Positions 1-38,807 of a DNA stretch of 38,807 nt are shown here, piece after piece. Each line of letters begins with the position of its first letter. The stretch's first letter is position 1. The position numbers and the translations under genes were made by a program. The notes under the pieces are model-generated. The model worked only from the letters and a program-made list of their open reading frames with translations. It was not told the origin of the DNA and searched no databases. Source of the stretch: Planctomycetota bacterium (GTDB lineage Bacteria > Planctomycetota > Planctomycetia > Planctomycetales > Planctomycetaceae); contig JAURQH010000056.1 in the NCBI GenBank assembly GCA_030836185.1, positions 1 through 38,807 of the forward strand, written 5' to 3'.

Positions 1-310
1 GATACACCATGCCGATGGTCTTGATGTCGCACCATCCCATCTTGCGAAGTTCGGCAGGAGCCGGGGCGACCGTGTAGGCGCGCAGTTCGTCGCGACCATG
101 GCTCCGCTCGGTGGTCTTATGAGTCCGTACTCGCGAGTCGCCAAAGCCGTTCTCAGCATAGCGAACGAACTCCGCAGCGATGATCTCTCGCAACGACTTC
201 TGATTCCCTTTCACAGTGAGAATGTAATCCGCCTCTTGTTTGCGGATCGCTTGGGCGGTCTCCTGCTGACAGTGCGGTAGACCAACAATAACGGAGAACA
301 AATCTTTCAT
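1..310 (-). pseudogene. ISAs1-family transposase fragment, cut by the window edge
   Basis: The minus-strand frame from about 310 to the left edge reads like the central-to-C-terminal part of an ISAs1-family DDE transposase. It contains a CQQETAQAIR segment, then ADYILTVKGNQ, then an ERSHGRDELRAY-like block and a GW-CDIKTIG block. In intact members the region before CQ reads roughly as a DALHCQ/DAxGCQ catalytic-Asp segment. Here that position reads GLPHCQ, so the Asp is apparently lost. The upstream N-terminal half is missing and is replaced directly by an IS3-like remnant. The 3' end lies outside the window. This is most likely a dead insertion-sequence relic. Family assignment is fairly secure from the KGNQ region; completeness beyond the edge is unknown. 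Confidence 0.7.
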
Positions 311-492
311 TCACGCAGCCAGGCTGGCTGCGTAGTCTTTCTCGAATTCCTCAGGCGTCTGGTAGTTTAACGTCTGGTGGATTCGTTCGGTATTGTCGGA
401 CATCTTTGTGTTCGCAAAGCAAACAGATGCCTCGATGTACTTGAACACACTCATTCTCGCTTCCCCCAGATTCTCAAATCGCTCGTGACTCG
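311..492 (-). pseudogene. IS3-family transposase C-terminal remnant
   Basis: A minus-strand frame ending in TGA at 311-313 encodes the typical tail of an IS3-family OrfB integrase. It has an ERFENLGEAR and FKYIE stretch, then RIHQTLNYQTPEEFE, then a short end. Between FKYIE and RIHQ an intact member has only a few residues (FYN-type). Here about fifteen are present, suggesting local disruption. The frame is closed upstream by a stop at about 497-499, so the DDE catalytic core is absent. It sits nine bases beyond the stop of the PQQ-propeller gene and immediately before the ISAs1 relic, so two mobile elements appear to have decayed in the same spot. Confidence 0.65.
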
Positions 493-498
493 TTCATT

Positions 499-2112
499 TC
501 ATTGATTTGGAAAGGGGCCAGGTTGCTGACGCTCCAAGCACAGGACTTCCTTCATGGTTCTCGTATAGATGCGGCCGTTGCTGTAGACGGGCTGGTTGAG
601 GCTCCAAGTTTGCCCGGCGTGACCGAGATCGTTGATCGAAAGGAGTGCGGCCTCATTGAACTTTTCAGCGTGGATGTCGATCACATAGGTCGTGCCGAGC
701 ATTGTCGTCACGTACAACTTGTTGCCGACGCAAATAGGTGTCGCTGCGGAAACGTGTCCCCAGCCGGTCCCTTTGGATCGTTTATCGACGATGCCGACAT
801 CGACGCCGCGTGAGTTTTTTGTATCGTTGACGATGGCTTTGTCCCAGAGAAGTTGATCGGGGTGATTGTGCTTGCGGACCACTTGTAAGGGGACTTCGAG
901 ATATTCGACTTGGCCCGTTCTGATATGAACACGACCGAGGTCGTGTGATTCGTGTGTCATAAAATAGTGATGATTGCCGACGAGCAAATTGGCCATATTT
1001 GTTGTGGGTGTCTGGTTTGGTCGTCGATTGATTTTTAGCTGGGTATTTTCTTCAACGCGGTAGCGATTATCTTCGCGATCAAAAAAAGTTCGCGTAACAT
1101 TCTGATCAAGAACTTGTTTTGCCAAGAGCTCTCCGCTGATGGTATCGACGACAATGTGATGCGACCCATCAAACCAACAGCAGACTTTCTCGTTCCAGGT
1201 GGACGTATAATGAGAGCTACCTTTTGGGATTTCATATGTCCAAAGCGTTTTGCCGGGTGTTTTCTCAGCAAGGCTCGTCAAGCCAAAGCCGTACGGCTTC
1301 TCGGGGGGAGCATGTCCGCCTCCTCGACCGTGCAAGATGGCTAGCTCACCTTCTTGTGTAAATCCAATGGTTGGTGTGTTGTGCACCGCAGTTCCCGCCT
1401 CAGCCACCCACTTTAATTTACCCGTCAACTTGTCATATGCATGCAGATACATCCAATACTGTTTGGGATCGACTCCAGGAGGAAGCGGCTTGTGCATACC
1501 AACATTGGCGCCCTGTTTGTTGAGCACTTCGACGAATAGTAGAGTATCGCCGTAGAGAATAGGTTCGAATTGTCGAGAATGATGCCGGGTTCGTGGTTGC
1601 CAAGCGCGTGTCCATATTTTATTGCCGCTGTGATCCCAACAACCTATAAAACCGCTGGCATTAAAGAACCAGACATGCGTGTCATCTGTCACGGGGGAAG
1701 GAGACGTTGAGTCGCTGAAGATCCCGGCGTACTTCAAAGGGCGAACACCGGGTAAAGAGACTTGCCACAAAATCTCACCATTTGTGGCATTCAGACAATA
1801 GCCGACGACATCAGAACCCATCGGCGGTTTTCCGGAGTCGGCGGGCCATAGAGAATTGGTGGTTGTAAAGAGTTTATCGTCCCAGACAACGGTGCAACTC
1901 TGCCCGCTTTCGGGAAGCGGAGTTCTCCAGAGCACATTCTGGTTTCTTGAAACACTCCAGTGGGTCGGTGCTTCACCGGTTGCCTGATAGTTTCCATTTG
2001 GGCCTGCGGCTTGATGCCAATGAGGCGTTTCGGCCAATAGCTGAGTACAAAATAGAGTCCCGCATAAGCATGTGAGGAAAAATTGCATTTCAGTCCGTCT
2101 TGGTAACTTCAT
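499..2112 (-). CDS. Exported PQQ-like beta-propeller repeat protein
   Basis: A 537-residue protein with an N-terminal signal peptide (basic MKLPRR start, hydrophobic MQFFLTCLCGTLFCTQLLA, cleavage after LLA). The rest carries PQQ-enzyme/BamB-like blade motifs: NVLWRTPLP near the start, CLNATNGEILWQVSLPG, YDKLTGKLKWVAEAG, VVDTISGELLA and IYTRTMKEVLCLE at the end. Such proteins form a secreted propeller and are abundant in Planctomycetota; most have no proven activity and are not true PQQ dehydrogenases. The ATG at 2112 is preferred over an upstream TTG-initiated extension because it puts the signal peptide at the terminus. The C-terminus looks complete despite the transposase debris just downstream. 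Substrate and partner are unknown. Confidence 0.85.
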   Translation of the reverse strand: MKLPRRTEMQFFLTCLCGTLFCTQLLAETPHWHQAAGPNGNYQATGEAPTHWSVSRNQNVLWRTPLPESGQSCTVVWDDKLFTTTNSLWPADSGKPPMGSDVVGYCLNATNGEILWQVSLPGVRPLKYAGIFSDSTSPSPVTDDTHVWFFNASGFIGCWDHSGNKIWTRAWQPRTRHHSRQFEPILYGDTLLFVEVLNKQGANVGMHKPLPPGVDPKQYWMYLHAYDKLTGKLKWVAEAGTAVHNTPTIGFTQEGELAILHGRGGGHAPPEKPYGFGLTSLAEKTPGKTLWTYEIPKGSSHYTSTWNEKVCCWFDGSHHIVVDTISGELLAKQVLDQNVTRTFFDREDNRYRVEENTQLKINRRPNQTPTTNMANLLVGNHHYFMTHESHDLGRVHIRTGQVEYLEVPLQVVRKHNHPDQLLWDKAIVNDTKNSRGVDVGIVDKRSKGTGWGHVSAATPICVGNKLYVTTMLGTTYVIDIHAEKFNEAALLSINDLGHAGQTWSLNQPVYSNGRIYTRTMKEVLCLERQQPGPFPNQ

Positions 2113-2542
2113 GTAGAGCTCATTTTCCTGAAGGTCTCTGCGGTTTGTTGCTTCCAATCCCTACAGCACAATGCCGTTATCGAGTCATGTTGGTACTTCG
2201 TCTCACAAAGTGTTTCATCTTGTCAGACAGCTTGCAACATGAGAGATTATTTGCCAAAACTGCCCGCATAAGCAGGGATATGAGGTGATTTCTGTCAAAT
2301 AGCCGATTTGATTCAAAAAAAGCCTGCTTTTTAAGGGCTTTCATTTCGGTTTCTACAAAGTAATCCCTCTTTTCAAATCTGTAGAAATTCCCTACAAATC
2401 GTGTTGATACTCAACCAATTCCTCAAGGATGCCAGTGCATTTTCGGTTGAGTGTCACTGAGACACGATATCAAGCCACGAGAATTTTGCAGCCTTACTTT
2501 TCTGTTTTGCACCTGCCAACGGACAGACCGGTTTTCTCGACA
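2113..2542. other. Divergent intergenic spacer of about 430 bp
   Basis: This AT-rich spacer separates two divergent genes and should hold both promoters. It contains a short A/T-flanked palindrome at 2317-2332 (AAAAAGC CT GCTTTTT), an AAAGCC/GGCTTT pair at 2319-2341, and several copies of a TTCTACA/TGTAGAA/CCCTACA motif at 2159, 2351, 2380 and 2390. An in-frame ATG at 2429 could extend the downstream glycosyltransferase by 38 residues, but that extension does not look like the family. I see no convincing separate gene or RNA here. Confidence 0.5.
2380..2396. promoter_or_regulatory. TGTAG-N7-CTACA inverted repeat, possible operator
   Basis: A perfect five-base inverted repeat with a seven-base spacer (TGTAG AAATTCC CTACA). 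It lies in a divergent promoter region, about 150 bp before the glycosyltransferase start and 270 bp before the propeller gene start. A related TTCTACA lies at 2351-2357, forming a seven-base inverted pair with TGTAGAA at 2380-2386. Arrangement and location fit a regulator site, but repeats this short can arise by chance. Confidence 0.25.
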
Positions 2543-3505
2543 ATGAAGAATTCTCATTATCTGGAACAACTCGACAAGGGGGTCGAAAAAGCGCGCAATC
2601 AATCCGTCGTGATCTGCGGACTCGTTCGAGATCTGGAAGAGATTTTGCCGCTGACTTTGTGGCGTATGGAAAAGATGGGAGAGATGTTTGGTGATTACCA
2701 AATTGTCATTTACGAAAATGATTCTAAGGATCATTCGTTAAAAATCCTGCAAGACCACACTGCCCGGAATCCTAGAATTCATCTCCTTTCTGATTGCTTG
2801 GGAGATCCTGTGAACCCGCCGATTCGCTGCTTGAATCGAGTGGAACGAATGGCGACCTATCGTAATCAATATCGAGAGTACGTGAGCGATCATTTTTCAC
2901 ACTATGATCTTGTTATTGTTGTCGATATGGATCTTCCTGGTGGATGGGATTTGAATGGCATTTCTCATTCACTGGCTCACAATGACTGGGACTTTATCGG
3001 CTCTTATGGCCTCATCCGAAAAAACTATCTGAATCGACAAAAAAGTTTACAATACGATGCTTGGGCTTATCGAGAGTTCGGGAACTATAATGCGTTAACG
3101 ACCAAGCAAGTGAACTATCTTCATTGGCCTGAAAACGCAGGATTGATACCCGTCTATTCCTGCTTTGGTGGAATGGGAATCTATCGCATGGAGGCACTTG
3201 TTGAATGCGAATACCGGGGAGGAGATTGCGAACACGTTTCGTTGCATCGACAAATGCGAAAAAAAGGGATGGATCGATTATTTCTCAATCCACGCCAAGT
3301 CACCGATTATGGAGTGCGTGACTCTCGGGCGTGTCGTTGGTTGCGAACTCTCGGTCTCTTCAAGCCGATTGACGCTTCTCTACCAGAACCATTTTTTGAA
3401 ACGATTTCTCTTCCCATCACGGGATCGTTCATGAGAGAGCCTTCCCAAAATCCATTGGATGCCTTGGTGGATGTGAAAAAATCCAAGCAGATGCGAGCTG
3501 CATAA
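2543..3505 (+). CDS. CAP59/CMT1-like glycosyltransferase
   Basis: A 320-residue cytoplasmic protein resembling the cryptococcal alpha-1,3-mannosyltransferase (CMT1/CAP59) family of GT-A-type enzymes. The N-terminal strand VVICGLVRD (about residues 22-30) begins the nucleotide-binding fold, followed by YQIVIYENDSKD, the usual acceptor-loop signature. The strand VIVVDMDLPGG (about 125-133) supplies a DxD-like metal-binding motif at D128/D130. A later YSCFGGMGIYR segment fits the acceptor pocket. The start is ambiguous: an ATG at 2429 adds 38 residues without family resemblance, while the ATG at 2543 gives the usual N-terminus. Neither has a clear ribosome-binding site. The likely role is adding a sugar to a surface polysaccharide or glycan; donor and acceptor cannot be told. 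Confidence 0.75.
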   Translation: MKNSHYLEQLDKGVEKARNQSVVICGLVRDLEEILPLTLWRMEKMGEMFGDYQIVIYENDSKDHSLKILQDHTARNPRIHLLSDCLGDPVNPPIRCLNRVERMATYRNQYREYVSDHFSHYDLVIVVDMDLPGGWDLNGISHSLAHNDWDFIGSYGLIRKNYLNRQKSLQYDAWAYREFGNYNALTTKQVNYLHWPENAGLIPVYSCFGGMGIYRMEALVECEYRGGDCEHVSLHRQMRKKGMDRLFLNPRQVTDYGVRDSRACRWLRTLGLFKPIDASLPEPFFETISLPITGSFMREPSQNPLDALVDVKKSKQMRAA

Positions 3506-3639
3506 TTTCGTATCGCAATCGAGCCCCGCATGAAGGGTGCTTTCTGAAGCTCGGTTTGTCGCTGTGTGTCGCTGGCATGGAAGGCTTATACGACTTATAG
3601 TCGAACGATACCGTTTTCTCTCAGTCAAGATATCTCCGC

Positions 3640-4812
3640 ATGCCAGAAACCAACTTCGATTTTGATCAACTCCCCGAACGCAGAGGAACCGGAGCCATCA
3701 AGTGGGATCGCTTCCCGGATTACACACCCTTTTGGGTGGCCGACATGGACTTTGCGTCACCCGACTGTGTGATCGACGCAATGCGTCGTCGTGTTGATCA
3801 TGGTGTGTTTGGTTACGCACATGCTCACGATGGATTGATCGAATCGGTGTTGGGTTATCTGCAAGACACGCATCATGTTCAGGTTGATGAGAAAGAGTTA
3901 GTTCATCTGCCCGGTATGGTGTTGGCGCTCTCTCTTGCCTGTCGCGCTCTATGCGAACCCGGCGATCAAGTGATGATCAATTCGCCTGTTTATTATCCGT
4001 TTTTCAAAGTTGCCGGTGATGCCGGAGCGGAGTTGATCGATGTCCCTTTCACTCGTGATGAAACAACGTGGAGATTCGATTGGGACGCAATGGAATCAGC
4101 CGTCACTCCACGGACTCGAATTCTGATTCTCTGCAATCCTCAAAATCCGCTCGGTCGAGTTTTTACAGAAGATGAGATCCACAAACTCGCTGAGTTTTGT
4201 GAGCGGCACGATTTAGTATTACTTTCGGACGAAATTCATTGTGATTTGATTCTTGATCCTGAGCAATCACATTACAGTGCCTTGCGACTTCCAGAATCAT
4301 TTCAAAGCCGTTTGATGACTTTGATGGCCCCCAGCAAGACCTATAACATTGCCGGGCTCGGTTATTCGTTTGCTGTCATCAAAGATGCTGAGCTACGAAA
4401 AAAATTCAATGATGCACGCGGCTGTACAGTTTCCGAAGTCAACGCACTTTCGATGTATGCTGCGGAAGCCGCCTACAAATCGGGTGAACCGTGGCGTCGT
4501 GATTTGATCGATTACCTCAGCGGGAATCGAGACTTGCTGGCGGATTTTATTGATCAGGAGATGCCAGTCTTAAAAGTTCAGGAGCATGCCGCCACTTATC
4601 TGTATTGGATTGATTGTTCGGCACTCGAAGTTTCTCACCTGGTCCAGTTTTTTGCGAAAGAAGCGGGAGTATTTTTGACTGATGGCACTCCGTTCGGTAG
4701 CAGTCAGCACGTGCGATTCAATTTTGGTTGTCCGCGTGAGCACATGCTCAAAGGACTGCAAGCCATGAAAGAAGCGATTGAGAACAAGCTTGCCGCCACC
4801 AAACAGATGTAA
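3640..4812 (+). CDS. MalY/PatB-type PLP-dependent aminotransferase / C-S lyase
   Basis: A 390-residue fold-type I PLP enzyme, full length for the MalY/PatB group (cystathionine beta-lyase-like). The N-terminal KWDRFP and FWVADMDFASP segments are hallmarks of this group. CNPQNPLGR (about 165-173), SDEIHCDL (about 196-203) and APSKTYNIAGLG give the cofactor site, with K233 as the predicted Schiff-base lysine. HVRFNFGCPR near the end supplies the carboxylate-binding Arg. Members cleave C-S bonds of cystathionine or cysteine conjugates to thiol, ammonia and pyruvate, and some act as aminotransferases. It stands alone between a glycosyltransferase and a DUF839 gene, so the pathway is not revealed by context. 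The 134 bp upstream hold no obvious regulator site. Confidence 0.9.
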   Translation: MPETNFDFDQLPERRGTGAIKWDRFPDYTPFWVADMDFASPDCVIDAMRRRVDHGVFGYAHAHDGLIESVLGYLQDTHHVQVDEKELVHLPGMVLALSLACRALCEPGDQVMINSPVYYPFFKVAGDAGAELIDVPFTRDETTWRFDWDAMESAVTPRTRILILCNPQNPLGRVFTEDEIHKLAEFCERHDLVLLSDEIHCDLILDPEQSHYSALRLPESFQSRLMTLMAPSKTYNIAGLGYSFAVIKDAELRKKFNDARGCTVSEVNALSMYAAEAAYKSGEPWRRDLIDYLSGNRDLLADFIDQEMPVLKVQEHAATYLYWIDCSALEVSHLVQFFAKEAGVFLTDGTPFGSSQHVRFNFGCPREHMLKGLQAMKEAIENKLAATKQM

Positions 4813-4975
4813 AAGATGGACCGCTCAAGACGCCTGAACATCCTGTGTCCATCACTTCGACACTGAGAGTCTGCAAAAAAATCCAGAACTTTGTTGCAGC
4901 TCAATGCCAGTCGTGCATCATGGATTGATTGTGATTCTGTTTTTTCATTCTGTGCTTACTAATCAGGGTTCCCGC

Positions 4976-6352
4976 ATGAATTCCACTTCAAAAGTTGGCC
5001 GTCGTTCTTTTCTTAAAATGACCGCGTTTAGTCTGGGTTGCGGTTCCTTAACGAATGCTTTTCAGCAACTTTCTGCGGAGTCTAAATTCGACTCTCAAGC
5101 ACTCTCCTACGGCCCTCTTTCTCCCGTCGAGGATCAGGCCACCGGTTTACCGTTACTCGAACTTCCCGAAGGGTTTCGATATTCCACATTTTGCTGGTCG
5201 AGAGACGAGATGAGCGACGGAACAATCACGCCGGGCGCACATGATGGAATGGGTGTGATTCAAGACGATAGTGGCATCTTGACATTATGTCGTAATCATG
5301 AGCTTTCAGGATCAACCGCCGCATTCGGCCCCTCTGCCATTCAGTATGATGAAACGGTGGGTGGTGGATGCTCGATGCTTCAATTCGATGCCGGTCAAGG
5401 TGTCTGGTTAGATGCGCGACCTGCACTATCGGGAACGGTTCGCAATTGCGCGGGTGGGCCAACACCCTGGAACAGTTGGCTCTCTTGTGAAGAGACGGTT
5501 GACGGGCCGGTTGACGAAAACAAATCCGACGAAATGACACATGGTTGGATTTTCGAAGTCCCCGCAGAAGGTGTGACAAACGCATTACCACTTAAAGACA
5601 TGGGCCGATTCGTCCATGAAGCGATTGCCGTCGATCCAGATACGGGCATTGTTTATGAAACGGAAGATCGCGGGACCGCGGGATTGTATCGATTTCTGCC
5701 ACGTACCCCTGGCAAACTTGCAGAAGGTGGGCAGTTGCAAATGCTACAGGTCAAAGGCCAAATGGACCTGCGCAAAAGTGATTCCGTCGGGATCAAATAC
5801 GATTGCCAATGGGTGACGATTGATGATCCATGTCGGGCACACGCCGATACCGAGAAACAAGATCAACTTGGTTGTTACTCGCAAGGAAAAGCAAAAGGCG
5901 CAACGACATTCGCAAGATTAGAAGGTTGCTGGTATGGAAACGGCTTAATCTATTTTGATTCCACCAGCGGTGGACCAAAGAGTGCCGGTCAAATTTGGCA
6001 ATACGATCCCAAAGAAGAACAGTTAATGTTGTTGTTTGCTTCGCCTTCCAACAAAGTTCTCGACCAACCAGATAACTTGGCTGTCAGCCCACGAGGAGGA
6101 ATCGTGTTATGTGAGGATGGTCGAGAAAAGCCACAGCGTCTTCATGGTCTCACGCCCGATGGTAAACTCTTCACATTCGCGCGAAACAATGTGCGGTTGC
6201 AAGGCGAACGAAATGGTTTCAAAGGAGATTTCCGCGGCTCGGAATGGGCCGGTTCGACATTCAGCCCAGACGGAAAATGGCTCTTCGTGAATCTGCAAAC
6301 GCCCGGCATCACATTTGCGATTACCGGTCCGTGGGGGAGCGGCCTGTTGTAG
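4976..6352 (+). CDS. Tat-exported DUF839/PhoX-family protein
   Basis: A 458-residue protein starting MNSTSKVGRRSFLKMTAF, a twin-arginine signal, so it is exported folded. An upstream in-frame ATG at 4904 would bury the Tat signal and was not chosen. The body matches DUF839, the PhoX alkaline phosphatase family. Landmarks are NCAGGPTPWNSWLSCEE, FVHEAIAVDPDTGIVYETED and SPRGGIVLCEDG, which include the Glu/Cys-rich metal-site regions of that beta-propeller. PhoX enzymes are Ca/Fe phosphomonoesterases releasing phosphate from organic esters outside the membrane; many planctomycete DUF839 proteins are uncharacterised, so phosphatase activity is an inference. The next gene, a sulfatase, starts 60 bp later on the same strand and may be co-transcribed. 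Confidence 0.85.
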   Translation: MNSTSKVGRRSFLKMTAFSLGCGSLTNAFQQLSAESKFDSQALSYGPLSPVEDQATGLPLLELPEGFRYSTFCWSRDEMSDGTITPGAHDGMGVIQDDSGILTLCRNHELSGSTAAFGPSAIQYDETVGGGCSMLQFDAGQGVWLDARPALSGTVRNCAGGPTPWNSWLSCEETVDGPVDENKSDEMTHGWIFEVPAEGVTNALPLKDMGRFVHEAIAVDPDTGIVYETEDRGTAGLYRFLPRTPGKLAEGGQLQMLQVKGQMDLRKSDSVGIKYDCQWVTIDDPCRAHADTEKQDQLGCYSQGKAKGATTFARLEGCWYGNGLIYFDSTSGGPKSAGQIWQYDPKEEQLMLLFASPSNKVLDQPDNLAVSPRGGIVLCEDGREKPQRLHGLTPDGKLFTFARNNVRLQGERNGFKGDFRGSEWAGSTFSPDGKWLFVNLQTPGITFAITGPWGSGLL

Positions 6353-6411
6353 ATCTGATTATTCGATGTCCGCTCACCAACACTCAGAGAACTTTGGTCG
6401 AAAATACCACC

Positions 6412-7887
6412 ATGAATCATACGCAGCGCTTGCTCAGCCGGAATTTCGTGACGGGTTTCGTTCTTCTTTGGCTAAGTCTGTCGGTTAGCTTGGCAAAAGA
6501 GAGGCCGAATGTACTCTTCATCGTGGCCGATGACCTGAATTGTGCCATCGGTCCCTACGGCGACACAGTGGCTCAGACTCCAAATCTGGACCGATTGGCC
6601 GCGCGAGGCATCACGTTTGAACGAGCTTACTGTCAGCAGGCGGTTTGTAATCCTTCGCGTTCATCATTTTTGACCGGCCTTCGGATCGATACTGTCGGCG
6701 TTGATGACCTGCGCAAATATTTTCGCGAGACCGCCAAAAATGGCCAATCACTGGTGACTCTGCCCGAGCACTTTAAAAATCATGGCTACTTCTGCCAGAA
6801 CATTGGCAAGATGTTTCACAATATGGGTGAGACCCAAGACCGACGTTCCTGGTCGATTGACGAAGTGTTATTCAAAGGGACACATGCAGCCGATACGGTC
6901 TACGGCAATCAATTAAAGTTTGGCGAAAAATCTCCTTACAAAGCACCCGTCACTGAAGCCCACGAGGTTTCTGATGTCGTTTATCGGGATGGACAAATTG
7001 CCAATTTGGCTGCGACCATGTTGCGTGATTACGCGGGTAGCGAACAACCGTTTTTTCTGGCGGTCGGTTTTTGGCGTCCACATCTTCCGTTTGTCGCCCC
7101 GAAAAAATATTGGGACCAGTACGACCCAAGTTTGATTCCGCTGCCAAATCCATCAACAGCACCTCAAAATGTTCCCGAGATTGCCCTGCACTCCTCTCGT
7201 GAAATTAAAGGCTACGGGCTGACACCCAAAGATCGACCCTTTACAGAACAAGAAATTCGTCATTATCGACACGGCTACTATGCGTCGATTAGTTTTATGG
7301 ACGCCCAGATTGGTGAAATTCTGGAGGCCTTGAAACAGAGCGGACAAGCGGAAAACACCATCGTGGCATTCACTTCAGATCATGGTTTCCATATTGGCGA
7401 ACAAACATTGTGGGGAAAAACATCCAACTTTGAACTCGATGCGCGTGTCCCGCTCATCATTGCCGATCCGCGACAGGAAACACATCACGGGCAATCAACG
7501 AAGGCACTCGCAGAATTGATCGATCTCTACCCCACGTTGGCTGAACTCGCCGGAATTGATCAAAACCTCTCTCCACGATTAGAAGGAATCAGTTTGGCGA
7601 AGGTTGTGACTAATCCTTCGTTGTCGGTCAAAGACTTTGCGCTCACACAGCATCAGCAACCGTTTTACGGTTCTGAGAAAAACTGGCAAGCGATGGGGTA
7701 TTCGTTAAGAACGGATCGTTGGCGATACACGGAATGGCGGTCATTGAAAGATCAACAGGTGATGGTCCGTGAATTGTACGATCACAACAATGATCCACTG
7801 GAGACACGCAATGTGGCCCACGAAGTCGCCAACACTGAAGTCATTTTTCAATTGGCGGATCAACTTCAGGAAGTGATCAACAAGTAA
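6412..7887 (+). CDS. Exported iduronate-2-sulfatase-like sulfatase
   Basis: A 491-residue sulfatase with a signal peptide (FVTGFVLLWLSLSVSLA). PNVLFIVADDLN carries the metal-binding Asp pair (D40/D41). QQAVCNPSRSSFLTGLR holds the CxPSR signature, with C79 as the residue converted to formylglycine. TSDHGFHIGEQ and LWGKTSNFELDARVPL give the remaining active-site segments. The AVCNPSR context and the RKYFRE stretch after it are typical of iduronate-2-sulfatase-type enzymes, which remove sulfate from sulfated sugars. No dedicated anaerobic or FGE maturase is adjacent. The ATG at 6412 is preferred because it gives a clean signal peptide; upstream in-frame sequence overlaps the preceding gene. The true substrate, probably a sulfated polysaccharide, cannot be deduced. 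Confidence 0.92.
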   Translation: MNHTQRLLSRNFVTGFVLLWLSLSVSLAKERPNVLFIVADDLNCAIGPYGDTVAQTPNLDRLAARGITFERAYCQQAVCNPSRSSFLTGLRIDTVGVDDLRKYFRETAKNGQSLVTLPEHFKNHGYFCQNIGKMFHNMGETQDRRSWSIDEVLFKGTHAADTVYGNQLKFGEKSPYKAPVTEAHEVSDVVYRDGQIANLAATMLRDYAGSEQPFFLAVGFWRPHLPFVAPKKYWDQYDPSLIPLPNPSTAPQNVPEIALHSSREIKGYGLTPKDRPFTEQEIRHYRHGYYASISFMDAQIGEILEALKQSGQAENTIVAFTSDHGFHIGEQTLWGKTSNFELDARVPLIIADPRQETHHGQSTKALAELIDLYPTLAELAGIDQNLSPRLEGISLAKVVTNPSLSVKDFALTQHQQPFYGSEKNWQAMGYSLRTDRWRYTEWRSLKDQQVMVRELYDHNNDPLETRNVAHEVANTEVIFQLADQLQEVINK

Positions 7888-7940
7888 AAATGAGTTTTCC
7901 TATGTGATCTGAATTAAGGTGTCGATAAAATTCGGAGCCC

Positions 7941-8102
7941 TCATGACTCATTCTCTTTCGCATCGCGCGCATCGAGATTTTTGAACAGGCGATAGATGTC
8001 CCTGGCTCCGAACGGCACGATCACAATCGCCAAGATCAGATAACTTCCCAATCCCAGAAGCAACACTGTTTGCCAGAATGCGATCCAACTTTGTTCGCTC
8101 AT
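7941..8102 (-). CDS. Small membrane protein, likely symporter accessory subunit
   Basis: A 53-residue protein starting MSEQSWIAFWQTV, with a single hydrophobic helix (VLLLGLGSYLILAIVIVPFG) and a charged tail rich in Asp, Lys and Glu. Its ATG at 8100-8102 overlaps the TGA of the symporter reading frame as ATGA, a classic translational-coupling junction. Small one-helix proteins often follow sodium:solute symporter genes and are thought to be accessory subunits. That role is inferred here from position and topology. The conserved-looking coding frame and tight coupling argue that it is real despite its size. It is the last gene of the minus-strand run and ends 53 bp from the convergent sulfatase gene. 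Confidence 0.7.
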   Translation of the reverse strand: MSEQSWIAFWQTVLLLGLGSYLILAIVIVPFGARDIYRLFKNLDARDAKENES

Positions 8103-8974
8103 GATGCCGGCTCCTTCTCAGGAATTGAAGTTGAATCGGGGAATATCAACGATCCCGCGACAAACAACATAATACACAATCCATAGACGGCCAACGCGAC
8201 CGATTCGGCAGAGATCATTGCGGCGATCGACTCACCAACAATGCTCTGCAAAGATTCCACAAACAGGCCGGCAATGGCAAACAGACCTCCGCACATTCCC
8301 CAGATCGCTCCGGTACTTGAGGCACGTTTCCAGTACATGCCGCCAATCAGCGCCGTTGCCGATCCGCTTACATAAACCGTGCCGGTTACCCCCATGTACG
8401 TCCAAACGCTTTCTGGCAGTTCGTACCAAATCCCCCAGATCAGCAGGAACACTCCGATCAGGATCACCGTCACTCGTGTGTAGCGGATGCTGTCGCGATC
8501 AGACAGTTTTTCAACACCTTTGATGGGGGCAATAATGTCTTGCGATGTGATTGAGGCCCACGCGAGCAGATAACTGTCGTGGGTGGACATGAACGCCGCC
8601 ATCAAACCGGCTACCAGAAGCCCCAGCAAGCCGGAAGGAACGATCTTGCCGATCAATAATGGCATCGCCTGTGAGGAATGGCCGACCGCGACCGTATTTC
8701 CATCGAGTCCAAAATAACGGCTCAATTCGGGATGCTGTTGCATGTAGACAAATGCGGTAATTCCCCATAAGGCGGGAATCGCGAAGCGAGCAAAAAAGCC
8801 GGGAGCGCCCAGAAAGAAGGTTTGTCGCGTGGTTCGCTCATCCTTTGTTGTTAATGCTCGAGTCACTTCGGGAGCCCAACAAAGCGACGCTGCGAAGGTC
8901 AGGCAGACCATCCAGATGACGTACGTCCAACCAAATGAATCGGGATGAACAGGATTAAATGCCGCCTCCCCCCC
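8099..8974 (-). pseudogene. Sodium:solute symporter, C-terminal portion after frameshift
   Basis: This frame continues the symporter of 8955-9662 after a +1 shift at a run of seven G on the coding strand (C at 8968-8974). Directly after the run it reads GEAAFNPVHPDSFGWTYVIWM, exactly the segment expected next in sodium:solute symporters. It continues with WAPEVTRAL, several membrane helices, MSTHDSYLLAWASITSQD (the conserved sodium-site region with SY/SI) and ends after a last helix near residues ...MLFVAGSLIFPDS. The first internal ATG at 8911 is unlikely to be a genuine start because it would drop half the transporter. Restoring one base gives a 520-residue protein of normal family length. 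Whether the shift is a mutation, a sequencing error or a slippage site cannot be decided here. Confidence 0.7.
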
Positions 8975-9662
8975 GTTCAGTGCTCCACGTGGACACGATG
9001 TTGCTCCAGCCGAGTCCCGGAGACTCTAAGCACATCAAAATTCCCAGGCCAAGACCCAAACTAAGTATTACAAACTGCACATAGTCAGTGACCAAGACGG
9101 CGACCATTCCACCGAGAACCGTATAGGCCAACACCATCACGATCAACAGGCTAGTGATCAGGTTCACAATGGTCTCGGCCGATTCTCCCGAATCGACCAA
9201 GCCGGTGGCATAGGCGATGAACGTGGCTCCCATTTTGGGGAAGAGGCCCATGTTGAGAACCCCCGCCAGCACGCAGATCGAGCCAGCCAAGACTCTCACT
9301 CTGCGATCGAATCGAATTTCAAAGTACTCAGGGATCGTTGTTAGGCTTAATTCACCTAACCTACTGATGACAAAACCGGACGCGCCTAATCCCATCGTGA
9401 CAAGCATCGCAACGAGCGGCACAAACAGGTAAGCGAAGCCTCGATTGAAACCGTCCATTGAGGCATACATCAAAGTGACGAGTCCGAGACCGGTTCCGAT
9501 AAAGCTCGCGATGCTGAGAGCCGTCCCCGCCTGTCGTCCGCCCACCAGATAATCACTCGCACTGTGGACATGACGATTGACGTAGACACCGAACGTCGCT
9601 GTCCCCAGAAGGTAGCAGACCACGATTAACCAGTCCCAACCGGTAAAATTTGTTTCAAGCAT
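8955..9662 (-). pseudogene. Sodium:solute symporter, N-terminal portion before frameshift
   Basis: This encodes the first 235 residues of an SSS-family transporter. It starts MLETNFTGWDWLIVVCYLLG, followed by the family SDYLVGGRQ motif, helices 2-6, an IPEYFEIRFDRRVR loop and VLGGMVAVLVTDYVQF. These are helices of the LeuT-like fold that couples sodium entry to uptake of a small solute. The frame then runs into TERGGGGI and stops at 8955-8957, twelve bases past a homopolymer; no family member ends this way. The continuation is in the next frame (8099-8974). The solute is not identifiable; relatives carry proline, pantothenate, sugars or carboxylates. The preceding gene is 125 bp away. Confidence 0.7.
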
Positions 9663-9682
9663 GCGTGACTCAAGGTGTAAGT

Positions 9683-9706
9683 GTCATCAGCATCGCGAGC
9701 GATGAC
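9683..9706. repeat. Inverted repeat between Fur-like gene and symporter
   Basis: Two nested inverted repeats share this spot: CATCGC GA GCGATG at 9691-9704 and GTCATC (9683-9688) with GATGAC (9701-9706). The element lies 21 bp upstream of the symporter start and downstream of the Fur-like gene. It is not followed by a T run, so it is a weak terminator candidate and could equally be an operator. Confidence is low because it is short. Confidence 0.3.
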
Positions 9707-9787
9707 TCGATTGAAACACCGCACGCCGTGGAGTGCCAGCAGAAACTGAAGAATCCAGTGGAGAGATTCGATATTACAAATAAGAAG

Positions 9788-10036
9788 CTAACTCGGGTTC
9801 TCAAAATTGTGATCTGTCCTCACTAATCCCGCTTCATGTCGCCATGATAGAGTTCGATAAACTTCAGATCGTGAAACGTGCTTGTGTTGAGAAATGATTT
9901 GATCATAGAGTTTGTTTGGAGTGATGGGGCATTGTGCCTGAAATGCGAACTCGGCAACTAATCGACGTTCGCGCGTCAGTCGCCGATTTTGTTCGGAAAG
10001 TGCTCTCTCAAATTGTTGGATGCGAGAGTGTGTCAT
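9788..10036 (-). CDS. Fur-like winged-helix protein lacking the metal/dimer domain
   Basis: An 82-residue protein matching only the N-terminal DNA-binding domain of ferric-uptake-regulator family proteins. It has LSEQNRRLTRERRLVAEFAF, then a TPNKLYDQI helix, then HVSRSEVYRTLSWRHEAGLVR, the recognition-helix region. Typical Fur/PerR/Zur proteins are 130-160 residues and continue into a His/Cys-rich dimerisation domain. Here a TAG follows at NFENPS, and no Fur-like remnant is visible in any frame of the 125 bp beyond it. A GGAAG sequence sits seven bases before the ATG, and the pyruvate-kinase stop is only 27 bp upstream, so it is probably expressed from the pyk transcript. It may be a truncated relic or a stand-alone winged-helix regulator without classical metal sensing. 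Confidence 0.65.
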   Translation of the reverse strand: MTHSRIQQFERALSEQNRRLTRERRLVAEFAFQAQCPITPNKLYDQIISQHKHVSRSEVYRTLSWRHEAGLVRTDHNFENPS

Positions 10037-10063
10037 GAGCTTCCAGAATATGAGTGCGATACC

Positions 10064-11530
10064 TCACTTCACCGCGTGTACCAGCATCATGTCGTGGCCT
10101 TGTGCCGACCATTTGGTCGAGCCAATCAACACAATGCGGCTTCCCGATTGCAATAACTGGTTGGCTTTGCCCCATTCGACCACAAAGTTCAGTAATTGTT
10201 CGGGGGATTCTTCGACAACATGGGTCATCAAAGGGGCCACTCCCCAATAGAGGCACATACGTCGCGAAGTATCAACTTGATCGGTGAGTGCTAACAGCGT
10301 CACGGGACTGCGTTGTTTGGAGATTGCCATTGCGGTTTTCCCGCTATGAGTCGCGACGACCATCAAATCGGCGTTCAAATGTTCGGCGGCTGTTGATGCC
10401 GCCAATGTCACACCTTCGGTCACAAGTCGTGCGCGGGTCCGTTCTTCACTGAGGGTATCCCCAAACTTCTGCATGGTGACATGTCGTTCGACTTCCCGCG
10501 CAATTCGACTCATCGTGGAAACGGCTTCGACCGGATATTTGCCGATGGCTGACTCCCCGGAAAGCATGATGGCATCAGTTCCATCAAGAATCGCATTGGC
10601 AACATCGCTCGCTTCGGCTCGCGTCGGCCGTTCGTTCTGCTGCATGCTGTCGAGCATCTGTGTTGCGGTGATCACGGGAATGCGATGTTGATTACACAGC
10701 TTGATGATCTGCTTCTGTAAAGTTGGGACTTTGACAATGTCGGCCTCGACTCCGAGATCACCGCGCGCCACCATAACGGCATCGGTGTGATCGAGGATTT
10801 CTTCCAAGGCATCGACGGCTTCCAACTTTTCAATTTTCGCGACAACCTGTGGTTTATGATGGGTGTCTGCGGCCTTGATACGGTCCTTTAACTGTTTAAC
10901 GTCATCGGCCGTGCGTACAAAGCTGAGTCCTAGAAAATCCAGTTCCTGTTTAAGTGCCCATTCCAGGTCTTCGAGATCTTTGTCGGTCAGGCTGGGTGTC
11001 GAAAGTTTGACGCCGGGAAGATTGATCCCTTGACGAGATCGTAACGGTCCCCCTTCTGCCACACGGGAAACCACTTGTCGAGCACTCTCTGATTTTTCGG
11101 TGACCACCATTCGCACCGTACCATCGGCCAGCAAGACAGAATCGCCGACTGAAAGATCGTCGATCAGACGATCATAAGTCGATGTCAGTTCTTGCGGACC
11201 AGCTTCCGCCTTTTCAACAAAGGTGAATACTTCTCCTTCGCGACAGTAAATCTCATCATCAGCCAGTTCACCCAACCTGATTTTTGGACCGGAAAGATCA
11301 CCCAGAAGGGCCAATGGTTGCTGTAATTCTTCACTGATATTACGAATGCGAGCGACGACTGTTGCCAACCATTCGTGAGATCCGTGCGCAAAGTTGAGTC
11401 GAAAAATATCGACGCCCGCTTCGACCAGAGAGCGCAGCATGTCGAGTGATTCCACCGCCGGCCCGACAGTTGCGATAATCTTGGTCTTCACTCCATGACG
11501 CTCACGATAGGGGCGATCTTGCGATCCCAT
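10064..11530 (-). CDS. pyk: Pyruvate kinase
   Basis: A 488-residue enzyme converting phosphoenolpyruvate and ADP to pyruvate and ATP, the last step of glycolysis. Near-canonical motifs run in order: [11 protein letters not shown] at the N-terminus, [11 protein letters not shown] (substrate/K+ site), [23 protein letters not shown] (the catalytic Lys strand), [22 protein letters not shown] and the [20 protein letters not shown] segment with [11 protein letters not shown]. The C-terminal allosteric domain is present, with no extra PEP-utiliser domain. A strong GAGGAG ribosome-binding site lies about eight bases before the ATG. It is 21 bp downstream of the DUF255 gene and 27 bp upstream of the Fur-like gene, suggesting an operon. 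Length and motifs indicate a functional enzyme. Confidence 0.97.
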
Positions 11531-11551
11531 TCACTTCTCCTCAACAGAATT

Positions 11552-14044
11552 TCAGCGACTTTTGGGGAAATACTTTTCGTTGGCCGATTCAATCGGCTCT
11601 CCCGACTTGGCAACCTCCAGAGTGAGCGTTCCTCCGGTGGTCGCGGGTGGCTTGCACATCTTGTCGTTACAGGCCTGATATTTCACATCCATGCGGACCT
11701 TCACCGATTTGCCCGCCAAACTTTTGGGGATGGCAATTTGCCCATAAACGACGACCTGCCCTTCGTAAACCATGAGAGGATCGTCAAACCCTTCCAGTTC
11801 AAAGGTCTTTCCTTTGGGATATTTGGCCGCTTTCAGAGTGATGCCATCATCCGATTCAATTTTGAATTCGGTCGGAATAAAAAAGTCAGGCTGAGCAGGA
11901 TTCGTATTGATGTGCCAACCTTTTTCAACATTGATCACAATGGCGACGAGTGCTGTTTGGCCGGGAGGTAATTTTTTCACGTTTAAATAAGGCTTAAATG
12001 TGATGACATGCTTCTTTCCCTGAAACGCGACAGGCATTAGGGCATGTCCTGTTGTCAGCACTTTTTGATCAATCGCTCCAGAGGTATTTGTCTCTTCTTT
12101 CAAAAAATACTTGGACATCGCCAAGCTCAAAATGCTCAAGCTGCGCGGGCTACGGTCATAGATCGGTGCGAAAACTTTCAACGTTTCTTCGGCACGCTGG
12201 CGATATTTGGGTTCACCCGTCAAACGCGATAGTTCTAAAAGATTGATTGCCGAAACGCTATTGCCAGATGGGATCACCGCATCGTACGCAGATTTTGATT
12301 TGGCGATCAATTTTTCGTGATCGTGAGACGTAAAGAAAAACGCTTTAGAAGTCTCGTCCCAAAACCGATCAAGCTGTCGGTCGTTCCAGGTTCGAGCGGA
12401 TGCCAGCCATTGATCGTCATTGGTCGAATGATAAAGCTCCAGCAGTGCTGATACATAAAAGGCATAATCGTCGAGATAAGCATTCAGCTTGGCTTTTCCC
12501 TCGCGTGCTGTTCGTAGCAGATGCCCTTCCTCGTCAACCATATTCTGCTGAATGAATTCAGCCGCTTTCACTGCGGCCGCCGTATATCGAGGTTCGTTCA
12601 ATACCCGACCCGCTTCGGCAAACGCTTCGATCATCAATGCGTTCCAGCTTACCAGAACTTTGTCATCGAGCAGTGGTTGTTCGCGCTTGTTGCGAATGGC
12701 CAGAAGCCGCTGCTTCCATGTCTCCAGATTATTACGCAGATCTGATTCTGTCTGTCCCAATTGCTCGGCACTTTCCTTGATCGATTGTGACAAGTGAAGC
12801 ACATAGCCATGCTCAAACGGATTTGGATTGTTCAGACCATAAACGGCAAAAAACTGTTCCGCTGAATCTTTTCCAAGTGCTTCAGCGATCTCTACTTTTG
12901 ACCAGACATAATGTTTGCCCTCGACCGAATCGGTCTCGGCATCGATGGCCGAGTAAAAACCTCCGGTTTTGTCGGTCATTTTTGTGAGTACAAATTCCAG
13001 CGTTTCGACCGCCGCATCTTTGTAAAGTCGATCTTTGGTTAGCTCCCAGGCGGAGAGATACATGGGGACCAATTGTGCTTGGTCATACAGCATCTTCTCA
13101 AAGTGAGGGACCAGCCATTCGCGGTCGGTGCTGTAGCGATGAAAGCCACCTTCTAAATGATCTCGGATTCCACCTTGCGCAATCTCGGTCAAGGTTTTGA
13201 GAACCATTTGTTGGGCTTCGTCGTCTTGATCCACACTCGCGGCATGCATCAATAACGACAACTTCGATGGTGTGGGGAACTTCGGTCCATCGGGACGTGC
13301 CGCATCGAAATCGATTCCACCATACTCAGGATCATAACTCTCTTTAAGAGCCTGGATGCTGCGGTCAATGTTTGATTCTTTCAGTGTGACGGTGCCCAGA
13401 TCGAGCATCGGTGTCATCTGCCGCTTGACGACGTTCGTTACGACATTGGCGTTATCACGAATCGATTTTTCATTGGCCTGCCACAATCCCGAGACTCTTT
13501 CCATGACCGTCGGAAACCCTGTTCGACCATCTTCGGTATCAGCGGGTGGAAAGTAAGTTCCGCCCGCGAAGGGTTTTCCGTCGGGTGTTAAAAAGATCGA
13601 GAGTGGCCAGCCCCCACCGCCGGGAGATCCGATCAATTGGTTGTAGACAATCAGAGAGGTCATGTAGATGTCGTCGACATCGGGACGCTCTTCGCGATCC
13701 ACTTTAATGTTGATGAACTGTTCGTTCATCGCGGCGGCAATCTCTTTGTTTTCAAAGACCAACCGTTCCATCACGTGACACCAATAGCAACTGCTATAGC
13801 CTATCGAAAGAAAGATCGGCTTATTCTCTTTCTTGGCGGCTTCAAATGCCTCTGGCCCCCAGGGATACCAGTTCACGGGGTTATGAGCATGCAGAAGCAG
13901 GTAAGGGCTCGATTCATCCGCCAAACGATTGGAGACGATTTTGGGCGAAGGATCTTCGGCCAGACAGACAGCCGTCAGCAGACTGAAAACCGAACTGAGA
14001 ATCACCAAGGGAAGGCGATATTTTGCACAAGCATTGATCAACAT
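11552..14044 (-). CDS. Exported DUF255 thioredoxin-like protein fused to DsbD-N-like domain
   Basis: An 830-residue protein with an N-terminal signal peptide ([19 protein letters not shown]). Residues about 35-200 form the DUF255/YyaL thioredoxin-like domain. It has [19 protein letters not shown], then [13 protein letters not shown] (redox pair C86/C89), then [14 protein letters not shown] and [18 protein letters not shown]. The middle (to about 640) is an alpha/alpha-barrel like AGE/glycosyl-hydrolase enzymes, with [17 protein letters not shown] and [12 protein letters not shown]. The C-terminal ~150 residues resemble the N-terminal periplasmic domain of DsbD, including [12 protein letters not shown] with two cysteines. 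Family members usually lack this last part. A role in extracytoplasmic thiol-disulfide exchange is inferred. A GAAGGAG site precedes the ATG, and pyk follows after 21 bp. Confidence 0.85.
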
Positions 14045-14187
14045 AAAAAGACTCCTTCATCAGGACGATTCACCGATCATTCGGTTCTTCCTGGATAATA
14101 CCGGATGTGTCCCGTCCCGGTCTGTGATGCGTCTTACAGTCTTCTACAACAGTGTTCTCAATTAACGCCTTGGATGATGATTTGGTT

Positions 14188-15129
14188 TTAATCGGGAACT
14201 GCCGTTTGTTGCAGGATTTGTTCTAAAATTGTGACCGCTCGTTGTCGTTGACTTTCGCGAAGGACGGAACGGCATTGGACACGGTGAGCGAGAACTTCTG
14301 TCGAAAGTTTTTTGACATCGTCGGGAATCACGTAGTCACGCCCGGCGACCATCGCTCGACTTTGCAGCGCCCGATAAAAGGTTAAAGCACCACGAGTACT
14401 GACTCCCACTTCCAAATCAGGGTGCTCGCGAGTTGCCGTCACAATGTCTAACAGATAGTCGTTGATGGAATCCTCGACTTTGATGTTTCGCACGTCTTTT
14501 TGAATGGAAATCAATTCTTCTCCCGTCATCACCGGTTCGAGAGTATCGACGGGTTCGCCGGCTCGATGTTGATTGAGCGCTTGTTTCTCGAATTCCCGGT
14601 CGGGATAGCCAACTTCGATTCTCAGCATGAATCGGTCGAGTTGATTTTCCGGTAACGGATAAGTTCCCTCAAACTCAAACGGGTTTTGTGTCGCGAGAAC
14701 AAAGAATGGAGGAGCAAGTTGATGGGTCGTCCCTTCAATCGAGACTTGTCCCTCGTTCATTGCTTCCAACAAAGCACTCTGGGTTCTGGGTGTTGTCCGG
14801 TTAATTTCATCGGCTAACAGAATGTTGGTAAAGACGGGGCCTTCTCGAAACTCAAACTCTCCCTTATTAGGGAGGAAAATACTCGCTCCTAAAATGTCGC
14901 TGGGAAGCATGTCGGGAGTGAATTGGAGGCGTGTAAAATCACAGGAGAGAGATTTGGCGATGGCTTTTGCGAGCGATGTTTTGCCCACGCCGGGCGCATC
15001 TTCTACCAACAAATGACCACCACCGAACAACGCAACAAGTGAACTTCGGATGGCTTCGGGCTTACCCAACAGCACTTTTCCGATGTTTTCATGCAGTTCC
15101 TGAATTTTGGCAAAATGCTGATTAGCCAC
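14188..15129 (-). CDS. MoxR-family AAA+ ATPase
   Basis: A 313-residue MoxR-type AAA+ chaperone. Walker A is APGVGKT (45-51), Walker B is LLADEIN (about 104-110), sensor 1 is ATQNP. The GTYPLPENQLDRFM stretch is diagnostic for MoxR, and GVSTRGALTFYRALQ lies in the lid. MoxR proteins remodel or activate von Willebrand-factor A or DUF58 proteins in the cell envelope, usually encoded next door. No DUF58, VWA or transglutaminase gene is present on either side here, so this is an orphan copy. The start codon is GTG (15127-15129); no in-frame ATG precedes the conserved N-terminus. The next gene on this strand begins 143 bp downstream. Confidence 0.93.
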   Translation of the reverse strand: MANQHFAKIQELHENIGKVLLGKPEAIRSSLVALFGGGHLLVEDAPGVGKTSLAKAIAKSLSCDFTRLQFTPDMLPSDILGASIFLPNKGEFEFREGPVFTNILLADEINRTTPRTQSALLEAMNEGQVSIEGTTHQLAPPFFVLATQNPFEFEGTYPLPENQLDRFMLRIEVGYPDREFEKQALNQHRAGEPVDTLEPVMTGEELISIQKDVRNIKVEDSINDYLLDIVTATREHPDLEVGVSTRGALTFYRALQSRAMVAGRDYVIPDDVKKLSTEVLAHRVQCRSVLRESQRQRAVTILEQILQQTAVPD

Positions 15130-15520
15130 TCTGATAATCCCTTAATGATGATTTTCAAGGCGAACGTGGTTTGAAGAAATCCCGATGAAGCTGCTTGGAT
15201 TCAGTGACTAAAGCATGCACCAAGCATACCGGAATTGTAAGCCTCTCTTCTACTTAGGGCACCGGAATTCATCAAATTGATGTCGTTTCATTTGATCCTG
15301 TCGTCAAATCAACTAACCCGAAAGGGGTCGCTCTCGTCACAATCAGCAATCTTTCGCTAAATCACCAAGACAAGCCAAGGCTGTGCAAATTCTACTAACA
15401 CGTTCCGTCTCTTTGACTTCGCCTCAATTGTCGGTCTTCAATATTCCGATGAAGTAATTGTGTCATAAGGCTTTACGCCAATTGTAATCATCGTGGAACT
15501 AAGCTCTCTGCAGAGACTGT
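15130..15520. other. Divergent intergenic region of about 390 bp
   Basis: This spacer lies between divergent moxR and PAP2 genes and must contain their promoters. A TTGACT hexamer at 15413-15418 faces the PAP2 gene, but only poor -10-like sequence follows (TTCAAT/TCAATA at about 15437-15443). No open frame longer than about 30 codons, no tRNA-like fold and no strong hairpin was seen. I call nothing specific here. Confidence 0.5.
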
Positions 15521-16669
15521 ATGAGTCAAGTCGTGAAGACATGGATGTCTGAGAGGGATCGGAAGCCATTGATAATGGTCTCCGCTGGCTCGAAGTACGC
15601 ACGATGCTTGTTGGTCAGTGTGGTGCTGGGAAGTTTATCGTTATTCCCATTCTCTGCGACTGGTGAGTGGCGAACGACTCAGTCGCCCTCTGAAATGATG
15701 ACGACCATCGATCATCCCGAAGTCTTATTTTCAAGTACGACCGAGACAGTTGATTCTCAATTCCAACCGATCACGACTCATCGTGAATCGGCTTCGGCAT
15801 CGCAAGTTTCTGAACTCGACAGAGTGATGCCGGTTTCGAGCAACCTCATCTCAGAGTGTGAACAACCTTGTTCTGTGACTTCTGATTGTGGTGTCATCGA
15901 ACGCCCTGTTTGTTCACAGTGCTGTCAATGTAATCAACTATCATTGAGTCGTTTTGATGAGTGTCTCACGCCTTGGGAGTTCCTTGCGAATGATTCCGTC
16001 ACGTTGTTCCATAACCTCGATGACGATTTTACGAATTTCTGGCAACCAGACAACATTCTTTTCACCAGTGCCGGCCTTGGTCTGGCTTTGGGAATGCGTG
16101 GTTCTGTCGATGGTGACGTCCGTGAATACACTCGCGAGCATCCAAAGCGCTGGGGGAAATTCAGCGAAACTCTGGGTGTCATGGGTAATGCTGAGGTTCA
16201 AGTTGCGGGAATCGGGTTATTGTATGGCTATGCTTGGCACTCACGTGATTCGGAGTTGATGGACTTTATCCGATTGCTTATTCGCTCTTACGCTTTAACC
16301 GGCTTGAGTACCTTGGCGATTAAAGCGGCTACAAATACAGATCGTCCCAGTGATAGCTGGAACGATGGCGAATATGGATTCCCCTCAGCACACGTCTCGC
16401 TCTCATTCGCCATCGCCGCCACTGTCGAAGAATATTATGGTCCGCGTGCAGGAATTCCTGCTTACCTGACGGCTTCCTTGATCGGTTGGAGCCGTATTGA
16501 TGAGCGCGATCATGATCTTTCCGACGTCGTGTTTGGTGCAGTGTTAGGATACGCGATTGCCAAATCAGTCGCTGGAAAAGAACTGCGGAACGATTCCCGC
16601 ATTCGAATGTTTCCCTGGACCGATCCTGTTGCGAATACCTATGGAACAATGTTCGAATTCGATTTCTGA
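15521..16669 (+). CDS. Exported PAP2-family phosphatase
   Basis: A 382-residue protein with a membrane-anchoring or signal segment (CLLVSVVLGSLSLFPFSATG, about residues 29-48). A Ser/Thr-rich linker with clustered cysteines follows (CEQPCSVTSDCG...CSQCCQCNQ, about 110-145), then a PAP2 acid-phosphatase domain. All three PAP2 motifs are present: K268 with KAATNTDRP, FPSAH ending at H291, and SRIDERDHDLSD starting at S324. These make up the histidine-based site that dephosphorylates lipid or other phosphomonoesters. The cysteine-rich N-terminal region is unusual for PAP2 and may form disulfides outside the cytoplasm. Later ATGs (residues 9 and 19) could be the true start. The MT-A70 gene follows 40 bp later. 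The substrate is unknown. Confidence 0.88.
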   Translation: MSQVVKTWMSERDRKPLIMVSAGSKYARCLLVSVVLGSLSLFPFSATGEWRTTQSPSEMMTTIDHPEVLFSSTTETVDSQFQPITTHRESASASQVSELDRVMPVSSNLISECEQPCSVTSDCGVIERPVCSQCCQCNQLSLSRFDECLTPWEFLANDSVTLFHNLDDDFTNFWQPDNILFTSAGLGLALGMRGSVDGDVREYTREHPKRWGKFSETLGVMGNAEVQVAGIGLLYGYAWHSRDSELMDFIRLLIRSYALTGLSTLAIKAATNTDRPSDSWNDGEYGFPSAHVSLSFAIAATVEEYYGPRAGIPAYLTASLIGWSRIDERDHDLSDVVFGAVLGYAIAKSVAGKELRNDSRIRMFPWTDPVANTYGTMFEFDF

Positions 16670-16709
16670 GTCTCGCAAATCCCATTTTTGTTGAAAAAGG
16701 CCTGTCAGC

Positions 16710-17324
16710 ATGGATGCTCGACTTCCCGGACTGAAAAAGAAATTCCAAACCATTTACGCCGACCCTCCGTGGCAGTTTCAAAACCGCACAGGGAAAGTGG
16801 CTCCCGAGCACCGTCGCTTGAAACGCTATGAGACAATGTCACTCGATGATATCTGCGACATGCCAGTTGCCGCTCACACGGAAGAAAACGCCCATCTTTA
16901 TATGTGGGTACCGAATGCGTTACTTCCAGATGGTCTGCGAGTCCTGGATGCTTGGGGATTCAAATACAAATCGAATTTGATCTGGTACAAAATCCGCAAA
17001 GATGGTGGCCCGGATGGACGCGGCGTGGGATTCTATTTCCGCAACGTGACTGAAGTTTTACTGTTTGGTCTCAAAGGACGCCTGCGAACTTTGCAACCGG
17101 GACGATCTCAGGTCAATCTTCTTTCGAGTCGCAAACGGGAACACTCGCGCAAGCCGGATGAGTTCTACAATTTGATCGAAGATTGTAGTCCGGGGCCTTA
17201 TCTGGAACTGTTCGCTCGCGAAAAACGCCCCGGTTGGACACAATGGGGCGACCAAATTGATACCTATCACGAGACAAAACGGGTCGCTCCCGGCTATCGT
17301 GGAGGAGATGTTGAAGCCGCCTGA
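16710..17324 (+). CDS. MT-A70-family adenine N6-methyltransferase
   Basis: A 204-residue protein with the MT-A70 fold. It has FQTIYADPPWQF with the catalytic DPPW at residues 18-21, then HLYMWVPNALLPDGLRVLDAWGF, LIWYKIR, VTEVLLFGLKG, a KPDEFYNLIED segment and LELFAREKRPGW. The family transfers a methyl group from S-adenosylmethionine to the N6 of adenine in DNA or RNA. The small size and the absence of a target-recognition domain, restriction endonuclease or phage genes nearby suggest an orphan methyltransferase. It lies between a PAP2 phosphatase gene (40 bp upstream) and bioD (69 bp downstream), all on one strand. The methyl target, DNA or RNA, cannot be told from sequence. Confidence 0.88.
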   Translation: MDARLPGLKKKFQTIYADPPWQFQNRTGKVAPEHRRLKRYETMSLDDICDMPVAAHTEENAHLYMWVPNALLPDGLRVLDAWGFKYKSNLIWYKIRKDGGPDGRGVGFYFRNVTEVLLFGLKGRLRTLQPGRSQVNLLSSRKREHSRKPDEFYNLIEDCSPGPYLELFAREKRPGWTQWGDQIDTYHETKRVAPGYRGGDVEAA

Positions 17325-17393
17325 ATCCGAGTTTCGGGAAGGGGCGTTTCGACGTGGAACCAGTTCACTCCCCCATTCCCATCGCAACTCATC

Positions 17394-18095
17394 ATGCGCG
17401 GACTCTTCATCACAGGCACTGATACCGATGTCGGCAAGACCTATGTCACGTCTGCCATCGCACGCCAACTTTGTGCCGAGGGAAAATCGGTCGGGGTCTA
17501 TAAACCCGCATGTTCGGGAGCAGAAGTTGACGAACACGGAAATTCCTCCTGGCATGACGTGGAAGCTCACTATCAGGCTCTCGGAGGATTCTTTGAGCGA
17601 GAGAACATCTGTCCGCAATGCTTTACTCTTCCGGCTGCTCCACCAGTGGCCGCCCGATTAGAGAACCGGGAAGTGAGTTCATCGCTTCTCAAATCTGCTC
17701 ACGACTGGTGGCAGGACCATGTTGATTTATTGCTGGTCGAAGGAGTGGGAGGCTGGCTTTGCCCCTTAACGAAAACGTCTTTGGTGGCTGACTTTGCGCA
17801 AGATTGCGGCTGGCCCGTGGTGATTGTCGCTCCGCGCGGATTGGGAGCCTTGAATCATACTTTATTGACTGTTGAAGCTGTTCGTTCTCGGCATTTACCG
17901 CTCGCAGGGATCATTTTGAACGAGCATTGCGCACCATCGGGATCGATTGCTGAACAAACAAATCCAGCAGAACTCGCCAGATTGACCGATGTTCCGATTT
18001 TGTCATTGGTGGAATTTGATGCATCAAAGATGTTGCGACAGCCCGGCTCTCAGGACACAATTGATTGGGAACAGATCGCTTCTCAAGGGGAGTGA
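17394..18095 (+). CDS. bioD: Dethiobiotin synthetase
   Basis: A 233-residue enzyme that closes the ureido ring of 7,8-diaminononanoate using ATP and CO2 to make dethiobiotin, the next-to-last step of biotin synthesis. The N-terminus LFITGTDTDVGKT (Walker A-like P-loop, about 8-16) is diagnostic, followed by YKPACSG with the substrate Lys. The LLVEGVGGWLCPL loop binds carbamate, and VVIVAPRGLGALNHTLLT with IILNE covers the nucleotide site. bioA, bioB and bioF are not in the window, so the pathway is dispersed in this genome. The preceding methyltransferase ends 69 bp upstream; shared transcription is possible but there is no functional link. Confidence 0.95.
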   Translation: MRGLFITGTDTDVGKTYVTSAIARQLCAEGKSVGVYKPACSGAEVDEHGNSSWHDVEAHYQALGGFFERENICPQCFTLPAAPPVAARLENREVSSSLLKSAHDWWQDHVDLLLVEGVGGWLCPLTKTSLVADFAQDCGWPVVIVAPRGLGALNHTLLTVEAVRSRHLPLAGIILNEHCAPSGSIAEQTNPAELARLTDVPILSLVEFDASKMLRQPGSQDTIDWEQIASQGE

Positions 18096-18168
18096 TCAGA
18101 CTGGTTCTTTATCTTACGCTTATTTGAAACCTGTTCGCATACGGGCAGTGTGATCCCCGGAGTATGCT

Positions 18169-19770
18169 ATGTCTTATGAAGTCGAGTGCGGAGAGTGCAG
18201 CGAACAGATTCTGATTGAGGATCTGGGTGTCGAAGTTGCCTGCCCACATTGCGAGACGGTCTTGATTCTGAATGCCGAGGATGTTGCAGAACTCGTAGAA
18301 GAAGAAGTTCAGGAAGATGTCACGCAGTCGGAAACATCTGAAACCACAGACGAGCAACAAGCCTTTGACTTCAATTTCACAGACAGTGCCAACGTCGAGC
18401 AAACGGAGAATGGCAGTGATAGTGGAGTTGCCTCCGCAATTTTGACGAAAGAAGAAGCTGAAACCGCTGACGAAGAAGCATCGGCAGAAAATACCGTGCA
18501 AGCCATCGAGCCTCCCAATTTTGATTTTCTCAATCAGGGCGCGCCTGAGTCTGCATCAACGGATGAAACCGCAGCGACGGAAGAAGAAGCTCCGAACTTC
18601 AATTTTACGGATCCTGTTGTCAGCGAGACAACCACCACTGAAGAGACAAAGGCAGGAGAAGCCCCCACGCAAGAATCTGCATCAGCGGAAGAAGAAGCTC
18701 CGAGCTTTAATTTTGCGGATCCCGTCGCCAGTGAGACAGCCGCTCCCGAAGAATCAAAGACAGAAGAAGCACCCTCAGAAGAAGTTGATCCCACCGACGA
18801 GACTCCAGCAACTGAAGTGGCTGATGCTCCTGGGTTTTCTCTGGATACATCAGAGGCATCAGACGATCAGGAAGCGGAGGTTGATGAAACCGTTGAAGCC
18901 ACTGATTCGGAAACCGATCAAGAAGTGGCTGCCGTTGAGGAAGAGGTTGAGGAAGAAACGAACGAAGAATCGACGACAGAGCCCGTTGGAGAAAAGCCAA
19001 TCAGTGATACGGGTGGGTATTCGCGACGATCCCGAGGACCCTCCCCCAAAGTGTTTCAAATTCTGGTCAGTTACTCGATTTTGATCACGATTGCGTTTCT
19101 GTACCTGTTTTTCAGTTTCTTTCAGGCCAAGCCCCATCAACTGGAAAGCTTGCCCGATATTGCTCCGGCGGAAGAAGGAGAGTTTCGCTTGATTCGTGAG
19201 AATGCGAGTCTTGCACCGGGACACACCCTGCAAATCGGAGAAACTCAGCGATTCGGTAATATCGAGGTGACACCTTTGGGAGTCGTTCGAGGTTCTTTAG
19301 AATTTGAGCATTTTCAGGGGGCATTAGGTAATGACGTTCCTCCGACACGCCCTGTCTACAAGTTGAAATTGAAGATCAAGAACGTCTCTGATGATCAAGT
19401 TTTTGCTCCACTCGACACAGACCTTCTTGCGCTACGCGAACACGATCCCAAAGATTATGATCGAGTTTATGCCAACAGTTGGGTCTGTAAAGCGAGCAAT
19501 CTCGGGAACCGGGAAAATCGGGTTCTGATGTACAATCATCCGCCAACCAGCGAATTTGACATCAAGGGTTTTATTGCTCGGCCTCTCACCCCGGGTGAAG
19601 AAGTGGAAACCTTTCTTCCAACAGTCGAAGAAGGATTGGGGGTTCTCGAAGGGAACCTTGTCTGGCGGTTTCTCATTCGTAAAGGATTCCATCCTTCGAC
19701 TATGAATGGAGTTACGACATTGGTTGAAGTGAGTTTTTCCTCTGACAGCATCTCAAAAGAGGCGACCTGA
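18169..19770 (+). CDS. Zinc-ribbon, acidic-repeat, single-pass membrane protein
   Basis: A 533-residue protein I do not recognise by name. An N-terminal zinc ribbon has CxxC pairs at C7/C10 and C25/C28 (CGEC...CPHC). Residues about 40-280 are extremely acidic and low in complexity. In them a motif like PxFxF recurs (near 66, 115, 141, 177 and 221), including two near-identical copies of an EEAPxFNFxDPVxSET unit about 36 residues apart. One transmembrane helix lies at about 294-318 (ILVSYSILITIAFLYLFFSF). The C-terminal ~200 residues are a folded, probably extracytoplasmic domain with VYKLKLKIKNVSDDQVFAPL. Zinc ribbon, disordered linker and membrane helix are recurrent in planctomycete proteins of unknown function. 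It follows bioD by 73 bp. The disordered part may tether or recruit partners. Confidence 0.75.
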   Translation: MSYEVECGECSEQILIEDLGVEVACPHCETVLILNAEDVAELVEEEVQEDVTQSETSETTDEQQAFDFNFTDSANVEQTENGSDSGVASAILTKEEAETADEEASAENTVQAIEPPNFDFLNQGAPESASTDETAATEEEAPNFNFTDPVVSETTTTEETKAGEAPTQESASAEEEAPSFNFADPVASETAAPEESKTEEAPSEEVDPTDETPATEVADAPGFSLDTSEASDDQEAEVDETVEATDSETDQEVAAVEEEVEEETNEESTTEPVGEKPISDTGGYSRRSRGPSPKVFQILVSYSILITIAFLYLFFSFFQAKPHQLESLPDIAPAEEGEFRLIRENASLAPGHTLQIGETQRFGNIEVTPLGVVRGSLEFEHFQGALGNDVPPTRPVYKLKLKIKNVSDDQVFAPLDTDLLALREHDPKDYDRVYANSWVCKASNLGNRENRVLMYNHPPTSEFDIKGFIARPLTPGEEVETFLPTVEEGLGVLEGNLVWRFLIRKGFHPSTMNGVTTLVEVSFSSDSISKEAT

Positions 19771-19929
19771 TCCTTAAAGCGATCAAGATCTTAGAGACAG
19801 AACAATGCGGTCAGGGAAAGTCTTTGCTTACGAAGGGCCTCTCGCTTGCATTACCGACATGACACGTTTATCCTTTTCGATTCGTTTATAGACTAAAACC
19901 ACTTATTTGACGTTAAAAGAGGTTCCTCA

Positions 19930-20538
19930 ATGGGTCGGTATACCGGACCAAAAGGACGCATCAATCGCCGTATTGGTGCGATCGTTTTTGAAAATGCTGG
20001 TGCTGTGAAAGCACTCGAAAATCGCGACTCTCCTCCAGGGCAACATACCCGACGCCGGAAGTTATCTGTCTACGGGACCGCATTGGTCGAGAAACAGAAA
20101 ATCAAATTCTATTACGGATTGCGACAAAAAGTGCTTCGTAAGTACTTTGATAAAGCCCGCCGTTTGAAGGGCAACACCGGTGAGCAATTGCTGATCCTAT
20201 GCGAACGTCGGCTCGATAATGTCGTGCGTCGTGCGGGTTACTGCAAAACTCGTCCACAAGCTCGTCAGGGAATCGCACACGGTCATTTTCTCGTGAATGG
20301 CAAAAAGATGGATCGTGCATCCTATCTGGTGAAAGCAGGCGATTTGATCACCGTCAAAAATCGTCCCAATCTGATCAACTTATATAAAGAACTCAAAGAA
20401 GAAGTCTCCAGCGAACAGACTGGTTGGATTGATTTCGATGGCGCTTCGCTCGAAGCTCGGGTGCAAACATTGCCCAGCTACGAAGATGTCTCACTGCCAG
20501 TGGATGTCGGTCAAGTGGTGGCATTGATGTCTCGCTAA
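19930..20538 (+). CDS. rpsD: 30S ribosomal protein S4
   Basis: A 202-residue small-subunit protein that binds 16S rRNA and helps start 30S assembly. The N-terminus MGRYTGPKGRINRRIG is typical. The S4 RNA-binding domain has CERRLDNVVRRAGY, ARQGIAHGHFLVNGKK and VKAGDLITVKNR. The usual N-terminal zinc-binding cysteines are absent (zinc-independent type). An AGAGG ribosome-binding site lies seven bases before the ATG. It stands alone here rather than next to rpsM, rpsK and rpoA as in many bacteria, and a clear intrinsic terminator follows 30 bp after the stop, so it is probably a monocistronic unit. The 159 bp upstream hold its promoter, but no -35/-10 pair is obvious. Confidence 0.98.
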   Translation: MGRYTGPKGRINRRIGAIVFENAGAVKALENRDSPPGQHTRRRKLSVYGTALVEKQKIKFYYGLRQKVLRKYFDKARRLKGNTGEQLLILCERRLDNVVRRAGYCKTRPQARQGIAHGHFLVNGKKMDRASYLVKAGDLITVKNRPNLINLYKELKEEVSSEQTGWIDFDGASLEARVQTLPSYEDVSLPVDVGQVVALMSR

Positions 20539-20567
20539 GTTCGAGAGAACAAGTTCAAGCAAACCAA

Positions 20568-20599
20568 AACGCCTTCCATTTTGTGGGAGGCGTTTTTTT
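20568..20599 (+). terminator. Intrinsic terminator after rpsD
   Basis: A ten-base stem AACGCCTTCC pairs with GGGAGGCGTT through one G-T wobble around a seven-base loop (ATTTTGT). The stem is followed at once by a run of seven T at 20593-20599. It lies 30 bp after the S4 stop and before the kinase gene, so it ends the rpsD transcript and largely insulates the next gene. Confidence 0.9.
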
Positions 20600-20678
20600 G
20601 TAAATATCTTTGCTGGCTTCAGTCAGTTCCCGCTACAGTGTGTGACCACAACAAGTCTTGTCGTCAGCGGGAAAGCAC

Positions 20679-21308
20679 ATGTCTGCCAACGATCAATATC
20701 AAACCGTTTTACTGTTCGGCGCTCCAGGAGCTGGTAAAGGAACTCAGGGGAACATTCTGGGCCATATCCCCGGCTTCTTTCATCTGTCTTGCGGAGAAGT
20801 TTTTCGTTCTCTCGACATTCATTCTCCTGAAGGAAAGACTGTTTACGAAACGACGTCTCAAGGGAAATTTGTCCCGGATGAACTAACTATCAAAATTTGG
20901 AGAAAGTCTCTCGAAGGACAGGTTGCGCTGTCGAATTACAAACCGCACGAAGACATTCTCATTCTCGACGGGTTGCCGAGAACACTTGAGCAAGTCGAAC
21001 TTGTGAAAGAGCATATCAATGTCCGTCGCATTCTTTATCTGGTCTGTGAAGATGAGGAGGCAATGATCCATCGTATCCGCAGGCGTGCCATTCGAGAAAA
21101 TCGGGTCGACGATGCCAACGAATCAATCATCCGACAACGATACGAGGTATTCCACGAACAGACGGCACCCGTGCTGGATTCTTATCCGAGCGAATTGATA
21201 TCCCAGATCAACGCGATGGGGTCTCCCTCAGAAGTATTGCAATCGGTGCTGAAAGAATTGGTCCCCGTCCAGAAAGCGCATTATCGGCAATTAGGACGAA
21301 AGTTTTAG
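20679..21308 (+). CDS. Adenylate-kinase-family nucleoside monophosphate kinase
   Basis: A 209-residue kinase of the adenylate-kinase superfamily. The P-loop LLFGAPGAGKGTQ is intact. The AMP-binding segment reads HLSCGEVFRS, where the classic motif is STGDxLR, so Thr becomes Cys and Asp becomes Glu. VPDE is kept, while the usual GFPRT is GLPRT. The LID is the short form (RRRAIRENRVDD) without zinc cysteines, and HEQTAPVLDSYP ends the core. Such changes suggest a divergent paralogue, with adenylate kinase activity plausible but not certain. The ATG at 20679 has a GGGAAAG site and is preferred to a TTG at 20658. It follows the rpsD terminator, so its promoter must lie within about 80 bp. Confidence 0.85.
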   Translation: MSANDQYQTVLLFGAPGAGKGTQGNILGHIPGFFHLSCGEVFRSLDIHSPEGKTVYETTSQGKFVPDELTIKIWRKSLEGQVALSNYKPHEDILILDGLPRTLEQVELVKEHINVRRILYLVCEDEEAMIHRIRRRAIRENRVDDANESIIRQRYEVFHEQTAPVLDSYPSELISQINAMGSPSEVLQSVLKELVPVQKAHYRQLGRKF

Positions 21309-21327
21309 GCAAGCTAACTTCAACTCC

Positions 21328-24300
21328 TCACTTCACTTTTCGTTTCACGTCGTCAATGCGTTGTTTGGCTTGGGAGGCGTAGGAAGTCTCAGGGAAGTCT
21401 CGTAGCAAATCTTCGTAAGAGGTGAGCGCTTTCTGCCATTGTTCGAGTGCTTCATCACACTGGCCGGCCTGATAGAGTGCCGGGGCTTGCCACTGCGGAA
21501 ACTGATAGAGCAGGTAGACTTTCAAATAGGCTTCCAACGCCGGTTTGTATTTCTTTTGCAGCAGTAATGTTTCACCAATGAGGAACTGGCATTTTGCGGC
21601 TGTTTGTGTCTTTTCGCCAAACTCGTCTTTGGTGACATTCTCGAAGGCGACAATCGCGTCTGCAAATTGTGCTTTATTTTTATGGGCGCGGCCCATGATT
21701 TCCTGCATCTGATAACGGAACGGCTTGGTCTCTGCAACGCGATTCATTTCCTCGGCAAGTTGGAAGACGCGGTCGTATTTCTTTTGTCGAATCGCCACTT
21801 CAGCTTGCAAGACCCACAATCGTGGAAACCAGGATGCCTGTTTGATGTCGGGTTGGTTTCTTTTCCCGAACAGGGTTTCCAGAACTTTACCCGCTTCGGT
21901 CGGCTTATCCTGATTCAACAATGCCTCTGCACGATAAAAGTCAGCATCGTTGCGGAAATCATCGTCCGGGTAACGAGTTTGAAATTGTTCGCCGAGTTGA
22001 TTCACGGACTCCCAATTTCCTGCCGTGATCTCGATGCGAATGAGATGCCCCAACGCCCTTTTCAAAAGAGAGGCATCCGTTTCAGTGTTCTGGGCCAATG
22101 TTTGCAATTGAACGCGGGCATTGGCAGAGTCTCCCGAGAGGATCGCAGATTCTGCCAGTGAGAGTCTCGCATTGGCTGCGTACATGCTGCTGGGGTTTTC
22201 TTTGAGGAGTCGTTGAAAGATCGTGTCTGAGCGTTCAAAGCGATTGGCGTTGGCGTTCATGACGGCCCATTCGCTTAACAACCGGTCGAGCGCGGGTACG
22301 TTGGGAAACCGTTCGATCACAAGTTGATAAGCAAGATCGGCTTCGGGAATTTTCTTCATTGCCTTGAGAGTTCGGGCGGACTCGAGCCCTCCGCGTCGGG
22401 CGTAGATGGCTGGTCCTGAGAGTGCCGTCATATCAACGGGTTCTGTCGGTGCAAACATCTCGAAGGTTTTGGCAAACTGTTTCTGTGCGCCTAAGGTTTT
22501 CTCACCTTTTCGCAATGATTCGGCCTGCATAAATGCGGCTTCCGGTGCCAATTCGTGGCGTGCAGTTTCCGTCACGATCGTTTCAAAGACGTCAGCAGCC
22601 TCCAGAAATTGCTTCTGTTGATAGAGACTCCAACCGAGTCCCGATAACGCAACGGCACGCCAAGTCTCTTTCGGCTCAAGAGTGGCGAGTTTTTCGTACT
22701 GATTAGCGGCACGCGAGTATTTTCCCACATCGTAAGAAATTTCGGCGGTTTCAAAGTAGAGCTTGGCTGCCAAGGCCGGTTCTGCGGCTCCGTCACTCAA
22801 TTGTGCCAGAGCAGCAGAAGTTTTGGCATCGTCGCCCGTCAAGGCGGCGCAAATGGCCTGGATTTGCAACACATCGGCAAAACCCTCGCGCGAGGGTTTT
22901 AATTTCAGAAATCGTTCCAGTGCCGCAAGCGATTCTTTCGCTTCGGCGGTGGCGGTTTGAGAGAGTTGTTTGATCCGCTGCTTCAGTTCTGCCCCTGAAT
23001 CTTCATTCGGCAGCGTCTCAATCAGTTCCAATTGCTTTCGTAATGGGCGCGCTTCAAGGTGTGCAGTCATAGCCAGTCGTCGATGACATTCAGCAGCGAT
23101 TAAGTAACTCTCGAACAGCTCTGATGAGGATTCAGGTGTGAGTTGATCCAACAACGGTTTTAGTTCTTTGATGGCCTCCGGGCAGCGATCCTGTTTTTCG
23201 AGAGCGCGGGCGAGATGATAACGACTGAGTCGGGCTAAAGATTCAGTAGGATGATTGAGTAACTCGCGGAAGATTTCTTCTGCCCGTTTGAGATCTTCCT
23301 TTGATCCCTGGCGGACATTGATCTGACCGCCTAACAGTTTCTGATAACCGGAGAGTCCGCTTTCAGGATATTCCTTGTCCATCCGATTCAAGAGTGACGT
23401 GGCCGAATCAAGATCGGCAAGCAACAACGCAGACTCTGCCGCAAGATAGAGACTGTCATCTGCAGTGGCGGCTTTGGGATCTACCCGTTGTGAGGCGAGA
23501 AACTGTTCCCGTGCTTGTTCGTAGTTGCCCAATTTCAGTTGTGCATCGGCCCACTGGAAAAGCAACGGTGCGGCAGCGGGAACATTGCCGACCCCCTTCA
23601 CGGCTTCTTCGAATGATTTGGCAGCAGCGGCGAAGTCTTCGAGTGCTTTCTCGCTCAGTCCTTGCCAATAGAGAGCCATGGGCCGTTGTACCCCGGCTTT
23701 TGCAGTCTCAGAAAACTGTTCTGTCGCCTGTTCGTATTGCTTCCCTTGAAAATAGGCATAGCCGGCGTTCATGCGGGCTGTCCCCGCGAGGCTGCTTTTC
23801 GGGAACTCTTTTGCCAAGCGAGCGTATTCAGTGGCCGACTCTGAAAACTGGGATTGTTCGTAATAGAGTTGCCCGAGCTTCATCAAGGCCTGATCAATTC
23901 TCAGTCCGGTGGGGTTTTCGGCGATTTGGCGATAACCGGCAATGGCTTCCTTTGTTTTTCCCGTCGCAACATATGCATTGGCTTGCCCCCACAAAACATC
24001 CTCACGCATTTCTCCCTGAGGAAAGGCTTTCAGAGAAGCCGCAAAGCTGGCCAACGCCTCGGCTGGTTTTTTGTTTTGAAGTTGTGCATAGCCGAGAAAG
24101 GCCAGCGATTTTTCGCGCGAGGCATGATCGGGAAACTGTTTGTGAAACGTATTGAACTCCTGCTCGGCAGCTTTCATGTCTCCTAATTGAAAACTACTGT
24201 ATCCGACGTGATAGAGTGCTTCCGGCAGATTTTTGCTATCAGGGTTGTTGGTGGCAAATGTGCGCAGATGCTTTCGAGCGGGTTCGTATTTTTTGAGAGT

Positions 24301-24534
24301 CAAATTGATGACGCCGAGACGAAATCTGGCCAATTCGGTTCGAGAATGTTTGGGGAACTGCGTGACCAGTTTTTCGAGTGTTTCGGCAGCCGTCTCGTAG
24401 CGTTCCTGTCTGATGAGACCGAGCGACAAATTGTAGAGATCGTCTCCTTCATCTGCCTGAACGAACGACGAGACAATCAACGACGCGATCAATACGATCC
24501 CGAGAGAGGTAAAATGAGTCATACGAGACATCAT
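21328..24534 (-). CDS. Large exported tetratricopeptide-repeat protein
   Basis: A 1068-residue protein beginning MMSRMTHFTSLGIVLIASLIVSSFVQA, a signal peptide, followed by many TPR-like helical hairpins. Early repeats are clear: ETAAETLEKLVTQFPKHS, EPARKHLRTFATNNPDSKN, KAAEQEFNTFHKQFPDH, SESATEYARLAKEFPKSS. The pattern is like BamD/YbgF and CpoB modules (…Y…A…F…FP). The array runs to the end (ALTSYEDLLRDFPETSYASQAKQ). Such scaffolds hold protein partners in the periplasm; no catalytic domain is visible. The start at 24534 is preferred to a longer frame beginning at 24660. It lies 153 bp downstream of the Ycf46-like ATPase gene on the same strand. The partner is unknown. Confidence 0.85.
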   Translation of the reverse strand: MMSRMTHFTSLGIVLIASLIVSSFVQADEGDDLYNLSLGLIRQERYETAAETLEKLVTQFPKHSRTELARFRLGVINLTLKKYEPARKHLRTFATNNPDSKNLPEALYHVGYSSFQLGDMKAAEQEFNTFHKQFPDHASREKSLAFLGYAQLQNKKPAEALASFAASLKAFPQGEMREDVLWGQANAYVATGKTKEAIAGYRQIAENPTGLRIDQALMKLGQLYYEQSQFSESATEYARLAKEFPKSSLAGTARMNAGYAYFQGKQYEQATEQFSETAKAGVQRPMALYWQGLSEKALEDFAAAAKSFEEAVKGVGNVPAAAPLLFQWADAQLKLGNYEQAREQFLASQRVDPKAATADDSLYLAAESALLLADLDSATSLLNRMDKEYPESGLSGYQKLLGGQINVRQGSKEDLKRAEEIFRELLNHPTESLARLSRYHLARALEKQDRCPEAIKELKPLLDQLTPESSSELFESYLIAAECHRRLAMTAHLEARPLRKQLELIETLPNEDSGAELKQRIKQLSQTATAEAKESLAALERFLKLKPSREGFADVLQIQAICAALTGDDAKTSAALAQLSDGAAEPALAAKLYFETAEISYDVGKYSRAANQYEKLATLEPKETWRAVALSGLGWSLYQQKQFLEAADVFETIVTETARHELAPEAAFMQAESLRKGEKTLGAQKQFAKTFEMFAPTEPVDMTALSGPAIYARRGGLESARTLKAMKKIPEADLAYQLVIERFPNVPALDRLLSEWAVMNANANRFERSDTIFQRLLKENPSSMYAANARLSLAESAILSGDSANARVQLQTLAQNTETDASLLKRALGHLIRIEITAGNWESVNQLGEQFQTRYPDDDFRNDADFYRAEALLNQDKPTEAGKVLETLFGKRNQPDIKQASWFPRLWVLQAEVAIRQKKYDRVFQLAEEMNRVAETKPFRYQMQEIMGRAHKNKAQFADAIVAFENVTKDEFGEKTQTAAKCQFLIGETLLLQKKYKPALEAYLKVYLLYQFPQWQAPALYQAGQCDEALEQWQKALTSYEDLLRDFPETSYASQAKQRIDDVKRKVK

Positions 24535-24687
24535 GGTTCCATCCGTTAACCGCAAAAAAAAGAGGGGCGAGTGTGTTTCTATCCTATCCCTCGAACCTGA
24601 ACAGGGGCAAGGCGAACTGCCGATTTCATGACGAGTCGCGTATAGAGTTTTTGATTTCAATCTCCCGATTCGCCGTGCTTTCTCAAT

Positions 24688-26688
24688 TTACGACGATTTT
24701 GCAGCCGCTTTACCGCTATTCAATTTGATACGGGCAATTCGCAGCAAACGTTCGTCAGGCTCTGCCGGAGGGGAGACTTGTAACATGACCGGCACCCAAA
24801 ATGGTCGTTTCGGTTTCTCTTCGGGTAATCCGATTTGCGTTGGCAATTTAAACGGAAGTTGATCGGCGTCGTACATTTCGGCTTTCGCGGGTTGCAGATA
24901 GAGACGCCGTTTTTCGATCAATCCGATGAGAACTTCGCAAAATGATCGATTGCAGCCCGAAAAGATGACGCAATTTGGTGAAGCTCGAAGCGCAAGCCCT
25001 TCTTCTCCTTCGACCTCTAAATAGTCGGCCAAGTCTCGTTGCAAAGACAATAAGTCGACGGCCGTTCTCGGACGCACATATTCAATGACGGCGGCATTCA
25101 GTTGCCCACGTTCGGCGAGTTGCTTCCAACGATCACGGGCTTCGTCTGAAGGGCCTTCCTGTTTCAGCTCCCCGTGACGGTCTTCCGATTCGAGCATCTG
25201 GGCCACCATGCTATCAGGAGTCGCCGGTCGGCAGCGTTCTTGAGCCCATTCCCTCAAAGCGAATAGTTCGTCTTCTTTTGTGCGAGACAGCGGGATCGTC
25301 AATTCCTGTTGCTTGATAATATCATCTTCAGAGAGGACGTTTTTTTGCGCATATGATTCGAGTAAGGCCGAACTGACAATCTGTTCGATTTCCGCTCCGC
25401 TGTAGCCGTCCATTGATTCCGAAAGACGTTCGAGATCAAACTTCTCTGCATCCCAACCTCGTTTGCTCAGATGGACGCCGAGGATTTCTTTGCGTTCTTC
25501 AAAGTTCGGCAGGTCCACAAAGAAGAGTTCATCGAAGCGCCCGCGACGAAGTAATTCGGGAGGCAGTTTTTGGACCGAGTTCGCGGTGGCCACAACAAAC
25601 ACCTGTGACCGATGCTCTTCCATCCACGTCAGAAAGGTTCCTACTAAGCGTGACATGGTGGCGTCGCCAGCCGCTTCATCTTCAAAACCGGCAAACGCCT
25701 TGTCAATTTCATCGATCCATAACACCACCGGAGCAATTGTCTCGACCAGTTTCAACACATCACGCAAGTTCTTCTCAGAGCCTCCACGATCTGAACTGAG
25801 TAACGCCGAGGTCTCCAGACGAATCAGAGGGAAGTGCAACATCTGGGCGGTTACGCGGGCGGTCAAACTTTTTCCGCAACCCTGTACTCCCACGAGAAAC
25901 ACACCTTTCGGCGTCGGAGTCCCCTGCTCTCCTGCACTCGATGTAAACGCATCTGAGCGTTGAATCAACCAGTCTTTCAGTCCGGTCAAGCCACCGATCT
26001 CGTTGGCGTTTTCTTCCAGGTCATAAAATTCGAGCAGATCGGAGCCTTGGACCATCTGTCGCTTTTCAGAAACTAACGCCGCATACACTTCGTCGTTGAC
26101 TTCATCGGCAACATGTAACGTAAAGTGAAACGCACGGCGTGCTTCTTGTGCCGTCAAACCGAGAACCGTCTTGGCAAGCTTTTCACATTGCTCGGGAGTG
26201 GGATTCAATTCGCTGCCGGACAGATGCAACTCCCGCACGACGTTATGGAGTTCTTCGATCAGGTCAGACAGCGAAGGGAGCGGCAATGTCATATGAGTGG
26301 AGACGCGCGTCAACTCCAGCGGGATCTGCCCGGTCGGCCCCATCAGTAATAGGCTTTGATGTTTTCGTGACAGACTTTCGGCAAGATCGCGCAAGCGTCG
26401 AATGACTTTGGGATCGTTCAGATACGGATGAAAATCTTTCAGAACAATCCAACTCTTCTCGGGGAGCTTATCGATTTCCTGCAAAAATTCGAGCGGAGTT
26501 TGCGGAGAGACTTCGACGGCTCCACGACCTCCCTGGGTGATGCTCCAGACAATCAGTTGATATCCTAAATCGACCGACATCCCCTGCAACGATTTCAGCC
26601 AGCGTTGTTCTTCATGTGTTTGCAAAAAGAATAACGCCTCGCCGGCCAGTAATCGGGAACGGATTTTATCGAAGGAATCGTGTGACAT
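24688..26688 (-). CDS. Ycf46-like AAA ATPase with extended C-terminus
   Basis: A 666-residue protein beginning MSHDSFDKIRSRLLAGEALFFLQTHEEQRW, the N-terminal domain of Ycf46-type proteins (including VWSITQG). An AAA+ domain follows, with GGLTGLKDWLIQRS, Walker A GVQGCGKS (about 267-274), Walker B LWIDEID (about 323-329), sensor VVATANS and the arginine-finger region LLRRGRFDELFFVDLP. Ycf46 ATPases occur in cyanobacteria, plastid genomes and scattered bacteria, and have been linked to regulation of photosynthesis and CO2 use; their role elsewhere is unclear. After the AAA lid about 200 residues continue with charged and then Pro-rich sequence, longer than standard Ycf46. The ATG at 26688 places the family N-terminus exactly; a longer frame adds 25 unrelated residues. 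Confidence 0.85.
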   Translation of the reverse strand: MSHDSFDKIRSRLLAGEALFFLQTHEEQRWLKSLQGMSVDLGYQLIVWSITQGGRGAVEVSPQTPLEFLQEIDKLPEKSWIVLKDFHPYLNDPKVIRRLRDLAESLSRKHQSLLLMGPTGQIPLELTRVSTHMTLPLPSLSDLIEELHNVVRELHLSGSELNPTPEQCEKLAKTVLGLTAQEARRAFHFTLHVADEVNDEVYAALVSEKRQMVQGSDLLEFYDLEENANEIGGLTGLKDWLIQRSDAFTSSAGEQGTPTPKGVFLVGVQGCGKSLTARVTAQMLHFPLIRLETSALLSSDRGGSEKNLRDVLKLVETIAPVVLWIDEIDKAFAGFEDEAAGDATMSRLVGTFLTWMEEHRSQVFVVATANSVQKLPPELLRRGRFDELFFVDLPNFEERKEILGVHLSKRGWDAEKFDLERLSESMDGYSGAEIEQIVSSALLESYAQKNVLSEDDIIKQQELTIPLSRTKEDELFALREWAQERCRPATPDSMVAQMLESEDRHGELKQEGPSDEARDRWKQLAERGQLNAAVIEYVRPRTAVDLLSLQRDLADYLEVEGEEGLALRASPNCVIFSGCNRSFCEVLIGLIEKRRLYLQPAKAEMYDADQLPFKLPTQIGLPEEKPKRPFWVPVMLQVSPPAEPDERLLRIARIKLNSGKAAAKSS

Positions 26689-26887
26689 GGCAGTTTGAGA
26701 TTCTGAGAAAAAGGACAATATTTGATGAAATTCAGTGTCCTTGTTTTCGCCCACAATTTCCAACCTGTTTTCCGTCAGAACTGTGGGATTCCGCTGCCCT
26801 TGTCGAAGCTGTCGGAGATTGTCAAAATCAAGTCACTTACAAACCGTGGAATTCTCACCACAATCATCCTGTTGAAAGCCTGCACTC

Positions 26888-27202
26888 ATGAGTCAATTAT
26901 CACATAATGTCTTTTTTACCCTTAAAGATCAGTCGGAAGAAAAAATCACCGGCTTGGTCAATGCTTGTCACAAATATCTCAAAAATCATCCGGGTGTTGT
27001 CTTCTTTGCCGCAGGTCGTTTGGGAGAAGAGTTTCAGCGCCCCGTAAACGATCAGGCGTTTCAGGTGGCCTTACATGTGGTCTTCGAAGACAAAGACGCC
27101 CATGATGCCTACCAGACAATTGAGGATCATCTGACTTTTATTGCCGAGAATAAAGAAAACTGGGAACAGGTCCGTGTATTCGATTCGTATGTGACACAAT
27201 AA
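26888..27202 (+). CDS. Dabb-domain (stress-responsive A/B barrel) protein
   Basis: A 104-residue cytoplasmic protein with a single stress-responsive alpha/beta-barrel domain. The opening LSHNVFFTLKDQSEEKITGLVNAC and the pair QVALHVVFEDKDAHDAYQ and VRVFDSY match the ferredoxin-like Dabb fold. These form dimeric barrels; some are plant or bacterial stress proteins and others are enzymes, so no reaction can be assigned. The gene is divergent from the Ycf46-like gene with 199 bp between starts, which contains both promoters. No Shine-Dalgarno sequence is evident before the ATG. It ends 114 bp before an acyl-carrier-like lipoprotein gene. Confidence 0.85.
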   Translation: MSQLSHNVFFTLKDQSEEKITGLVNACHKYLKNHPGVVFFAAGRLGEEFQRPVNDQAFQVALHVVFEDKDAHDAYQTIEDHLTFIAENKENWEQVRVFDSYVTQ

Positions 27203-27316
27203 TTGTACGATCAGGGTCAAATTGAATTCTGTGGTTTTTGAAGATCGCGGGAACTCTCAGAAGACTAACAGCGTCAGAATGATCATGAATCGATTCTATC
27301 TAATCGAGGTGAGCCG

Positions 27317-27715
27317 ATGAAAACGATTTTGATCGCGTTGTTATCGATGTTGGTGTTCTCCGGTTGCGATTCCTCGAAGCCCGTAAGCCCCACGAATATT
27401 TCTGATGCGCAGAAAGAAATCACTTTCATTCGATCGACTCTGGCGGCCCAATTGAATGTTTCCGAGGAACAGTTAAAAAGTGAAATGCCTTTGGGCGAAC
27501 TGAACCCGCCGATGGATGAAATGGCGCTGGTGAACCTCGTGATGGCCATCGAGCAAAAATACGATGTCACACTTCCCGAGGACAAGCTACTCACCTCAGA
27601 CAAGCCCAATCAGCATCACTTAATGTTGGAGCAGAACACGCTCAATAAGCTGGCGATTATCACACACGATGAGCGCAAATCAGCCGAGTCGTCACCAGGG
27701 ACCACGACGCCCTGA
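27317..27715 (+). CDS. Lipoprotein with a Ser-less acyl-carrier-like domain
   Basis: A 132-residue lipoprotein: MKTILIALLSMLVFSGC gives a signal peptide and a lipobox with C17 as the lipidated residue. Residues about 36-110 align with acyl carrier proteins: a first helix ending QLNVSEEQL, a loop, then DEMALVNLVMAIEQKYDVTLPED, which parallels the DSLDTVELVMALEEEFD helix of ACP. The phosphopantetheine Ser is replaced by Glu (E68 in DEMA), so normal 4'-phosphopantetheine loading is not expected. A good GAGGTG ribosome-binding site precedes the ATG. The last 24 bp overlap the convergent end of the protease gene. This may be a carrier-fold protein used for binding rather than thioester chemistry; that is inference. 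Confidence 0.75.
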   Translation: MKTILIALLSMLVFSGCDSSKPVSPTNISDAQKEITFIRSTLAAQLNVSEEQLKSEMPLGELNPPMDEMALVNLVMAIEQKYDVTLPEDKLLTSDKPNQHHLMLEQNTLNKLAIITHDERKSAESSPGTTTP

Positions 27716-28405
27716 AGTCTGTTCGAGCATCTGGTAGTTGTTGAAGGCTAGAAGCAGAAACATCAAGGCAACGTAGGTTTCGTCCGCTTTCTGCCACGCG
27801 ACAATCGCAACGCCAACACCAACAATAATGCCCAGCTTGAAAGTGTTGGCCATGCCGCGATAAGGATCGAGGCGCTGGCAGACCTGTTGGGCCACCTGCC
27901 CTCCATCGAGAGGGTACACCGGAAGTAAATTAACGAGCCCCCACCACAAATTCACAAATTTCAATTGCAAGAAGATATAAAACATCATGGGGGTCTGCCG
28001 GATCCCCTGTTGCGCCATCAAATATTCCACGGCAATGACCACCCCATATAGAATGAACCCCGCCCCAGGCCCGGCCAGCGAAATTAAGACGCTGCGAGTC
28101 GGAGTGTAGCCGTAAGAAGGTTGAAACGAAGCCAATCCGCCAAAATGATAAAGTGTGATGTTGGGTGGCCAGCCGAAGTTTCGAGCCATCAAAGCATGTC
28201 CCAGTTCATGAACCAGTATCGAGACCAATACAATTCCTGTCCACAAAAGTATTGGAATTAACACATTGACTTGCAGCTCTCGCGCCCAGCCTTCCGAAAA
28301 CCCCATAATGGCACACAGCACAAAAAATGCCGGATGAATGCGGACCGGGATTCCCAGCACTTGGAAATGTAAGTCGTATTGCGTGTGTGGGACTTGGCCG
28401 AACAT
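27692..28405 (-). CDS. Site-2 protease family M50 metalloprotease
   Basis: A 237-residue integral membrane zinc protease. The catalytic helix LVSILVHELGHALMARN carries HELGH (H66, E67, H70), and NLLPVYPLDGGQV supplies the second conserved Asp (about D167) that completes the zinc site. The remaining hydrophobic segments give about six membrane helices. There is no PDZ or CBS domain, so this is a minimal site-2 protease of the kind often annotated as a stand-alone M50 peptidase. Such enzymes cleave transmembrane segments of anti-sigma factors or other regulators; no such target is adjacent. The gene converges on and overlaps the lipoprotein gene by 24 bp and is divergent from nadC, with 139 bp between starts. 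Confidence 0.9.
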   Translation of the reverse strand: MFGQVPHTQYDLHFQVLGIPVRIHPAFFVLCAIMGFSEGWARELQVNVLIPILLWTGIVLVSILVHELGHALMARNFGWPPNITLYHFGGLASFQPSYGYTPTRSVLISLAGPGAGFILYGVVIAVEYLMAQQGIRQTPMMFYIFLQLKFVNLWWGLVNLLPVYPLDGGQVAQQVCQRLDPYRGMANTFKLGIIVGVGVAIVAWQKADETYVALMFLLLAFNNYQMLEQTSGRRGPW

Positions 28406-28544
28406 ATTTTCTCTTGGGGTGATTAGGTCAGTAGACCTTCAAAGTGTAGACAATCGATCTCCTTCCGACAATTGGTGGCTGACTCGACCCGGGCGATTCG
28501 TTCTCTACAATAGATTTCACCCTTATTCTGTTTCTGAGGTGAAT

Positions 28545-29426
28545 ATGTCACAACTGCAATTTTATCAATCGGACCGTGGTTCTGCCGCGATGCTGATTTC
28601 GCTGGCACTCGCGGAGGATTTGCGAGAAGTTGGCGATTTGACCTCCGAAAATCTAATCGATCCTGAACTTCAAGCAACAATTAAAGTCGTTTCTCGTCAG
28701 CAGGGAGTCGTTGCCGGTCAGCCTGTGGCAGAAATGCTGTTTCAGCAACTCGACCATTCTGTGGTGTGGACGAAACAATTGCCGGACGGTTCCGAAGTCG
28801 AACCGGGTTCCGTGATTGCAACAGTCGCAGGACCGGTCGTCTCTCTACTCAAAGGAGAGCGAACCGCACTCAATTTTCTCACTCAACTTTCTGGTGTAGC
28901 GACACTCACTCAACAATACGTCGATCTCGTCGCCGACACGAAAGCCGTCATTCTCGATACTCGCAAAACTTGGCCCGGATTTCGCAATCTGGAAAAATAT
29001 GCCGTCCGCGCAGGAGGTGGAACCAATCATCGGATGGGTCTCTACGACGGCGTGATGATCAAAGACAATCATCTGGCAGCTTGGAACACCAGTGGAGCGG
29101 GGACAATCGCCGATGCTATTCAAGAAGTTCGCAATAAAGTGGATCAGGGAATCACGATTGAAGTGGAAGTCGACACGCTCGATCAATTGAAAGCCGCTCT
29201 TCCAGCCAAGCCCGATTACATCCTTCTCGACAACATGTCACCGGATTTGTTGCGAGAAGCAGTCGGCATCCGCGATGAGGTGTCTCCAGAAATTTTATTG
29301 GAGGCGTCGGGAGGCATCAATTTAGAGACGGTTCGCGCAGTGGCCGAGAGTGGCGTTGATCGTATCAGTATCGGTGCGTTAACTCACTCGGTCATCGGAC
29401 TCGATATCGGTTTTGATTGGAACTGA
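28545..29426 (+). CDS. nadC: Nicotinate-nucleotide diphosphorylase (quinolinate phosphoribosyltransferase)
   Basis: A 293-residue enzyme that joins quinolinate and PRPP to give nicotinate mononucleotide, CO2 and PPi in NAD synthesis. Landmarks are ALAEDLREVGDLTSE, the LKGERTALNFLTQLSGVATLT core, LDTRKTWPGFRNLEKYAV and AGGGTNHRMGLYDGVMIKDNH for the active site, then ILLDNMSP and EASGGI at the end of the barrel. The start at 28545 has a TGAGGTGAAT ribosome-binding site and gives the usual N-terminus; a longer frame from 28338 is not credible. nadA and nadB are not nearby. It is divergent from the site-2 protease gene and followed after 137 bp by a Tat-exported oxidoreductase. Confidence 0.97.
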   Translation: MSQLQFYQSDRGSAAMLISLALAEDLREVGDLTSENLIDPELQATIKVVSRQQGVVAGQPVAEMLFQQLDHSVVWTKQLPDGSEVEPGSVIATVAGPVVSLLKGERTALNFLTQLSGVATLTQQYVDLVADTKAVILDTRKTWPGFRNLEKYAVRAGGGTNHRMGLYDGVMIKDNHLAAWNTSGAGTIADAIQEVRNKVDQGITIEVEVDTLDQLKAALPAKPDYILLDNMSPDLLREAVGIRDEVSPEILLEASGGINLETVRAVAESGVDRISIGALTHSVIGLDIGFDWN

Positions 29427-29563
29427 TCGGTTGTGAAAGTTGTCTGATCCGCAAAAAACAGATGTTTCAGCGATTAGATTTCTGGTAGACTGATGAGTCC
29501 TCCATGAAGAATCAACTCTTCAGATTGAACGTCCAACCACTCACTGAGATCGAGGCCACTTTC

Positions 29564-30886
29564 ATGACTACGAAAAAATCTTCGCTTTCACGGCGTACCT
29601 TTATGGCTGGCACTGCCGGTGCGATGTCTCTGCCCTTGTTCGTTCCGAAATCAGTTCTCGGAAATGCCGAGAATGCGGCCGCCAACGATAAAATCACTCT
29701 GGGATTCATCGGCGTTGGAAAAATGGCCTACGGTTCCCATATGCCGCATTTTTTGAAAATGCCCGAAGTGAAAGTGCTCGCCGTTTGTGATGTCGATACG
29801 AATCGACGAGAAGCAGCACAGAAACGAGTCAACGATGCTTATGGCAACAAAGATTGCGATGCCTACAACGATTACGGTGATCTCTTGGCACGCGATGATA
29901 TCGACGCGGTCGTCATCGCAACTCCCGACCATTGGCATGCGTTGGTGATTCGCGATGCGGTGAAAGCCGGCAAAGATATTTATGCCGAAAAACCCCTGAC
30001 AAATAATCTCGCCGAAGCAAAAATCGTGATGGACACGGTCAAGAATTCTGAGATCATTTTCCAGACTGGTTCCCAGCAACGGGCCAGCGAAAACTTCCGT
30101 CATGCGTGCGAACTCATCCAAAACGGATACCTCGGCAAAATCAGTCGCGTGGAAGTGGGTGTCGGTGGACCGCCGTCTCCTGACAAACTGCCCGGTGAAG
30201 AAATGGAACCGGGACTCGATTGGGAACGCTGGTTGGGACCGGCTCCTATGCGAGAATACAGTTCCGTTCTCAGTCCACGGGGTGTCCACAATCATTTCCC
30301 GTCTTGGCGTAACTTCCAACCTTATGGTGGCGGTGGCATGACCGACTGGGGCGCGCATCATTTCGATATCGCCCAGTGGGGTCTCGGTATGGATGAATCG
30401 GGACCGGTAGAAATTGTCCCGCCGGAAGACCCCAAGCGAGGAAACGGCCTCAAATATATCTACGACAACGGTGTCGAACTTCTTCACGGCGGTAAGAGTG
30501 GTGTCACGTTCTTTGGCTCAGAGGGAGAATTGTTCGTCAATCGTGGAAAGCTCTCCAGCACGCCAGAAGAGATCGTCAAGATTAAACTGAAAGATGGTGA
30601 CGTGCATCTCTACAAAGCACCGGGTGGGAGTCACGGTGGACATCGCCAGGACTGGATTAACTCTGTCAAAAGTCGCAAGCAACCGAACTGCCCAATTGAA
30701 ATCGGTGCTCGCTCAGTGGCGGTCTGCCATCTTGGGAACATTGCCTATCGACATGCGGAAGAACTGGGAGGCAAGTCGTTGAAATGGGATCCGCAAGAGT
30801 GGAAGTTCGTTGGTAATGAAGCCGCCAACAAATGGCAAGATTATCCTTACGAACGTCGTGAAGGATACGAACTCGCCAAAGTCTGA
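29564..30886 (+). CDS. Tat-exported Gfo/Idh/MocA-family oxidoreductase
   Basis: A 440-residue protein with a twin-arginine signal (SRRTFMAGTAGAMSLPLFVP), followed by a Rossmann NAD(P)-binding domain. It has LGFIGVGKMAYGSHMPHF and VLAVCDVD at the start of the fold, then the EKP motif at E142-P144. GGGGMTDWGAHHFDIAQWGLG lies in the substrate-binding region, with a conserved H of the GAHHFD type. The family oxidises or reduces sugar alcohols and related compounds. Tat-exported members are very common in Planctomycetota. The enzyme's sugar is not deducible. The start at 29564 makes the Tat signal terminal; a longer frame from 29504 adds 20 unsupported residues. A strong intrinsic terminator follows 30 bp after the stop. 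Confidence 0.9.
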   Translation: MTTKKSSLSRRTFMAGTAGAMSLPLFVPKSVLGNAENAAANDKITLGFIGVGKMAYGSHMPHFLKMPEVKVLAVCDVDTNRREAAQKRVNDAYGNKDCDAYNDYGDLLARDDIDAVVIATPDHWHALVIRDAVKAGKDIYAEKPLTNNLAEAKIVMDTVKNSEIIFQTGSQQRASENFRHACELIQNGYLGKISRVEVGVGGPPSPDKLPGEEMEPGLDWERWLGPAPMREYSSVLSPRGVHNHFPSWRNFQPYGGGGMTDWGAHHFDIAQWGLGMDESGPVEIVPPEDPKRGNGLKYIYDNGVELLHGGKSGVTFFGSEGELFVNRGKLSSTPEEIVKIKLKDGDVHLYKAPGGSHGGHRQDWINSVKSRKQPNCPIEIGARSVAVCHLGNIAYRHAEELGGKSLKWDPQEWKFVGNEAANKWQDYPYERREGYELAKV

Positions 30887-30915
30887 TTCTTTACGATGAA
30901 GATCATCAAAATTCG

Positions 30916-30956
30916 AGCGCGTGCTGAATCAATTCGGCACGCGCTTTCCTTTTTTC
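30916..30956 (+). terminator. Intrinsic terminator after the Gfo/Idh/MocA gene
   Basis: A perfect nine-base GC-rich stem AGCGCGTGC (30916-30924) pairs with GCACGCGCT (30937-30945) around a 12-base loop that can extend the stem further. It is followed by TTTCCTTTTTT. It lies 30 bp past the oxidoreductase stop and 24 bp before the LRR gene start, so it separates the two transcription units. Confidence 0.85.
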
Positions 30957-30979
30957 AATTGTGACTAATCTTTGAGGGC

Positions 30980-32218
30980 ATGATGTCGGCGACTTTGAAA
31001 TACCCTGTTCTCTTTATCACAGCTTTGCTGCTGATCGCGAATCTCTCGGGCTGCGATTCTATTCCGCCCGATCAATCTGACCAGACTAGAAGCACAGCCG
31101 TAGATGAAAGCGAGTCACCGGAGTCTCCTGCGGAACCAGAACCCGAACCGACGCCTTCCGTCTTCACAGACGAAGAACTTGCGGAAGCAACCCAGATGGC
31201 TACTGATGTGGGGATCTACATTCGTAAGAACGCTCACGATCAGGTGACGGTTTTCGATACGGCCCGCAATCGCAGTTGGGTAGACGACTATCAATTGCAG
31301 GAACTGCTCAAACTGGAATACCTGGAAAATTTAACCGTAGAAGGCCCCGGCGTCACGGATCAGGCCGCCGAAGCAATTGCAAAATTACCGCGACTGACAT
31401 CGCTCACGATGAAGAACACACTGATCAGCGATGCGGGCATCGCCATGTTGGCGGATGTCAAAAGCTTGAAGATCATTGATTTACGCTTGTCGCCATTGGT
31501 GACGGATCAAACAATGCAAACTTTGGCCGAAATGCCTGCTTTGAAAGCCGTTCGTTTAAGCGGTGTGACACAGTTGAGTGATGAAGGTGTCGAAATTCTG
31601 TTGGCTTTGCCCGAGTTGAGTGAACTCGATTTACGAAACTGTCGCAATGTGACCAACACCACGATTCAGAAATTGATCGACAAAAAGACGCTGCGAACTC
31701 TGAAAATTGGTGGTGGGTCGATCAATGACGAGACTCTCAGCATCTTGTCTGAAATGACGCAACTCACCGGCTTGTCACTCGATAACTGTGATATTACCGA
31801 TGAAGGATTGCCGAAGCTCGCCGCGTTGCCAATTCGTGACCTGACAGTCTATCAGTGTTCATCGATTACCGATCATGGTGTTGCATTTCTGAAAACGTCA
31901 TCCGCCTTACAACGGCTCACACTCCGCGATTTACGAATTACTGGCTCAGTTTTGTCTGAGTTACCAAGTTCTGACAAATTGACCAGCCTCAATGTGTCTC
32001 AAACCAACTTCGGAGATGAGCAAGCCGAGCAACTTGCGAACTTGTCGAATCTTGTCGATTTGAATGTCAGTGAGACTCCATTGACCGATGCGGCCATCAC
32101 CAGTCTTTCAAAACTGACGAGTCTGAAAAATCTGATGATGACACAAACTCAAATGACAAGCGACGGCATTGAAAAACTCAAAGCGGCATTGCCCGATTGT
32201 TCGATTCGTTCGAACTAA
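30980..32218 (+). CDS. Leucine-rich-repeat lipoprotein (AMN1-type repeats)
   Basis: A 412-residue lipoprotein: MMSATLKYPVLFITALLLIANLSGC gives a signal peptide and a lipobox with the modified Cys at position 25. A Pro/Glu-rich, acidic spacer (about 30-65) follows. Then come about a dozen LRR units of the cysteine-containing, AMN1-like type, with LxxLxLxxCxxIT(D/N) patterns such as LTSLTMKNTLISDAGIAML and LSELDLRNCRNVTNTTIQKL. The repeats occupy about residues 95-405. Such proteins bind other proteins; a surface adhesion or scaffolding role is inferred. The next gene encodes another LRR lipoprotein starting 48 bp later, so the two probably form a pair. The start could be either of two adjacent ATGs. 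Confidence 0.87.
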   Translation: MMSATLKYPVLFITALLLIANLSGCDSIPPDQSDQTRSTAVDESESPESPAEPEPEPTPSVFTDEELAEATQMATDVGIYIRKNAHDQVTVFDTARNRSWVDDYQLQELLKLEYLENLTVEGPGVTDQAAEAIAKLPRLTSLTMKNTLISDAGIAMLADVKSLKIIDLRLSPLVTDQTMQTLAEMPALKAVRLSGVTQLSDEGVEILLALPELSELDLRNCRNVTNTTIQKLIDKKTLRTLKIGGGSINDETLSILSEMTQLTGLSLDNCDITDEGLPKLAALPIRDLTVYQCSSITDHGVAFLKTSSALQRLTLRDLRITGSVLSELPSSDKLTSLNVSQTNFGDEQAEQLANLSNLVDLNVSETPLTDAAITSLSKLTSLKNLMMTQTQMTSDGIEKLKAALPDCSIRSN

Positions 32219-32265
32219 TTCAACTGTCTGAACTCAACCTGTTAGCAAAATACATCGAGAATATT

Positions 32266-33144
32266 ATGCGACCTTTCATCTGTTTATCTCTGTGTGCAGT
32301 CATGTTTCTTACGGGATGTTCGGACAAGGATGAGACTTCCACGACGGAAGACGACTCCTATTCTCCTCCCGTGTTAGAAGCTCCTGCCAAAGACATGACC
32401 CGCGAGATGTCCGTCGAAGAACTGATGGAAAAGCTCGGCGTGGGCGAACGCGGTCAAGCTCAAAAAATTGGCGGCAAAATTCGCAAAGTGCGTCTGGTCC
32501 AGACCAACGTGAAAGATCTTTCGCCGTTGAAAGGTCTCGAACTGATTATGCTGGACCTCACATTTTGTTCTGTAAAAGATTTGACTCCCTTGGAAGGGAT
32601 GCCCCTCGAAGAGCTTTATCTCGAAAAAACCGATATCACGGATGATTCACTGGCAGCACTCACCGACATGCCGTTGAAGATTCTTTATCTCGGCAGTACC
32701 GAAGTGACCAATATTTCTCCGCTCTCCGGTTTGCCACTCAGGCAATTGAATCTGCTCGATGCTCCCGTGGAATCGATTCAGGGAATCGAAGAAATGCCTT
32801 TGCAAACTTTGTGGGTGCCGGGAACAAATGTCTCGGATCTCTCACCTCTCAAAGGGAAACAACTGCAATCGGTCGATATCGCGCGTTCCAAAGTCACTTC
32901 CCTTGCACCGCTGGCCGGAATGACGACTTTACAACGACTTAATATGGAAGCCATCGAAGTGACCGACCTCACTCCGTTGGAAGGGTTGCCGTTGACCCGC
33001 TTGATCTTCAATCCTGCCAAGATTGAAAAGGGTCTGGATATGGTGCGTAACATGCCGTCGCTACAGGAAGTCGGTCTCGACTTTGAATCCAAAATGCCTC
33101 CAGCACAGTTCTGGACGAAATACGATGCGGGTGAATTTCAATAA
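32266..33144 (+). CDS. Leucine-rich-repeat lipoprotein, second of a pair
   Basis: A 292-residue lipoprotein: MRPFICLSLCAVMFLTGC with the modified Cys at position 18. A short charged linker follows, then about ten LRR units of the type KDLSPLKGLELIMLDLTFC and DLTPLEGMPLEELYLEKTDIT. The chain ends with AQFWTKYDAGEF, a tail that recurs in planctomycete LRR and kinase-associated LRR proteins. The repeats are shorter and of a different subtype (SPLxGxPL) from those in the gene before it. A frame beginning at 32197 overlaps the previous stop but lacks a signal peptide; the ATG at 32266 is preferred. Co-expression with the upstream LRR gene suggests joint surface function, but no partner is known. 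Confidence 0.85.
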   Translation: MRPFICLSLCAVMFLTGCSDKDETSTTEDDSYSPPVLEAPAKDMTREMSVEELMEKLGVGERGQAQKIGGKIRKVRLVQTNVKDLSPLKGLELIMLDLTFCSVKDLTPLEGMPLEELYLEKTDITDDSLAALTDMPLKILYLGSTEVTNISPLSGLPLRQLNLLDAPVESIQGIEEMPLQTLWVPGTNVSDLSPLKGKQLQSVDIARSKVTSLAPLAGMTTLQRLNMEAIEVTDLTPLEGLPLTRLIFNPAKIEKGLDMVRNMPSLQEVGLDFESKMPPAQFWTKYDAGEFQ

Positions 33145-33261
33145 GAGATTGTGAGAGAACTCTTGAATCCTGAAGTCGCCTCTTGAGATCCCATCAAAAT
33201 CCCTGCATGATTGAGGGTGTGGAAGCACTCTCCTCCCCATCCTCATCGGGAAACCTTCATC

Positions 33262-34899
33262 ATGCGTTGGATTTCATTCACATTGGCTCTGTTGGTCTCC
33301 ACTGGTAGCTCGCATCATCTTCTCTCTGCTGAGGAAAAGAACACGTTCGATTTAACGCTTCGCTCGCGCGTACCGGCCGATGCTGAGAGTGGTCTCTATC
33401 ATCATCAGTTTGAGGAACAAAAATGGACACCGACAGAGACGGCGATCATTGTTTGCGACATGTGGGATTTGCACCACTGCTACAATGCTGTCCAGCGAGA
33501 GACCGAGATGGCTCCCCGCATGAATCGTCTGCTCAAACAAGCTCGCAATTCAGGCGCAACCATTATTCATTCTCCCAGTAGCTGCATGGCTTTCTATGAA
33601 GATCACCCTGCTCGTCAGCGAGCCAAGTCGATTGTGAAAGTCGCCAATCTTCCGGAAAAAATTGGTGAGTGGTGTCACCAAATTCCTGCCGAGGAACGAG
33701 GCGTCTATCCCATCGATCAAACCGATGGTGGCGAAGACGACGATCCTGTTCAACATGCCAAGTGGGCCAAAGAACTCAAAGCGAAAGGGCTCAACCCGCG
33801 CGCTCCGTGGACTCGTCAAACCGACATGCTCACCATCGATAACGATCTCGATTTCATTAGCGACAACGGCGAAGAAATCTGGTCGATTCTGGAAAGAAAC
33901 AAACTCAAAAATGTGATGCTCGTCGGCGTACACACCAACATGTGCGTTCTCGGGCGTCCCTTCGGATTACGTCAGATGGCTCAGAACGGAAAGAACGTCG
34001 TCCTCGTTCGCGACATGACCGACACGATGTACAATCCGGGTGCGTGGCCTTACGTCTCTCATTTCACGGGGACGGACTTGATTATCGAGCACATCGAAAA
34101 GTTCGTTTGCCCCACCGTGACCTCGGCAATGATTATTGGTGGAGACGAATTTCGTTTCCAAAACGATACCCGCCCTCACTTGGCCGTCGTGATTGCCGAA
34201 GATGAGTATCGGACGAATGAAACATTACTCCCGTTCGTCAAACATCAGTTAGGGAAAAGATTTCGGACCACAATTTTGCACGGCAGCAAAAAGACGCGCA
34301 ACGACATTCCCAATCTGCATTTGATTGATGATGCCGACGTGTTGATGATCAGCGTGCGTCGTCGCCCATTGCCGGCCGAGCAATTATCACATATTCAAGA
34401 GTTTGAAGCGGCCGGGAAACCGATGATCGGCATTCGTACGGCCTCGCATCCCTTTCATTTGAGGAAGAAACCAGCTCCCGAAGGACTGGCCGATTGGCCG
34501 ACGTTTGATGCCGATGTGTGGGGTGGTAATTACTCAAACCATTATGGTAACGGCCCTGTGACAAAAGTTTCTGTGGCTGTCGGCGCGAAAGATCACGCGA
34601 TGTTGAAGTCTGTCGATGTCGATACCATGACCAGCAAAGGTTCATTGTATGTTGTTCGCCCGCTTGCCAAGAAAGCCACACCTGTTCTGATGGGTGCGAT
34701 CCCAGATGAAGAATCGGAACCGATCGCGTGGACCAACATCCGAAAGAACGGCGGCAAATCGTTTTATACGTCACTCGGATACATCGGAAACTTCGAACAG
34801 CCCGCGTTCGTTCAATTTCTGGCTAATGCAGTCCATTGGGCTGTCGGTTTGCCGACCCCCGCCAACATTAAGAATCCCACCTCCACTTCCAAAGAGTGA
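33262..34899 (+). CDS. Exported isochorismatase-ThuA fusion protein
   Basis: A 545-residue protein with a signal peptide (FTLALLVSTGSSHHLLSA). Residues about 45-270 are a cysteine-hydrolase (isochorismatase-like) domain. TAIIVCDMWDLHHC gives the catalytic Asp (D66), and MLVGVHTNMCVLGRP gives the nucleophile C228, with downstream VLVRDMTDTMY. I cannot place the usual catalytic Lys with confidence; the matching stretch reads PWTRQTDML. Residues about 290-520 resemble the ThuA-like domain, a class I glutamine-amidotransferase fold used in trehalose or sugar utilisation, with LAVVIAEDEYRTNETLLPFV and ISVRRRPLPAEQL. The dehydrogenase gene begins 11 bp after the stop, so the two are almost surely co-transcribed. 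The substrate is unknown. Confidence 0.85.
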   Translation: MRWISFTLALLVSTGSSHHLLSAEEKNTFDLTLRSRVPADAESGLYHHQFEEQKWTPTETAIIVCDMWDLHHCYNAVQRETEMAPRMNRLLKQARNSGATIIHSPSSCMAFYEDHPARQRAKSIVKVANLPEKIGEWCHQIPAEERGVYPIDQTDGGEDDDPVQHAKWAKELKAKGLNPRAPWTRQTDMLTIDNDLDFISDNGEEIWSILERNKLKNVMLVGVHTNMCVLGRPFGLRQMAQNGKNVVLVRDMTDTMYNPGAWPYVSHFTGTDLIIEHIEKFVCPTVTSAMIIGGDEFRFQNDTRPHLAVVIAEDEYRTNETLLPFVKHQLGKRFRTTILHGSKKTRNDIPNLHLIDDADVLMISVRRRPLPAEQLSHIQEFEAAGKPMIGIRTASHPFHLRKKPAPEGLADWPTFDADVWGGNYSNHYGNGPVTKVSVAVGAKDHAMLKSVDVDTMTSKGSLYVVRPLAKKATPVLMGAIPDEESEPIAWTNIRKNGGKSFYTSLGYIGNFEQPAFVQFLANAVHWAVGLPTPANIKNPTSTSKE

Positions 34900-34909
34900 A
34901 AGTCCCGCC

Positions 34910-37900
34910 ATGCGACTGATGAGTTTGATCACTACTCTCGTGCTCTCCTGCGCTCTGTTTGTTTCGGCACAAGATCCAAATATTGCTCCACCCAATGAAG
35001 ACGCCTATCAGGAATGGACTTTGATGAGAGTCCCCGGTACTTGGGATGAAAATTCAGGTGGCGACCTACGCGAGTACGATGGTTTCGCCTGGTATCGTTG
35101 TACGTTGCGACTCCCCGGGAACTGGGAGAAAGGAAACGATGTCGAACTCTTCGTGCCGAAGGTGGATAACGCACACGAAGCCTACTTTAACGGTGTGAAA
35201 ATCGGCGGCGCGGGCAAGTTTCCTCCCGCCTACGAAAGTGGACTCGCGCAAGAAAATACCTACAAGATTCCCGAATCGGCCAAGCATCGCAGCAAAGACA
35301 ACATCATTGCGATTCGTGTCTTTGATCATGATGGGCGTGGGGGATTCAAGTCGGTAGCCCCGGTCCTCCGCAAGGGAGAACAAGCCATCAATCTCGATGG
35401 ACGTTGGGAGTTCCGATTGGGGGATGATGTTGAATGGTCCAAAGGGCCAATTGAAGTCACCGCGGCAGCCGAGTATTGGCGCGTCTTTTCTTGGGAAGAA
35501 GCACTCGCCAACGCGGCAGGTACCGATCCTCCATTACCGCCCACAGAAGCGATTAAGACATTCACCGTTCCCGAAGATCTCGAACTCGAATTTGTCCTCG
35601 CCGAGCCGCAAGTGCAACAGCCGCTATTTATGAACTTTGACGAGCGAGGCCGATTGTGGGTGATGAACTATCGTCAGTATCCCGATCCTGCGGGGCTCAA
35701 GATGGTCAGCCGGGATGATTTTTGGCGTTCGGTGTATGACAAACTTCCCCAGCCACCGCCCAATCACACTCCGGGAGCCGACCGCATTACGATTCACGAA
35801 GACACCAATGGCGATGGCAAATACGACAAACATAAAACATTCATTGATGGATTGAGTATCGCGTCTTCGTTCGCCAAAGGACGTGGTGGAGTTTTTGTGT
35901 TGAATCCTCCGTATCTCCTCTTCTATCCCGACAAAGATAACGACGACGTTCCGGATGGGGATCCAGAAGTGTTACTACAAGGTTTCGGCATGGAAGACAC
36001 GCACTCGGTCGCCAACTCTCTGCGCTGGGGGCCAGATGGTTGGTTGTATGCCGGGCAAGGAAGTACCGTATCCGGGAACATTCGTAAGCCGGGCGATGAC
36101 AAACATGCGGTGCATTCGATGGGGCAACTGATCTGGAGATATCATCCCGAAAAACGCATCTACGAAATCTTCGCCGAAGGTGGAGGCAACACTTTCGGCG
36201 TCGAAATCGATTCGCAAGGCCGAATCTTCTCGGGTCACAACGGTGGCGACACTCGTGGCTTTCATTATGTACAAGGGGGCTACTACCGAAAGGGCTTCGG
36301 CAAGCATGGCCCGCTCTCGAACCCTTACACGTTTGGATATTTCAACAATATGACGCATCACAGCGTCCCGCGTTTCACGCATAACTTCGTCATCTATGAT
36401 GGAGAGCCCGGTTGGTGTCATACTCTTCCCGAGAAATATCATGGCAAGTTGTTTGGAGTCGAGCCGATGCAGGGTCAGGTCGTCATGTCCTCGTTTGAAC
36501 CGGAAGGATCATCGTTCAAAACCGAAGATATCAGCCGTCCGATTCTCTCGGAAGATCGACGCTTTCGCCCCGTTGATATTAAAGTGGGGCCTGATGGTGC
36601 GATTTATGTGGCCGATTTTTATGAACCGCAGATCAGTCATCGCGAACACTTTGCGGGTCAGATTGATCGATCAAACGGTCGCGTTGTCCGGTTGAAAGCG
36701 AAAGGCTCAACGCCGTTACCTCCCTTCGATATGAACAAAGTCGACAGTGCAGGCTTGGTGAAGACATTACTTAAAGGGAATCGGTGGTTCCGTCAGACTG
36801 CACTTCGTCTGCTCGCCGACCGACAGGACCAAAGTGTTTTGCCGCAACTCAAACAACAGATCGCCAGTTTGGGAGAACAGACTCGCGTCGATTTTCTGTG
36901 GGCCGTCTATCAACTGGGTGGATTGACCGACGAATACGCTGGCGAATTGCTCGCACATGATAATCCTTACATCCGCTTATGGACGGTGCGTTTGTTGGCC
37001 GATGAGAAAAAGGTCTCTCCAGCCGTTGCCTATAAACTGGCCGACTTAGCCCGAGCAGAACCGAACATCGAAGTGCGCAGCCAATTGGCTTGCTCGGCAA
37101 AACGATTGCCCGCCGATCAGGCGTTGCCGATTGTCGCCAGTCTGCTCACTCATCAGGAAGACGTCGACGACATCCACATCCCTCTTCTTTTGTGGTGGGC
37201 GTTGGAAGACAAATCAGACATCGCCGGGCAGGATGTGGTCAACCTTTTTGAAGACGACAGTTTCTGGGGAAATCGGATTGTTGCCGAGACCATTGCCGAG
37301 CGATTGATGCGACGCTTCGCTCTCTCGGGCACTCGCCAGGAACTGGTTCTCGCCGCACGATTACTCAATCTCGCACCCGATGATCAATCGCAAAAAAAGT
37401 TGCTGGCCGGATTCGAGGAAGCATTCAAAGGACGATCTCTTTCCGGCTTGCCGGAGGAATTGACGGCTGCACTCACAAAAGCGGGTGGTGGTTCTTTGGC
37501 ATTACAGATTCGACAAGGTAACGCGGAAGCAATTGCGACCGGTTTGCAACAGATCGCCGATCAGAAGACGGCTAAATCAGACCGTATCGAATTGGTGAAT
37601 ACATTTGGCGAGATCGAGCAAGCCAATGCTCTCCCCGTTTTGCTGTCTTTGTTGGAATCGGCTGAAGAGACCGAACTTCTGGCGGCCACGCTTTCTGCCG
37701 TACAAAGTTATTCAGACGCAAAAATTGGAACCGCCATCATCAATCGGTATGACGAATTCGATGTCGATGCTCGTGAAATAGCCCAGGCAGTTCTATCGAG
37801 CCGAAAAACATGGAGCCTGCAACTGTTGCAAGCGGTCTCCGAAGGTCGGGTAGATAAAACGTCGCTGCCTCTGGACGTCATTCGCAAAATGACGATTCAC

Positions 37901-38431
37901 AACGACCCTCAATTGTCGCAATTGATTACTCAACATTGGCAGGATTTGGAAGGTGCCTCGTCTGCCGAAATGCAGCAACAGATTCAGAAAGTCTCAACAC
38001 TCATCAAAGGAGATTCGGGCGATCCCTACAAAGGGAAAGTTCTCTTCAAAGGAAGTTGCGGGAAATGCCATCTCTTATATGGAGAAGGAGGCCGCATCGG
38101 TCCCGACCTCACCTCGTACAAAAGAGACGACACATTGCGAATTCTACTCAATGTTGTGAATCCTTCTGCCGAGGTTCGTGAAGGGTTTGAAACGGTTTCG
38201 GTGATCACCGACGACGGCCGCGTGTTAAACGGCTTTCTGGCCGACCAGGACAATCGTGTCGTCGTGATTCGCGGAGCCGATGGGCAATCTGTGACGGTTT
38301 CCCGTGATGAGATCGACGAGATGGTGCCTCAGAAAAAATCACTGATGCCTGAAGGGTTACTCTCGAAAATGAGTGATCAGGAAATTCGCGATCTGTTCGC
38401 GTACCTCCGTGGCTCGCAACCAATCAATTAA
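34910..38431 (+). CDS. PVC-type membrane-bound dehydrogenase with cytochrome c domain
   Basis: A 1173-residue exported protein starting with a signal peptide (LMSLITTLVLSCALFVSA). Residues about 25-200 resemble the galactose-binding-like jelly roll of glycoside hydrolases (VPGTWDENSGGD...WYRCTLRLPGNWEKGNDVELFV). A beta-propeller of the PVC dehydrogenase family follows (about 218-590), beginning FTVPEDLELEFVLAEPQ. It includes FMNFDERGRLWVMNYRQYPDP and NSLRWGPDGWLYAGQGS. HEAT-like helical repeats span about 600-1030. The C-terminus is a cytochrome c domain with heme motif CGKCH at C1050-H1054. Family members are thought to pass electrons from an oxidised carbohydrate to heme; the substrate is unproven. 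The ATG at 34910 gives the signal peptide. It is coupled to the isochorismatase-ThuA gene. Confidence 0.9.
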   Translation: MRLMSLITTLVLSCALFVSAQDPNIAPPNEDAYQEWTLMRVPGTWDENSGGDLREYDGFAWYRCTLRLPGNWEKGNDVELFVPKVDNAHEAYFNGVKIGGAGKFPPAYESGLAQENTYKIPESAKHRSKDNIIAIRVFDHDGRGGFKSVAPVLRKGEQAINLDGRWEFRLGDDVEWSKGPIEVTAAAEYWRVFSWEEALANAAGTDPPLPPTEAIKTFTVPEDLELEFVLAEPQVQQPLFMNFDERGRLWVMNYRQYPDPAGLKMVSRDDFWRSVYDKLPQPPPNHTPGADRITIHEDTNGDGKYDKHKTFIDGLSIASSFAKGRGGVFVLNPPYLLFYPDKDNDDVPDGDPEVLLQGFGMEDTHSVANSLRWGPDGWLYAGQGSTVSGNIRKPGDDKHAVHSMGQLIWRYHPEKRIYEIFAEGGGNTFGVEIDSQGRIFSGHNGGDTRGFHYVQGGYYRKGFGKHGPLSNPYTFGYFNNMTHHSVPRFTHNFVIYDGEPGWCHTLPEKYHGKLFGVEPMQGQVVMSSFEPEGSSFKTEDISRPILSEDRRFRPVDIKVGPDGAIYVADFYEPQISHREHFAGQIDRSNGRVVRLKAKGSTPLPPFDMNKVDSAGLVKTLLKGNRWFRQTALRLLADRQDQSVLPQLKQQIASLGEQTRVDFLWAVYQLGGLTDEYAGELLAHDNPYIRLWTVRLLADEKKVSPAVAYKLADLARAEPNIEVRSQLACSAKRLPADQALPIVASLLTHQEDVDDIHIPLLLWWALEDKSDIAGQDVVNLFEDDSFWGNRIVAETIAERLMRRFALSGTRQELVLAARLLNLAPDDQSQKKLLAGFEEAFKGRSLSGLPEELTAALTKAGGGSLALQIRQGNAEAIATGLQQIADQKTAKSDRIELVNTFGEIEQANALPVLLSLLESAEETELLAATLSAVQSYSDAKIGTAIINRYDEFDVDAREIAQAVLSSRKTWSLQLLQAVSEGRVDKTSLPLDVIRKMTIHNDPQLSQLITQHWQDLEGASSAEMQQQIQKVSTLIKGDSGDPYKGKVLFKGSCGKCHLLYGEGGRIGPDLTSYKRDDTLRILLNVVNPSAEVREGFETVSVITDDGRVLNGFLADQDNRVVVIRGADGQSVTVSRDEIDEMVPQKKSLMPEGLLSKMSDQEIRDLFAYLRGSQPIN

Positions 38432-38449
38432 GTATTGAATGGTATTTTC

Positions 38450-38484
38450 TGAGCGTTTTTCAATCTCACATTCCCAAACGCTCA
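38450..38484 (+). terminator. Terminator-like inverted repeat after the dehydrogenase gene
   Basis: TGAGCGTTT (38450-38458) pairs perfectly with AAACGCTCA (38476-38484) around a 17-base loop. It is 19 bp past the stop codon. The downstream sequence is only modestly T-rich (CCGTTTTC), so it is a weaker terminator candidate than the two others in the window. Confidence 0.45.
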
Positions 38485-38503
38485 ACACCGTTTTCAAGAT
38501 GTC

Positions 38504-38588
38504 AAGATTCGGAGATTCGGGGACACACCTTGACCGAATCTTGACCAAATGTTGAATCAAATCTTCCCGAATCTTGATTCCGAATCTT
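38504..38588. repeat. Cluster of CCGAATCTT direct and inverted repeats
   Basis: The nonamer CCGAATCTT occurs three times in direct orientation, at 38534-38542, 38567-38575 and 38580-38588. Its complement AAGATTCGG occurs at 38504-38512, and an eight-base version AGATTCGG at 38513-38520. The copies lie within 85 bp of non-coding sequence. Spacing is irregular, and the copies are too short and unevenly spaced for a CRISPR. Binding sites for a regulator, a recombination site or a decayed repeat element are all possible. Confidence 0.6.
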
Positions 38589-38807
38589 CCATACTCTTGA
38601 GCAAGTGGTTGGCACCGTTCATCTTGTGTCGATCTTCATTTTGTGAAGACGTGTGGTTTTTTGTGGGTGCGCATTTTCCACCTCACGCGAGATTGCTCTC
38701 TTTCTCACGTTGCAGTGGTCCTCATTGATGAACAATGAATGACACTCGAACCCATCCAATGTGCTTGCGCACAATGGCTATGTGTAAGTCGAATTGCCAA
38801 AGATCGA

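Follow-up and report, generated by a model that had tools for sequence, protein, structure and literature searches.

An isochorismatase-ThuA protein linked to a propeller-heme c protein in planctomycetes and its possible role in carbohydrate processing

Background

What reaction could bring together a cysteine-hydrolase-like protein and a propeller protein that ends in a heme domain? The question is raised by two genes, here called A and B, at one end of a planctomycete contig (JAURQH010000056.1 of assembly GCA_030836185.1). The whole contig, 38,807 nucleotides, was analysed and is referred to below as the window; it belongs to a draft genome that is 97.9% complete. At least 19 propeller-heme proteins, B and at least 18 others, are encoded by this one genome, and we found no assigned reaction for them. 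Our survey of the open-licence literature found no work on the combination of isochorismatase and ThuA domains in Planctomycetes, nor on the PVC-type heme-binding proteins.

Results and discussion

Architecture of the locus

Genes A and B both lie on the plus strand, A at 33262..34899 (ATG at 33262, stop at 34899; 545 residues) and B at 34910..38431 (ATG at 34910, stop at 38431; 1173 residues), separated by a gap of 10 bases (34900..34909), and the contig ends 376 bases 3' of gene B. Protein A, which has relatives at 109 distinct loci, opens with a signal-peptide-like N-terminus (residues 1-23, 33262..33330), recognised by eye and with pLDDT below 50 for residues 1-24 in a predicted model whose mean pLDDT is 84. 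This is followed by an isochorismatase/cysteine-hydrolase-fold (ISO) domain (residues 26-300, 33337..34161), which matches PF00857 at 39.1 bits (cut-off 27) and in fold resembles RutB (8blm; Z 16.2, rmsd 3.7, 181 aligned), TrtA (Z 15.1) and BiuH (Z 14.8), and by a ThuA domain (residues 301-535, 34162..34866), which matches PF06283 at 45 bits (cut-off 33.4) and the ThuA-like structures 4e5v (Z 20.0, rmsd 3.2, 223 aligned) and 1t0b (Z 18.1). The single A sequence matched no solved structure at E 0.1, and the A profile did so weakly, with a best E of 0.004.

Protein B likewise begins with a signal-like segment, judged by eye (residues 1-21, 34910..34972). The beta-sandwich that follows (residues about 33-185, 35006..35464) scores 19.6 bits against PF13364, under the Pfam cut-off of 23; however, a profile of B homologues over this region matches a solved carbohydrate esterase (E 2.6e-19) and a sialate O-acetylesterase (E 1.8e-17), and the profile matches, among them 9h4u, 9ega and GH2 enzymes, characterise it as similar to the sugar-binding domain of GH2 type. 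The remaining modules were recovered by family models above cut-off, namely a six-bladed propeller with an sGDH-AA12-like fold (residues 206-600, 35525..36709; TIGR02604 at 244 bits, cut-off 122; DUF7133 at 238 bits, cut-off 27), a HEAT-repeat region (residues 601-1036, 36710..38017; PF13646 at residues 679-751; HEAT_2 at 29.4 bits, cut-off 27.7) and a c-type heme domain (38018..38428; TIGR02603 at 122 bits, cut-off 68). In this last domain the CxxCH motif lies at 38057-38071 and the codon of the axial Met at 38345-38347, and the heme ligand residues C1050, C1053, H1054 and M1146 are each conserved in 42 of 42 sequences. The original prediction had placed an exported cysteine hydrolase-ThuA fusion 10 bp ahead of a four-module protein with these same domains. 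The reading frames, family scores and folds bear it out, the sandwich by profile match, and the signal-like N-termini agree with it.

The order A then B is kept in the two other genomes of the genus, with protein identities of 94 and 83% for A and 93 and 83% for B. Promoter- and terminator-like matches around the pair were at or near chance level or lay within genes. An operon extending beyond the pair was considered and rejected, as the neighbours most often seen within four genes of A (117 A genes, copies included) are generic planctomycete families, with a DUF1501 cluster at 23 loci and, at 14, a cluster judged by eye to resemble sulfatases. A single LRR gene adjoins A only in the genus of the window.

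Linkage of A and B across relatives

We collected 117 A genes and retained 109 after dropping eight duplicates that shared the same last 300 residues. Because the search for relatives kept the 80 best among at least 584 confirmed ones, these loci sample the closer members of the family and do not imply confinement to PVC bacteria. The 109 include L070, in which ISO is joined to a sandwich and ThuA is missing, and L071, in which the order is permuted to ThuA-ISO. Near-copies still within the 109 are L116/L119, L077/L141, L143/L144 and the window with L034, and the counts exclude loci L056, L072, L089, L096, L136, L138 and L172, six of which carry the ISO domain by scan. At 11 of the 109 loci A and B form one polypeptide, at five B adjoins A and at one it lies three genes on. 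The fusion is also present in a verrucomicrobial MAG, and fusions span two phyla. No B-type gene was found in the surrounding DNA at the other 92 loci, seven of which have only distant propeller paralogues nearby; for 62 of the remaining 85, at least 4 kb of downstream DNA was examined. As some relatives join both into one long protein, A and B probably work together, with a sugar-type compound as substrate.

Across 59 genomes, 27 have both A and B, 12 only A, four only B and 16 neither (Fisher p 7e-4, uncorrected for kinship; p 0.017 once fused and adjacent cases are removed). Here A was counted as present when both domains fell in one match, and B when identity reached at least about 47% for proteins with the sandwich or 49% for those lacking it, cut pieces included; the presence table was read by eye, with 12 candidates scored per genome. 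By this chosen threshold 12 of the 39 A-bearing genomes lack a B-type gene, nine of them holding propellers at 37-46% identity and three none at E 1e-120. Since 92 of 109 loci and these 12 genomes show no B-type gene, A can work without B. The A-B link is more than chance, and two neighbouring genes are the minority state: the supposition of a conserved pair holds as far as fusion, adjacency and co-occurrence go, but not for the many loci at which A stands without B.

These numbers also bear on a quite different explanation, that A is an independent hydrolase, B merely one of many propeller-heme proteins, and the neighbourhood and fusions products of promiscuous module shuffling. The genome is indeed rich in such proteins, at least 18 besides B, and among six of these scanned some carry GDSL, ThuA, ceramidase-like or copper-binding domains. 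Moreover, additional domains are absent from 77 of the 109 A proteins. However, fusions and pairs involve not a random paralogue but one specific clade, with propellers 60-100% identical to that of the window, and the two genes co-occur across genomes. Furthermore, mapped onto the A tree, the fused state requires seven gains or losses, six of them forced by well-supported branches (quick search, SH-aLRT only, midpoint-rooted, 108 rows, L070 being dropped as short). We accordingly regard shuffling as a rather improbable explanation.

Active site of the cysteine-hydrolase-fold domain

Alignment of A by hhalign to 12 canonical relatives places D66 (codon 33457..33459) at the catalytic Asp and C228 (codon 33943..33945) at the catalytic Cys, just where the original prediction had put them; D66 is present in 108 of 108 rows covering its position and C228 in 109 of 109. 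Eleven further residues, H71, R79, R95, H103, D197, H224, N226, R232, D251, D254 and H267, are invariant in every row having the column, in an alignment of about 109 sequences from two phyla. Together with D66 and C228 they mark a site under strong selection. The third catalytic residue differs: columns 193-196, where the Lys counterpart would lie, are variable, and the window protein has no Lys or Arg at 190-203. A Lys occurs somewhere within about 191-198 in 39 of the 109 rows, never in one fixed column. For this comparison 30 loci were reduced to 27 stretches, of which the 12 with the Lys motif were picked by eye, nine seemingly out of frame and six of other subfamilies being left out. The assembled triad expected at the outset is therefore represented by its invariant Asp and Cys, but not by a Lys, which is not conserved in the clade.

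The lost Lys could mean that the ISO domain is a dead cysteine hydrolase kept for binding or assembly. We consider this very unlikely, as a dead domain would hardly need C228, D66 and eleven invariant polar residues across two phyla.

The propeller and its cofactor

The propeller of B had been read as a dehydrogenase, and its fold agrees with this, the best 15 rows of the structural comparison all being AA12, sGDH, ASD or glucose-dehydrogenase entries (Z 22.1-24.2). However, in 24 of 24 sequences Gly426 stands at the counterpart of the PQQ-binding Arg (Arg430 of CcPDH), a correspondence drawn from a motif together with a weak profile match (probability 21%); R228 of sGDH is presumably the counterpart of the same Arg. 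The genes for PQQ synthesis are also nearly absent: pqqE is above cut-off in one of 59 genomes and pqqC in one of 58, both in the same single genome (G009), which is not that of the window. Weaker radical-SAM matches to pqqE are present in all 59, and the cut-offs for pqqC and pqqE were passed in none of 14 control genomes. In the Pfam scan PF07995 and PF22807 were not listed for B up to E 1, and PF22807 matched no genome, controls included. Given the Gly in place of Arg and the scarcity of pqqE, a redox role for the propeller is not firmly established; on these same grounds we rejected B as a PQQ enzyme proper, retaining such enzymes as a model of how it may work.

The same observations lend themselves to another reading, in which A and B are genuine partners but the propeller serves for binding or hydrolysis, the heme taking electrons from another protein or acting as a redox switch or anchor. 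Beyond the missing Arg and PQQ genes, it draws on the proximity in fold of the hedgehog-interacting protein, a binding propeller (Z 21.5), and on a gluconolactonase propeller that fills the slot of B in nine of 109 A proteins. Yet the best fold matches are uniformly dehydrogenase-like and the heme lies within the same chain. Likewise, by motif and weak profile match, two further residues invariant in 24 of 24 sequences coincide with functional positions or lie close to them. These are H365 for the catalytic His (His144 of sGDH, His363 of CcPDH), from which its spacing is off by one residue, and N427 for a PQQ-side Asn of sGDH. PQQ can, moreover, be acquired from outside. On balance we consider a non-dehydrogenase propeller unlikely, if still a serious candidate.

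Contextual evidence and proposed function

The carbohydrate theme of the original prediction was strengthened by the gluconolactonase fusions and by a second, more distant ISO clade that at six loci has a polysaccharide deacetylase and a B-like protein in its vicinity. A sugar context is also indicated by the resemblance of the sandwich of B to those of carbohydrate esterases and GH2 enzymes, and by ThuA being fused to three of the 18 further propeller-heme proteins found in this genome. On the other side, at seven of the 11 loci examined for the second ISO clade a B-like gene was not found, and ThuA-like folds can be no more than sugar-binding modules (PMC7229062, PMC7618045). A 3-keto route with DUF1080 and ThuA/ThuB has also been described (PMC9007349). 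DUF1080 was found in none of A, B and 10 other window proteins scanned, and this 3-ketoglycoside route stays a lead.

We tentatively propose, with a probability of roughly 0.4, that A and B form a periplasmic carbohydrate hydrolase-oxidase unit of PVC bacteria with an electron exit via heme c. They would be two halves of one unit, as the single chain ISO-ThuA-(sandwich)-propeller-HEAT-heme c of some relatives suggests. The ThuA domain and the sandwich may hold a sugar or oligosaccharide whose acyl bond, be it amide, ester or lactone, the cysteine-hydrolase-fold domain would open, using C228 as nucleophile and D66 as base in a lysine-free site built from the clade's own invariant residues. The sGDH/AA12-fold propeller would then oxidise the sugar product, and electrons would pass within B to heme c, liganded by His and, as the alignment indicates, by Met, and from there to a cytochrome of the periplasm and an oxidase. 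In this scheme we infer periplasmic export, substrate class, the order of steps, electron flow and catalysis by both domains.

A bolder generalisation, which we offer as a long shot, is that PVC bacteria possess a machine of one or two chains that hydrolyses, oxidises and exports electrons, combining a lysine-free cysteine-hydrolase site with a non-PQQ redox propeller, and that it is one of a large class of propeller-heme enzymes with interchangeable hydrolytic heads. As fusions in two phyla connect one propeller-heme clade with a defined hydrolase-like partner, the A-B pair is a good handle on what propeller-heme proteins oxidise. It is likewise a handle on the cofactor in hosts seemingly unable to make PQQ, and the fused homologues offer a single chain for expression.

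Comparison with known systems

With the ureidoacrylate, triuret and biuret cysteine hydrolases RutB, TrtA and BiuH, A shares the fold (Z 14.8-16.2) and the Asp and Cys of the triad, but it differs in having no conserved Lys, a signal-like N-terminus and a fused ThuA domain. Relative to the 12 canonical relatives it also carries two insertions, a long one between residues about 113 and 182 and another, LGRPF, that follows the Cys. With the ThuA-like proteins (1t0b, 4e5v, 4jqs; PF06283) it shares fold (Z 18-20) and family score; unlike them, it is fused to an isochorismatase fold and, by eye, has no Cys at the elbow (GIRTASH).

The six-bladed propeller of B is like those of the AA12 pyranose dehydrogenase of Coprinopsis (CcPDH) and soluble glucose dehydrogenase (Z 23-24), from which B is set apart by Gly for one PQQ-binding Arg, by its HEAT region and by a genome with no PQQ genes over cut-off. 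CcPDH too joins its propeller to a cytochrome (PMC6881789), although its heme is b-type whereas that of B is c-type. The heme domain of B resembles that of Kustd1711, the Ca-tuned diheme cytochrome of Kuenenia (7zs0), at 65 bits and with the axial Met in register; however, Kustd1711 is a separate diheme protein of 316 residues with no propeller joined. The heme potentials of Kustd1711 are given as about +350 mV (PMC11791136). By score and by its CxxCH motif B is a full member of the PVC-type heme-binding CxxCH proteins (TIGR02604 plus TIGR02603), within which it belongs to one particular clade, tied to the ISO-ThuA proteins, whose members mostly carry a GH2-like sandwich.

Linkage of A and B

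The gene for the 545-residue ISO-ThuA protein (A; 33262-34899, forward strand; PF00857 and PF06283) is followed head to tail, after a gap of 10 bases, by B (34910-38431, forward strand), which codes for a 1173-residue protein combining a beta-sandwich, a DUF7133/TIGR02604 propeller, HEAT repeats and a TIGR02603 heme c domain. Both products begin, by eye, with a hydrophobic signal-like segment, and the A-B order is the same in both other genomes of the genus. The window is an entire contig, ending 376 bases past B, of a 97.9% complete genome of 5.16 Mb in 107 contigs.

We classed 109 A genes from the nearer part of the family (117 before removal of duplicates) by the domains they carry and by the genes downstream. 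Eleven of these loci encode A joined in one chain to a B-type propeller that shares 60-68% identity with the window's; nine fusions span ISO to heme, L178 begins at a contig edge and L179 ends with its contig after the propeller. B lies directly downstream of A in five loci, of which three belong to the window's genus and two to Mariniblastus, and is the third gene from A in one (Aquisphaera). The neighbouring DNA examined holds no B-type gene at 92 loci, seven of which have nearby only distant propeller paralogues (24-29% identity), and at least 4 kb of downstream sequence is available for 62 of the other 85. On the 108-row tree of A the fused label requires seven changes, six of them forced by well-supported branches; MAGs of Phycisphaera (L140) and Verrucomicrobiaceae (L150) are among the fused rows. 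The changes may represent either repeated fusions or repeated splits and losses of an old fusion. Across 59 genomes, 27 have both genes, 12 only A, four only B and 16 neither (p 7e-4, ignoring kinship); with fused and adjacent genomes removed the counts are 16, 12, 4 and 16 (p 0.017, again ignoring kinship). We conclude that A and B are associated and have the domain anatomy described. Among the best 80 of at least 584 relatives of A, 77 are titled planctomycete or verrucomicrobial and three just "bacterium".

Two leucine-rich-repeat proteins are encoded immediately upstream of A (30980-33144), the nearer gene adjoining A in each of the three genomes of the genus. A Gfo/Idh/MocA oxidoreductase gene lies four genes ahead of B (29504-30886), and a relative adjoins B divergently in L162 and convergently in L167; as such genes are common in planctomycetes, this proximity is likely due to chance. 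At four loci, L131 (9596-11194), L147, L148 and L153, a PLP-dependent decarboxylase gene is found immediately 3' of A (PF00282 in the one scanned).

A swappable slot after ISO-ThuA

ISO-ThuA stands alone in 77 of the 109 proteins and is extended by the sandwich in 10, by the sandwich and an SMP-30/gluconolactonase domain in eight, by the latter with no sandwich detected in one, and by the propeller in 11 (HEAT and heme in 10, sandwich detected in five); the remainder are one ISO-sandwich and one ThuA-ISO protein. Permuted ThuA-ISO proteins were observed at L071:8325-9824 and L226:7740-9413. The nine lactonase forms (L054, L066, L067, L068, L103, L106, L111, L112 and L129; Pfam identifies the lactonase in L054 and L067, a profile built from these proteins in the other seven) carry the lactonase C-terminally, where others bear propeller-heme, and fall within one 23-row branch (support 93) shared with sandwich-only forms. 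They retain E, N and D motifs, which we take to be the metal ligands of the family. Dehydrogenase-like and lactonase partners in one slot fit sugar-acid chemistry, though this fit may be purely structural, since both partners are propellers.

A second isochorismatase-fold clade (about 365 residues, signal-like N-termini) occurs near a polysaccharide deacetylase (by Pfam in three loci, by profile in three) and a B-like propeller-HEAT-heme protein in L210, L211, L212, L218, L283 and L285, i.e. four of the 12 loci fetched for this clade, 11 of which show it, and two (L283, L285) of the 20 fetched for B-like propellers. A LysR gene intervenes in L212 and an opposite-strand frame in L283. Furthermore, L228 (8249-12013), L279, L280 and L281 encode propeller-HEAT-heme chains with a C-terminal ThuA domain. 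Thus, isochorismatase-like domains, ThuA and this propeller branch occur together in other arrangements too. By eye, the second clade has His-Pro-Trp at the Asp place of the A clade; a same-strand gene for a 630-646 residue protein follows the ThuA-bearing chain in three of its four loci.

Candidate active site of A

In fold searches with an AlphaFold model of A (21 aligned homologues, mean pLDDT 84), the N-terminal half matches RutB (Z 16.2, rmsd 3.7, 181 aligned), TrtA (Z 15.1) and BiuH (Z 14.8), and the C-terminal half ThuA-like 4e5v (Z 20.0, rmsd 3.2, 223 aligned) and 1t0b (Z 18.1). A profile comparison of the A clade with 12 canonical lysine-bearing relatives (97% probability) aligns D66 with the catalytic Asp and C228 with the catalytic Cys, and places the canonical Lys within stretch 193-196. 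D66 (108/108) and C228 (109/109) are kept and this stretch is variable; hence, the triad is conserved in two of its three residues. Position 196 is Leu in the window, Arg in 35 and Lys in 20 of the 109 homologues, and Lys occurs anywhere within about 191-198 in 39 rows. H71, R79, R95 and H103 (108/108 each) and D197, H224, N226, R232, D251, D254 and H267 (109/109 each) are invariant. Judged by its sequences, the A clade appears to be a divergent lysine-free branch rather than an eroded one. The ThuA part conserves R392, T393, H396, W412, D416, Y424 and Y463 (107/107 each), with no Cys seen by eye at its elbow.

Propeller and heme of B

The 15 top fold matches to a sandwich-propeller model of B (24 homologues, pLDDT 80, residues 418-460 below 50) are all AA12, sGDH, ASD or glucose-dehydrogenase entries, including AA12 6h7t (Z 24.2, rmsd 3.3, 287 aligned), CcPDH 6jt5 (Z 23.8) and sGDH 1qbi (Z 23.4); next comes hedgehog-interacting protein, a binding propeller (Z 21.5). 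In CcPDH, Arg430, Asn431 and His363 lie at the quinone, according to PMC6881789. Their counterparts in B, assigned from a motif plus a weak (21% probability) profile match, are Gly426, Asn427 and His365, the last with spacing one residue off; each is conserved in 24/24 homologues. At the Arg position, other propellers of this class encoded by the window's genome have R, S, T, V or A. That genome encodes at least 18 further propeller-heme proteins (L250-L266), some of the six scanned bearing GDSL lipase, ThuA, ceramidase-like, F5/8 or plastocyanin-like domains.

In profile searches pqqE passes the cut-off in one of 59 genomes and pqqC in one of 58, and neither does in any control genome; sub-cut-off radical-SAM matches to pqqE are present in 59/59. 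The sole passing pair lies on one contig (G009:C724:2154-4394), though PQQ-fold propellers abound.

The heme domain matches Kustd1711 (65 bits) with the axial Met in register, and C1050, C1053, H1054 and M1146 are each conserved in 42/42 homologues. PMC11791136 places the heme potential of Kustd1711 itself, not of B, at about +350 mV. The sandwich resembles, in profile searches, the corresponding part of carbohydrate esterases, sialate esterases and GH2 enzymes.

Proposed function

The best-supported account is that A and B form a periplasmic unit acting on a sugar derivative, for which we infer substrate, order and cofactor: the derivative would be held by ThuA and the sandwich, an acyl bond opened by the cysteine-hydrolase fold of A, and the product oxidized by the propeller of B, with electrons leaving via heme c. 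The original prediction of a carbohydrate- or amide-processing redox unit was a fair guess, but the D-K-C triad is not assembled and no evidence for the usual quinone cofactor emerged.

ThuA-like folds are reported to serve as sugar-binding modules in Agd3 and a levan-binding protein (PMC7229062, PMC7618045) and as the scaffold of the iron amidase dimethylformamidase (PMC7686228). As both roles are reported, the ThuA half of A may, by analogy, function in binding or in catalysis. The open-licence literature searched yielded no A-B unit, fusion, lactonase swap or lysine-free clade; the individual domains of A and B are all known already.
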